DNA of 50,609 nucleotides from the NCBI GenBank assembly GCA_023954815.1, contig JAGSHB010000021.1, forward strand, positions 1 to 50,609, in the 5' to 3' direction. Shown here piece after piece: positions 1-50,609 of this stretch. The notes under the pieces are model-generated. The model saw nothing but the letters and a program-made list of their open reading frames with translations. It made no database searches and was not told the DNA's origin. This stretch comes from Myxococcales bacterium (lineage in GTDB: Bacteria > Myxococcota_A > UBA9042). Every line of letters starts with the position of its first letter. Position 1 is the stretch's first letter. A program made the translations under genes and the position numbers.

Positions 1-662
1 GCGGCAGGCCGAGGCGCCCAACCCCTGAGACACTGCGCGTCACGGGCCGGGCGGGCAGGGCGAGCGATGGAGACGCCCCGACCAGCGACCCACCACCGCA
101 ATCCCAATCGACCGCTGGGCGAGCGCAGCGCGGCCACCAACCGATGACAGCCAGCGGCGAGCTTCATGGCCGTGATATGCCGGGCCGAAATAGGGCGATA
201 CCGCGCGGCAGACCACAGAGTTAAGGTCGTCACGGGGTGGCCATCCACCGCTAGCTCCAAGGCGGCCGGGCTCGTGACCGCGAGCCGAACCGGCCCAGGC
301 GCACGGAGACAGATCTCGGCGGCCGCCAACACCACCCCAGAGCCCGCCCGCTCGACCAGACCTTGCAGACGCACCGGGCGCTGCGCAGCCTCAGCCGCCA
401 ACGACTTGGGCACCGCGCGCCAACAAGCGGGGCCGTCACGACCAGGGACCGGCTTGCCTCGCAGGGCCGCTGGCACGGCCGCGCTGGTCAGCGGTCCCAG
501 CCACGCCGAGACCGGCACGGGCGTCCAGGGAGCGGCTCCCCGACGCGCCTCGGCTGGTTGCGGCAAAAAGGCGATGAGCAGCATGGCGCAGCCCAGCCAA
601 CAGCGAGCCCAATGGTGACCAGGGCGCCGCGTCCACGGCCGTACGGGTCGGATGGCCCTCAC
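1..662 (-). CDS. Secreted protein of unknown function (3' end outside window)
   Basis: An open minus-strand frame runs without a stop from the GTG at 662 to the window edge. Its GTG overlaps the TGA of the upstream M20-like gene by four bases (GTGA), which points to translational coupling. An internal ATG lies at 584. From the GTG the product has an Arg-rich n-region, then a hydrophobic stretch (CWLGCAMLLIAFL) and a likely signal-peptidase site after PQPAEA, so it is probably exported. The remainder is Ala/Pro/Val-rich with a few Cys and has no motif I recognise. Being cotranscribed with the degenerate M20-like gene suggests a shared envelope role, but that is inference. Plus-strand ORFs in this stretch are shadows of this frame. 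Confidence 0.55.
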   Translation of the reverse strand, partial: MRAIRPVRPWTRRPGHHWARCWLGCAMLLIAFLPQPAEARRGAAPWTPVPVSAWLGPLTSAAVPAALRGKPVPGRDGPACWRAVPKSLAAEAAQRPVRLQGLVERAGSGVVLAAAEICLRAPGPVRLAVTSPAALELAVDGHPVTTLTLWSAARYRPISARHITAMKLAAGCHRLVAALRSPSGRLGLRWWVAGRGVSIARPARPARDAQCLRGWAPRPA

Positions 663-2068
663 GCCTCCACCAGATAGCGAGCTACCGCTTCGAAGAAGAT
701 GCTGCGCCCCCACGCCCGCTCGCCGGGTGTGGTCGGCACACCGCCCCGCTGCCACAAGGGCTCAAAATCGACCTCAGCTGGCACCTGAACCGGGGCAAAC
801 CCGAAGCAGGGCACGCTCGTTTGGCGCCAACCCCACGCGTCGCAGCCGGCGAGTTGCAGGGCCACGACGACGGACGCGCTCGGCACCCGGGCGCGCAGGG
901 TCTTGCTGAGCACGCGCAGCAGCTGCGCATGCTGATCGCTCTCCTTGCCCGGGCGCTCGGCCAGCACCGCAATCTCGACGCCTTCGCCGACCAACGCGCG
1001 CAGCTCCGCTAGCAGCTCCTGTACCGACCGGCCCGGCACCAAGCGGCAATCCAGCAGCGCCCAGGCATCGGAGCCAGCGGCGTCAGGGCGACCGGCCGCG
1101 GCGATGCGGGTGACGGTCCAGGTATCGTGCAGCAAAGCATCAAAGTAGGGCGCTTGACTGAGGTTTCGACGTGCGGCCCGGCTGTAGGTCGCCGTGCTCA
1201 GCAACCCCCGCAGGGTCAACCCGCGGGCCACCCCCACCGCCTCAGCGATACCCAACACCTGCGCCTTCGCTGCCGGAGTCACGCGCAGCGGTCGGTCTGC
1301 GTCCCGCAGGCGCCCGAGGGCATCGAGCAACGCATTTGTGGCGCCGCCCGGCAGCGGAAAGCCCGGATCGACGGCGGTTCCGCGCCCTTTCAGCCTCAGC
1401 CACACCGCACCTTTTTGAGCGATGGGGATGGGCAGCACAGTCTCCCCACCAACGTCCATCGGCACGCCGCCCGCCTCCGCGATCACCCCTGCAGCGACGC
1501 CGAGCAGCGCCTGGCCATCGGTGGCAGCGATCTCCGTCGCGCCTTCGGGCCCCGCGGCGCCAGCAGGCTGCCGAAACTCCACCAACACCATCAGATCGCG
1601 GGCGGTCGGGAAGTCGGCGATGAGCTCCATGGCACACAGCGCGTGGCCCAGCAAAAGGCCCCCGCGCGCAAGGGTGTCGCCGCCATCGGTGAGCTTGAGT
1701 CGGTCGGCGTCGTGGGCCATCAGGCGCTGCGGATCAACAGGCGGGTAGGGCCGGTCCCCATCGAGCGTGCAGCTGATGACCAACGCCTGCCGTTGGCGCG
1801 CATCAAAGGCCGGGTTCTGAGCCGCGCGGCGACAAAGCACAAAACGGCGACCGCGCTCATGCCAGGTCACCACGGGTACAGACAGGTGCGATAGCTGAGT
1901 GATGAACTGCACCACCGTCGCTTCAGCCCAGGCCTGCCCTCCTGACCGGGTCGCAGGCTGCAGTTCTGGCCGCGCCATGGTCTGCCAGAACTGCTCCGCC
2001 CGCCCATGGACAGCCGCCCACGACAACGTCGTCAACTTGGCCGCGATCTGGCCGCTCGTACTGCGCAT
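659..2068 (-). CDS. Degenerate M20-like peptidase family protein
   Basis: A 469-residue protein whose overall order resembles M20 metallopeptidases (ArgE/DapE/carboxypeptidase G2 fold): a TLDGDRPYP segment where the family has the first metal-binding His and catalytic Asp, an LARGGLLLGH segment where it has GRGxxDxKG, and a C-terminal block ending in GERAWGRSIFFEAVARYLVE. The first His is Thr, the bridging Asp is absent, and the catalytic Glu pair appears as FRQP, so metal-dependent hydrolysis looks unlikely. No signal peptide is evident, so it is probably cytoplasmic. It lies 15 bases after the CotH-like gene on the same strand and overlaps the start of the next gene. The M20 call rests on motif order only; a different alpha/beta fold is possible. 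Confidence 0.5.
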   Translation of the reverse strand: MRSTSGQIAAKLTTLSWAAVHGRAEQFWQTMARPELQPATRSGGQAWAEATVVQFITQLSHLSVPVVTWHERGRRFVLCRRAAQNPAFDARQRQALVISCTLDGDRPYPPVDPQRLMAHDADRLKLTDGGDTLARGGLLLGHALCAMELIADFPTARDLMVLVEFRQPAGAAGPEGATEIAATDGQALLGVAAGVIAEAGGVPMDVGGETVLPIPIAQKGAVWLRLKGRGTAVDPGFPLPGGATNALLDALGRLRDADRPLRVTPAAKAQVLGIAEAVGVARGLTLRGLLSTATYSRAARRNLSQAPYFDALLHDTWTVTRIAAAGRPDAAGSDAWALLDCRLVPGRSVQELLAELRALVGEGVEIAVLAERPGKESDQHAQLLRVLSKTLRARVPSASVVVALQLAGCDAWGWRQTSVPCFGFAPVQVPAEVDFEPLWQRGGVPTTPGERAWGRSIFFEAVARYLVEA

Positions 2069-2083
2069 CCCCTCTCCCGCCCG

Positions 2084-3784
2084 CTATTTCTTCGTGTCGG
2101 GCTCAGCCAACCAGGTCTTCAACCAAGTCCGCCGACCGGTGATGAAGTCCTTGACCTCTTGGACGCGCGAAAGCAACTCCTCGTTCTTTGCTCTTTTAAG
2201 TTTGTCGGCCAAAATGTCCGGTTGCATGCGACACATGGTGTTGTCGATGCGTGCGGCCAGAAAGCTGGTGTTGAAGCGACCTTCGATGAGATGCGCGATA
2301 AAGGCCCGATACCGCTGGCGAAACCGCTTCACGCTCAACAGTCGATCGGCCAACTGATTGTAAAATAGCGTGCCGTTATTCATCCCGACGTAGGGATTGC
2401 CGTCGGTGAAGATATTCTCATCGAAGACGTCGTTTTCTTCCGTCCAGAGGTGGCCCAGACTCAAATCCAGGTCCCACGGAATGATCGTCCAGCGCGAATC
2501 GGTGGCCTTGGGATCGCGGTAGAGATAGTAGTTCTTCTTCACCCAATCCTGATTCTGCGTGACGGCGAACAGCGCCAGCGCCACCAAGATATCGTCGGTC
2601 TTGATGATGCGATCGGCGTTCTGTTCGAACTCATCATCGGGCAACTGCAGCACCACCTCGATCAGCTCGATGAGGTCCTTGTAGTCCAGCTTGCCCTCGT
2701 GCTCTTGGTACAAATCAGGGTAGTCGTCCTTGTTCTTCGGCACGGTGAGGTTGCCGCCCGGCACGCTCTTAGCGAAGGGCGGATCGGCCTCGTACAAGCT
2801 GCCGTCCTTGTTCCAACCGCGGTCCTTGAGGAAATGGCTGTCGATCCGCTCGGGGTGCAGCATGACGCCGTGATAGCGCGCTCCGAGCCGCAGGTGCACG
2901 TTCATCAGCCGCGAGGAAGCCAGCCAAGTGCCGTGACGCATCACCTCGTAGGCCACAAAGCTACGCACCTGACTCTTGTCGACAAACTCGGCCCGCAGCA
3001 CCAACTTGCGACGGCCGTCGGGCATGCGCTGATCTTTGTCGAGGTTGAGCCGAAAGCTCTTCTTCTTGAAGGTACGACTCGAGCCGCCGTGCAGCCGCAT
3101 CTTGCCCTTGCGCGTCTTGCCATCGATGATCAGCGCGGCGGGAATCCAGATCTTGGTGTTTGGATCAGCATAGATCTTGGCCAGATCAGCCGGATCGACA
3201 TCAATGCGCCATACCGGCAACTGACTGGTGAAACCAAAGAGATCCACGCTGCCGGTTTCGCCGTTGGTGAACGTCGCGGTCACGTTGTGGGCGCCCTCTT
3301 TCGTCACCTTCACGATGATGTCCGCCCGGCCCGCTTTGACCTCTTGGGTGTGGACGACCGTCACCCCCACCGGGGTCTTCACCGTTAGCTTGCCTGCAGC
3401 TTTTGTGTCGTGTTTCCCAGCCTTATCGTAGATTTTGACCTCGATGGTCTCCTCGGCGCCAAGGGGCTGCAGCACCGCGCTGGGCTTGAGCTTGAGGCCC
3501 TTGTTCTTCACATTTTGCGGCGGCAGCACCCACGCGTCACTCCACGGCTTGCAGCTGGGCAGGCTGGTGTCTGTCGACAGGGGCCAAGGGGCTGCGTCCG
3601 GCGAGCTCACATCGGTCATGAAGTAGCCAGGACCGCCGCCATCAGAGCTCCCGCCATCGGCGCCGCCTGTACTGCCGCCATCTTTATTGGTCGTACCCTC
3701 GTTGGGGTCAGGCTCTCCCCCCGCGCAGCCCACCAGCGCGATAGTGAGGAAGAAGATGTGCAAGCAAGCGGTAAGTTTGTTCAT
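2084..3784 (-). CDS. CotH-kinase-family lipoprotein
   Basis: A 566-residue exported lipoprotein. The N-terminus is a lipoprotein signal (IALVGC, acyl Cys at residue 20), followed by a Gly/Ser/Asp-rich linker of the kind common in Myxococcota surface proteins. The body matches the CotH family: RLHGGSSR followed by FKKKSFRLNL, then DWVKKNYYLY and a WTIIPWDLDLSLG block. In CotH from spore formers this fold is an atypical protein kinase that uses the Asp/Asn residues around the last two motifs. In this Gram-negative context a cell-surface kinase or an architectural role are both possible. It is divergent from the OB-fold lipoprotein gene, with a 99-bp intergenic region that must hold both promoters. 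Confidence 0.85.
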   Translation of the reverse strand: MNKLTACLHIFFLTIALVGCAGGEPDPNEGTTNKDGGSTGGADGGSSDGGGPGYFMTDVSSPDAAPWPLSTDTSLPSCKPWSDAWVLPPQNVKNKGLKLKPSAVLQPLGAEETIEVKIYDKAGKHDTKAAGKLTVKTPVGVTVVHTQEVKAGRADIIVKVTKEGAHNVTATFTNGETGSVDLFGFTSQLPVWRIDVDPADLAKIYADPNTKIWIPAALIIDGKTRKGKMRLHGGSSRTFKKKSFRLNLDKDQRMPDGRRKLVLRAEFVDKSQVRSFVAYEVMRHGTWLASSRLMNVHLRLGARYHGVMLHPERIDSHFLKDRGWNKDGSLYEADPPFAKSVPGGNLTVPKNKDDYPDLYQEHEGKLDYKDLIELIEVVLQLPDDEFEQNADRIIKTDDILVALALFAVTQNQDWVKKNYYLYRDPKATDSRWTIIPWDLDLSLGHLWTEENDVFDENIFTDGNPYVGMNNGTLFYNQLADRLLSVKRFRQRYRAFIAHLIEGRFNTSFLAARIDNTMCRMQPDILADKLKRAKNEELLSRVQEVKDFITGRRTWLKTWLAEPDTKK

Positions 3785-3883
3785 GACGACAGGCTACATG
3801 TCTCCTGCCCGCGGAAAAAGCACCCCTTCCCCTGCGCCGCGTTGCGGGCTAAAAACAGCAACCCCCCGGTACGGAGCCACGTG

Positions 3884-4936
3884 ATGCGCCACTTTCGCCA
3901 GTTCATGACCTTTGCGTGCTGCGCGGTGCTGCTCACCGGCGTCGGGTGCAAGGAAGAGCAGAAGGCGCCGTTGAATGTTCCGGCGATCGAACACACCAAG
4001 CCTGTGGCGCCCGTCAAACGCCTCGGTCGGCTCGTTAAAGCGGTCGATCCGACGATCGCCAACGCCCTGGCTGGCAAGACCCGTTCGGCGCTGAAGGTGC
4101 ACGTCAGCGGTGCAAGGCTGGGACCGCGTTATGCGTGGCTGAAGGTGACAGACGACTCCGGCAGCGCTTGGGCGGTGACGCCGCCGCTGTCCGCGACGCC
4201 GACCGGCCAGGTCGAATTGAAGATCTGGGTCCGCCAGCAGGTCGACTTGCCCCATGAGGCGACCAAGGCGCTGGTGCTGTGGACGGCGCGTATCGCAGGG
4301 GACGACGTCAAACCGCTGGAGATGGGCGAAGAGGCGGTCATCGATCCGGTGTTCGCCGCGATGGAGATCACCGGCACGGTCGTTCGCAGCGACCCGCCTG
4401 AATTTCCAGCCGCCGATCACACCATCGCCGCGCTGCACATGGATAAATCACGCCTCGAGGGCTCAGAGGTCAGCGTGCGCGGTCAAGTGCTGCACGTGAT
4501 TCCCGATCTCTCGGGGCGCACGTGGTGGGTGCTCCGTGACGGCCGCGCAGATCCAGCGACGGGTGAGGCCGATCCCTTCGCCAGCGGAGGCCCCCAAGTG
4601 CTGCTGGTCGCCGCCTCCTCGCCTGTCGACGTGGGCGACATCGTCTTGGTGCGCGGCACCCTGCAGGTGGACAAAGCCTTCACGCTGACCGGGCCCATCG
4701 AACTCATGCTTATGCCAGCGACGCGCCAAAAAGATGCCCTACCGACCCTCATCGCGCCGACCGCGGCCAACGCCAAGCCAGCGCCAACAGGTACGGCTGC
4801 CATCGCCACCAAGCCGCTGAAAGGCGCCGATGCAGGCAGTCTACCGGCCCCCTCCGCCCCTGCCGAAGGTGACGACAGTCCTGAAGGCGCCGACGATCCC
4901 GAGGGTGAGTCCCCCAACCCCGACGAAGGTCCATGA
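3884..4936 (+). CDS. OB-fold lipoprotein
   Basis: A 350-residue protein starting at the ATG at 3884; the longer open frame upstream is antisense to the CotH gene and is rejected. Residues 1-22 form a lipoprotein signal (LLTGVGC). A block around residues 185-275 looks like the exported OB-fold domain seen in many bacteria: ALHMDKSRLEGSEVSVRGQV, then TWWVLRDG, then GDIVLVRGTLQVDKAFTLTG. Such domains bind ligands or other proteins, and the ligand here is unknown. The C-terminal 60 residues are Ala/Pro/Asp/Glu-rich and probably disordered. The stop overlaps the start of gshB (ATGA), so the two are translated together. Confidence 0.75.
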   Translation: MRHFRQFMTFACCAVLLTGVGCKEEQKAPLNVPAIEHTKPVAPVKRLGRLVKAVDPTIANALAGKTRSALKVHVSGARLGPRYAWLKVTDDSGSAWAVTPPLSATPTGQVELKIWVRQQVDLPHEATKALVLWTARIAGDDVKPLEMGEEAVIDPVFAAMEITGTVVRSDPPEFPAADHTIAALHMDKSRLEGSEVSVRGQVLHVIPDLSGRTWWVLRDGRADPATGEADPFASGGPQVLLVAASSPVDVGDIVLVRGTLQVDKAFTLTGPIELMLMPATRQKDALPTLIAPTAANAKPAPTGTAAIATKPLKGADAGSLPAPSAPAEGDDSPEGADDPEGESPNPDEGP

Positions 4937-5868
4937 ACGCCAGACACCTATTCGTAGCCGACGACATCGGCCCGATGAACATCCACCAAGACTCGACCTT
5001 CGGCCTGATGCTGCACTGCCAGGATCGCGGCTTTGAGGTTTACCACTGCGACACCGACGGGTTGCTCGGCCGAACTTCAGGCGCCATGGCTCGCTGCCGA
5101 CCAGTGCAAGTTCGGGAGGTTGTGGGCGACCACTACACGATTGGAGAGTCGGAGGTGCTGCCCCTGGGCGCGTTTGATGCCATCTGGATGCGCAAAGATC
5201 CGCCCTTCGACATGAACTACATCGCCGCGACCTACATCCTCGACGGCGCGCCTGCCACAACGCGCGTGGTCAACCGGCCGTCGAGCCTGCGCGATTGGAA
5301 CGAAAAGGCCGCTGTGCTGCGCTTCCCTGAGCTGGCGCCGCGCTGTCTGCTGACGCGCAATATGGCCGAGATCAAGGCCTTTCAGCGCGATGTGGGCGGC
5401 TCCGTGGTCATCAAACCCCTCGCTTTTTCAGGGGGTACCGGCATCGTGGCGCTGCACCCGGGCGATCTCAACACCAATGCGCTGCTCGAGATCTCGACCC
5501 GCAACGGCGAGGAGTTCGTGCTCATTCAGCAGTACATGCCTGAGGTCACCGAGGGCGACAAACGGGTCATCCTGGTCAACGGAGAGCTCGGCGGAGCGCT
5601 GCTGCGGGTGCCGCCAGCGGACGATTTGCGGGGCAACATCCACGTCGGCGCGCGCACGGAATACGTGCAGCTTGAGCCAGCTGAGGTCGTGCTCTGCGAA
5701 GCCCTCAAGCAGCCGCTCAAAGACGCCGGTCACATCTTCGTCGGCATCGATCTCATCGGCGGCAAGCTCACCGAGATCAACGTCACCAGCCCGACCGGCA
5801 TCCGAGAGATTCTACACGCCGGCGGCACCGACCTCGCCGCAGCGCTGGTCGATGCCGCGCTAGCGTAG
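4933..5868 (+). CDS. gshB: Glutathione synthetase
   Basis: A 311-residue ATP-grasp enzyme that joins gamma-glutamylcysteine and glycine to form glutathione in the cytoplasm. It has the family's usual length and landmarks: an N-terminal FVADDIGPMNIHQDSTFGLM block, the substrate-domain signature WMRKDPPFDMNYI, the ATP-grasp lid VVIKPLAFSGGTGIV, and the C-terminal metal/ATP site around INVTSPTGIREI. Its ATG overlaps the stop of the OB-fold lipoprotein gene by four bases. No gshA is in the window, so the first pathway step must be encoded elsewhere. Confidence 0.93.
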   Translation: MNARHLFVADDIGPMNIHQDSTFGLMLHCQDRGFEVYHCDTDGLLGRTSGAMARCRPVQVREVVGDHYTIGESEVLPLGAFDAIWMRKDPPFDMNYIAATYILDGAPATTRVVNRPSSLRDWNEKAAVLRFPELAPRCLLTRNMAEIKAFQRDVGGSVVIKPLAFSGGTGIVALHPGDLNTNALLEISTRNGEEFVLIQQYMPEVTEGDKRVILVNGELGGALLRVPPADDLRGNIHVGARTEYVQLEPAEVVLCEALKQPLKDAGHIFVGIDLIGGKLTEINVTSPTGIREILHAGGTDLAAALVDAALA

Positions 5869-5881
5869 CCGCCGCACGGAG

Positions 5882-7372
5882 CTAACGAGCCGGCGCATAC
5901 AGCTCGCCCATGAACCCAGACAGCACCGCCTCGTTCATCTTCGCTGGCATCGCGTCGAGGATCCGGTTGATCGGCGCCATGCGCTCGGGCAGCTCCGCAC
6001 CCTGCTCGCCCGCGCCGACACCCATCAGCCCCAGCATGCCCATCAGCTCATCGCCCGACAGCGTCTGACCGGCCATGGCTTGCAGCATCTGCCCCATCTC
6101 CGCATTGGGCCGCACGTCGGGCAGGGTACGGGCGGCTTGGACCGCATCCTGTAGATCCGCCAAGAAGGGCGTCACCCGATCGAGGGTTCCCCAACTGTTG
6201 AGCGACAGGTGCACATTGCCGGCGTAGCGCTGCCCCGTCGGCCCCGTGTGCCCGAGCTGCGGCTGCACATACCAACCGCGGGCGCTCATCTCGTCGGCGA
6301 CGTGAAAGACGTCGAACTCGGTCGAGGTGAAGGCGAACATGCACATGGCAGGTTGACCCATGATCTCAAGACCATCGATCGCTGAGATGCCCTCCAGCAG
6401 GGCGAGCGTCGCTTGCCGCAACCTGTCGGTAATCGCCATGTAGCCTTCGTCGCCCAAAAAGCGCATCACACTCCAAGCGCCGGCCAGCGGACCGCCCGAT
6501 TTGCTGCTCTGCACCGATGGGTTGACCACCGTGTAGCCCGCCCAATCGCTACAGGCGAACCCAGCCGCGTTGCGCAGGGTCTTGTTGCGAAACAGCACCA
6601 CCGAGGCGCCCTTGGGGCAAAATCCGTACTTGTGCAGATCGACGCTTAAAGACGTAACCCCTTTGACTTCAAAGTCAAATGCATCGATGACATCAGTCAT
6701 ACCGTCTGCGAGTTGCAGGCGACGCCAAAAGGGCAGCATCCAACCGCCAACACAGGCGTCCACGTGAAAGGGCAGGCTGCGCGTCTCGCAAATAGCGCCG
6801 ATGGCAGCGATGGGATCCATCACGCCGTGGGCATAGCCCGGGCTCGACGCCACCACCAGCACGGTCTGCTCATCGATCGCCGCAGCCATGGCCTCCGGGG
6901 TCACCGCGAAGGAGACGGGATCGACCTCGACGAGCACCAGCTCCACATCGAAGTAGCTCGACGCCTTGTGGAAGGCCGCATGGGCCGTCACCGGCAGCAC
7001 CATATTGGGGCGCGTGACCTCTGGGCGGGTCTGGCGGGCGAAGTCTCGCGCCGACTTCACAGCGAGCAAGATCGACTCAGTGCCGCCGCTGGTGAACGTC
7101 CCCACGCCATCGTCCGGCAGGTTGAGGTGCGACGCACAGAAGCCGACGATCTCATTTTCCAGCCGCATCAGGGATGGATAGACCGTTGGATCGAGCGCAT
7201 TTTCGGTCAAGAAGCTTGAAAAAGCAGCCTTTCCGACGGCCATCGCCTCGGCGCCAGGATCGTAGACGTAGGCGAAGGTGCGGCCTTCTTGCCAGTTCAC
7301 ATCCCTGCCTTTGTAGGTCTGCAGCTCGGCGAGCAGGGTGTCTTTGTCTTTGCCTTGTGAGGGAAGTGCCAT
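5882..7372 (-). CDS. PLP-dependent decarboxylase / sphingosine-phosphate-lyase-like enzyme
   Basis: A 496-residue fold-type I pyridoxal-phosphate enzyme of the group II decarboxylase / sphingosine-1-phosphate lyase superfamily. Visible landmarks are FTSGGTESILLAVKSARD (cofactor phosphate loop), the VDACVGGW segment carrying the Asp that pairs with the pyridine nitrogen, and SVDLHKYGFCPKGAS with the Schiff-base Lys. The start is taken at the ATG at 7372, preceded by GGAG; the frame is open further upstream but that part runs into the tetR gene. The last 80 residues (Met/Gly-rich) exceed the core domain. The substrate cannot be told from sequence: aromatic or acidic amino acid, or a phosphorylated long-chain base. 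It follows tetR on the same strand and is probably under its control. Confidence 0.8.
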   Translation of the reverse strand: MALPSQGKDKDTLLAELQTYKGRDVNWQEGRTFAYVYDPGAEAMAVGKAAFSSFLTENALDPTVYPSLMRLENEIVGFCASHLNLPDDGVGTFTSGGTESILLAVKSARDFARQTRPEVTRPNMVLPVTAHAAFHKASSYFDVELVLVEVDPVSFAVTPEAMAAAIDEQTVLVVASSPGYAHGVMDPIAAIGAICETRSLPFHVDACVGGWMLPFWRRLQLADGMTDVIDAFDFEVKGVTSLSVDLHKYGFCPKGASVVLFRNKTLRNAAGFACSDWAGYTVVNPSVQSSKSGGPLAGAWSVMRFLGDEGYMAITDRLRQATLALLEGISAIDGLEIMGQPAMCMFAFTSTEFDVFHVADEMSARGWYVQPQLGHTGPTGQRYAGNVHLSLNSWGTLDRVTPFLADLQDAVQAARTLPDVRPNAEMGQMLQAMAGQTLSGDELMGMLGLMGVGAGEQGAELPERMAPINRILDAMPAKMNEAVLSGFMGELYAPAR

Positions 7373-7457
7373 GGGAGTCTCCAATCGCGCCCATTGACCA
7401 GGACGCAGGGGGGTGGATGAAGGCAGCACGTGCCGCCGTTCCACGTGAAACGGGGCG

Positions 7458-8114
7458 CTAGCCTGCGCCTGGGTTCGGGGCGTCTGTGGCGGCTTCTGGG
7501 GCAGCGCCTTCTGGGGCCGCCACGCTGGTACTTGGTAGTCCGGCGGAGAGCCAAGCGAACGCCTGCGCGCCAAACTCGGTCAGATCAAAGCTCGCTTTGG
7601 CGGCGAACCACCTGCGCAATCCGGCGCGGACGGCGCCGATGATGGCGCCTGCGGTGACGATGGCGTGGAGTTCACCCAGTTGCGGGGTGAGCGCGCGGCT
7701 GATGGCGTCTTCCCAGCGGGCGTCCAGCTGCTGATCCCAGGCGGCGAGGCCACGTGCTTGCTGCAAGATCTGGTGGGCGGTCACCAACTCCTGGCGATCG
7801 GCCTGGTAGCGCTCGGCGATTGTGAGCACGGCTGCGATGACTTGATCGGTCGGCGGCAGATCGCTCGGCGCCGCCAAGGCCTGTTCAAAGGCGATGAGCC
7901 GCTCCTCATGGGAAGCGAAAAAGACAGCCTCTTTACTGGCAAAATAGCGGAAGAACGAACGGCGAGAGACACCGCCTGCAGCCGCAATGTCACTCACCGT
8001 CACCGCGTCGAAGCCACGGTCGGCAAAAAGTGCCATGGCGCTACGGATGAGCGCAGCGCGGGTTTGATGCTTTTTCTGAGCGCGCCGACCCGGCGTCAAA
8101 ACAGGCTGTTGCAT
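7458..8114 (-). CDS. TetR-family transcriptional regulator
   Basis: A 218-residue regulator. Residues about 8-60 form the TetR helix-turn-helix: TRAALIRSAMALFADRGF, then TVSDIAAAGGVSRRSFFRYF. The rest is a helical ligand-binding and dimerisation domain with an Ala/Pro-rich tail. The start is the ATG at 8114, with AAGGAG four bases upstream; an upstream GTG at 8135 is less likely. The intergenic region just upstream holds a striking double palindrome (8151-8189), so autorepression is the simplest model. The PLP enzyme gene begins 85 bp downstream on the same strand, so the regulator probably controls that enzyme as well as itself. The effector is unknown. Confidence 0.9.
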   Translation of the reverse strand: MQQPVLTPGRRAQKKHQTRAALIRSAMALFADRGFDAVTVSDIAAAGGVSRRSFFRYFASKEAVFFASHEERLIAFEQALAAPSDLPPTDQVIAAVLTIAERYQADRQELVTAHQILQQARGLAAWDQQLDARWEDAISRALTPQLGELHAIVTAGAIIGAVRAGLRRWFAAKASFDLTEFGAQAFAWLSAGLPSTSVAAPEGAAPEAATDAPNPGAG

Positions 8115-8150
8115 GGGTCTCCTTGGGGAACCCACGCTTCATGACACATT

Positions 8151-8189
8151 CTGACACTCAGTGTCAATATTTATGGCACTGAGTGTCAG
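8151..8189. promoter_or_regulatory. Palindromic operator, probable TetR binding site
   Basis: A perfect inverted repeat with 13-bp arms (CTGACACTCAGTG at 8151-8163 and its complement at 8177-8189) separated by 13 bp. The left arm extends into a self-complementary 15-mer (8152-8166, TGACACT-C-AGTGTCA), and the right arm contains the palindrome CACTGAGTG. A TTGACA-like hexamer for minus-strand transcription toward tetR lies inside the left palindrome, so a bound dimer would block the tetR promoter. The size and symmetry fit two TetR dimers. Confidence 0.8.
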
Positions 8190-8204
8190 ATTTTCTTCGA
8201 TCTG

Positions 8205-8411
8205 CTAAGACTTGGCTTGCAACCCCGCAAATTTAAAGGCGCCAAATCCGGCGATCAGCGTGAAGATGGCTGTCGCGAGGGCGGCGGTCGTCGACAGTTG
8301 GATGCCAGCGATCACGAGATCGTGACGGATGATCAGCGGCACGGCGTGCACTGTGCAGACGGCAGCCAAGAATCCGGAAATCCACAGTGCCCAGGGGCGT
8401 TCGATGCTCAT
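8205..8411 (-). CDS. Small two-helix membrane protein
   Basis: A 68-residue protein starting at the ATG at 8411, which has a strong AAGGAGG five bases upstream; the ATG further upstream in the same frame lacks this. Two hydrophobic segments are visible, WALWISGFLAAVCTVHAVPL and a second from about residue 34 to 58 (LATAIFTLIAGFGAF), so it is an inner-membrane hairpin. No family is recognised. It sits upstream of tetR on the same strand, with the double-palindrome operator between the two genes. Confidence 0.65.
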   Translation of the reverse strand: MSIERPWALWISGFLAAVCTVHAVPLIIRHDLVIAGIQLSTTAALATAIFTLIAGFGAFKFAGLQAKS

Positions 8412-8459
8412 AATGGCCTCCTTGGGGCGTGCGACAGCGGACAAGCCTGCGCCGCGGTA

Positions 8460-8484
8460 GGCGGGGCAACAGAGATGCCCCGCC
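8460..8484. repeat. GC-rich hairpin
   Basis: An 8-bp inverted repeat (GGCGGGGC / GCCCCGCC) with a 9-nt loop, upstream of the small membrane protein gene. No T-run follows on either strand, so it is not a convincing terminator. It could be a transcript-level structure in the leader of the membrane-protein mRNA. Confidence 0.4.
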
Positions 8485-8580
8485 CCCTTAACATGGACCG
8501 CGGAAGGCGCATTTCAATAGTGATCTGCTCGCGACCATCGCAAAGAGGTGACTGAGGCTGGATTTTGTGACGCCGACCAG

Positions 8581-8634
8581 ACGGACAAGACGAACAAGAC
8601 GAACAAGACGAACAAGACGAACAAGACGAACAAG
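8581..8634. repeat. 9-bp short tandem repeat (six units)
   Basis: Six head-to-tail copies of a 9-bp unit (ACGAACAAG; the first copy is ACGGACAAG) in the short region just downstream of the gene ending at 8655. Read in frame on the minus strand it would give Cys-Ser-Ser repeats, but that frame has no gene-like context or ribosome site, so I treat it as a noncoding microsatellite that could vary in copy number by slippage. Confidence 0.85.
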
Positions 8635-8654
8635 ACGAAGGTCCATGGGAGAGC

Positions 8655-9239
8655 TCAGCTGGGCTCACCCTCGGCTTGACTCGGCCACCAGAAGCTCCGC
8701 ACGGCTACGGAAGCTGTCCAGGCTTGGCCGCCAGGCTGACCGCCGGCGGCGAGAAGGGCATCGGCGAGGGTGTCATCAGCGGTCTCGGCGAACAGTCCTG
8801 CGCTGCCTCGTGTGGCGTTAGCCTGGGCTCGCGCGGCGTGGACCAACTCTGCTACGGCAGCAGGAGACGTAGCCGCGATCGCCGACAGGCAGTGACAGGG
8901 CACATCCGGCAGCAAGCCATCGACCGCCTCCGCATAAGACAAGAAGCGATCTACGGCCTCGTCTCCCGCAATCGCAGTCAAATCGGCGATGAGCTGCTCG
9001 AACTTGTCTTGCAAGGCGGTGACTTCAGCTTCTGACGGCTCATCGTCGGGCGTCCAGGACAGCCACGCCATCGCTCGTTGGTCACCGCCTTCGATCGTCA
9101 GCAGGTTGTCGGTCGCTTGAAATCGGTGCATGCGCTCCAACCACCGCGTCGCTCGAAGCTCAAAGTCAGGCTGATCACTATCGAGACACCAGCGGAGCGC
9201 CGGATCAGCCAACCACAGCGTGCTATCGCGCTTGTTCAT
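8655..9239 (-). CDS. Hypothetical protein
   Basis: A 194-residue soluble protein with no signal peptide or membrane segment. The start at 9239 (MNKRDSTLWLADPALRWCLD) is chosen because GAGGAG lies nine bases upstream; two ATGs further upstream overlap that site. It is acidic and Ala-rich, probably largely helical, with conserved-looking Trp residues near both ends, and no family is recognised. It is divergent from the EEP-fold lipoprotein gene with about 69 bp between them. Confidence 0.6.
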   Translation of the reverse strand: MNKRDSTLWLADPALRWCLDSDQPDFELRATRWLERMHRFQATDNLLTIEGGDQRAMAWLSWTPDDEPSEAEVTALQDKFEQLIADLTAIAGDEAVDRFLSYAEAVDGLLPDVPCHCLSAIAATSPAAVAELVHAARAQANATRGSAGLFAETADDTLADALLAAGGQPGGQAWTASVAVRSFWWPSQAEGEPS

Positions 9240-9308
9240 CGTTCCCATCTCCTCAAAGACCTGCATCTGGCGCTTGAATCACCGTCCGGGCGTGGTCACT
9301 ATCTCGCC

Positions 9309-10403
9309 ATGAAAGGTGCGCGTGTCACCAGCTTCTGCCTGACCCTTAGCCTACTGGTACTGGCCAGCGCAAACGGCTGTGCCGAGTTGGAGTCGCGGCC
9401 TATCCCTGCGGCAGTCGATGCGGGTCTTACCTCAACCTCCGACGCAAACGCGGACGCAGACACCGACTACGCGGCCATGCCCGGTGCGGTGACGATGCTG
9501 ACGACACCGCGCGGTGCCCACGTCTTGCGGATCGCGAGCTATAACATCGAGAAAAATAGCGTCTTCGAGGCAGGTCACCCGCAAACGGTGCGATTTTTGC
9601 GGCTCGCCAAGGTGATCGACGCCGACATCTGGGCCCTGCAGGAGGTGTGGGCCTCACCTGAGTACGTCGCCGCTTGGTTCAATGCGGCGCTGCCCCTGCC
9701 CAACGGCGCCACCTGGGCGGCGATGGACGCGGGCTCTACCATGACGGTCACCCGTTTTACTGTGCGTCACCATCAGCAAACGACCCCGCCGCACAATGGC
9801 CGAAAGGTCGGGCTGACCTGGCTCGATGTGCCCGATACCATGTGGCAGCAGGACCTCTATCTGGCGAACTTGCACATGAGCTGCTGTGGCGACGGCGAGA
9901 TCAGTCGGCAACAGGAAGCCGATGGGCTCGCGGCGTGGCTGCAACGGCTCAAGACCGTGCTGTCGCCCATCCCGCTGGCGCCCAAAACTCCCATCATGCT
10001 GATCGGCGACTTCAACCTCGTCAGTGGCTTGGCCCCGCTGCAGACCCTGTTGCTCGGCGACATCAGCGATGAAAAGACCTGGGGCCCGGATGCGCCGCCA
10101 GATTGGGATGGCACGGCATTGCGGGATATTCGGCCCCGGCATAACGGCGACGGGACGGCGACTTGGACCTGGCGGACCGACGGTAGCGGCTACACGCCGG
10201 GGCGATTGGACTACGCCTTGGTGACCGATAGCACGACTGATGTGGTCGGAGCGCTGGCGCTCAACACCACGACGCTGTCCGATACGGAGCTGGCCATCTT
10301 GGGCTTGCAGCGCCTCGATGTGGGCAAGCGCCGATTCGGCGCTGGCTGGCAACTCGATCACCTGCCCCTGGTGATCGACCTGGTCGAAAAGGCCAAGCCA
10401 TGA
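9309..10403 (+). CDS. Endonuclease/exonuclease/phosphatase-fold lipoprotein
   Basis: A 364-residue exported lipoprotein (signal peptide ending ASANGC, acyl Cys at 24) followed by an acidic linker and an EEP-fold domain (DNase I / sphingomyelinase / phosphatase superfamily). The family's ordered motifs are visible: RIASYNIEKN, DIWALQEVW, LANLHMSC, LIGDFNLVSG, RLDYALV and a terminal DHLPLV. These carry the metal-binding Asn, Glu, Asp and catalytic His residues, so it is likely active outside the cytoplasm on nucleic acid or a phosphodiester. The start at 9309 excludes an upstream extension antisense to the neighbouring gene. Its TGA overlaps the next ATG (ATGA at 10400). Confidence 0.82.
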   Translation: MKGARVTSFCLTLSLLVLASANGCAELESRPIPAAVDAGLTSTSDANADADTDYAAMPGAVTMLTTPRGAHVLRIASYNIEKNSVFEAGHPQTVRFLRLAKVIDADIWALQEVWASPEYVAAWFNAALPLPNGATWAAMDAGSTMTVTRFTVRHHQQTTPPHNGRKVGLTWLDVPDTMWQQDLYLANLHMSCCGDGEISRQQEADGLAAWLQRLKTVLSPIPLAPKTPIMLIGDFNLVSGLAPLQTLLLGDISDEKTWGPDAPPDWDGTALRDIRPRHNGDGTATWTWRTDGSGYTPGRLDYALVTDSTTDVVGALALNTTTLSDTELAILGLQRLDVGKRRFGAGWQLDHLPLVIDLVEKAKP

Positions 10404-11446
10404 GCCGCGCTGAGTCCCGGGCGAGCGAGGCCACCCGAGATCACCGCAGCGCGAGTTTTGCCGTGCGGCGGCTGAGCGCGCTGAGTCTGTGTCTTACCGC
10501 GATATTGAGCTGTGCAGGGCCAAATTCCGGGGCCTCAGCGCAAAAGGAGCTTCCGGCGTCAGGGGACACGATGGCCCAAGACACACTGGATGGTGACGGG
10601 CTATCAGATGCACGAGCCTCGGATGTAGGCCCCACCTTCACGTGTGGAACCTGGGGTAAACCCAAAAAGGCTGGCAAGTTGCCGTCGCCCATCGACGAGG
10701 CCAGCGGTCTGGTGGTCAGCAGCTTTGATCCCGACGTGGTCTGGACCCACAACGACGGCAAGGATGACCGCCTATTCGCGGTGCGCGCGAGCACCGGCAA
10801 GATCTTGGCAGAGATGACGCTGAAAGGCCTGACAGACAAAGCCAGGGATTGGGAAGACCTGGCCGCTGGCCCCTGCGGCAAGGCGCAGCCCAATAAGCGC
10901 TGCCTCTATGTGGCCGACGTCGGCGACAACGGCCAGAGTCGGTCAGCCGTGCACATTCATCGCTTGGTGGAGCCCGATCCGACCAAGGCCCCAAAGACGA
11001 CGACCGACTATGAAACCATGACGGCGACGTATCCGACCAAGGTCGTCAACTGCGAGGGCGCCGTGGTCGATGAATCCGGTCGTGTCTGGTTGTTCTCCAA
11101 GAGCAAGACGACCCTCAGGGTCTTTGCTGCACCGTTCGCCAGCGGAAAACAGGAGTGGACCCTCATCGCGGCGCTGAATCCAAAGAAAACCATGGGCGAC
11201 AAGCTCAGCAAGGTCACCGGTGCCGATTGGCGTCCGTCGACAAAGACGCTGCTGCTGCGTACCTATGAGACCGCGTGGGAACTGTGCTTGGGTTCTGGCG
11301 GCCTCGATGACATCGCCAACGCCGTCTGGCAGGAGGTGGAGGTGCACGACGAGCCCCAGGGGGAGGCCATCGCCTATGGTCCCGACCGTATCTGGCAGGT
11401 CTCAGAGGGCGGTTGGCCGCGACTGCGATACTTGTTGCACCCATGA
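10400..11446 (+). CDS. Exported propeller-like lipoprotein
   Basis: A 348-residue protein translationally coupled to the EEP-fold gene. A long n-region precedes a hydrophobic core and a lipobox-like TAILSC (Cys 38). The body contains strand-rich repeats typical of beta-propellers, for instance IDEASGLVVSSFDPDVVWTH, DRLFAVRASTGKILAEM, RDWEDLA, CLYVADVGDNG and GEAIAYGPDRIWQVSEGG. This pattern resembles the esterase-like/SdiA-regulated and phytase-like propellers; catalysis is uncertain. Coupling to a probable phosphodiesterase suggests the two act together at the cell surface. Confidence 0.65.
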   Translation: MSRAESRASEATRDHRSASFAVRRLSALSLCLTAILSCAGPNSGASAQKELPASGDTMAQDTLDGDGLSDARASDVGPTFTCGTWGKPKKAGKLPSPIDEASGLVVSSFDPDVVWTHNDGKDDRLFAVRASTGKILAEMTLKGLTDKARDWEDLAAGPCGKAQPNKRCLYVADVGDNGQSRSAVHIHRLVEPDPTKAPKTTTDYETMTATYPTKVVNCEGAVVDESGRVWLFSKSKTTLRVFAAPFASGKQEWTLIAALNPKKTMGDKLSKVTGADWRPSTKTLLLRTYETAWELCLGSGGLDDIANAVWQEVEVHDEPQGEAIAYGPDRIWQVSEGGWPRLRYLLHP

Positions 11447-11551
11447 CCCAAAACGCGGCGCAAATTGGCGTGCAATCGCACTCCAAGCCGCCCACATTCC
11501 CCTTTGCGTTGCGAATGCGCTATGACCGTAGCCCGAACGACCGAGGTACCT

Positions 11552-12994
11552 ATGGACTCCAAGAAGTGGCCTATCGTGCTGTTTGCGCTGGTTGTAGGCG
11601 GCGTATTTTTCGCGCTTTCCACAACTGAGCCGGCGGGGACGGCTGGCATCGCGAGCGGGCAGGGTGGCGCTACTGGGAAACAGGCCACCACCGTAGCGAC
11701 GAACGGAGCGACCACCCCAGCTGCCCTGGCGCAGCCCAAGCCGCCATCGCCAAGGATAGCAGCGCTCACAAAGTCCGCGCCCAACGGTGGAAATACGGGG
11801 GGCGCCGGCAATACTAGTGGCACGGCCACAAACACGGCGTTGCCGGCGCCGCCTCAGCCGACCACGGCGAATCCTCCGGGCGAGCCGAAAGCTGCGGCGG
11901 GAGAAGTTGCCCTGTTCTTTAGCGCCAACAACAAGGGTGAGTTGATCGACTGCGGCTGCCGTAAAAGTCCGCTCGGAGGGCTCGCGCGGCGCGCGAAATG
12001 GGTCGATGAGCGCAAAACCCGCTTCGCAGGGGCTGTGCACGTCGACGCTGGCGGGAGCTTGAGCGCAGACGCGGGGCTCGACGCCGATGGGCCGGGTCAG
12101 GCCGCCGGGCGCACCGAGGTTTATCTCGCAGGTCTTGCCGCAGCACACACCGCTGCACTCAACGTGGCGCCAGCGGAGTTGGCCGTCGGAAAATCTGTGC
12201 TGGTCAGCGCCGCCAAACGCCACAAGGTGGACCTCGTGGCGACCAATACGGTAGCGATGCAGAGCGGCAAACCCGCCTTCAAACCGTGGCTCATCATCGG
12301 TCTGGGCGATCTCAAGGTCGCGATTTTGGGGCTGACGACGCAGCGTCCGCCGCGGCATGAGGCGCTCTACACCAAACAAGGGCTCGCGCTGACGACACCG
12401 ATGAAGGCAGCCCAACGGGCCGTGACCAAGCTGAAAGGCAAGGTCGACGCCATCGTCGCGCTGAGCTGGCTGAGCCAGGCAGAGATGGATGACCTGGGTG
12501 AGAAAGTCCCTGAGATCGATTTTATCATCGGCGCCAAGGACTCAGACCTGACCATGCGTCCGGAATTCTTGGGTCGAGGCTTCCGCATGGACAGCTACGA
12601 CAAGGGAAAATGGTTAGGAGAGCTGCGGCTACGCAAGGGCAAGACCGCCGAGCGGCGTTGGTTTAACCCGGATTTGCGGGATCGCCTCGCCTACGATCAG
12701 GGCAGCGCGCAGCGGGAGGTTGCCTACTATCTGAAAAAGCATGCTGACGAAGACAAGGCAGGCGGCCCCAAGGACCCGCGCAGTCGCAAGTTTGAGCGAG
12801 ACCGGCTCGTCGCTCAGCGGGCCAAACTCGCGCGGGTGAACCTGGAGCTCAAGGGCGATATCGACCCACCCGACGGCGCGCCGAGTTTCAGCCTCAAAAT
12901 GCATGCGATGCGGACCTCTTTGCCCGAAAATCCGGCCATCACGAAGCTGGTCGACGGCCATCACAAGCGCTTTCCGCCGCCGCCGCGGCACTAG
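11552..12994 (+). CDS. Membrane-anchored metallophosphatase-like protein
   Basis: A 480-residue protein. Residues 7-22 form a single hydrophobic anchor (WPIVLFALVVGGVFFAL), then a Gly/Ala/Thr/Pro-rich linker of about 100 residues, then a globular part that resembles periplasmic 5'-nucleotidase-type metallophosphatases: NNKGELIDCGCRKSPLGGLA, VHVDAGGSL and a LGDLKVAILGLT strand. The usual NDxHG metal motif is not intact (ANNKG), so activity is doubtful. The start at 11552 is preceded by GAGG; an ATG at 11522 in the same frame is the alternative. It lies about 100 bp after the propeller-like gene and may belong to the same unit. Confidence 0.6.
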   Translation: MDSKKWPIVLFALVVGGVFFALSTTEPAGTAGIASGQGGATGKQATTVATNGATTPAALAQPKPPSPRIAALTKSAPNGGNTGGAGNTSGTATNTALPAPPQPTTANPPGEPKAAAGEVALFFSANNKGELIDCGCRKSPLGGLARRAKWVDERKTRFAGAVHVDAGGSLSADAGLDADGPGQAAGRTEVYLAGLAAAHTAALNVAPAELAVGKSVLVSAAKRHKVDLVATNTVAMQSGKPAFKPWLIIGLGDLKVAILGLTTQRPPRHEALYTKQGLALTTPMKAAQRAVTKLKGKVDAIVALSWLSQAEMDDLGEKVPEIDFIIGAKDSDLTMRPEFLGRGFRMDSYDKGKWLGELRLRKGKTAERRWFNPDLRDRLAYDQGSAQREVAYYLKKHADEDKAGGPKDPRSRKFERDRLVAQRAKLARVNLELKGDIDPPDGAPSFSLKMHAMRTSLPENPAITKLVDGHHKRFPPPPRH

Positions 12995-13064
12995 CGACGT
13001 TCGCAATCTTCAGGGCAGTCAACGGTACGAACAGACCGCTTGTCTGTCTCAATTGGAAGGCCCC

Positions 13065-13988
13065 ATGGACCTCAACGAGATCTTGATCTTCACCCGCGTG
13101 GTCGAAACCGGCAGTTTTACCGCCGCAGCGAAAAAGCTGGGGATGCCCAAATCGACTGTCAGCCGAAAGGTCAGCGCGCTAGAAGAGCGGCTCGGCGTTC
13201 GCCTGCTCCACCGCACCACCCGCCAACTACGCCTGACCGATGTCGGAGAGACCTTCCACGCCAGCTGCGCCGACATCATCGGCGCATTGGTCACTGCAGA
13301 GCGCGCGGTCACCGAAACCCAGGCCTCTCCCAAAGGTCGACTGCGTGTCACGGCTCCGGTCGATTTTGCCGTCCAGGTGCTGCCGCCCCTGCTCCGCGGC
13401 TTCAGGACACGCTACCCAGACGTAGAGATCGACCTGGACCTATCGGGGAAGGTCGTCGATCTGGTTGCCGATGGCTTCGACGTCGCGGTGCGCGCCTCGG
13501 CCCAGTTGCCCGACTCCAGCCTCATCGCTCGCAAGCTGGGCGTGACCCGCATGCACCTAGTCGCCTCTCCCGCCTACCTGAAAAGGGCCGGCAGACCTGG
13601 GCGGCCGGACCAGCTACCGGAACACTCCTTCATCCTGCGCCATCGCCAGAGAAGAACGCTGCAGTTTGAAGGCCCGGCGGGCAATCGCAAAATTGTGATC
13701 TCCGGTTCACTCTCGGTCAACGAGCTGGGTATGATCCGCAAGTTGGTGCTGCAAGACCTCGGCATCGCCACGTTGCCCGATGTGCTGTGTTGCAAAGACC
13801 TGAGCGAGGGTCGATTGGTTCACCTGCTGCCAGCTTGGACGCTACCGCAAACCGGCATCTACGCCGTTTACCCGAGCGCTCGCCATCTATCGGCGCCCGT
13901 GCGTGCATTTATTGACTTTCTCAAGGCAGAGATGTCTCCACGCACATGGCAAGTGGGGCGGTCGGAAGTTGACGGTCTGGACGTCTAG
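13065..13988 (+). CDS. LysR-family transcriptional regulator
   Basis: A 307-residue LysR regulator. Residues 1-60 are the winged helix-turn-helix (TAAAKKLGMPKSTVSRKVSA, then LEERLGVRLLHRTTRQLRLT), and the rest is the two-lobed co-inducer-binding domain typical of the CrgA/DsdC-like branch that begins KGRLRVTAPVDF. The start at 13065 follows GGAAGG. It usually acts as a tetramer on a divergent target, but here no divergent gene lies adjacent, so its target is not evident. It converges on the large RNA gene, whose terminator begins 17 bp past its stop. Confidence 0.92.
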   Translation: MDLNEILIFTRVVETGSFTAAAKKLGMPKSTVSRKVSALEERLGVRLLHRTTRQLRLTDVGETFHASCADIIGALVTAERAVTETQASPKGRLRVTAPVDFAVQVLPPLLRGFRTRYPDVEIDLDLSGKVVDLVADGFDVAVRASAQLPDSSLIARKLGVTRMHLVASPAYLKRAGRPGRPDQLPEHSFILRHRQRRTLQFEGPAGNRKIVISGSLSVNELGMIRKLVLQDLGIATLPDVLCCKDLSEGRLVHLLPAWTLPQTGIYAVYPSARHLSAPVRAFIDFLKAEMSPRTWQVGRSEVDGLDV

Positions 13989-14005
13989 AAAAGCTCACAA
14001 ATACG

Positions 14006-14038
14006 AAAAACCCCGGACCGCTTGCGCGATCCGGGGTT
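14006..14038 (-). terminator. Intrinsic terminator of the large RNA
   Basis: On the minus strand a 13-bp stem (14026-14038 pairing with 14009-14021, one G-U pair) is closed by a GCAA tetraloop (14022-14025) and followed by five T residues (14006-14010 read as complement). The plus-strand direction has only a weak T-run, so the element primarily ends minus-strand transcription, though it may also attenuate the convergent LysR transcript. Confidence 0.9.
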
Positions 14039-15718
14039 ATCCGGTTGTACGGCAGAACTGACCGCCCATGAGTTTCACCTTTCAATGCGTGTCTTCACTC
14101 AGGCAGTCTCACGCTTTGGGTCTCCCCAAGGCGCCTACTGGCCTTCATGAACTCATCCTCTCACGAGTCGTAAAGTCGGTGTCGCCACCTACTGTACTTC
14201 CACTCATCGTGTTTCTGTCGACTTCAGCGTATTTGACCGAAGAGTTGGTGCGCTATTGGTTCCGCACGCCCGCCTTGATGTTCTCCCTGTCCGTCGTCTC
14301 CCTTGCGGGTCACGATTTTCAGTTTGTCACCTTCGCGGTACTCACTCTCCGGCTTGGCAAGGAGATCGCTCGCCCTCTCCATCCGCTCATGTCTCTTCAG
14401 CTCACGTTCAGCGTCTATCCTCGTCGAATCTGCCACACCACCTACCGAAGTCTGACTTCACTTCGCTCTAGCCTTGCGACTATCGCGTCCTGTCGTCTTC
14501 TCCCCCGAATCGCTTCCTCACAGTGACTGGCGCTTGCTTTCCGGGTTACCCCGAACAACTGCTCTCCTCCGCCGAAGCGGTTGTCTTCTCCTCGCTCTGC
14601 TCTCCAAGTTTCCGCCAACCTCGCCGTCTCTCGACCGCTCCGCCGCTTCCCCTCGTCAACCATCACGCTCGCTGCATCTCTACGACCGGTAGCTCCCACC
14701 AATTCGGCATCTTCACCAGCGTTACCGCTACTTCCAACCCCGCCTTAGCTTCCTTCCAGTGGGTCTGTGACCACGCATTCTCGGCTTTTTTCGCCCCTTC
14801 GACACCATCAGTGATTTGCAGCGACCTACATCGGGGTTTCCTTTCCCGACTGTGCTGCGTCTTCAGGCTTTCTCAACCTCTTGACGCTTTGATTCCGCTC
14901 ATCACCTTTCAACCTTGTTTCATGCTGAAAGCGTCCATGGGATTTATCCCTTCGAAGGTTTCCCCCCAACCGTAGCCTTCCACAACTTTCGCTGTGTCGT
15001 GCCCTCTTCACCCTTGTCCCTGACGCTCCGTTTGACTGTCCGCCTCCTGGTGTTGCCACCCGAAAACGACCGTCTCCCGTTTCGCCAAGTTGGGGCCCTG
15101 AGGATTGCTGCATCGGTCAGGTCCGTAGTACCGCTCCGGTGTTAACCGGTTTACGCTACCCGCTCCTTCCTTGGGCTTATGCCTCTCCGGGGATTTCTCC
15201 CCGCTGCTCTCGGCGACGCCGCGTCTTTCCACGCGCCCTAGCTTTCGCTTCCCTTCGGTGTCACCACCTCCAAGTCCTGTCCGCTCTGACCTCGTGTTCT
15301 GTCACGTCGCCCCCTTCTTTCATGGGCTTCGGCACTTCCCTCGACTCACGCTCTCGGCAACCGTCCACCCCTCTCCCCCTTGCGGGTTCGATTGGCGACC
15401 TCTTTACTTCGACCTTATCGCTTCAAACAGTCCCTGAAGGTTGCCCTTCGGAAGGGATCGCTCTCGTTGGCTCTTCCCAAGCTTCCGTTTGCCTCGCTTG
15501 CGCTTAGCTCACTTCCCTTTGGGAGTCCCCGTTGAGGCTGTTCTATCGACCAGTGCGTCGGTCTCGTGCCTGCTCTGCAAAGTTTCAAAGAACCGCGGAT
15601 TGGCTTGCCTCTTGCGAGACTGCCTCCCCCCCTGAGGTTTTCCGTCCGTGACCTCATTCCGCGAAGGAAATCAATCGTTTGGACCCTCTGTGCGACCAGC
15701 TCCGTAGTGCCGTTCAAC
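14006..15718 (-). ncRNA. Large structured noncoding RNA, about 1.7 kb, not identified
   Basis: No frame on either strand holds a credible gene; the open frames are short and overlap one another. The minus strand is purine-rich with dense local hairpins. The 5' end predicted from the promoter (about 15718) starts the strand GUUG-A-ACGGCA (15708-15718), which pairs with UGCCGU-A-CAAC at 14044-14054, one mismatch in eleven, joining the two ends. A second nested helix pairs 15694-15699 with 14058-14063. Stable hairpins include GUCUC-GCAA-GAGGC inside 15602-15624, a bulged stem with GCAA loop at 15431-15457, GGGGA-GAAA-UCCCC at 15189-15202, CCGC-UUCG-GCGG at 14569-14580, CGGG-GUAA-CCCG at 14542-14553, CCC-GCAA-GGG at 15377-15386 and 14300-14309, and twin GGUG-GNGA-CACC hairpins at 14178-14189 and 15257-15268. 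A strong terminator ends it. This architecture recalls OLE, GOLLD and ROOL RNAs, but I recognise none of them, and I see no group II intron domain V or GUGYG start. Function unknown. Confidence 0.75.
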
Positions 15719-15725
15719 GAGGGCG

Positions 15726-15753
15726 ACTCTACGGATTGGCGTCACAATGTCAA
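15726..15753 (-). promoter_or_regulatory. Sigma70-type promoter of the large RNA
   Basis: On the minus strand a perfect -35 hexamer TTGACA (15748-15753) and a -10 hexamer TAGAGT (15726-15731, four of six matches to TATAAT) are separated by 16 bp. Initiation would fall at about 15718-15719, the first base of the 5' strand of the long-range closing helix. That coincidence supports both calls. Confidence 0.7.
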
Positions 15754-15778
15754 CACCTTTTTGACACATATCTGTCAC
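15748..15778. promoter_or_regulatory. TGTCA/TGACA half-site cluster at the RNA promoter
   Basis: An inverted repeat TGTCAA (15748-15753) / TTGACA (15761-15766) with a 7-bp spacer overlaps the -35 box, and a further TGTCAC (15773-15778) follows. This is a plausible operator for a dimeric regulator controlling the large RNA. The remaining bases up to uvrA (to 16084) hold a CAGTCC/GGACTG hairpin (15924-15942) and no gene that I can support. Confidence 0.45.
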
Positions 15779-16084
15779 TTTTGTGATTCTGGCTTGATGT
15801 TCGATCGTTACAGTTCAACTTTTTGTCGTAGAGACCACATTCGCAGGCTTGTTGGGCTGATTCTCGGTGCTGTGTCACAAAAAAGTGGGGTTTGACGGGG
15901 TTCAGATGGCATGTGGCAGCCGGCAGTCCGCAAACAGGACTGGACTCAGTGTCTCCGCGCCGCCGAAGCCGCCGTCCGTGGACCATTTACTGCGGACACC
16001 CTTGGGCTTTTGCGGCGAGCCGCGCACACTTTCTGCCGCGCGTCTGGGAAGCGGCCGCGCGCGGTCTTTCGCTGCGGAGTTTTT

Positions 16085-19000
16085 GTGACCAGCACTCCTG
16101 ATGTCATCTCCCTCAAGGGAATCACCCAGAACAACCTGCGCGGCTTCGACCTCGACGTGCCCCTGCGCCAGGTCACGGTCATCACCGGGGTCAGTGGCTC
16201 GGGCAAGAGCTCGTTGGCGTTCGATACCCTCTATGCGGAAGGCCAGCGTCGTTATGTCGAGTGCCTGAGCACCTACGCACGGCAGTTCCTCGAGCGGATG
16301 GACCGGCCGGATGTGACAGAGATCACGGGTATCCTGCCGACGGTGGCATTGCAGCAGGGCAAACGATTGCGGGCGGCGCGCAGCACCGTGGCCACCCTGA
16401 CCGAGGTCAGTGAGTACCTGAAGGTCGTCTTCGCGAGCCGCGCGCTGCCGACCTGTCCCAATGGGCACGGACCGATGACCCGGCTGCAGACGCCGCACGT
16501 CGTCGACGCGCTGTGGGCGCATGCCCAGGGTCGGCGGGCGGTGATTACCTTCCCGCTGAAGTTGGTGAGTGTGGCGGCGGCGGCGCTGGCGACCGAGCAG
16601 CTGCAGCGGGCTGGGCTCCATCGCGCGTTCGACGGTACCAAGGTGACGAAGCTGGACAGCTGCGAGCCGGGCCGCACCACCCATGTCGTGATCGATCGAT
16701 TGAAGATCACGGCGCAAGATAGGGTGTTTGAGTCTGTCCACGAAGCGCTCCGCCGGGGGGACGGCGAGGTCGACATCTGGCTGGAAGGCGAGCCGCTGCC
16801 GCCGGAATCCGGCTTATTCGCCGACCTGACTGACCCAGCCGCCAAGTTGACGCGGCACCGGGCTTCGAGCGCCCTGCGGTGCGACACCTGCGAGGCAGAG
16901 ACGCCCGATCCCTCGCCCAACCTATTTTCGTGGAACTCGCCGGTGGGCGCCTGCGAGTCCTGTAACGGCTTCGGCCGCATCATGGCCCTCGACTTCGATC
17001 GCTGTATCCCCGACGCGCAGTTGAGTCTGAATGACGGCGCGTTCAAACCGTGGTCCACAGCGCGCGCTAGTTGGGAGCGTGGCCAACTCGCGGACTTCTG
17101 CGGGGCGGCCGGTATCGATATGAACGCGCCGTGGCTGACGCTGCCTGAGGCGGACAAGCAGTGGCTGATCGATGGCTACGACCCGGATGAACACACCGAT
17201 TTTCCAGGGGCTGAGCGCTATTACGGCTTGCAGGAGTGGTTCGATTGGCTGGAGACCCGCACCTACCGCATGCACGTACGGGTGCTGCTGAGTCGCTATC
17301 GCAAGTATGTGACGTGCCCTGCCTGTGATGGTGCGCGTCTCAAGCCGGAGGCCTTGGGCTGGCAGCTCGCCGGCAGCAACCTGCCGGGCTGGCTCAACCT
17401 GCCGATCGGACAGTTGGGCGGATTGCTCGTGGAGCTGGGCCAAAGCGATAGGGCAGAGCGAGCGACCACGGAGCTGGCCCGCCGCATCGCGCTGCTCGAT
17501 GAACTCGGTCTTGGTTACCTGACCCTGGGCCGAGCGGGGCGCACGCTGTCGGGCGGTGAATTGCAGCGGGTGCAGCTGGTGACGGCGCTGTCGAGTGGGC
17601 TCAGTCAGGTGCTGTATGTGCTCGACGAACCCAGTGTCGGTCTCCATCCCAGGGACAATGCGCGGCTGCTGAAGATCCTCCATCGGCTGAAGACCGCTGG
17701 GAATACGGTGGTGATGGTCGAGCACGATCCGGCGCTCATCGCGGCGGCAGATCACCTCGTCGACCTCGGACCGGGTGCAGGAGAGCGGGGGGGCGAGCTG
17801 CGCTTTTCGGGGCCGCCCAGCGCGCTCAAGGCGGGGAAGGGCAGCCTCACAGCCGACTACTTGCTGGGACTGAAGCAGGTCAGCTCGCCAGAGGCGGAGC
17901 GGCAGTCGGCAGCGCTCGATCCACACGATGCCCGCGGCGCTGCTTCTGGTTCACGGGCGGTGGCTTCCAGGGCGCGGAAGCTACAGCGGATGCGCACCCA
18001 ATCGGCCATCACGCAGCCCTGGTTGGCTGTGCGGGCACCGACGGCGCGCAATCTCAAAGGCGGTCGTGTGCGCTTTCGCCGCGGGCGTCTCAACGTCATC
18101 TGCGGGGTGAGCGGCTCGGGCAAATCGACGCTCATGGCCGAGGTGCTGCACCGGGCGATGAAGCGGCAACTGGGCCAAGTGACCGATGCGCCGGGAGACC
18201 ACGAAGGGCTCAGTGGCACAGAAGGGTTGCAGGATGTGGTCTTGGTGGAGCAGGCCCCGGTCGCCGGCAACAGTCGCGCCAATCCAGCGACCTACCTCAA
18301 GCTCTGGGATGGCATTCGCAAGCGGCTGGCTACGACGGAGCTCGCAACAGAGCTCGGCTACACCGCGTCGACGTTTTCGTTCAATCGGCCTGGTGGGCGG
18401 TGCACAGTCTGCGATGGCGCCGGGGTCGAGATCGTCGACATGCAGTTCTTGTCGGATGTGCGTATCACCTGCGAAGCCTGTGAGGGGAAACGGTTTTTGC
18501 CGGAAGTCCTGACCGTCAAAGTGCGAGGCATGAGCGCGGCCGATTTTCTGGGGGCGACCGCGCAGGAGATCGCCACGCGCTTCGCTGACGACAAGAAGCT
18601 CGCCAGGCCGGCGCAGGCCATGTGCGAGCTCGGGTTGGGCTATCTGCGCCTCGGACAGCCGCTCGGCACCTTGTCTGGCGGTGAGTCCCAGCGGCTCAAA
18701 GTTGCGTGGCACCTGCTGTGCAAACGCACCAAGCAAACGCTCTTCTTGCTGGATGAACCGTCGACAGGGCTGCATCTCGATGATGTGCGGGTGCTCTTGG
18801 GGAGCCTCAATAAGCTCGTCGCTGCGGGTAATACGGTCATCGTGGTGGAGCACCATCTCGATGTCATCGCGGCGGCTGATCACGTGGTGGAGTTGGGGCC
18901 TGAGGGTGGGCCGGGTGGTGGACATCTGATCTACCAGGGCCCGCCTGTGCGTCTGGCGGAAGTGGCGGATACGCCGACGGGTCTTTGGCTGCAGGACCAT

Positions 19001-21757
19001 CTGGCGCAGCAGGGAAAACCGCTCTCATTTGCAGCGGGAAACGCACCAGACGACCCGGAAACCCTAGCCCAAAGCGCGGATGAAGCTGCGTATGTGGCCT
19101 TGGAGACGCAGCGTGATCCGGGTCATGTCGCGGTGCGAGGCGCGCGGGTTCACAATCTGCGCGACGTGTCGGTGGACATCCCCAGAGACAAGCTGACGGT
19201 CATTACCGGGCTATCGGGTTCTGGCAAGTCGTCCCTGGCCTTTGATGTGGTCTTTGCGGAGGGTCAGCGGCGGTTCCTGGACTGCCTGTCGCCCTATGCC
19301 CGCCAATACCTGCCGCCGGTGAGCCGGCCCGATGTGGACAGCCTGCAAGGTCTGCCGCCGACGGTCGCGATCGCCCAACGCACCACGCGCGGGGGCAGTC
19401 GCTCGACGGTCGGTACCCTGACGGACATCGCGAGCTACCTGCGGCTGCTCTTTGCGCGTTGTGGCCATGTGGCATCCGATGGAGATCTGAGCCTGCGTAC
19501 GCCGGATGAAGTCGCCGCGATTTTGGTGAAGCGACCGGCAACGGCGCCCTTGTATGTGATGACGCCGCTCATTCGGGGTCGCAAGGGCTTTCACCGGGAC
19601 GTGATCGAAAAAGCGCAGCGTGCCGGGCGCCGGTGGATTCACGTGGACGGCGCCCTGTGTCCCATCGATGCGGTGCCTGCCCTGCGCCGCTATACCGCGC
19701 ACGATATCGACGATGTGGTTCACCGCCTGCTACCGACCGATGAGACGACCACGGTAGGTGAAGATGGCACCCGTCACTGGCAGTTGGAGGTTCTCACACA
19801 GGCTGTTTTTGATGCGATGACGTCCGGTGATGGCCAGGTGCGGGTGCGACAAGCACAGACCACGACCCAGAGTTTTGATGTCGATCCGGATGGCGGTGGT
19901 GCGACGCGGCGGGCGAGTGGTCTCGATCCCCTGCTGTTTTCGTTCACCTCAGCGCGGGGATGGTGTCCGACTTGTCGGGGTTCGGGTCAGGCTGAGGCGC
20001 CGGAGGGCGCGGGTAAGAAACGGGGGAGAAAGCCAAAGAAAGCCAAGCAAAGCGACGGTTCCGAGCCGCTGGAAGAGGGAGAGCTGCGGAAGGGTGAGCA
20101 AGATCCGGTTCGCCATCTGGATCTCTGCCAGACCTGTTCAGGTAGCCGACTGCGGCCGGAGGCGCTCGAAGTGACCATCGCTGGCCACACGATTGTGCAG
20201 CTCAGCTCGATGACCGCCGAGACCCTGCAGACGACCCTGGAGCAGATCACGTGGAGTCCCCGGGACCGCATCATCGCCGAGCCCATCGTTCGCGAGGTCT
20301 GTGCGCGGGCGGCGTTTCTGCTCGATGTGGGGCTGGATTACCTCGGTATGGATCGCAGCGCGGTGACGCTATCTGGCGGGGAGAGTCAGCGGATTCGGTT
20401 GTCGAGTCAGCTGAGCTCCAACCTGCGTGGTGTGCTCTATGTGCTGGACGAGCCGACCATCGGGCTGCATCCGGCGGACAATGGCCGCCTGCTCGAGGCC
20501 TTTGACCGGCTCATCGCTCGTGGCAACGGGCTGCTGGTGGTCGAGCACGACGAAGAGACCATCTTGCGCGCAGATCACGTCATCGAGTTGGGACCCGGTG
20601 GCGGTCAGGAGGGCGGGCGTGTGCTGCATGCCGGGCCGCTGACGGAGTTGCTCGCCGATCCGGCCTCCCCCACAGGGCGGATGCTGCACGACAGAGACCT
20701 GCGGCGGTTTCGGCTAGACGCCCGGCCGGTGGACAACGCGCAGCGATTCATCACGCTGACGGGTGCGAGGCGCAACAACCTGCAATCGGTGACGGCACAC
20801 ATCGCGCGCGGTCGACTCAACGGCGTCTCTGGGGTGAGCGGCTCGGGCAAATCTACCCTGGTTCGTGATCTGCTCGTCGGCGTCGGCGGTAGCATCGTGC
20901 ACGCGCCCCGGGGTACTGCGCCTGATCTTGGTGCGTTGTCTGCGCGCAGCGAGGTCGACAGCATCATGGGACTCGACGGCTTCGGCCGCATCGTCGAGGT
21001 CGATCAGAGCCCCATCGGCCGGACGCCCAGGTCGTGTCCTGCGACCTACTTGGGCATCTGGGACACCATCCGTAAGCAGTTCGCCGCCCAATCTGAGGCG
21101 AAAGTGCTCGGCCTCAAAGCGAAGCACTTTTCGTTCAACGTCAAAGGCGGCCGCTGCGAATCGTGCCAAGGCGCAGGTGTCATCAAGGTGCTGATGAGCT
21201 TTCTGCCGACGGTCTACGTGCCTTGTGAGACCTGCGGCGGTGCGCGCTACAACAGACAGACCCTGCGGGTGACGGTTAAGGGCGCGACAATCGCGGATGT
21301 GCTGGCGATGAGCATCGCTGAGGCGGCGACACACTTCGCTCACCTCCGCGGCGCGCAGCGAGCCCTATCGCTGGCGGACCAAGTCGGGCTGGGATATCTG
21401 CGGCTGGGCCAGGGCAGCAATACCCTGTCGGGAGGGGAGGCGCAGCGGATCAAGATCTGCGCCGACCTGGCCAAGCAGCGCCGTGCGGAGACCTTGTACG
21501 TACTCGATGAGCCGTCGACTGGGCTGCATCTGGCCGATCAGCGAAAGCTGCTGGGCGTTTTGCATGAGCTGGTCGATCGCGGCGATACGGTGGTGGTCAT
21601 CGAACACAATCTGGATGTGCTCAAAGAGGCCGATTGGCTGGTTGACCTCGGCCCGGGTGGTGGCAGCCACGGCGGACAGGTGGTTTATCAGGGACCGGTG
21701 GGTGCGCTAGTCGATGGACAGCTGCAAACACCCACGGCCATCGCACTGCGAGCATAG
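16085..21757 (+). CDS. uvrA: Double-length UvrA (two UvrA units in one chain)
   Basis: About 1890 residues, twice a normal UvrA, the damage-recognition ATPase of nucleotide excision repair. Four Walker A loops are visible: GVSGSGKSS at residue 35, GVSGSGKST at about 674, GLSGSGKSS at about 1042 and GVSGSGKST at about 1583. Each is paired with an LSGGE signature and a LDEPSxGLHP/L-type Walker B. Each half also has CxxC zinc-module pairs, e.g. [16 protein letters not shown] with [16 protein letters not shown] with CQTCSGSR, and CESCQGAG with [10 protein letters not shown] Lys-rich insertion ([12 protein letters not shown]) lies in the third module. So the chain is a covalent version of the normal UvrA dimer. 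The start is GTG 16085, preceded by GGAG; upstream in-frame ATGs lack support. Whether it is the only UvrA of this genome cannot be judged here; it could act in repair or as a UvrA-like resistance ATPase. Confidence 0.9.
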
Positions 21758-21931
21758 GTGCTGGTTTGGGCGGAACCGTTCAGAATTTGGACGATTTTGA
21801 ACCCGAAAATGCCCGCAAATGGCCCTGGGAGGCCGCTACGGCGGTTCTAGGGCTGGGAAGGCATATTAGTGGGGGCGCGACTTCAATGGCCCGCTGTGAG
21901 GCGCTGGGGTCGTGGGCTGGTCGGGGCGCTG

Positions 21932-22777
21932 CTACTGCTTCTGCGGCGTATTGATGGTGACATTGCCCACCGGACCGAGGCTCAGCGGGGCCTGGCCGCT
22001 GGTGATGATGACCTTGGCATTGGGCGACTTGGCCAACGCCCGCAGCGCTTCGATGGCCTTGTAATGCAGCACCTCGGCTGTCAGCCCTTTGGATAGCTTC
22101 AGGTTCGCATCGCGGATGCCCTCAGCTTCGATTTGCCGACGCCGGGCTTCCTGCTTTTCCCGCTGCAAGACGAACACCATCTGCCGAGCGCGCTGCTCCG
22201 CACGCAGGCGCGCCTCGATGGAACGCGACAGCCCCCGGGGCAAGCGCATGCTCTTGAGCAGCACCGCCTCGATGACAAAGCCGCGCCCCTTGATGCGGCG
22301 ATTCATGGTCCGCCGCACCTGCTCCTCAATTTGGCGACGCTTGCCGCTGTGCATGTCTTTGGCGGCGAATCTGGCGGTCACGTCGGCCACGGCCGAGCGG
22401 AATACGGGCAGGATGAAACGACGCTCATATTGCTGACCGATCTGGCGCAAGATCAGCGGCACTTTGGTCGGCGAGACACTGTAGAGAATGGACACCTCCG
22501 AGGCGATGGTCAGCCCCTCCCGTGATGGCAGCGACAGGCGGACGCGGAGGTTGGTGGTGCGGACGGAGACGGTCGTGATGTCCCAGATCGGCCAGAGAAA
22601 TAGTTTGAACCCGGGCGAGCTGACCTGCTGGCTCTGGGCACCCAGGGTATCCCGCACGCCGACTTCGCCTTGGTTGATGACGGTCATGCAGCCGGGCAGG
22701 ACGACAGCGGCGCATAGCAGCAGAACGAGCCGCATAGCGATCGTGGATGTTGGGGAGGGCTCTGTTGATCGACGCAT
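21932..22777 (-). CDS. SPFH/prohibitin-domain lipoprotein
   Basis: A 281-residue protein with a lipoprotein signal (AAVVLPGC, acyl Cys at 30) and a prohibitin/SPFH domain: GEVGVRDTLG, PGFKLFLWPIW, RLSLPSREGLTIASEVSILY, then the Arg/Glu-rich coiled coil (LRAEQRARQMVFVLQREKQE) and the C-terminal LHYKAIEALRAL typical of prohibitins. These form large membrane rings that organise lipid domains or hold proteases. A lipid-anchored SPFH protein would sit on the periplasmic side, unlike the usual N-terminal-helix anchor. The ATG at 22777 is preferred for its GGAG; MRLVLLLC at 22735 is the alternative start. Confidence 0.85.
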   Translation of the reverse strand: MRRSTEPSPTSTIAMRLVLLLCAAVVLPGCMTVINQGEVGVRDTLGAQSQQVSSPGFKLFLWPIWDITTVSVRTTNLRVRLSLPSREGLTIASEVSILYSVSPTKVPLILRQIGQQYERRFILPVFRSAVADVTARFAAKDMHSGKRRQIEEQVRRTMNRRIKGRGFVIEAVLLKSMRLPRGLSRSIEARLRAEQRARQMVFVLQREKQEARRRQIEAEGIRDANLKLSKGLTAEVLHYKAIEALRALAKSPNAKVIITSGQAPLSLGPVGNVTINTPQKQ

Positions 22778-22874
22778 GGAGACTCCGTGGGGCCTTCGGC
22801 TTGTGGGCACCACTGTTCACTATTTCGGCGTGGGCTGAAAGTCGGGGCCGCCTTGTCGACCGATCTTGCGAGGA

Positions 22875-22973
22875 GCCAGACGTTTCGCGAGAGGGCGTAA
22901 ATACAGGGTCTACGAGGTGGTTTGCGACGTGATGGTTTGCGACGTGCTTGCGACGTGCCAGACGTTTCGCGAG
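22875..22973. repeat. Direct repeats next to the Y1 transposase
   Basis: A 17-bp sequence (GCCAGACGTTTCGCGAG) occurs at 22875-22891 and again at 22957-22973, 82 bp apart, and is followed each time by a GC-rich tract. Between the copies TTGCGACGTG occurs three times. The element lies in the 326-bp gap upstream of a REP-type transposase gene, where short repeat families are expected. No gene is visible in the gap. Confidence 0.6.
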
Positions 22974-23058
22974 GAGGCGCAATTGCGGGATCCGTGAGTC
23001 TAATTTCAACTTTTTTTGGACCGCACCCGACGATTTTTGTGCTCGCCAGCGTCGTAGA

Positions 23059-23092
23059 GACGGAGGGTACGCAAACCACCCCGCCCTCCGTC
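23059..23092. repeat. Hairpin just upstream of the transposase start
   Basis: Perfect 9-bp inverted repeat GACGGAGGG (23059-23067) / CCCTCCGTC (23084-23092) with a 16-nt loop, ending 11 bases before the transposase ATG. IS200/IS605- and REP-type elements carry subterminal hairpins recognised by the Y1 nuclease, and a hairpin here would also limit translation of the gene. Confidence 0.55.
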
Positions 23093-23103
23093 GGAGTCAC
23101 GAC

Positions 23104-24048
23104 ATGCGAGCACTACGCTGCCCTTTTCCGCTTTACTGCTTTGAAATTACAACGCGAACCATCAATCGCAAGTTCCTGATGCGGCCGGGCCAGGACATCA
23201 ATTCGATCATCATGGGCGTCATCGCGCGCGCCCAGGCGCTGACGGGCGTCCGCATTCACGGATTTCACTTCGCCTCGAACCACTACCACTTGCTCATTAC
23301 CGTTCGAAATACGAGGCAAAAGAGTAAGTTCATGCGGCTGGTCAATGGCAACCTGTCGAAGAAACTCAACCACCTACATGGCCGTCGCGGCACCATGTGG
23401 CACCGGCGTTTTCGGGCGATTGGTGTCGCACCTGATGAGGAGACTCAGACGGCGAGGCTGCGCTACATCATGGCCCATGGGGTCAAGGAAGACTTGGTCG
23501 ACAAGGTCGGCGACTGGCCAGGAGCAACTGCGCTGCCGTGGTTGCTTCGTGGCGAGCCGATTTACGGGGTTTGGACAGATTTTACGGCACGCTACAACGC
23601 GAGTCGGCGCAAGGGCTACGTGGAGATACCCGGCGAGTTCGACACGGTGTATGAGCTTCGGATGACCGTCCTACCCTGCTGGGCTGGGGAAAAGGATGAG
23701 GTCTGGCGGAAGCATGTGAGCGATTTGGCCTGCGAAATCGATGCGACGGCAGCGCAGAGGCGGAAGGAGACCGGTGCCGGGGTGCTCGGTGTGGCGGCGA
23801 TCTTGGCAGCGGATGTGGCGACGGAGTTGCCCGTGCAACGGCGGAATCCGGCGCCGACGGTGCATGCGGTATGTCCGGTCGTGCGAAAGCGGCTAGAGGA
23901 AGGTCTGCGCGCGATCGCAGAGGCCTATGCGGATGCTTCTGCACGGTTTCGTGATGGTGAGTGGGACGTGGAATTTCCCGAGGGTACGTTTCGTCCCCTT
24001 GGCGGGTTCGTGACGCCAATGGGCGATGTGGAGTTTGGGATGTGGTGA
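23104..24048 (+). CDS. Y1 (IS200/REP-type) transposase relative, probably non-canonical
   Basis: A 314-residue protein of the TnpA_REP / Y1 HUH nuclease family. The N-terminus has the usual IHGFHFASNHYHLLIT block with the HUH metal motif H60-Y61-H62, followed by the GTMWHRRFRAI segment and a RLRYIMAHGVKEDLV block where family members read YIxxNPVRAGLV. Between residues 63 and 100, where the family's catalytic Tyr normally sits, I see none, so single-strand cleavage may be lost or use another residue. The C-terminal 150 residues are specific to this protein. The longer upstream ORF is rejected because it crosses the repeat region. No complete flanking ends were found, so it may be a domesticated or stranded element. 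Confidence 0.75.
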   Translation: MRALRCPFPLYCFEITTRTINRKFLMRPGQDINSIIMGVIARAQALTGVRIHGFHFASNHYHLLITVRNTRQKSKFMRLVNGNLSKKLNHLHGRRGTMWHRRFRAIGVAPDEETQTARLRYIMAHGVKEDLVDKVGDWPGATALPWLLRGEPIYGVWTDFTARYNASRRKGYVEIPGEFDTVYELRMTVLPCWAGEKDEVWRKHVSDLACEIDATAAQRRKETGAGVLGVAAILAADVATELPVQRRNPAPTVHAVCPVVRKRLEEGLRAIAEAYADASARFRDGEWDVEFPEGTFRPLGGFVTPMGDVEFGMW

Positions 24049-24356
24049 CGTCCAACTCGTTGTTCGATCGACGGCGTTCTCTTGCGGTCCCTGGGCCGGA
24101 TGCGTGGAGCTAGGTGCCGTCGCGTGGCAAGGGCACTTCATTGTGAGGCAGGGCGTCGTTGGTATGCGCTGCCGAGGACGGCTGGAAGGACATCGTACGA
24201 AGGTCTCTTTGGCGACCGTGAACGACACGCTGGAAGTGCGTGGCTGCTGTGCTATGCGCAAAATTCTCTCGTAAAATCCCCTCCAACTAAACGCCTGGCA
24301 CCTCGATGGAAGGGCGAAGTGGTAGGATGGAAGAGCAACGTTAGCCGAAGGACACC
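24049..24356. other. Intergenic region without a gene
   Basis: 308 bp between the transposase relative and the SDR gene. I see no ORF with a ribosome site, no terminator and no clear mobile-element end. A TAAAAT hexamer at about 24271 could be a -10 element for the SDR gene, but no matching -35 is evident. Confidence 0.6.
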
Positions 24357-25184
24357 ATGACGACCCCAATCGCATTGGTCACAGGAGGAACCTCCGGCGT
24401 GGGCCGCTCGATCGTCCGAGCTTTGGTCGATCGAGGCATGCACGTACACTTCATTGGCACCAACGCCGAACGAGGCACGACCCAAGCAGCGGACCTAAAC
24501 GCATCCGGCCCAGGCAGCAGCACATTCATCCCGTGCGACCTGAGCGATCTCCCCGCCGTTCGCACCTTCGCCCGCCAATTTCGCGACGACGTCCCAGCGC
24601 TCAGCCTCCTCTTGAACGTCGCGGGGGTCGTGCTCCCCAAAAGGCAGGTAACGCCCGAGGGCATCGAGAAGACCTTCGCTGTGGGCTACCTGAGCGCCAT
24701 GATCCTCATCAGCGAACTCTCGCCAGCCCTAGCCCAAGCGACCACACCACGCATCCTGAACGTCTCCGGCTCGCCTGGGATCGTGCTGAGCCCAGACCGC
24801 TTGAACTTCGAAGACTTAATGGCCCAGACAAACTACAACGCCGTCCGCGCGGCTATGAACACGGTGCACGCCAAGACGGTCGCCACGGAAATCTGGGCCG
24901 ACAAACTCAAGGACCAAGGCATCGACGTAAACGCGTTCCACCCTGGCGCAGTCAAAGGCCAGCTCGGCAGAAGCATGCCGTGGCCGCTGCGCACACTCTT
25001 TTCGGTCGGCAACCTCTTCCTGTCGCCCGAGACGATCAGCGGCATCCACGTCAGCACTGCACCGGAACTCCAAGGAATCACCGGGCACTACTTCATCGGC
25101 AAGACATCGCGCGCGCTGTCCTTCGATCCCGCATACAAGAAGGCATTGTGGACCGAAACCGAGCGACTCCTCGCAGCAAACTAG
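24357..25184 (+). CDS. Short-chain dehydrogenase/reductase, atypical active site
   Basis: A 275-residue SDR. The Rossmann nucleotide-binding motif TGGTSGVG (residues 9-16), CDLSD and the NVAG motif (87-90) are all present, and a Ser is seen in LNVSGSPG near 137. The active-site region reads NYNAVRAAMNTVHAK: the Lys (about 173) is present but the residue four before it is Thr (169), not the Tyr of the usual YxxxK; a Tyr occurs at 160. Either the alignment shifts or the enzyme is catalytically altered. Overall it most resembles retinol-dehydrogenase / WWOX-like SDRs. It ends 20 bp before the Lnt-like gene and may share its transcript. Confidence 0.8.
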   Translation: MTTPIALVTGGTSGVGRSIVRALVDRGMHVHFIGTNAERGTTQAADLNASGPGSSTFIPCDLSDLPAVRTFARQFRDDVPALSLLLNVAGVVLPKRQVTPEGIEKTFAVGYLSAMILISELSPALAQATTPRILNVSGSPGIVLSPDRLNFEDLMAQTNYNAVRAAMNTVHAKTVATEIWADKLKDQGIDVNAFHPGAVKGQLGRSMPWPLRTLFSVGNLFLSPETISGIHVSTAPELQGITGHYFIGKTSRALSFDPAYKKALWTETERLLAAN

Positions 25185-25204
25185 TCACGCCTGGATTCGC
25201 CCTG

Positions 25205-27163
25205 ATGCCTCCGCTCCCCCCCCAGTCATCCGATCGCTCCTCCACCACCGCTCCCACCTTGACCGTGGCGATCTTGGGCGGCTTGTTGCTCGGCCTCCCC
25301 GCGTGGTCCCTGCAGACTTGGCCACTCGCCTGGCTCGGTATCGGTGCGAGCGCGTGGGCCCTGGCCAAAGAACCCGTGTGGCACAGAGCGATGTTGGGCG
25401 TCTTGGCCGGTGGCGTGGTCACCAGAGTGCTCTGGCTCGCGTGGAGTCTGCCCATGGCCCGAGCCATGATCCCAGACGACCCGGGTATGCAAGCCATCGT
25501 CACGGTGGGGTTCGTCGCGATCGAGACGGTACCGGTGGTCGGCCTGTTGTGTGTCGGTGCCGCGGCCTTGCATCGACTTCGCGGTACCGTCTGCATCTGG
25601 CTGCCAGCCCTGTGGGTCGTCGGTGAGCGTCTACAGGCGCAATGGACGAGTGTGGCGACGGACTGGCTCTACACCCAGCTGGAATTCCCACCCATCATGG
25701 AGGCGCTCCGTACCTTTGGTCTGGTGCCGGCCACATTGGCGTGTCTCTTTGTCGCAGCAGCCGTTGGTCAGGCATGGGCGCTGCGGCAAAAGTGGCTCTT
25801 GATCCCGGTCGGCGTGGTGCTGGTAGCCCTTGCAGCAGCCCCGCCGCTGCCTCCTGGTAGCGCGGATGAACTAGCCGGGATTGGCGCCGTGCATCTCCGG
25901 AGTGAGACGGCGCTGCCGACCGTCGACGCGATCGACTCGGACTTGGATCTCGTCGTCTGGCCCGAAGCGAGTTTCGCGGCCGAGCCGACCGTGCAGGAAG
26001 GCTCCGGTGCCGGGCTACGACTCGATGCAGCACCCGGCGGACAGCGCGCTCAGCATCTCGTGGGCGTACGGACACCCCCGCGCTACGGGCGGCAGAACAT
26101 GGCGCTCCTGGTCGAGCCCGACGGGCTGATCAGCCAAGCACGCGCCAAAATCGCCCTGTTCCCCCTCTTCGAGCGCCCCTTCCTCGGCTTCGGCGGCCCC
26201 GGCCTCGTTCCGGGCGAGCGCGTACCCCTGTTTCAGGTCGGAGAGCGACAGGTCATCACGCTCATTTGCGGCGAATTCCTCGATCGCGAGCTCGTCGCCC
26301 GGGGGGTCGCCGCCGGCGGCAAGCTCCTTGCCGTCATGGCCCGCGATCGCTACCAAGGCGACTCGACCCAGGCCGATCGCCACACGCTGATTATGCTGCG
26401 CCTGCGGGCGATCGAGTTTGGCGTGCCAGCAGTCTACGCCTCGCTGGAGGGCCGGGCTTCCTTTGTCTCAGCAACTGGCGCCGTCCTGGCCCGCAGCGCT
26501 GCCGATGCAAACAGCGGCGTACTCACGTATCACCCAGACCGCGGCGCGCAAGATCGACGGCCGCCGCGCGACCCCGTCGTCACCGTCCTGTACAGCAAAG
26601 CTACGCCTAAACTGCGGCCCGACTGTATGCCCGGGCGCTGCACGTTCCTGCCGATTGAAGGGCTCACCTGCCCACAGGCCCCCACCCGAACAGTGGTGGT
26701 TTCAGGCCACAGCGACGGCACGCTGGTAGCCGGGTTAGCCCCGGAGGCTCTCGCCAAGTTGGTCAGTTGTTTCAAACCCGAGCTCGTGGTCCTAGACGCC
26801 TGCTACGGCGCGGCCCAACCGATTTTGGACGCGCTCGCGACGCCCACGAAACGCCTCGTCGTCGCCGTCCCCGCGAACCTCGCCGCGCGCGGTCTGCGCT
26901 ATGGCCGGGCTTTCTATGGAGACGGGCCGGTGGCCGAGCGCGCGGCAGCGATCCAAACTTGGCCGCCCTCCCCGCTGTACGTCGGCCGTCCCGACCGAGC
27001 CGCCCTCGCCGCAGCCACGTCATGGGTCGAACGAGCCAGCGGCGACACGCTCCGGCCCCTGGTTCGCAGCTGGGTGCCCACGCTCGTCGCCAAGCCCCTG
27101 CCCGGCGGCGACGTCTTGTTTCCTGCGGACTGGCGCAAGATCGGGCATCCTCCCTCTCCATGA
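25205..27163 (+). CDS. Apolipoprotein N-acyltransferase-like protein fused to a caspase-like domain
   Basis: A 652-residue protein. Residues 15-215 hold about six transmembrane helices as in Lnt. Residues 225-440 are a nitrilase-fold domain with the Lnt order of catalytic residues: Glu in VVWPEASF (E254), Lys in ARAKIALFP (K315), Cys in LICGEFLDR (C355). Lnt adds the third acyl chain to lipoproteins at the periplasmic face, and the many lipoproteins in this window would be its substrates. Residues 495-600 are extra: VVVSGHSDGT (H502), a helix, ELVVLDACYGA (C533), then LVVAVPANL. This His-Cys arrangement between beta strands is that of caspase-like (clan CD) peptidases. Fusion of the two is unusual. 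It begins 20 bp after the SDR, and its stop overlaps the next ATG. No clear ribosome site is visible at 25205, and the long upstream extension overlaps the SDR. Confidence 0.72.
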   Translation: MPPLPPQSSDRSSTTAPTLTVAILGGLLLGLPAWSLQTWPLAWLGIGASAWALAKEPVWHRAMLGVLAGGVVTRVLWLAWSLPMARAMIPDDPGMQAIVTVGFVAIETVPVVGLLCVGAAALHRLRGTVCIWLPALWVVGERLQAQWTSVATDWLYTQLEFPPIMEALRTFGLVPATLACLFVAAAVGQAWALRQKWLLIPVGVVLVALAAAPPLPPGSADELAGIGAVHLRSETALPTVDAIDSDLDLVVWPEASFAAEPTVQEGSGAGLRLDAAPGGQRAQHLVGVRTPPRYGRQNMALLVEPDGLISQARAKIALFPLFERPFLGFGGPGLVPGERVPLFQVGERQVITLICGEFLDRELVARGVAAGGKLLAVMARDRYQGDSTQADRHTLIMLRLRAIEFGVPAVYASLEGRASFVSATGAVLARSAADANSGVLTYHPDRGAQDRRPPRDPVVTVLYSKATPKLRPDCMPGRCTFLPIEGLTCPQAPTRTVVVSGHSDGTLVAGLAPEALAKLVSCFKPELVVLDACYGAAQPILDALATPTKRLVVAVPANLAARGLRYGRAFYGDGPVAERAAAIQTWPPSPLYVGRPDRAALAAATSWVERASGDTLRPLVRSWVPTLVAKPLPGGDVLFPADWRKIGHPPSP

Positions 27164-27963
27164 GTCACCTTCTCACGCTCATCGCGCTGATCTGCTCGCT
27201 GGGCGCCTGCTCCCGGCACAACACAGCGCCAAGACCCACGCAAGCCAAGACCCGATTCGTGGTCCACAGCCTCTGGCTGAAAGGCCAAGGAGAAGACCAT
27301 CGCCAGGAGCTCGACCGTTTCCAGCAATGCCTACTCACGCGATCGAACTTCACATCGTTTTGGGCCGATCAGGTCGCCATCGAGCCAGGTACTTCTCAGG
27401 TCATTGCGCCGCCTTCAGGTGAGCTGACCCTTGGCCATGAGTCGCCCTCGTGGCTGTCCCCCTTGGTCGCCGCCGCCCAACTGCCGACCGCAAAGCCGGA
27501 GACCGTGCCCATCTACGTCATCTACGGCAGCGCCGCGCAGCTGGGTACGTCGGCCTGCGGTAAGTGCGGTCTAGGGATCGTTCAAGGCCGCAAGGTCGCC
27601 GTGGCCCTGGTCCGCACCACGCCGCCGTGTTGGCCGGGTCAGGGCATCGTGCGCGGTTTGACGCAGTTTTCCGAACACGAGCTGTCTTGCGCGGTGGAGC
27701 TCGCGCTCGGGCAAGATCACTGCGCTGCCGATGGTGCGTGCGAGGGCAGCGGCAAGTGCCCGGACGCGCCCAACCCCTTCACTGGCCTGTATTGCCCGGG
27801 CGCACCCGAGCGGAGCTACACAGGCTGGGATGCGACGCCGGTGCGAGGCTGGGTCGTACAAAAGCTGAGTCACAAGGGCGAGGGCACGCCCAACTGCCCG
27901 GCCTGCGGGCCCTGCGACTTCACCGTCCGCTCACGCGCTAACCGCACCGAAACCCAACAATGA
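27160..27963 (+). CDS. Cys-rich lipoprotein of unknown function
   Basis: A 267-residue lipoprotein coupled to the Lnt/caspase-like gene by an ATGA overlap. The signal peptide ends SLGAC (Cys 17). The mature part has a WLKGQGEDHRQELDRFQQCL helix and at least ten Cys, including CGKCG, CAVEL and a C-terminal CPACGPC, which suggests disulfides or a metal cluster outside the cytoplasm. No family is recognised. The tight coupling suggests it is a partner or substrate of the upstream protein. An in-frame extension to 26767 runs inside the Lnt gene and is rejected. Confidence 0.65.
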   Translation: MSHLLTLIALICSLGACSRHNTAPRPTQAKTRFVVHSLWLKGQGEDHRQELDRFQQCLLTRSNFTSFWADQVAIEPGTSQVIAPPSGELTLGHESPSWLSPLVAAAQLPTAKPETVPIYVIYGSAAQLGTSACGKCGLGIVQGRKVAVALVRTTPPCWPGQGIVRGLTQFSEHELSCAVELALGQDHCAADGACEGSGKCPDAPNPFTGLYCPGAPERSYTGWDATPVRGWVVQKLSHKGEGTPNCPACGPCDFTVRSRANRTETQQ

Positions 27964-28027
27964 CAGCAGGTCGATGACATCCGAGCCGCCCACCGCGGTG
28001 AACAATCAATCCGAAGGAGCTTGCCGC

Positions 28028-28615
28028 ATGGTCTATGACGATTTCGTGGGTATCGAACCCAACGCCTACTCCGCTGAGTTCTGCCAAAAAGCCATCGCCT
28101 ACTACGACGCCATGGCGCAGGCTGGGTTTGCGTACGACCGTCAGGCGATCGACGACGCCAGCAAGGTGACCAAAGATGACAGCGCCGTGTTCTGCACCAG
28201 CACCGTGCGGGAGATGCTGGCGATCAAGGCGCCGACCGATCTCTTCAACGAGTTCAACCAGCTATTTTGGGGCACCTACTACAAGACGTACATGCAGGAG
28301 TACGGGGTTTTGCAGGACGTCAGCGCGCAAGCGGCGCCCGCCTTCAAGATCCAAAAAACGCAGATCGGCGGTGGCTACCACGTCTGGCACTTCGAAGACG
28401 GCAACCGGCAGTTCGCCAGCCGGATCTTGGCATGGATGGTCTACCTCAACGACGTCGAGCAAGGCGGTGAGACCGAGTTCCTCTACCAACACAAACGCTA
28501 CCGACCGACGGCGGGCACGCTGCTCATCTGGCCGGCAGGGTTCACCCACACCCATCGCGGCAACCCGCCGCTATCCAACGCCAAGTACGTCATCACCGGC
28601 TGGGTCGAGCTGTAG
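28028..28615 (+). CDS. 2-oxoglutarate/Fe(II)-dependent oxygenase (prolyl-4-hydroxylase-like)
   Basis: A 195-residue double-stranded beta-helix oxygenase. The family's core is clear: GGGYHVWHFED, then WMVYLNDVEQGGETEF, then GTLLIWPAGFTHTHRG. Iron ligands are expected at H121 and at H174 or H176; the middle ligand, normally Asp in HxD, appears as Glu (E123). No signal peptide is present, so it is cytoplasmic. The substrate may be a protein prolyl or other residue and is not inferable. The start at 28028 has AAGGAG eight to nine bases upstream; an ATG at 27974 gives an 18-residue extension with a weaker site. Confidence 0.82.
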   Translation: MVYDDFVGIEPNAYSAEFCQKAIAYYDAMAQAGFAYDRQAIDDASKVTKDDSAVFCTSTVREMLAIKAPTDLFNEFNQLFWGTYYKTYMQEYGVLQDVSAQAAPAFKIQKTQIGGGYHVWHFEDGNRQFASRILAWMVYLNDVEQGGETEFLYQHKRYRPTAGTLLIWPAGFTHTHRGNPPLSNAKYVITGWVEL

Positions 28616-28641
28616 CCATCCTCGCCAGCGCTCTGCGCCAC

Positions 28642-29352
28642 CTACTTGCAGGTTTTGCAGTCCTTGGCGTGCCCGGTCTTGTCACACGCCACGCACTCGC
28701 AGACGTCGCGGAACACGGAGCACACCGCCGGTGGAGTTGCACTAACCCCAGTTTCGCAACACGAGGGCAGGTCACAGTTCTGGGTGTTCTTGGCGGCGGC
28801 GTTGGGCGCGTGCGCGTAGGCGTAGGCGAGCATGACGCCGTGGGGGTTCGCGCCGCGGTAGGCTGGTTTGTTCCGCAGCAGGGCCACCACCGCCTTGCCA
28901 TCCTTCGCCGGCTTGCCGTCGACCGAGTAGGTGTGGTTCGGGTTCTGCACGATCGACACGCGGCTCTTGCCATCGGAGATGGTGATGCTGTTGGTGCCAG
29001 GTACGTAGCTGAATTCCGTCGTCGTTCCCTTGGAGATGTCCGTCACGGTCGTCGTCTGCTTGCCGCCCTTGGCGATGGGCTCATCGACCACCACGGCTTT
29101 GACCTTGTGCGATCCGAGGCCGCGGATCGTGATGGAGGTGGACTCCTCCATCCGGACCTGGCCGCCCTTATTCGTTTGCCTGCGGTTGCTCGTTCCCGGC
29201 GCGTTCTTGAGGACCGAGACGCCGTGCGCCTTGAACTCGAACTTCTTCGCCGTGGGTTTCGCTGGAGGCTTCTTCGCAGGCGCCGCCGCCGCGATCAGGC
29301 CGCCACCAGCGACGAGCGTAGTCGCGACCGCCATCTTTGTACCCTTCTTCAT
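28642..29352 (-). CDS. Exported protein with a Cys-rich C-terminus
   Basis: A 236-residue protein with a Lys-rich n-region and hydrophobic core (MAVATTLVAGGGLIAAAAPA), so it is exported or membrane-anchored. It carries no Cys until residue 190, then about ten in the last 45, in CDLPSCCETG, CECVACDKTG and CKTCK, suggesting a metal or disulfide knot. The middle is strand-rich (VRMEESTSITIRGLGSHKVK). No family is recognised. The ATG at 29352 sits eight bases after GGGAG; an in-frame GTG at 29358 is the alternative. It is convergent with the oxygenase gene. Confidence 0.6.
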   Translation of the reverse strand: MKKGTKMAVATTLVAGGGLIAAAAPAKKPPAKPTAKKFEFKAHGVSVLKNAPGTSNRRQTNKGGQVRMEESTSITIRGLGSHKVKAVVVDEPIAKGGKQTTTVTDISKGTTTEFSYVPGTNSITISDGKSRVSIVQNPNHTYSVDGKPAKDGKAVVALLRNKPAYRGANPHGVMLAYAYAHAPNAAAKNTQNCDLPSCCETGVSATPPAVCSVFRDVCECVACDKTGHAKDCKTCK

Positions 29353-29629
29353 CCACACACTCCCAAGCCAGACAACGACCCGCCGGAAACCGCCGTGCGA
29401 CGGCGCGCTTCGAACGCCAGGGCAAAAAGGCGAACGATGTCGACCCCGATGAGCTAGTTAGACCACCACGACAAGAAAATGACAATGATTGATAGCGTTC
29501 AGCCTTCGCCGCGAGCGCGGAAGACCGGCAGCAGGAGGGCCTTGCGCTTGGCCCAGCTAGCGGAGGCGCTCGATTAGAGCTTCGTCCCTGGTCGCACCAG
29601 TGTGCAGCTGATGTGGACGATGCGCGGCC

Positions 29630-30154
29630 CTACGCTCCGCCCACCAGCACCACGTCGAGCGAGGAAGCGTCCGCGGGTGTGGCCTGCAAGATCTGATCGT
29701 GACTCTGCAGCAGACACGCCCCATCACTGCAGAAGAACAACGACCCTTGGAGCCTATAGCGCTGTCCTGGCACCAACGTCGGCAAGACCAACGCACCCGA
29801 CAAGATGGCGTCGCGATCAGCGGCGAAGATGCGCCGCGCAGGCCCATCTTTGGGTTGCTCAAACAGCGCCAGCCAGCTGGGCCCATCGGCGTTGAGTTTG
29901 TGGCCCCCGGGTACGACAACCATCACCGTCACGACCCGACCCACATCCACTCGCTGTGCACTGACAAGGCGCGGCAGGTTCACCTTCGGCTGGGTCGGGC
30001 CCCCGCGAGCCAGCCGTCGTTCCACGCGCGCTGGATGCACGTGGCTCGAACCCACGACCGAATCCAGCGATGGCGCCGGTCGCTCGGTGACGGGGGTGCA
30101 GCCACTTAGAACAACGGACAGAAGGGTCGCGGTCATAAACAAGGGCTGAGTCAT
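29630..30154 (-). CDS. Lipoprotein of unknown function
   Basis: A 174-residue lipoprotein: signal peptide ending VVLSGC (Cys 19), then a Pro/Arg/His-rich stretch and a strand-rich domain (VTVMVVVPGGHKLN, GQRYRLQGSLFFCSDGACLL). The segment SLFFCSDGACLLQSH resembles N-terminal domains of periplasmic thiol-disulfide proteins (DsbD-type), with a CxxxxC pair, but the match is weak. The start at 30154 follows GGGAG. It is 277 bp from the Cys-rich exported protein gene on the same strand; that gap holds no gene I can see. Confidence 0.6.
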   Translation of the reverse strand: MTQPLFMTATLLSVVLSGCTPVTERPAPSLDSVVGSSHVHPARVERRLARGGPTQPKVNLPRLVSAQRVDVGRVVTVMVVVPGGHKLNADGPSWLALFEQPKDGPARRIFAADRDAILSGALVLPTLVPGQRYRLQGSLFFCSDGACLLQSHDQILQATPADASSLDVVLVGGA

Positions 30155-30252
30155 GCTGCTCCCGATGCGTCGAGCGCCCACAATGAGCGCATCTGACGAC
30201 AAAGAAACGACGACTCTCAGCCGCAAAACGTTACGAACACGCTGTCGACCCC

Positions 30253-30581
30253 CTACTTGCCTGTGATCGGGATCACGCAGCGAAAGCCCCACGACGCGGT
30301 GCCGTTAACACCGTTGCCATCCCGCCTGCGCGCCAGCCGCATCTCGCCATCGGTCTTCGACACCAACGCCCCGTCTCGGATCACCCAGAGGTGGCTGCCC
30401 GTCACCACCACAAAGGGGACAGTGACCTCTGGTACCCAAGCGTCACCGCGTAATTGCTGTAGGCTCTCGATTTTGTACGGGTGATATGAGCCAGCTCAAT
30501 GATATGACCTCTCAAATCATTTTCGGCACGCATCACAGTGACCGAGTCGCCGACGACCAAGATTCTGCCATCGGGGATCAT
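30253..30581 (-). pseudogene. Frameshifted C-terminal gene remnant
   Basis: Two adjacent minus-strand frames together read like one gene end. From the ATG at 30581 one frame reads IPDGRILVVGDSVTVMRAEN and continues to about HITRTK. The next frame then continues HPYKIESLQQLRGDAWVPEV, VVVTGSHLWVIRDGALV, and ends GVNGTASWGFRCVIPITGK. The final RDGNGVNGTASWGFRC is typical of secreted domains that end GFRC (as in the formylglycine-generating/SUMF1 fold), although there is too little to assign a family. Upstream (to 30990) nothing gene-like remains, so the N-terminal part is lost. This is decayed DNA rather than an active gene. Confidence 0.5.
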
Positions 30582-30993
30582 CGCTACCGCATTTTAGGTA
30601 GCCCGAGCTGCCGAAACGCCAGCAGGCGTCGGCGCTGCATGCCTACGAGCCGGTACACGGGTTGTCATCGTCGAGACTGCACGCTGCGATGGTCACTGCG
30701 GTCACTTCCGGTGCTGCTATACACAAGTGAAGAACGCGTCAGCTCCCATGCAGAGCAGCACAAGGCGGACAGATGATGCCATGGGTACGCTTGGGCCAGG
30801 GTGAGATGCCAAGTCAGATGACCACAGGCCAGACTCCAAACCCAACGAGGCTGGCCACACTCAGGCAATTGCCGAGTAGCGCTTGCCGGTTTGCATGAAT
30901 TTCAGCTAGCAATCGAGCGGTGACTTGTAACGTCCATGGCTGATCCCGCCTCCATAGGGGGCGTACGCACCGCCCCCACACACAGGAACGACC
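30582..30993. other. Intergenic, decayed DNA
   Basis: About 400 bp with short open frames in several phases and no ribosome site or conserved motif. It lies immediately upstream of the pseudogene remnant and probably contains its missing, unrecognisable 5' part. I see no terminator or promoter to report with confidence. Confidence 0.4.
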
Positions 30994-31914
30994 TTGGTCA
31001 AGCCTCAAAACAAGCGAAAAAAGCAGCCGCGCAAGCGTCAGAAACCCAAGAGGCAACCGCGCCGGTCAGGCGGTCGCTCAAAACTTGGGGGCAAACGCAT
31101 AGGGGCAGCAGAAAGTGGCGACCGCGTGGGAGCCGCGCCGGTGGTCAAGCGGTTCCGATGGGATGGCCCCCAGCCGACGACCGGATCGCAAGGTAATGTC
31201 GAGTCGAGCGCGCAGCGGCCAGCGACCCAAGGGCAGACAGCAGACGCTCAGCCCACAGATCCAACCGAACGCGCCCTGGCCTTCATCGCGAACCTTCCCC
31301 GCTTGCCTGGGGATATGGAGACTTTGTCTGCGTTAGCTGCGGGCACCGAAGTACCCAAGCAACTCAGCGCGGCTGCCTTGGCCCACTTGGCTGGCGACGT
31401 GCCCGCTGAGCTCGTCCCGGATGAGGCGCCAGCAGCGCCCGCCCCCCTCGACCCCGCTTCGGCGAAGAAACTCCGTCTGCGCGGCCAAGTTGCCGGGCTG
31501 ACCTTTCTGATCGTGGGCCTTGGCTTTGCCGGCTGGGTCGGCGAGAGCGCCGCTCGTGATGCCGAAGCACAGCATTGGAAATCGGTGCCCGGTCGCGTCA
31601 GCGTCTGCAAGACTGAGTTGGTCTCCCGAGAGCCCGATCGCTACGAGCACCATTTCGCCTATCGCTACAAAGCCGGCGGCGTCTGGCACACTGGCCGTCG
31701 CGTGCGTTTCGCTGGAGGCCAGGGCAATCCGGTCGGCGAGCACCGCGTCGATGAAAAGATCAAGGTCTACGTCGATCCGCACAATCCCAAGATCTCCGTG
31801 CTCAAACCCGGCGTCATTGGTTGGGCCTGGGCGCAGCTCATCGCAGGTCTCGTCATCGCCGCCCTCGGTGGCCTCTACCTGCGATTTGGCGGCCGACACC
31901 GGCAGGAAGCCTAG
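30994..31914 (+). CDS. DUF3592-like membrane protein with basic N-terminus
   Basis: A 306-residue protein from a TTG start at 30994 (AGGA seven bases upstream). Residues 2-50 are very Lys/Arg-rich (KPQNKRKKQPRKRQKPKRQ), then an Ala/Pro-rich linker, a transmembrane helix (GLTFLIVGLGFAGWVG, near 168-185), a beta domain of the DUF3592 type (PGRVSVCKTELVSREPDRYE, then YRYKAGGVWHTGRRVRFAGG and VYVDPHNPKISVLKPG) and a second transmembrane helix. The domain occurs in many bacterial membrane proteins of unknown role. The basic N-tail could bind nucleic acid or acidic lipid; that is inference. A strong terminator follows. Confidence 0.7.
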   Translation: MVKPQNKRKKQPRKRQKPKRQPRRSGGRSKLGGKRIGAAESGDRVGAAPVVKRFRWDGPQPTTGSQGNVESSAQRPATQGQTADAQPTDPTERALAFIANLPRLPGDMETLSALAAGTEVPKQLSAAALAHLAGDVPAELVPDEAPAAPAPLDPASAKKLRLRGQVAGLTFLIVGLGFAGWVGESAARDAEAQHWKSVPGRVSVCKTELVSREPDRYEHHFAYRYKAGGVWHTGRRVRFAGGQGNPVGEHRVDEKIKVYVDPHNPKISVLKPGVIGWAWAQLIAGLVIAALGGLYLRFGGRHRQEA

Positions 31915-31965
31915 CAGCGTGCGGCGTAATTAAAATTACTGCCCGTGCACGCTGCTAGTTTTCTT
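31911..31965 (+). terminator. Strong intrinsic terminator
   Basis: A perfect 12-bp stem (CTAGCAGCGTGC at 31911-31922, its complement at 31947-31958) encloses a second small stem (GTAATT / AATTAC), and TTTTCTT follows. The left arm overlaps the stop codon of the DUF3592-like gene, so it terminates that transcript. Confidence 0.9.
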
Positions 31966-32285
31966 CATGATTGGGGGGCTACGAGCGCCCCCAGTCGCGG
32001 CAAGCCGCCACTTCCCCATCCCAGCAGACTGCCCCATAGAGGACGTCTCCGAAAAAAAACGAGAAAAAGCGCAGCCTGCTAGGTCGATAGCGGCGCGCGG
32101 CCCGTGTGAAATAAGTGAGCCAAAGGTGGGGTTGTCTCAGCCAAGTCGTTGACCCCTGCGCTCGGACCCGCTTTGGTGGCCGCACCTCTGCACGCCCGCC
32201 GACACGGCCGATGGGGTACGCTGACAGCCCAGTCGCTACGCCTGGCAAGCCTCACTTGAGCCTCGGCTCGAAGGATGAGCCACCG
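31966..32285. other. Intergenic with G-rich hairpin
   Basis: 320 bp before the Tat-type lipoprotein gene. A hairpin of GGGGGC with GCCCCC arms (31974-31992) lies at its start, and an A-rich tract (about 32053-32070) follows. No gene with a ribosome site is visible; the in-frame extension of the downstream gene to 32115 lacks one. Confidence 0.5.
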
Positions 32286-33767
32286 ATGAAGATGCCGCGC
32301 CGCCAATTTCTCATCTCGTGCTTGGGCCACGGCGCGCTGGCGGTGCCTGCTCTTTGGCTGGTGGGCTGCGATCGAAATAGTGAGCAGAAGGCCAAGCAAC
32401 GGCGCGCAGCGAGATCGACCGATAGCGCAAAGCGACCGACCATCGCCGATGCCGTTCAGAGGCTGAAAGCGAGCAAACGGGCTGATGTTCTGGGCACCGC
32501 GGCAGCGCTGGTGGAAAAGGGCCTGTCCCACGACCAGCTCCGGGCTGCGCTGGTCGAGCAGTGGGCCGGTATCGACGGCGACATTCACGGCGGTTTGGCG
32601 CTACACGCCCTGCTCGCGATCGAACGAGAACTCGCCCCGAGAGAGCGGCTGTTGGCGCTCTTTCGTGCGGTCGATCACGTCGCCGCTCACAGAGATGCTT
32701 GGCGACCCATGGACACGCTCGCGCCCTTACCCAAACGCCTGCTGGGCCTGTCCCTCAGCGAGCTGACGACCCAATTGCGCACCGCCTTTGACGCGCTCGA
32801 TGGGCCGAAGGTGAGGCTGTATGTGCGCGCGCTGCACCAGCGCTGGGGCCAGGAAGCGGTCAGCGCAGAGCTCCTCCGCATGGCAGCGCGCGACGACGGG
32901 TTTGGCGGTCACAGCGCCCACCTCATCGTGGCGGCGCTAGACCTGCTGCGTACCGTCAAATGGCACGCTGCGGAGCGCGTACTCGATCAGGTCGCATACC
33001 GACTACAGCCGCCTGGCACCTGGCAGGCTCCGCCCTCAAAGGCCGCGATGACGGCGTATTCGCGCCACCGCCGCTTGGTCAGCCGTGCCGGCGAGAAGTG
33101 GCAGCAGGGCGTGCGGCAGATGGCGGAGAGTCGGGCCCTGCGTAAAATCGCGCGCACCGCTCGCGGCCAAGAGCTGGAATCCCAAGTGCGGGCTGCCCTG
33201 TCCCGCGGGGTTCATCCGGACGCCCTGTGGGATGGACTCTCCCTCGCTGCGGCCGACATGACCCTCGTTGATCCATCACCGGCGGGCACAGGGGTGCATG
33301 CGTTGCTGTTGGTCGCCGCCTTGCGTCAGGCCGCGCGCCGCGCACCAACTCCACAGGCGAGACTGGTGACCCTCCTCGGTGCGGCTTGGCGATTGCCGCG
33401 CCACCGCCCGGGCCAAAGCGCGCCAGCCGCGCCGTCATCGGTCACGGCGACCGAGGTCAATCCGCTGCTGATCACCGGTGCGCGCAAGCGGCGAGCAGAT
33501 GCGATCCGACGAGCGGCCGGCAACGGCGGTGCCAAGGCCCTGGCGGTACGCGATGGCCTGCGGGACGTTGCGCTCAAGAAAGCGGCGACCAACCCACATC
33601 TGCTGGAAGTGCCGGTCGCTGCCACGCGTCTCGCCGCGGTCGCTGCGCCGCATTTTCAGGGCGACATTTTGGCGGCGAGCGCGACCTGCACGCCCGATCC
33701 CCAGGGGCCAGATTGGTCGCGGCTAGGCGAGGCCCAACAGCTCATCGCCAAGCTACGAGGCGGGTGA
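32286..33767 (+). CDS. Tat-type lipoprotein of unknown function
   Basis: A 493-residue protein. The N-terminus combines an Arg-Arg motif (PRRQFLIS, twin-arginine-like) with a lipobox (ALWLVGC, Cys 28), so it is probably exported folded by Tat and lipidated. The mature part is Ala/Leu/Arg-rich and almost entirely helical, e.g. DVLGTAAALVEKGLSHDQLR and GGHSAHLIVAALDLLRTVKW, with several repeated helix pairs. HEAT-like or other helical-repeat architecture is possible. A conserved-looking GGHSAH is suggestive of a metal or cofactor site, but no family is recognised. Tat export of a lipoprotein would fit a bound cofactor. Confidence 0.65.
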   Translation: MKMPRRQFLISCLGHGALAVPALWLVGCDRNSEQKAKQRRAARSTDSAKRPTIADAVQRLKASKRADVLGTAAALVEKGLSHDQLRAALVEQWAGIDGDIHGGLALHALLAIERELAPRERLLALFRAVDHVAAHRDAWRPMDTLAPLPKRLLGLSLSELTTQLRTAFDALDGPKVRLYVRALHQRWGQEAVSAELLRMAARDDGFGGHSAHLIVAALDLLRTVKWHAAERVLDQVAYRLQPPGTWQAPPSKAAMTAYSRHRRLVSRAGEKWQQGVRQMAESRALRKIARTARGQELESQVRAALSRGVHPDALWDGLSLAAADMTLVDPSPAGTGVHALLLVAALRQAARRAPTPQARLVTLLGAAWRLPRHRPGQSAPAAPSSVTATEVNPLLITGARKRRADAIRRAAGNGGAKALAVRDGLRDVALKKAATNPHLLEVPVAATRLAAVAAPHFQGDILAASATCTPDPQGPDWSRLGEAQQLIAKLRGG

Positions 33768-33841
33768 GCTGCCATGGTCGATACTGAGCCGTCTCATACG
33801 GATCGCCGACGGCCGCTACCATCGGACGCACAGGCCGAGAT

Positions 33842-34699
33842 TCACCGCGTCTTGTCGAGCAACCACTGGCCAATGCGCTGTGATTCGGACTTGGGAATGC
33901 TGTGGCCGCCAAAGTGCTCGATGTGCTCCGTGGGAAAGCCCAAGGCCTCAAGTCTGGCGATGGCATCCTTGGTCCCAGCGGCTGGCACCACCCGGTCTTC
34001 CGTCCCCCCGACAAATAAGATCGGCGGACGCGCATCCGACGAGATGTGGGTCTGCAGCGGTCCGATGACGCTGCCGCCGATACACACCGCCGCCGCCACC
34101 GAATCGGGGTGTTGCGTCAGGTAGTGAATGATCATCATGCAGCCCTGCGAAAAGCCGAACAGAGCGATCTTTCGATGCTGACCGACAGCGTTCACGGCGG
34201 TGTAGATGTCCGCGACGCTGTCATCGATACCGGTCGGCTGCTGTTTTTCATCCCGCAAGAACCACGCCTTGCCGCGACCGAAGGGCAATTTAGCGCCCAC
34301 GAAACGCCAAGCGAGCTGGGCAGGGTAGCGCCGGGACAGCTGCGAGAAGTTCATGACCGTATCGCCGCGACCATGCAGCCCAACCACCACAGGTCCCTTG
34401 GGATTTGCCGGCGAAGCTGCGATCGCAATGATCTGTGATGGCCTGCGCGCAGCCGAATCCATCTCTGGCGCAGGGACCGTGGGAGCCGGAGGCAAAGCTG
34501 CTTTGTCCTTGTCAGCCTTGATTTCATCGGTCTTTTGCGCCGATTGGGCTTGTACTGCACCGTTCGGTTCAGACTCGATATCCGCATTGGGCACGTCGAA
34601 CACGCCGGCGAACCAAGCGCTCAGCAGGACGATAGCGGCGAAGAACAGCCCCACTTTCAAGCTCTGCGATCCGGAGCGGTTTTGGGAATCTGACGACAT
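33842..34699 (-). CDS. Membrane-anchored alpha/beta-hydrolase (phospholipase/carboxylesterase-like)
   Basis: A 285-residue protein: an N-terminal anchor (VGLFFAAIVLLSAWFAGVF, residues 17-35), a charged linker and an alpha/beta-hydrolase domain of the carboxylesterase/phospholipase family. The catalytic triad is visible: Ser184 in GFSQG, Asp235 in GGTEDRVVP, His266 in FGGHSIP. The oxyanion region is VVGLHGRGD. It is therefore an esterase facing the periplasm. The start at 34699 follows AGAGGA; upstream in-frame ATGs extend into the kelch-like gene. It is the last gene of the minus-strand run descending from dnaA. Confidence 0.78.
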   Translation of the reverse strand: MSSDSQNRSGSQSLKVGLFFAAIVLLSAWFAGVFDVPNADIESEPNGAVQAQSAQKTDEIKADKDKAALPPAPTVPAPEMDSAARRPSQIIAIAASPANPKGPVVVGLHGRGDTVMNFSQLSRRYPAQLAWRFVGAKLPFGRGKAWFLRDEKQQPTGIDDSVADIYTAVNAVGQHRKIALFGFSQGCMMIIHYLTQHPDSVAAAVCIGGSVIGPLQTHISSDARPPILFVGGTEDRVVPAAGTKDAIARLEALGFPTEHIEHFGGHSIPKSESQRIGQWLLDKTR

Positions 34700-34766
34700 G
34701 GGTTCCTCTCTTTGAGCGCCAACCTTGGCGCGCGCGTCCTCATCTGAGCTCATGGCTCGTAGGATT

Positions 34767-36260
34767 TTACGGCAGCGTGAGCACCAGACCATCTGCGGTT
34801 CCGCCACCGACGAGCGCTGCACCAGAGGAAAGCGGCACGACCCAGCCGCCTGAACGCGCAGCAGGCAGCGCCACTGAACGCACCGTGCGATCGGCTAGAT
34901 CGACCAGATCGAGCGCAGCAGACTGCCCTTTGCCGGGCGTTCCACCCGCGATAACCAACGTGCGACCGACCACGCCGCGGGCGCTGCATCCGCGGGCTTC
35001 ACTGAGCTTGGCGACGCTCTTGTAGCTCGACCCATCCAGGGCAAGCCAGCGCACGTCAGCCATGGCCGAACCTGGTGTGAGACCGCCAGCACGCAGGACG
35101 CCAAACGGCGCCTGTGTCACGGCCAACGCCTCGAACGTGGCGGCCGGCGAGGCGGCTGGTAGCTGACCGACCAGGGTGAGTTTGCTGCCGTCGACCGCCA
35201 GGACCACATCGAAGCTGCCGAGCGGACCGCTCTTACCACCGAGGACAAAGACCCACTGCGCGCCGCTGACCGGATCGACTGCCGCCTCGCAGGAGGGCGC
35301 CTCAAATTGACCGCCGAGGGAGACCGAAGCCAGGGTTCCGCTGCCCTGATCCCACAGCTCCGCAGTACCAGCGGCAGCACCCTGACCACCGATGACAACC
35401 AAACGACCGCCCACAGCGACGACGCAGGGCCCGACCCGCGCGACCGACAATCCAAAGGCGGCGCTCTTGAGCGTGCCCTGGTTCGCAGACAATACACTGA
35501 CCGCCTTGCTCGCAGCCGTTCCCTGATAGCCACCGACGAAGGCGACGCGGTTACCGGGTAGGGCAGCGGCGCCATGAAAAGCGCGCGGTGTTTTCAGTTT
35601 GCTGAGTTCGGTCAAGGCGTGCTGATGCGGATCGAGGCGCATGATCGAAGCCACCTGAGCGCTCGGGACCCCGATTTTACAAGGGGAAAGTTCCGCCCCC
35701 GCTTCCTTCCCAGCGCTCTGGCCTGGCTCCCCACCGCCAGCGATGATGACGCTGCCGTCTGGCAAGGCAGTGGCCGTACTGCCAATCCGAGCCGGTAGAA
35801 CCACCGGACTACTGTCCACACCGACCAGCGGATGGGCGCCGCCCTTTGCCGCCAAGAAGATGACGATCTCCCGGTCACCGTCATCGCTGCGGACAATCAA
35901 CAGCGGCGTGCGCCCTGCGGCCACCAACTGACCGGCTGCATCGACGATCTCCACACCCAGCCAGGCCGTCACATCGAGGTGCGGCGTCACGGTGAGCGGC
36001 GTCGGCGGTTGGCTGTACTCGGCGACGACCTCGCCCAGGTCGCCCGACAAGCCCCGCCGCACAATGACGCGTTGAGCGGAGGTCGGCGGCCAGAGACCAG
36101 GAGCGACCACGCGAAGGGAAATGACGGCGGCCTTTTCCTTCGGGATAACTTCGGTATCGCAACCGGCAGTGACCACACTGAAGACCATGAGGCCAACGCC
36201 AGCGAGGAGCAGCCGAGTCCATCGATCAAGAAGTCGCGAGACTCTAGGAGACAAAATCAT
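34767..36260 (-). CDS. Kelch-like beta-propeller lipoprotein
   Basis: A 497-residue lipoprotein (signal ending VVTAGC, Cys 34). It has a beta-rich N-terminal domain, then a propeller with recurrent Gly-Gly pairs characteristic of kelch blades: DGSVIIAGGG, NRVAFVGGYQG, GRLVVIGGQG, WVFVLGGKSG and RTLVIAGGTPGKG. Surface kelch propellers bind partners or sugars; there is no catalytic motif. It starts inside the end of proB (17-bp overlap), so it is cotranscribed with proB and the esterase. Its N-terminus is unusually long for a lipoprotein signal. Confidence 0.8.
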   Translation of the reverse strand: MILSPRVSRLLDRWTRLLLAGVGLMVFSVVTAGCDTEVIPKEKAAVISLRVVAPGLWPPTSAQRVIVRRGLSGDLGEVVAEYSQPPTPLTVTPHLDVTAWLGVEIVDAAGQLVAAGRTPLLIVRSDDGDREIVIFLAAKGGAHPLVGVDSSPVVLPARIGSTATALPDGSVIIAGGGEPGQSAGKEAGAELSPCKIGVPSAQVASIMRLDPHQHALTELSKLKTPRAFHGAAALPGNRVAFVGGYQGTAASKAVSVLSANQGTLKSAAFGLSVARVGPCVVAVGGRLVVIGGQGAAAGTAELWDQGSGTLASVSLGGQFEAPSCEAAVDPVSGAQWVFVLGGKSGPLGSFDVVLAVDGSKLTLVGQLPAASPAATFEALAVTQAPFGVLRAGGLTPGSAMADVRWLALDGSSYKSVAKLSEARGCSARGVVGRTLVIAGGTPGKGQSAALDLVDLADRTVRSVALPAARSGGWVVPLSSGAALVGGGTADGLVLTLP

Positions 36261-37440
36261 CGCGGTGAACCAGCTCCTTTGCGGGCAGCCAGCCTAGTTT
36301 TTCAGCGACTTGAGCCGTGCGCAATCCAGCGGCCATTTTTGCATCTTCGCTGGTATAGCGAGCGAGACCCCGACCGAGCACAGCACCGTCGGGACCGACG
36401 ATTCTAATCGCGTCACCCACACCGAAACGACCACTCACCCCTGTCACACCGACCGGCAAGAGCGAGCGACCACCAACGCGCAGGGCATGGGCCGCGCCAG
36501 CATCGACATCGACCTGACCGCGGGTCCGCGGATTTGCCGCCAGCCACTTGCGTCGGGCGCTGAGTTTTCGCGTGGTCGGCACAAAAACCGTGCCTTCTAG
36601 CTCTCCGGCTAGCACCCGAGCCAGCACGCCAGGCCGCCTGCCATGGGCCACCACCGTCGGTACACCCACCTCTCCAGCGTTCCGCGCCGCCATCACCTTC
36701 GACCGCATACCGCCCGTGCCAAACGCAGAGGTGCCCTCGCCGGCGATCGCCAAGACGCTGTCATCACGACTGCGCACAGCGTCCAACTTCACAGCATCTG
36801 GATGAATGTGAGGATCGGCGGTGAACAGGCCATCGACCTCGGTCAGCAAGATGAGCACATCCGCCGCGATGGTCTGCGCCATCTGAGCAGCGAGCGCGTC
36901 GTTGTCGCCAAAACGCAGCTCCTTCACGCTGACGGTGTCGTTTTCGTTGACCACGGGCAGGATGCCTGCATCGAGCAGCTCTAGCGTCACCCGGCGCGCG
37001 TGCAAGAAACGACTGCGCTCGCCGAGGTCGTCATGGGTCAGCAGCAGCTGCGCGGTATGAACGCCGTGGGCACCGAGATACTGACGATAACGGCTCATCA
37101 GCAGGGCCTGACCAATGGCCGCCAAGGACTGCTTGCCCAGTAGGCCGATGCCTTTATCAGCTGCGCCAACGGCCTGACCGACCTCGCCGCGGCCCATCGC
37201 CACGGCACCGGAAGAGACCAGCACGACTTGCCGCCCAGCCGCCATCAGGCCGCAAATCTCGGTGCAAAGCCGGGCGAGGACTTGCTCATCGACCTGCCCA
37301 TCGGCCTGACACAACACCTGCGAGCCGACCTTGATCACCACCCGCTTGGCGTCACCGACGAGCTGTCGAATGACCTGCTGCGGCACGGTTTCAATCCCGC
37401 GACTGGCCGCGTCATCTGTGGGTTTCCCGGGCGCGGCCAT
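36244..37440 (-). CDS. proB: Glutamate 5-kinase with PUA domain
   Basis: A 398-residue amino-acid-kinase-family enzyme that phosphorylates glutamate, the first step of proline synthesis. Visible are VVIKVGSQVL (ATP site), VVLVSSGAVAMG, the substrate site VVNENDTV, LTEVDGLFTADP and GTGGMRSKV. A C-terminal PUA domain follows (RTRGQVDVDAGAAHALRVGG, then VSGRFGVGDAIRI and GLARYTSEDA). It is five bases downstream of murA, an unusual partner; proA is not in the window. Allosteric proline inhibition is normal for this enzyme but is not visible in the sequence. Confidence 0.93.
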   Translation of the reverse strand: MAAPGKPTDDAASRGIETVPQQVIRQLVGDAKRVVIKVGSQVLCQADGQVDEQVLARLCTEICGLMAAGRQVVLVSSGAVAMGRGEVGQAVGAADKGIGLLGKQSLAAIGQALLMSRYRQYLGAHGVHTAQLLLTHDDLGERSRFLHARRVTLELLDAGILPVVNENDTVSVKELRFGDNDALAAQMAQTIAADVLILLTEVDGLFTADPHIHPDAVKLDAVRSRDDSVLAIAGEGTSAFGTGGMRSKVMAARNAGEVGVPTVVAHGRRPGVLARVLAGELEGTVFVPTTRKLSARRKWLAANPRTRGQVDVDAGAAHALRVGGRSLLPVGVTGVSGRFGVGDAIRIVGPDGAVLGRGLARYTSEDAKMAAGLRTAQVAEKLGWLPAKELVHRDDFVS

Positions 37441-37445
37441 GGTGG

Positions 37446-38726
37446 TTACTCCTGGATGCGCTCGATGCGCGCGCCGAGGCTGCGCAGCTTCTCTTCGATG
37501 CGCTCATAGCCGCGATCGATCTGCCGAATGTTGTGAATCACGCTCGTACCACGGGCGCACAGGGCCGCGATGAGCAGGCTCATACCGGCGCGCACGTCGG
37601 GGCTCTCCAACCGGCTGGCGTAGAGCTGACTCGGACCGACGACGACCACACGATGGGGATCGCAGAGGATGATCTGGGCACCCATGCCGATGAGCGCGTC
37701 GACGAAGAACATGCGCCCTTCGAACATCTTCTCGAAAAACAGCACGGTACCGCGGCTCTGGGTGGCGACGGTAATGGCGATGCTCATGAGATCTGTCGGG
37801 AACTGCGGCCAGGGTGCGTCATCGATCTTCGGCACATGACCCGATAGATCGGTCCGAATCTCCAATTTCTGCCGGCCGGGCACGTGCAGGTCGTTGCCGC
37901 GGAACTTGGTCTTCACACCGAGCCGCTCAAACACCATGCGAACCATGCGCAGGTCGTCAGGCACCACATCCTCGATGACCAAATCACCGCCAGTCACCGC
38001 GGCGAGCCCGACAAAGCTGCCGATCTCTAAGTAGTCCGGGCCGATGTTGTGCTCACAACCGCCGAGCTTGTCGGTACCTGTGATGGTCATGCAGTTGCTA
38101 CCGATGCCCTCAATAGCGGCGCCCATCTTCACCAACATGCGAGCGATACCCTGCACGTGGGGCTCTGAGGCGGCGTTGCGCAGCACGGTCGTGCCATCAG
38201 CCGTGGCGGCGGCCATGAGCAAGTTCTCGGTACCGGTCACCGAAGCTTCGTCCAAGAACATGTCGACGCCGCGCAGCCGAGAGCTGTTGAGACGGTACGT
38301 ATCTCCGGGCTGAAAGCGCGCGCCGAGCTGCTCCAATCCGTCAAAGTGCGTGTCCAAACGGCGGCGGCCAATGACGTCACCACCGGGCGGCGGCAGGTCC
38401 ACCGAACCAGCGCGACCGAGCAGCGGACCCACAAACAGAATCGACGCACGCACGCGCGAGCCGAGCTCCGGCGGAATCTTGGTGGTCAGCAGCTTTGGCG
38501 TATGGAGCCGAATGCGATTGGGGGTCTCGTACGTCACTTCCGTGCCGAGATGCCGCATCACATCGAGCATGACCCGCACGTCCAGAATATCCGGCACGTT
38601 CGAGAGCGTGACCGGCTCGGGCGTGAGGAGGGCGCAAGCCAACGCCGGCAGCGCCTCGTTCTTGTTGCCCGATACGCGGATGCGCCCGCTGAGCGGAACA
38701 CCTCCTTCAATGCGAAACGCCTCCAC
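37446..38726 (-). CDS. murA: UDP-N-acetylglucosamine 1-carboxyvinyltransferase, Asp-type active site
   Basis: A 426-residue MurA, which transfers enolpyruvyl from PEP to UDP-GlcNAc, the first committed step of peptidoglycan synthesis. It has the family's normal length and landmarks: [58 protein letters not shown] and [14 protein letters not shown]. The catalytic Cys loop, normally PGGCxIG, reads PGGDVIG, so Asp117 replaces the Cys (E. coli C115). Known enzymes with Asp here still make the product and resist fosfomycin, which attacks the Cys. It lies 98 bp after recF and five bases before proB. Confidence 0.95.
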
Positions 38727-38824
38727 TGATGCCCCCTAATCGTACTGCTGGTACCGCGGCGAAAAATTGCGACCCTCTTGCGCCGCTTTGACTGCCTCGC
38801 TTCTACGCCATCACCGCCAGATCG

Positions 38825-40090
38825 TCACCCCGCCTCGGGTACCGATTGTGAAATCTCAGGCGCGACATCCCCAATGACGGCATCTTCAGGCACGGCGCTC
38901 TCGGTCGTGCCGCCGCCACTGACGAGACGACCGGCCTCGACCTGCACGACCTGCCGCGGCGCTGTTAGGCGAATGAAATCTGCGTCCGTCGTCGTCAAGA
39001 AGACCTGGCCACCGAGCGCATCGAGGTGTGCCATCAGGGCGCTGTTGCGCTGCGCATCGAGCTCACTGGAGACATCGTCCATCAACAGCACCGGCGGCTC
39101 GCCGAGGTGTTGCTCCAGACTTCTGATCTCGGCGATTTTCATGGCCAGCACCAGCGCCCGACACTGGCCCGCGCTGGCGTGGACCTTTGCTGGCCGACCG
39201 CCAATCTCAAGCACCAAGTCATCGAGATGCGGCCCCACGGAGGTAAATCCTCGACGGATGTCCAGCTCGTTCTTATCGGTTAGCGCAGCGAGCAAGGCCG
39301 CCTTCCGCGCGTCTTGATCCATGCCGGGTTCAATCGCACCGCGGGCCTTGTAGCGCAGGTTCGCGGTCAGCCCAGGCGCAGCAACAGAGCTGAATTCCTC
39401 GGCCACGCGTGCGCTAAACGACTCCGCGAACGTCGCTCGCCCAAAGGACAGCTCAGCGCCAGCATCGGCGAGCAGTTCGTCGTAGACGGGCACCATGTCG
39501 GCCGTCGCTTGGCGCGCTCCCACCTGCCGGAGCAGGGCATTTCGCTGTGACAGCGTGCGCTCGTACTTGCGCAGCGTCGCCAACCACCCTGGTTGGTGAT
39601 TGAACAGCGCCCTATCGAGGTAGCGCCGCCTAGCATCCGGCTCACCGAAGGGCAGACGCAGATGTTCCGGCGTAAAGAGCACCACCACGAGCCGGCCGAG
39701 GTAGTCCGCAGCACGCGCGGCAACTTTACCGTTGACCCACACCTTCGACCGGCCACCTTTGGCCCGATCACCCTTAGCCCGATCACCCTTGGCCCGATCA
39801 CCACGAGATCTGGCCGCTCGCTTGCCGCCCAGCTCCACTCCGAGGTCTGTACTGACCCCTTTACGGCTGATCGTCCCGGCGATTTCACTGCGGTCACCAT
39901 CAAACTCGATGCACTCACTGAGCCGCGTGGTCCGAAAACTCCGCAGCCCGCCAAGCAGATAGATGGCCTCGAGGAGGTTGGTCTTCCCCTGGCCGTTGTT
40001 GCCTTCGATGATGTTGAAACGCGGATGCGGCAGCAGCTCGACGCTGACAAGATTACGAAAACCGTCGGCCCAAACCCGCTCGAGATGCAT
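38825..40090 (-). CDS. recF: DNA replication/repair protein RecF
   Basis: A 421-residue RecF, somewhat longer than the usual 360-380. RecF loads RecA at single-strand gaps. The ATPase core is intact: Walker A in IIEGNNGQGKTNLLEAI, the signature SAGQCRALVLAMKIAE, and Walker B PPVLLMDDVSSELD. A basic insertion around residues 93-116 (RGDRAKGDRAKGDRAKGGR) comes from a 15-bp tandem repeat and is not part of the usual fold. The C-terminus has about 30 extra residues. It sits 21 bp after dnaN. Confidence 0.93.
   Translation of the reverse strand: MHLERVWADGFRNLVSVELLPHPRFNIIEGNNGQGKTNLLEAIYLLGGLRSFRTTRLSECIEFDGDRSEIAGTISRKGVSTDLGVELGGKRAARSRGDRAKGDRAKGDRAKGGRSKVWVNGKVAARAADYLGRLVVVLFTPEHLRLPFGEPDARRRYLDRALFNHQPGWLATLRKYERTLSQRNALLRQVGARQATADMVPVYDELLADAGAELSFGRATFAESFSARVAEEFSSVAAPGLTANLRYKARGAIEPGMDQDARKAALLAALTDKNELDIRRGFTSVGPHLDDLVLEIGGRPAKVHASAGQCRALVLAMKIAEIRSLEQHLGEPPVLLMDDVSSELDAQRNSALMAHLDALGGQVFLTTTDADFIRLTAPRQVVQVEAGRLVSGGGTTESAVPEDAVIGDVAPEISQSVPEAG
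39761..39802. repeat. 15-bp tandem repeat inside recF
   Basis: Two full copies and most of a third of a 15-bp unit (GGCCCGATCACCCTT, 39761-39775; 39776-39790; 39791-39802). It encodes successive Arg-Ala-Lys-Gly-Asp steps in RecF. Because the unit is a multiple of three, slippage would change the length but not the frame. Confidence 0.85.
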
Positions 40091-40111
40091 GTGTGTCTGC
40101 CGAGGCCCCGT

Positions 40112-41239
40112 CTAGAGGCGCATGGGCATGACCACAAAGGTCGAACCCGGCTCGTCTTCGGCCTGAATCAGGCACGGCGAGAACTGATCGCTCATTTCCA
40201 AGGTCACGCTGTCGGTGTCGAGCACCTGACAGACGTCAACGAGGTAGCGGGGATTGAAACCCACCGACACGGTCTGGCCCTCATACTCCGGCACCTCGAG
40301 CTCTTCGTGGGCATCACCAAAATCGGCGTGCACCATCTCCAAGCTGATCCGGCCGGTCTCCAGATCCATCCGCAGCAGGTTGTGCTTGCCGCTCGCCAAG
40401 GACGACACCCGACGAATCGCGTTGACCAGCGCCGTCTTGCCCAGCACCACCGACACATCACCCTGATCGGGAATGACACGCTGGTACTCAGGGAAGCTCT
40501 CTTCGATCTGGCGAACCTGCAGCCTGGCGTGATCGCTCGAAAACACGACGTTGCGGCCGAGGAACTCGATGATCACACCCAGGTCGCTACCTTCGAAAAT
40601 ACGCTGCAACTCGGCTGCGCCGCGGCGATGCACGATGCAGCGGTAGCTCGAACCATCGTAGTCACTGGCCTCGACCGTGCGCTCGACACGACTGAGCCGA
40701 TGGCCATCGGTCGACACCATGCGAATCAAGGCCTGGGTCGGGCTAGCCGGCTCAATCTCCAACAAGACGCCGTTGAGCGCCGGACGACTCTCATCGCCAG
40801 AGACCGAAAACAGCGTGCGCTTGAGCATGCCGCTGACTTCCTCTTTATCGAGGTGCAGACGCTTGCCTGAGCCCTCTTCGACCACGTCAGGGAACTCTTC
40901 CGGAGCCAGGCCGTTGAGGTGGTAGTACGCCCGGCCGGCCTCGATGCGGATGCGGTGGCTGTCATCGCACGTCATGAGCACGTCGACGCCATCAGGCAAA
41001 GCACGCACGACGTCGAACAACGCCCGGCCATTGACCAGCGCCGCACCAGGCTCGATGACCTCGGCGCTAACATCTGCCGTCATGGTCACGTCGTAGTCAG
41101 TCGCCGTGAAGGTCAGCGAACCATCTGCAGCGACCATGTGAACGCAAGCGAGTACATTGGTGGAGGCTTTTCTGTCGATGACGCCCTGCGCTCGATAGAG
41201 CGGGGTGATCAGCGCGCCCTTGTCTATGCGGACCTTCAT
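40112..41239 (-). CDS. dnaN: DNA polymerase III beta subunit (sliding clamp)
   Basis: A 375-residue clamp protein, near the usual 366-380. It has three tandem clamp domains and ends in the family's VVMPMRL tail; the internal landmarks are VSTDGHRLS and FNPRYLVDV. It holds DNA polymerase III on DNA. The start at 41239 has AGGAG six bases upstream; the frame upstream to 41305 would give an extension without a better site. It lies downstream of dnaA across the oriC region and heads the dnaN-recF-murA-proB run. Confidence 0.95.
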   Translation of the reverse strand: MKVRIDKGALITPLYRAQGVIDRKASTNVLACVHMVAADGSLTFTATDYDVTMTADVSAEVIEPGAALVNGRALFDVVRALPDGVDVLMTCDDSHRIRIEAGRAYYHLNGLAPEEFPDVVEEGSGKRLHLDKEEVSGMLKRTLFSVSGDESRPALNGVLLEIEPASPTQALIRMVSTDGHRLSRVERTVEASDYDGSSYRCIVHRRGAAELQRIFEGSDLGVIIEFLGRNVVFSSDHARLQVRQIEESFPEYQRVIPDQGDVSVVLGKTALVNAIRRVSSLASGKHNLLRMDLETGRISLEMVHADFGDAHEELEVPEYEGQTVSVGFNPRYLVDVCQVLDTDSVTLEMSDQFSPCLIQAEDEPGSTFVVMPMRL

Positions 41240-41382
41240 CGTCACTCCTGGGTCAACCGTCGAAAGCCGGTGGTGCGTTCTACCGCCCTTGGCGACTGGC
41301 GCCAAGCCCCCCCAATCTCCTGGGGCCCACTGCTTTGTCTCTGAGAAGCAAAAAGGGGATTAAAGGAAGTAGTAGTAGGCGC

Positions 41383-41602
41383 TGTGGATACTGGGGGTAA
41401 CTTCGAGCAGTCCCCCGATCACGGACACTTACTGACGATCTCGGTGTGGACCAAAATGTGTGCTGGCGTGGACGAAAGTGAGCTTGTCCACAGGGACGAA
41501 AATTCGGCTCAGTCGTGCACAGTGGGTCTACGGTGTGTCCACAGATCTCTGATCGTGACACTGAACGGCATTGTCCACATCCATCCACAACCCTGTGGAT
41601 AA
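41383..41602. other. Chromosomal replication origin, oriC (dnaN-dnaA intergenic)
   Basis: The 860-bp gap between dnaN and dnaA has a DnaA-box cluster: a perfect TGTGGATAA (reverse of TTATCCACA) at 41594-41602, one-mismatch boxes TTGTCCACA at 41484-41492 and 41571-41579, and weaker boxes at 41383-41391 (TGTGGATAC), 41445-41453, 41535-41543 and 41581-41589. The boxes lie in both orientations. A run of A residues (about 41645-41695) is a candidate unwinding region. The gap from 41700 to 42099 has a CAAGCTACCC direct repeat (about 41797-41816) and a GGGGG / CCCCC hairpin (42053-42072) but no gene. Position beside dnaA and the box cluster are standard for bacterial origins. Confidence 0.85.
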
Positions 41603-42099
41603 GGTGGAGGCGACAAACCGCCCGCGAGAGGAGTTTCGCACAGGTAAAAAAGTCGTCAAAAAAAAAGATCACCTACCGCAAAAAGACCGTAGATCAGGGG
41701 TGAGAGCGCCCAGTGGATCGATCTGGCGCGATCGGCAAACCGGGGGGTTACGAGAGCGCTCCATGATCACTCAGTAATCACTGGATTGGCTCAAGCTACC
41801 CAAGCTACCCAACCTGCTTAGACAAGAGATAGCGGCAGGGAGGCGCAGAGAACCCGTGACAGGACCCAAGGCGGCCTGGTTTGCGAGCGGGGCATACAAA
41901 GCGGGGCGTACGGGGCGCAGTTCATCAGCCGGGTCTGCAGCCCGCATCTTTGGCGACGTTGCTTGGGAGGATGCGGGCTTGACTGCTACGAGAGGGCGTT
42001 CTTGGCTGTCTTCATCGCAGTCATGCTCGTTTGAATCGCTGCTTGCTGGGCTGGGGGCGCTCGGAGTCCCCCAATAGAAATGAAATCAGCAGCACACTG

Positions 42100-43620
42100 C
42101 TACCGGCCGAGCAGTTCCTCGATGGCCTGTACGTCTGTTTGCACGTGGGGCTCGCTTGCCATCATCCATTTGACCCGCTTGCAGGCGTTGATCACGGTGC
42201 TGTGATCACGGCCGCCAAAAACGCGGCCAATTTCCGGGTAGCTCGCTTCGGTGTGTTTGCGAGCGAGGGCCATGGCGATCATTCGCGGCACGACCACCGC
42301 TTTGTGGCGCTTGCTGCCCTTGAGGTCCGTCAGGCGTAGGCTGAAGTGTTTGACCGTCGCACGCTGGATGGCGTCGATGGTCAGACGCTGGCTGGGCAAC
42401 TCAATGACTGGGCCTAGCACCTCACGGGTGAGTGAGATGTCGAGCGGACGCTGGCTGATTTTAGCATGCAGCACCAGCTTGTTGAGCGCGCCTTCGAGCT
42501 CTCGCACATTGTTGCGCAAGTGATCGGCGATGTAGTGAATGACGTCGAGCGGCAGGTTGATGCGACGCGCGGTGGCCTTTTGCATCAGGATCGACACTCG
42601 CATGTCGCGATCGGGTGCGGCAATTTCAGCGACGAGCCCCCAGGCAAAGCGGCTGCGCAGCCGATCTTGGAAGGCGTCGAGCTCCGATGGAAAGCGATCG
42701 CTCGTCAGCACGATCTGCTTGCCCGCTTGGTGCAGGGCATTGAACGTATGGAAGAACTCCTCCTGGGTGGCTTTACGCCCCTGGAGAAACTGCACGTCAT
42801 CGATGAGCAGCAAGTCCACACCACGATAGCGATCGCGCACCTGGGCACGGGCGCTGGTGTCTTTGTTGCGAATCGCGGTGATGAAGTCGTCGATAAAGCT
42901 GGCAGCAGCGACATACAGAATGCGCCGCTCCGGAAAACGCAGGCTGACTTCGTGACCGATGGCGTGAAGCAGGTGGGTCTTACCGATACCGACGCCGCCG
43001 TAGAGAAAGAGCGGATTGAACGTCGGGGTGATCGACTCGGCGACCGCGCGCGCTGCGCCGTGGGCGAGTTGATTGGGTTGGCCTGTCACGAAGCCGGAAA
43101 AATTGAGCGAGGGCACCAGCTGCGTCGCTTGGCGCGGTGTCATGCGCGATCGCGGTGCGAAACCTTGGTCGTGCTGACTTTGACGGTGCTGACTTTGGCT
43201 GGGCTGGAAATCGAATCCGGCTTGAGCGTGCGGAGCGGCCATCTTGCTTTGGCCAGCGTCGCTGGTGTCGAAGTTGATGGCTGTGGGCGCTGCGTTCATC
43301 GAAGCCGCGTTCATGGTCGTCGCATTCACATGCGGGGGGGTCATCAACGCCGGATTCATCAAACTGGGGTCAGCAACGAGCAGTCGCACGTCGAGCGGCC
43401 GCGCAGCTGCATGGGCCACAGACGAGCAAATCTTGTCGTAGAGATTGCTCTCCACATAGTCGAGGAAATACGGGTCGGGCACGCTGAGCTGCAGCTGGTC
43501 GGCGGTATCGCCAGCCAACTCGATCCCAATCGCGCGGATAGGAGAGAGCCACGACTCAAAAGCCGGGCGATCGGTCGTGGCTCGCAGGTGCTCGAGCGCT
43601 TTGGACCAGATCTCTTGCAT
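42100..43620 (-). CDS. dnaA: Chromosomal replication initiator DnaA
   Basis: A 506-residue DnaA, longer than the common 450. Domain I is residues 1-85 (WSKALEHLRATTDRPAFESW). The linker, about 86-165, is Met/Asn/Gln/His-rich and low-complexity. The AAA+ domain has Walker A GGVGIGKT (208-215) and Walker B LLLIDDVQFL. The C-terminal DNA-binding helix carries GGRDHSTVINACKRV, the box-recognition signature. It opens oriC, which lies just downstream of its own gene. The start chosen is ATG 43620; an in-frame ATG at 43659 would add 13 residues. Confidence 0.95.
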   Translation of the reverse strand: MQEIWSKALEHLRATTDRPAFESWLSPIRAIGIELAGDTADQLQLSVPDPYFLDYVESNLYDKICSSVAHAAARPLDVRLLVADPSLMNPALMTPPHVNATTMNAASMNAAPTAINFDTSDAGQSKMAAPHAQAGFDFQPSQSQHRQSQHDQGFAPRSRMTPRQATQLVPSLNFSGFVTGQPNQLAHGAARAVAESITPTFNPLFLYGGVGIGKTHLLHAIGHEVSLRFPERRILYVAAASFIDDFITAIRNKDTSARAQVRDRYRGVDLLLIDDVQFLQGRKATQEEFFHTFNALHQAGKQIVLTSDRFPSELDAFQDRLRSRFAWGLVAEIAAPDRDMRVSILMQKATARRINLPLDVIHYIADHLRNNVRELEGALNKLVLHAKISQRPLDISLTREVLGPVIELPSQRLTIDAIQRATVKHFSLRLTDLKGSKRHKAVVVPRMIAMALARKHTEASYPEIGRVFGGRDHSTVINACKRVKWMMASEPHVQTDVQAIEELLGR

Positions 43621-44226
43621 GTGTCGGTCTCTCCTCACGCGGCGCTTGGCGCCAGACAATGATCGACTGGGCGCCCAAGCGAGTTGGACGCGAAAAGTTG
43701 GGTCATCTACGAGCGGTGATTGCCGCTTGAAACGAAGCCTTGTTGAAGATCGAAAAAACAGTCAGATCCGCGTAAACTCACGATCGCCAACTCCGCGCCA
43801 AACCGATCGAAATCAGTGGCGGTGCGGAGATCGGTCCACAGGTCGATCCACACGGTGCATCTCCTTCTTGACCCAGGTTGGATGGGGGCGCAAGGGGCAG
43901 TTTGCACCCGATCGAGCCAACCCGTTGGGCATACTTAGAAAGATTTTTTGAGGCCACTTACCGCTTGCCTTTCCGGTTGACACCGCAGGGGGGGTATGGC
44001 TAGCTAACGCGGCTTTTCCAGGGGGGAAAGTCGGATCAACGTCAAAAAAGTCTTGGAATCATTGGGTTTGTAGTCCACACCTGCCTCAGGTTTGGCAGCC
44101 CACGAAACCATAGATTGCCGCGATCGCCATGACCCCCACGTGACCACCGCTGGTTGCAGAGCAAGAATCGAACTGCGTTTTTTAGCGCAGCCAAGGGCAG
44201 CAGACGCTGCCACAAGAGGTTGAATC
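43621..44226. other. dnaA-rpmH divergent intergenic region
   Basis: About 600 bp that must carry the dnaA (minus) and rpmH (plus) promoters. Two imperfect DnaA-like boxes (about 43835-43855, CGGTCCACA and CGATCCACA) lie upstream of dnaA and could allow autorepression or a second origin module. A TTGACA at 43977-43982 has no good -10 at normal distance. No gene is visible. Confidence 0.55.
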
Positions 44227-44379
44227 GTGAAGAAGGGACTCTCACAGCCGAGCCGCGTTTCGCGCCGTCGTACTCATGGTTTCCGCGCTCGCATGGCTAC
44301 CGCCGGCGGCCGCAAGGTCATCAATGCCCGTCGTGGCAAGGGCCGCAAGCGCCTCGCCGTCAGCACGCCTTCCAAGTAG
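44227..44379 (+). CDS. rpmH: Ribosomal protein bL34
   Basis: A 50-residue basic protein from a GTG start at 44227, with AGAGG about eight bases upstream. It matches bL34 throughout: [19 protein letters not shown], then [17 protein letters not shown] and a short tail. It is a component of the 50S subunit. It begins the conserved rpmH-rnpA-yidD-yidC-jag block, divergent from dnaA. Confidence 0.95.
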
Positions 44380-44384
44380 CGCAC

Positions 44385-44774
44385 GTGGTGCAGAGCGGGC
44401 GACTGGCGCCAAGCGGCCGCTTTGGTCGGTGCCATCGTCTGCGTACGCGCGGCGACTTCGATCGCGTCTTCCGTAACGGACGACGTGCGCGGGGCCGCCA
44501 CTTGGCGATCGTCGGGCTACGGCACGGCGGAGACGGCAGTCGACTTGGGCTCGCTGTAGGCAAAAAGTCCGGAAATGCGCCTGCAAGGGCGCGGTTACGG
44601 CGCCTGCTACGCGAAGCTTTTCGCAGTGTACGTCACGAGTTTCCTCAGCCGATGGAACTGGTTGTTCGGACGCTCAAGCCATGGCCCGAGGCCGATCTCG
44701 CCCTGGTTCATGCGGAGCTCGCCGCGCTGGTGGTCTCCTTGGAGCGCCGCCGGGATCGTCGTAGTAAGCCATGA
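44385..44774 (+). CDS. rnpA: Ribonuclease P protein component
   Basis: A 129-residue basic protein from a GTG at 44385 or 44388, five to eight bases after the rpmH stop. It has the RnpA order: RLRTRGDFDRVFRNGRRARG, then RLGLAVGKKSGNAPARARLR and RLLREAFR. The RNR motif that contacts RNA reads RARLRR, a small deviation. It assists the RNase P RNA in cutting tRNA 5' leaders. An in-frame ATG at 44154 lies inside the rpmH region and is rejected. The TGA overlaps the next ATG. Confidence 0.9.
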   Translation: MVQSGRLAPSGRFGRCHRLRTRGDFDRVFRNGRRARGRHLAIVGLRHGGDGSRLGLAVGKKSGNAPARARLRRLLREAFRSVRHEFPQPMELVVRTLKPWPEADLALVHAELAALVVSLERRRDRRSKP

Positions 44775-45094
44775 CAACTGGCGGAACCCGATCGGACATC
44801 ACCATCCGTCGCCCGCTGGCGTGGTTTTTCGACAAGCTTATCGCTGGCTATCAGCGCTGGATTTCGCCGATGACGCCGCCGGCTTGTCGCTACCATCCGA
44901 GCTGTTCCGTCTACGCCAGGGAAGCGCTCAGCATCCACAGATTTCCCAAGGCACTTTGGCTGCTCACTTGGCGGATCGCTCGCTGCCAACCGTTGTCGGC
45001 TGGCGGATTCGATCCGGTTCCCCCCGGACACTACGGGGCCAGTGCTGCCACTGACCCTTGTCTCGACTCTCACGTCGACGAGGCTTCCTCATGA
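44771..45094 (+). CDS. yidD: Membrane protein insertion efficiency factor YidD
   Basis: A 107-residue YidD with the family block LIAGYQRWISPMTPPACRYH, then PSCSVYAREALSIHRF, KALWLLTWRIARCQP and GGFDPVP. It includes the two conserved Cys and is a peripheral inner-membrane protein that aids insertion by YidC. It overlaps both rnpA (ATGA at 44771) and yidC (ATGA at 45091), so the three are tightly coupled. The last 20 residues extend beyond the usual C-terminus. Confidence 0.93.
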   Translation: MTTGGTRSDITIRRPLAWFFDKLIAGYQRWISPMTPPACRYHPSCSVYAREALSIHRFPKALWLLTWRIARCQPLSAGGFDPVPPGHYGASAATDPCLDSHVDEASS

Positions 45095-46983
45095 TCCCGA
45101 ATCGCTCGATCGCACCGCTGCTGGCCACCCTGCTGCTGCTTTTGCCGCAGTTGGCGCTGGCCAAGAAGGTGGTTTGCCGCCCGGGCGCCAAGCCGATCGT
45201 TCTGCAGTCGGCTGACGTATCCTTTTCGGTGTCGCCCTGCGGCGCGGGGCTTGAGTCTGTGCGGCTGCTCAATAAGCAGTTCGAGCTGACCAAAGATCGC
45301 ACGCCCAAGGTGGTGCCGAAATGGGCCGCTAATAAGTGGAAACCCGGTGCGCTTGAGCTCGTCGGCACGTGGGACGCGAAATGGGACCCCTTCCGCGATC
45401 GCCTGGCCGATCTCAAGGTGGGTACGGTCGAACTGACGGTCAAAGAGCCCGGTGAGGCGACCGTAACGACGACAACGATCGATGACCTCGGTGGCTACTA
45501 CGACACAGATTCCCGTTGGGGCGTCGTGCAGCAAGATGGCGAGAGCGTCACCTTGGTCTGGCCCGATCCCAAGCGGGTCAAGAGCCCCATCTATCTCAGC
45601 AAGCGCTACAGTCTCATCGCAGAGCGGACGCGTTCGCTCTCGGTCGATGTGGCCGTCTGGAACGTGGGCAGCCGCGCCGCCAAGTTCAAATTGCGCCACA
45701 TCATCAGCACCTGGAGTGACCCCAACCAAGAAGATGGTGGCTTGTTCGCCATGCTCGCTGGGCCGCCGAACCTCAAGAGCGCCGCGTTTCACATCCGTGA
45801 AGAGACGGTGCATCACGACATCAACGCCCTCAAAGACGCAGACCCGGAAGAGCGCTCCGCCATGGGCACGCCTAACTGGCTCGCCACCGACTCTCGTTAC
45901 TTCATCCTCGCGTCGCTGCCCGGCAAGGGTTGGGGGCAAAATGGCAGCGTGCGCCTACACACCCTGACCAACGGGGTGGTCGAAGCCATTGTCACCAGTC
46001 AAGGCGAGGCGCTCGCTCCAGCGACCGGTGGCTGTGCACCCGGCTGGTACACCAGCGCCTGGGGCGGCTCCTCCTGCGCAGCTGATTTCAAGCTCTTGGG
46101 CCTGAAAAATGCGGTGGACGCCCCGATTGACGCCGCATTTTTCGACAAAGCACGCCTAGCGGCCGCCGGCGGTGACAAGGCCGCTGTGGAAGCGGCGATT
46201 GCGCGTGTCCAGAAGCGTCAGGTGAAGGCTTGGCAGAGTCAGATCTACGCCGGTCCCAAGCGCATCGACTACCTGCGTGACGTGGGTGGATCCGTCGACG
46301 ACGCGATCGACTTCGGCTGGTTTGGCGTCATCGGACGGCCGCTGCTGATGATCATGCGCTTTGCCCACGACTTCACTGGTTCGTGGCCGCTGGCGATCAT
46401 CATCCTCACCGTGTTGGTCAAAGCTCTGCTCTGGCCGGTGATGGGCAAATCGATGAAGAGCATGCGCAAGATGCAGCTGCTCAAGCCAGAGCTCGACGCC
46501 ATCAAGAAGCGGCTGACAAAAGAGGCCAAAGCCAAAGGGCTCGACAAGCCGGATCCACAAGAGCTCAACAAGGAAACCTTCGCTTTGTACAAGCGCCACG
46601 GCGCCAATCCGCTGGGTGGTTGCTTACCCATGTTTCTTCAGATGCCGGTCTACATTGCGCTGTACCGCACGATTTACTCGTCGGTCGAACTGTACAACCA
46701 GCCGCTATTTGGATGGATTACAGATCTCACTCAGAAAGACCCCTACTACGCCTTGCCCGTGCTGCTCGGTGCCGTCATGTTCTTGCAGCAGAAGATCATG
46801 CCCAACCCGGGCGGTGATGAAGCGCAGCGCAAGATGCTCATGTACTTCATGCCCATCATGTTCTCGTTCATGATGATGAGCCTGCCTTCAGGATTGACGC
46901 TGTACATCCTGGTCAACACGGTCTTGAGTATCGTGCAGAATCTGTGGTTGCGGCGTGAAGAAAAGCAGACGGTTGCGGCCTGA
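45091..46983 (+). CDS. yidC: Membrane protein insertase YidC
   Basis: A 630-residue YidC of the Gram-negative type. Residues 27-340 are the large periplasmic beta-domain. The insertase core follows: FGVIGRPLLMIMRFAHDFTG, SWPLAIIILTVLVKALLWPV, the Lys/Met-rich coiled region (MGKSMKSMRKMQLLKPELDA), GGCLPMFLQMPVYIALYRTI and the final hydrophobic segment with IMFSFMMMSLPSGLTLYILV. It inserts and folds inner-membrane proteins with or without Sec. The N-terminus (LLATLLLLLPQLALA-KK) reads as a cleavable signal peptide rather than the uncleaved TM1 of E. coli. A further in-frame start at 45058 overlaps yidD. Confidence 0.94.
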   Translation: MIPNRSIAPLLATLLLLLPQLALAKKVVCRPGAKPIVLQSADVSFSVSPCGAGLESVRLLNKQFELTKDRTPKVVPKWAANKWKPGALELVGTWDAKWDPFRDRLADLKVGTVELTVKEPGEATVTTTTIDDLGGYYDTDSRWGVVQQDGESVTLVWPDPKRVKSPIYLSKRYSLIAERTRSLSVDVAVWNVGSRAAKFKLRHIISTWSDPNQEDGGLFAMLAGPPNLKSAAFHIREETVHHDINALKDADPEERSAMGTPNWLATDSRYFILASLPGKGWGQNGSVRLHTLTNGVVEAIVTSQGEALAPATGGCAPGWYTSAWGGSSCAADFKLLGLKNAVDAPIDAAFFDKARLAAAGGDKAAVEAAIARVQKRQVKAWQSQIYAGPKRIDYLRDVGGSVDDAIDFGWFGVIGRPLLMIMRFAHDFTGSWPLAIIILTVLVKALLWPVMGKSMKSMRKMQLLKPELDAIKKRLTKEAKAKGLDKPDPQELNKETFALYKRHGANPLGGCLPMFLQMPVYIALYRTIYSSVELYNQPLFGWITDLTQKDPYYALPVLLGAVMFLQQKIMPNPGGDEAQRKMLMYFMPIMFSFMMMSLPSGLTLYILVNTVLSIVQNLWLRREEKQTVAA

Positions 46984-46998
46984 TAGAGGAGCGAGAAG

Positions 46999-47721
46999 AT
47001 GGCTGACGAGACCCGCGAAATGGACGAGACGGTGACCGATGACGCTACGGTTGAAGCTGCCGAGGCGACAGACACACCGGCGGAGTCCAAGCTCGCGACC
47101 GACGACACGCCCTCGACGGCGGATGCTGCTGTTGCGGCCGCTGATGAAAAGAGCGACGTGAAGCAGGACACTCGGCCGCCGCGCCCCAAGCGGGAGCCCG
47201 TGGCTTTGGAAGATAAGGTGGTTCGGGGCGAGACCGCAGCTGAGCGCCTCCTGACCCTGCTCGGTGTGAAAGCCGAGGGGATCACAGGTCGTGTAGACGG
47301 CGAGCAGGTGGTCCTTGAAGTCGCCAAGATCGAAGCGCCTACCGCGCTCGACAACCGCGCCTACGAAGCCCTGCAGTTCATGCTCAACAAGGCCATCAAT
47401 CGGGGGGCTGCCCGCCGCACGCGTCTGTCCTTGCAGACCGATGGTTTTCGGGGGCGCCGCGCGGATGGTCTCGGGCGCGTCGCTGTCCATTTGAGTCACA
47501 AGGCCCGCCGTCTGGGCATCACGCTGAGCGTGGGCCCCCTCGGTGCCAACGATTTGCGGGCGCTGACTTCGCAGCTCAATCGCCAGAAAGGACTCAAGCT
47601 AGAGTCGACCGGAGATGGCGAACAACGGCGGATCGTGATTTCAGCCAACGAGCCGAATGAAGCTGGCGAAGGCGGCACTGGCCGTCGTCGCCGTCGTCGC
47701 AAACGTCGCCGGAACGGCTAG
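46999..47721 (+). CDS. Jag/KhpB-like protein with lost RNA-binding motifs
   Basis: A 240-residue protein in the syntenic place of jag (khpB), 15 bp after yidC. The N-terminal 75 residues are acidic and disordered (Asp/Glu/Ala/Thr). The remainder aligns in order with the KH-R3H arrangement: GVKAEGITGRVDGEQVVLEV, then YEALQFMLNKAINRG, a GFRGRRADGLGRVA block and a C-terminal LESTGDGEQRRIVI. But the KH GxxG loop (usually LIGRRG) is replaced by PTALDNRAY, and the R3H RxxxH is not visible. The C-terminus is Arg-rich. It is probably a divergent homologue; RNA binding would have to rest on the Arg tail. Confidence 0.72.
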   Translation: MADETREMDETVTDDATVEAAEATDTPAESKLATDDTPSTADAAVAAADEKSDVKQDTRPPRPKREPVALEDKVVRGETAAERLLTLLGVKAEGITGRVDGEQVVLEVAKIEAPTALDNRAYEALQFMLNKAINRGAARRTRLSLQTDGFRGRRADGLGRVAVHLSHKARRLGITLSVGPLGANDLRALTSQLNRQKGLKLESTGDGEQRRIVISANEPNEAGEGGTGRRRRRRKRRRNG

Positions 47722-47845
47722 CCCGACAGCACCCGATTGAAGACGGGAAATGGCCCTGTCTGCCGGGCTGGGGCGGCTACGTTCGCAATCGAAAAGAAAC
47801 TTGGAAAGTTACTGCGATAGTCATGTCCATGACGCAGCAATTTTC

Positions 47846-48421
47846 CTACCGTTTCATTTGTTTATCGAGGTACTTGGTCAGGGACTCGACGAGGCTCTGC
47901 ATCCGGCTGCCGAACTTCTGATCGGACTCACCCCAGACCACGAGGGCCTGCTCACGGGCGCGATCGGCAGCGGTGTGGGCCTTGGATTCAGCCTCGGTCT
48001 TTTTCGCTTCGTTGGTCATCGCCTTGGCTTTGGCTACCCCATCTTTCTCGGCTTTTTGCGCCTTATCGAGGGTATCGACCAGCTTTTGCGTATCGGCCGC
48101 ATAGTCCTTCAACACATTGCGCAGCGTGACGTGGATCTCCGACAGCTTCTTGACCTCGGGCGTCTCGTGGTCTTCCGCGAGCTTCGACAGCTTCTTCACT
48201 TCCGGCAGCAAGTCGTCTTTGAACTTGGCGGCCATCTCGTTGGCCTCGTTGAGTTGGAATAACTCTTCGCGCACGCGATTCATCTTCTGAAGCGGCTCTT
48301 TGGCCCCCTCGAGGAAAACCGTATAGCCCTTAACAGCTTCGAAGTCCGGCCCCCCGCACCCGGTCAGGTACAGGGCCAAGACGACCAAAATGAGGGGGAT
48401 TCGCTTGTTTAGCTCTAGCAT
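47846..48421 (-). CDS. Coiled-coil lipoprotein
   Basis: A 191-residue lipoprotein (signal ending ALYLTGC, Cys 22). The mature part is a Lys/Glu/Ala-rich helix with heptad-like spacing (e.g. LPEVKKLSKLAEDHETPEVK, AQKAEKDGVAKAKAMTNEAK), so it is likely a coiled coil at the outer-membrane inner face or periplasm. The start is ATG 48421 with GGGAGA about nine bases upstream. It is convergent with the jag-like gene; the 124-bp gap has only imperfect hairpins. Confidence 0.7.
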   Translation of the reverse strand: MLELNKRIPLILVVLALYLTGCGGPDFEAVKGYTVFLEGAKEPLQKMNRVREELFQLNEANEMAAKFKDDLLPEVKKLSKLAEDHETPEVKKLSEIHVTLRNVLKDYAADTQKLVDTLDKAQKAEKDGVAKAKAMTNEAKKTEAESKAHTAADRAREQALVVWGESDQKFGSRMQSLVESLTKYLDKQMKR

Positions 48422-48573
48422 CTGTTCCACTCTCCCGGCCCCCATAGAGGCCGTCAGCCTCGCGGTTTGAACATGAAAAGGGGGGCCGACGCATGCGGCG
48501 CACGCGACAATAACGGACAGCAAGCTAGCTGTCGAACACATGGCAGCGTCGATCCTAAGAGGTAGAATTTTCT

Positions 48574-49008
48574 ATGGCCGTACCCCCCGTCGCTCCTCAG
48601 GGCATTCACCACCTCGCCATCCAGTGTCACGACCTCATCACGATGGTACGGTTTTACAATACAGTTCTGAGGTTGCCGGTGGTTCGTCGCTGGCCACGGG
48701 ATCCCGATCTGGGCACCGGTGACAGAGCTGTGTGGATGGGGCTCGGCACGAGCGTGATCGCACTGGAAAGTGTGGACGAAGCAGCAACCCCCGACGATTG
48801 GCAGTCGCAAACGCCGGGTTTGCATTTGGTGGCGCTGCAGATCTTCCCGTGGGGCCGGCAATTATGGCGTGAGCAGCTGGCGCTTCACGAGGTGACGATC
48901 CTCTACGAGAGCCAATGGACGCTGTACATTCGAGACCCCGAGGGCAACCGCGTGGGATTGAGCCATTTTCCCGACGAAGAGGCCCAGACCCAGCGAAGTC
49001 GCTGGTAG
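48574..49008 (+). CDS. VOC/glyoxalase-superfamily protein
   Basis: A 144-residue vicinal-oxygen-chelate fold protein. Landmarks are IHHLAIQCHDL (first metal-type His), FYNTVLRLPVVRRWPRD, VWMGLGTSVIALESV and the C-terminal YIRDPEGNRVGLSHF. It could be a glyoxalase, dioxygenase or binding protein; the substrate is not inferable. It is a standalone gene, with a 152-bp gap from the divergent lipoprotein. Confidence 0.85.
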   Translation: MAVPPVAPQGIHHLAIQCHDLITMVRFYNTVLRLPVVRRWPRDPDLGTGDRAVWMGLGTSVIALESVDEAATPDDWQSQTPGLHLVALQIFPWGRQLWREQLALHEVTILYESQWTLYIRDPEGNRVGLSHFPDEEAQTQRSRW

Positions 49009-49230
49009 TGTTCGAACCATGGGTGACAACCCGCCAAATTCTTGTAGGATTATTCTCAAGAGAAGAAGGTGTGCACAAACGTGGTTGTCGGCTTGCCGTG
49101 CTAGTAGCGTCCGGCCTATCATGACGCGCCCTTAGGGCCGTGCGACAGATGCTGAAAGGTACGCATGGCACGATGACACACAGCGGAGCGGTGCCCGATC
49201 CTCGAGGCGGCACCTGGCTAAGGAACAAAC

Positions 49231-50609
49231 ATGTCCGAGCAACGTATCGCCGATCGCTTTGTCGTACAGGCCACTCTAGAGACGACAAAGCTGGGAACGC
49301 TTCACCGTGTTCTCGACGAAAAGAGCCTGCGACCCGGCCTGCTACTTGTGCTAGCCGAGGCTGCCCAGCGCGATGACGAGGTGCTGACGGCCATCGTTGA
49401 AGACAACAAGCGTCTATCCGACGCGAACGATGCGCTGCTCACGACCGAGCATGGTTCTTCGGACGAAGGTACGTGGTTGTTGAGCGAAGGGACCGAGGGG
49501 CCGGTGCTCTCCGAGCTGCTGGCCAAACGTACGAAGACCGACTTGCCTGCCTTGCTCCGTATTGGCCTCGGTGCTGCCCGTTCTCTACAGACCGCTGGCG
49601 ACAAGGGGATTTCCCACCTCGACCTCGGACCTCACCGGATCCAGCTTGCTGGAGAGGGGCTCGATAGCCCATCGCGCACCTTCGGATTTGGTTGGTGGCG
49701 CCTGCTGCCCGCCTATCAATCCGGGGCCAAAGCCGACGCATTTTACGGTTCACCTGAGTTCATGCCGGCCGAGGTTTGCAAGGGAAAAGGCCCAGACGCT
49801 GGCTCGGATATGTACTCCGCTGGCCTGGTGATTTGGGCGATGGCCGCTGGCAAGCCACCGTTTCGTTCGAGTCAGCCCTTGATGACGCTGAAGCGGCAGT
49901 CGATCGAAAAGCCGCTGCGGTTGGACTTGGTCAAACCCGCATTGAAGGGCGTGAAAGACCTGCAAAAAGTGCTGGCGCCAGCACTGGAGAAAAATCCGAG
50001 CAAGCGTCCAGGGATCGGAGATTGGGTCGCTAGTCTCATGGGTCTCGCTGAGCAATGGGCGCCCGGGTTGGAACTCACCCCGCCGCCGGAAGGCCGCATG
50101 GGTATGCTTGCCTTGCCGGACAGCGACGTCGCTTCCGGTCAGACGATGCAGTTTGGTAGCGGGATGGTGGAAGCGCTGCGCAAGGCCATTGATGAGGGCC
50201 GCGGCGCGCAAGATACAGACACCACCATCAAGCTGCCTGCTGCCGATGTAGCTGCAGAACTGGCAAAGCATAGCGCCAAGGGGTCAGCGAAAGAGACGGT
50301 ACGGACGGAGTCGGTGGACGACGCTGCTGCCGATAAAGCTGCCGCTGATAAAGCTGGCTCTGATAAGCAGGCTGCAGCCGACAAAGCCGCGGCTGACAAG
50401 GCTGCAGCCGACAAAGCCGCGGCTGACAAGGCTGCAGCCGACAAAGCCGCCGCCGACAAAGCTGCCGCTGACAAAGCTGCCGCTGACAAGAAGGCTGCCG
50501 CTGACAAGCAGGCTGCTGCTGACAAGCAGGCTGCCGAGGATAAAGCCGCCGCTGACAAGCAGGCTGCTGCTGATAAGCAGGCTGCCGAGGATAAAGCCGC
50601 CGCTGACAA
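49231..50609 (+). CDS. Ser/Thr pseudokinase with Ala-Asp-Lys repeat tail (3' end outside window)
   Basis: An open frame from ATG 49231 (AAGGA six to seven bases upstream) to the window edge, at least 459 residues. The first 270 residues follow the bacterial Hanks-type kinase order. The C-lobe motifs are clear: SPEFMPAE (174-181), GSDMYSAGLVIWAMAAGKPP (191-210) and a LEKNPSKRP end. But the catalytic loop reads HLDLGPHRI (129-137) rather than HRDxKPxN, the DFG site is FGFG (151-154), and the ATP-binding Lys of subdomain II is not evident. It is therefore likely a pseudokinase scaffold or sensor. From about residue 366 the chain becomes Ala-Asp-Lys repeats, which form a charged helix. Absence of the C-terminal end prevents naming any sensor domain. 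Confidence 0.75.
   Translation, partial: MSEQRIADRFVVQATLETTKLGTLHRVLDEKSLRPGLLLVLAEAAQRDDEVLTAIVEDNKRLSDANDALLTTEHGSSDEGTWLLSEGTEGPVLSELLAKRTKTDLPALLRIGLGAARSLQTAGDKGISHLDLGPHRIQLAGEGLDSPSRTFGFGWWRLLPAYQSGAKADAFYGSPEFMPAEVCKGKGPDAGSDMYSAGLVIWAMAAGKPPFRSSQPLMTLKRQSIEKPLRLDLVKPALKGVKDLQKVLAPALEKNPSKRPGIGDWVASLMGLAEQWAPGLELTPPPEGRMGMLALPDSDVASGQTMQFGSGMVEALRKAIDEGRGAQDTDTTIKLPAADVAAELAKHSAKGSAKETVRTESVDDAAADKAAADKAGSDKQAAADKAAADKAAADKAAADKAAADKAAADKAAADKAAADKKAAADKQAAADKQAAEDKAAADKQAAADKQAAEDKAAAD
50326..50609. repeat. Ala-Asp-Lys coding tandem repeat
   Basis: About 280 bp of imperfect 15-bp repeats (units like GCCGCTGACAAGGCT) encoding AADKA-type five-residue steps, with some Gln and Glu variants, continuing past the edge of the window. 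The minus-strand reading gives an Ala/Ser/Cys-rich shadow. Codon wobble differs between copies, so the repeat is not from very recent amplification. Confidence 0.85.

Follow-up and report, generated by a model that had tools for sequence, protein, structure and literature searches.

A region of about 1.7 kb in the window (the whole 50,609-nt stretch of DNA that was analysed, from a Myxococcales bacterium) appears to encode, on the minus strand, a large structured RNA whose family is almost certainly real and spread over the Myxococcota. A bolder reading, with a rough probability of 0.45, is a phylum-wide giant RNA of up to ~2.5 kb, with repeated domains and about ten loop motifs, that would assemble into an RNA or RNA–protein particle. 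Very few bacterial RNAs besides rRNA reach kilobase size with a conserved fold, and the known cases (OLE, ROOL, and GOLLD) revealed unexpected RNA-only assemblies; an RNA that is longer, chromosomal, phylum-wide and present in multiple copies suggests that RNA has a cellular role yet to be described.

The RNA gene lies between a LysR gene (12903-13988) and a plus-strand gene for a UvrA-like protein of 1948 aa (15911-21757), and is delimited by the following elements:

14006-15718, minus strand: large structured noncoding RNA gene, ~1.7 kb, recognized from its promoter, terminator, homologues, covariation and noncoding character
15726-15753, minus strand: sigma-70-like promoter, TTGACA-16-TAGAGT
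15708-15718, minus strand: closing helix, 5′ arm, GUUGAACGGCA
14044-14054, minus strand: closing helix, 3′ arm, UGCCGUACAAC
14009-14038, minus strand: intrinsic terminator with a 13-pair stem, GCAA loop and T tail

A preliminary description of this DNA, made from the sequence alone, had listed the promoter, the GCAA-looped terminator, a transcription start coinciding with the start of the closing helix, a purine-rich minus strand and a location between a LysR gene and a double-length UvrA gene; each of these elements was located in its place, and the description is accurate. The promoter hexamers (TTGACA, 15753-15748; TAGAGT, 15731-15726; spacer of 16 nt) have no second promoter-like counterpart in 13900-15950, where shuffles lead to an expectation of 0.4. 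The RNA is predicted to start at ~15718, the first base of the 5′ arm, and to end at the T tail of the terminator. Within the closing helix, GUUGAACGGCA (15718-15708) and UGCCGUACAAC (14054-14044) form 10 of 11 pairs, with one mismatch, and the 3′ arm sits just ahead of the terminator hairpin (14038-14009). The minus strand is purine-rich, since the plus-strand skews between the LysR and UvrA genes are negative (GC down to −0.36, AT down to −0.44), and the folding energies of the two halves of the region are 3.1 and 4.2 SD better than those of shuffles. The UvrA-like protein is about twice the usual length, with ABC and UvrA domains repeated, and an ORF upstream of the LysR gene (11465-12994, plus strand, 509 aa) has no Pfam match at E ≤ 1e-5.

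Homologues form the closing helix from arms of unrelated sequence (GGACUUGGAAA/UUUCCAGGUCC, GGUUCGGAGAC/GUCUCCGAACC, and GGACGUGA/UCACGUC), and both RNA ends are taken as fixed because the helix persists through these replacements. A similar promoter-like hexamer pair stands a few bases 5′ of the closing helix in at least 15 loci, a terminator hairpin follows the helix in most homologues, and the two signals together frame the RNA in the window and in most loci with intact ends. Judged by these signals, which provide it with a promoter-like site and a terminator of its own, the region is a stand-alone RNA gene.

Open reading frames of up to 152 aa are found in the region on the opposite strand, which would be the starting point for reading it as a protein-coding region, intact or decayed, that was wrongly taken for RNA. 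Eight ORFs from the region gave no match in a Pfam search, however, and the nearest homologue, which is from the same genus and 68% identical in global alignment, has a different set of reading frames. Substitutions between the two sequences are distributed evenly over the codon phases (163/177/176), and 16 of 18 indels would shift a reading frame, their lengths not being divisible by three. The region does not evolve like coding sequence, and the preliminary view that these ~1.7 kb hold no credible gene stands. Because base pairs covary throughout, the coding reading is in practice refuted, and its probability is negligible.

In 5′ to 3′ order, the RNA consists of the closing helix, a 5′ module, a variable region, the core, a core-like second domain, a 3′ domain and again the closing helix. 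The 5′ module is represented by the covariance model R1 and the core domain by the models R2 and R3; the conserved parts lie in the window at:

15564-15653, minus strand: 5′ module, with the GNRA hairpin GUCUC-GCAA-GAGGC and the motif GGUUCUUUGAAACUYUG, from the alignment and R1 scans
14775-14970, minus strand: core domain, a multibranch junction, from covariation and model scans; basis of R2 and R3
14248-14267, minus strand: 3′-domain hairpin GUGCG-GAACCAAUAG-CGCAC with a conserved ten-base loop, from the fold of the window with two congeners

The loop of the 3′ domain is of the GAACCAAUA type, and in full-length homologues of the type (G/A)AACC(A/G)(A/G)UA. The consensus fold of the window and two congeners has a z score of −17. 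That of 11 full-length RNAs (1038-1188 nt) has an energy of −572, compared with −262 ± 9.6 for column-shuffled alignments (z −32), and double substitutions occur at 127 of its 273 pairs. When the cores of nine window-type sequences are aligned by plain MAFFT, 87.8% of cells are paired, vs. at most 42% with the partners slid, and 19 pairs are doubly changed, compared with 9.5 in shuffles (0/500); 13 sequences of a second type are 94.4% paired, with 68 doubly changed cells vs. 18.2 (0/500). Across 42 core sequences from the phylum, in an alignment that was fitted to the structure and so leans towards it, 39 of 43 pairs are doubly changed, and the doubly changed cells number 419, compared with 142.6 in shuffles and at most 80 with the partners slid. 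Compensatory changes, for which the preliminary description had looked to homologues, are thus abundant within the Myxococcota, and they indicate that the fold is maintained by selection; neither a conserved reading frame, nor an rRNA or intron match, nor a lack of covariation appeared. Pseudoknot candidates from an all-against-all helix search were rejected, as their columns are shared with nested helices and show little covariation. There are no conserved palindromic (kissing) loops among the full-length homologues, and their 11 sequences, a small sample, give no clear loop–loop or pseudoknot covariation of the kind that backed multimers for GOLLD and OLE, which speaks against a scaffold.

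A DNA search located the RNA in 16 of 53 genomes, including that of the window, with conserved modules at variable spacing. Among the 52 genomes of the window's class, R1 matched 21 and R3, a core model rebuilt from 42 sequences, matched 30 (as counted from its table of matches). Of 379 Myxococcota genomes, 64 were matched by the first core-model scan and 78, from many families and from other classes too, by R3, in a phylum scan whose stricter Infernal filters lose weak matches and whose count includes borderline hits near E = 1e-3 taken without individual inspection. In the window and at all 24 other loci accepted by R1, the core, an independent second module, lies 3′ of the 5′ module on the same strand; one more R1 match, L098 in genome G205, scores 34 bits but has no core and apparently lies in coding DNA, and was discarded as due to chance. 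Genomes carry up to six copies, and divergent copies are found in, e.g., G055 (six core matches) and G034 (four). In a pair of congeneric genomes the same two copies are shared, at 89% and 94% identity between the genomes, while the paralogues are only 66–67% identical to each other, and therefore an old duplication has been retained. Most matching contigs are titled as Myxococcota, Myxococcales, or Deltaproteobacteria bacteria, and a 5′-motif scan of GTDB contigs gave above-chance R1 scores only in records already placed in the window's class. One contig titled Oligoflexales (DUVQ01000126.1, L082) carries the RNA; its match position agrees with that in G033:C69, of the window's class, so that the title looks mislabelled.

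Patchy distribution and as many as six copies per genome are features that a selfish element, whether derived from a phage, a plasmid or otherwise, would share, and GOLLD and ROOL are usually phage-borne. Such an origin is nevertheless very improbable, as BLASTN against phage and plasmid records found no homologue, some relatives share flanking genes, and old paralogues have been kept. Viral contigs gave two exact matches to the 5′ motif, which were rejected because they lie in apparently coding DNA and score 21 bits with R1, the level of chance matches in unrelated bacteria, and two further sequence patterns gave zero matches in these contigs. No tRNA genes were found in the window.

The genes that flank the RNA vary widely (Pfam on the flanking proteins of ~24 loci), and common flanks are limited to a few pairs of loci, which share UvrA in the window's genus, a phospholipase and a kinase in a second pair, and a CDP-alcohol transferase in another. 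The RNA does adjoin a UvrA gene, as had been pointed out for this locus, but the family is wider than the locus, spread over the phylum with varying neighbors; because the neighbors differ, UvrA is no functional partner of the family as a whole, and for the same reason the RNA very probably acts in trans. A relative of the UvrA-like protein with 71% identity adjoins the RNA in a genome of the same genus (G003). Action in trans could also be that of a regulatory RNA working by target pairing or sequestration (as an antisense, sponge or ligand-sensing RNA), to which a stand-alone transcript with a promoter-like site and several conserved single-stranded loops would be suited. Yet this RNA is mostly paired, with compensatory changes, has far more structure than pairing needs, and is linked to no gene, all of which make a regulatory role improbable.

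Known RNA families were compared at the level of the window, the region, and the homologous loci. The window gave zero matches at gathering level to all 4227 Rfam 15 models, and the region, at E ≤ 5, gave chance-level matches only, the best of which was to the terminator hairpin. Twenty homologous loci likewise gave nothing at gathering level, another 20 gave none above the family gathering score, and a search of open-access papers found no description of the RNA. The preliminary description had likewise recognized no known family; its comparison with the style of OLE, GOLLD, ROOL, and HEARO holds for the large structured RNA and fails for the phage link, since no phage homologue was found. 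In size and style the RNA is akin to the loose group of large ornate RNAs, whose families are, to our knowledge, not homologous to each other. OLE, which is ~600 nt long, occurs mostly in Bacillota and is part of a known RNA–protein complex, resembles the Myxococcota RNA as a large conserved RNA with non-canonical homopurine pairing. This pairing takes the form of an intermolecular stem of four A-A pairs in OLE (PMC12286853), whereas in the Myxococcota RNA the homopurine oppositions are predicted within internal loops and repeated about ten times. GOLLD, with many members longer than 800 nt (PMC12286853), is also a large stand-alone structured bacterial RNA that combines a conserved with a less conserved region; however, the Myxococcota RNA is longer and chromosomal, with no phage or tRNA association found and no Rfam match. 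ROOL is a stand-alone ornate RNA without a known protein partner, but the ROOL RNA studied has 659 nt and is phage- or prophage-linked (PMC12286853), and the Myxococcota RNA gave no sequence or structure match to it, nor any phage link. HEARO, the IsrB-associated RNA, is likewise a structured bacterial RNA, of 343 nt in the example studied, and serves the nickase IsrB (PMC12286853); no IsrB-type nuclease was found by Pfam among the flanking proteins of ~24 loci. Group II introns and rRNA are comparable in size range and multidomain folding, but the Myxococcota RNA has its own promoter-like site and terminator and is not inserted in a gene; there is no reverse transcriptase among the flanking proteins (~24 loci) and no Rfam match to an intron or rRNA. 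Since membership by sequence and structure fails for each named family, we judge the Myxococcota RNA to be a new class, distinct from OLE, GOLLD, ROOL, and HEARO.

Two features repeat within the molecule. In many homologues the core model matches once more, and more weakly, ~210–250 nt downstream of the core (e.g., L039, 6807-6987; L135, 1833-2024; and L146, 4063-4251), which suggests that the RNA grew by domain duplication. Symmetric 3 × 3 internal loops are the other repeated element: the consensus of the 11 full-length RNAs has eleven, compared with 0–3 in 24 column-shuffled alignments, and of 238 cells at the outer oppositions of these loops 212 (89%) are G.G or A.A, vs. 33% in shuffles; when the core loop is compared across 42 sequences, each of its two outer oppositions is homopurine in all but one (41/42 and 41/42), where reshuffling gives an expectation of 21.3 and 25.5 and none of 5000 reshufflings was as high, and both the consensus and the core-loop statistics ignore kinship among the sequences. 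Across sequences, the outer oppositions of the core loop alternate between G.G and A.A; a related, isosteric G.G/A.A exchange occurs in the HIV Rev response element. There are about ten homopurine 3 × 3 loops per RNA, which were missed in the first reading, and seven loops of the window follow the homopurine rule:

14862-14882, minus strand: AAG (14882-14880)/GAA (14864-14862), the core loop, G.G/A.A in 41/42 and 41/42
14798-14938, minus strand: AUG (14938-14936)/GAA (14800-14798), from the consensus fold
14951-15172, minus strand: AAG (15172-15170)/GAA (14953-14951), from the consensus fold
15007-15099, minus strand: AGG (15099-15097)/GAA (15009-15007), from the consensus fold
14205-14409, minus strand: GAA (14409-14407)/AUG (14207-14205), from the consensus fold
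14223-14390, minus strand: AUG (14390-14388)/GAA (14225-14223), from the consensus fold
14274-14334, minus strand: GAA (14334-14332)/AAG (14276-14274), from the consensus fold

K-turn and sarcin-ricin readings of the loop were tried by hand and rejected, as the sequences do not fit, and exact k-mer counts of CUCUGAA and GAGAGG, which were of little use, were replaced by the loop rule. The occurrence of G.G or A.A in repeated internal loops is by itself a testable rule of RNA structure.

In the proposed mechanism, the RNA would be transcribed on its own and fold unaided into a large multidomain particle, and from this structure we infer that it may work in trans as an architectural scaffold. 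Full-length homologues have several hairpins capped by GNRA loops whose N and R positions vary freely; together with these invariant tetraloops, the ~ten 3 × 3 loops on junction-separated helices would present repeated docking sites, at which either RNA packs against RNA, giving self-assembly of the ROOL, GOLLD, and OLE kind, or a single protein binds in many copies. A scaffold in this broad sense is favored, and is on the whole probable, because of the size of the RNA, its second core-like domain, the repeated 3 × 3 loops and the GNRA loops kept as a class. An RNA-only homo-oligomer in particular, by analogy with ROOL, GOLLD, and OLE, which self-assemble (PMC12286853), seems unlikely, though less so than the rival functions; size and complexity do not imply assembly, as the monomeric raiA motif RNA shows (PMC12286853). 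The strongly conserved loops could equally be compatible with an active or ligand site, and a large ribozyme acting on itself or in trans would be in keeping with the size, the conserved junctions and the conserved loops left unpaired (UGAAANAN and GAACCARUA among them), which could form its active site. The RNA matches no known ribozyme or intron family, however, its promoter and terminator mark a free transcript and not a gene insertion, and conservation is spread across the molecule and not at one site; a ribozyme is thus about as improbable as a regulatory RNA. Given the boundaries, the consensus fold and the covariance models, direct experiments on transcription, probing, assembly and deletion are feasible for a scaffold particle, as for the RNA at large.

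The length of the RNA ranges from ~1.04 kb through 1.7 kb in the window to ~2.05 kb at L155 and 2.5 kb at L094, the last two lengths being read by eye. At L094 (~3740-6240 of G024:C270), the region from the 5′ module to the core is enlarged to ~1.5 kb and contains many UUCG-capped hairpins.
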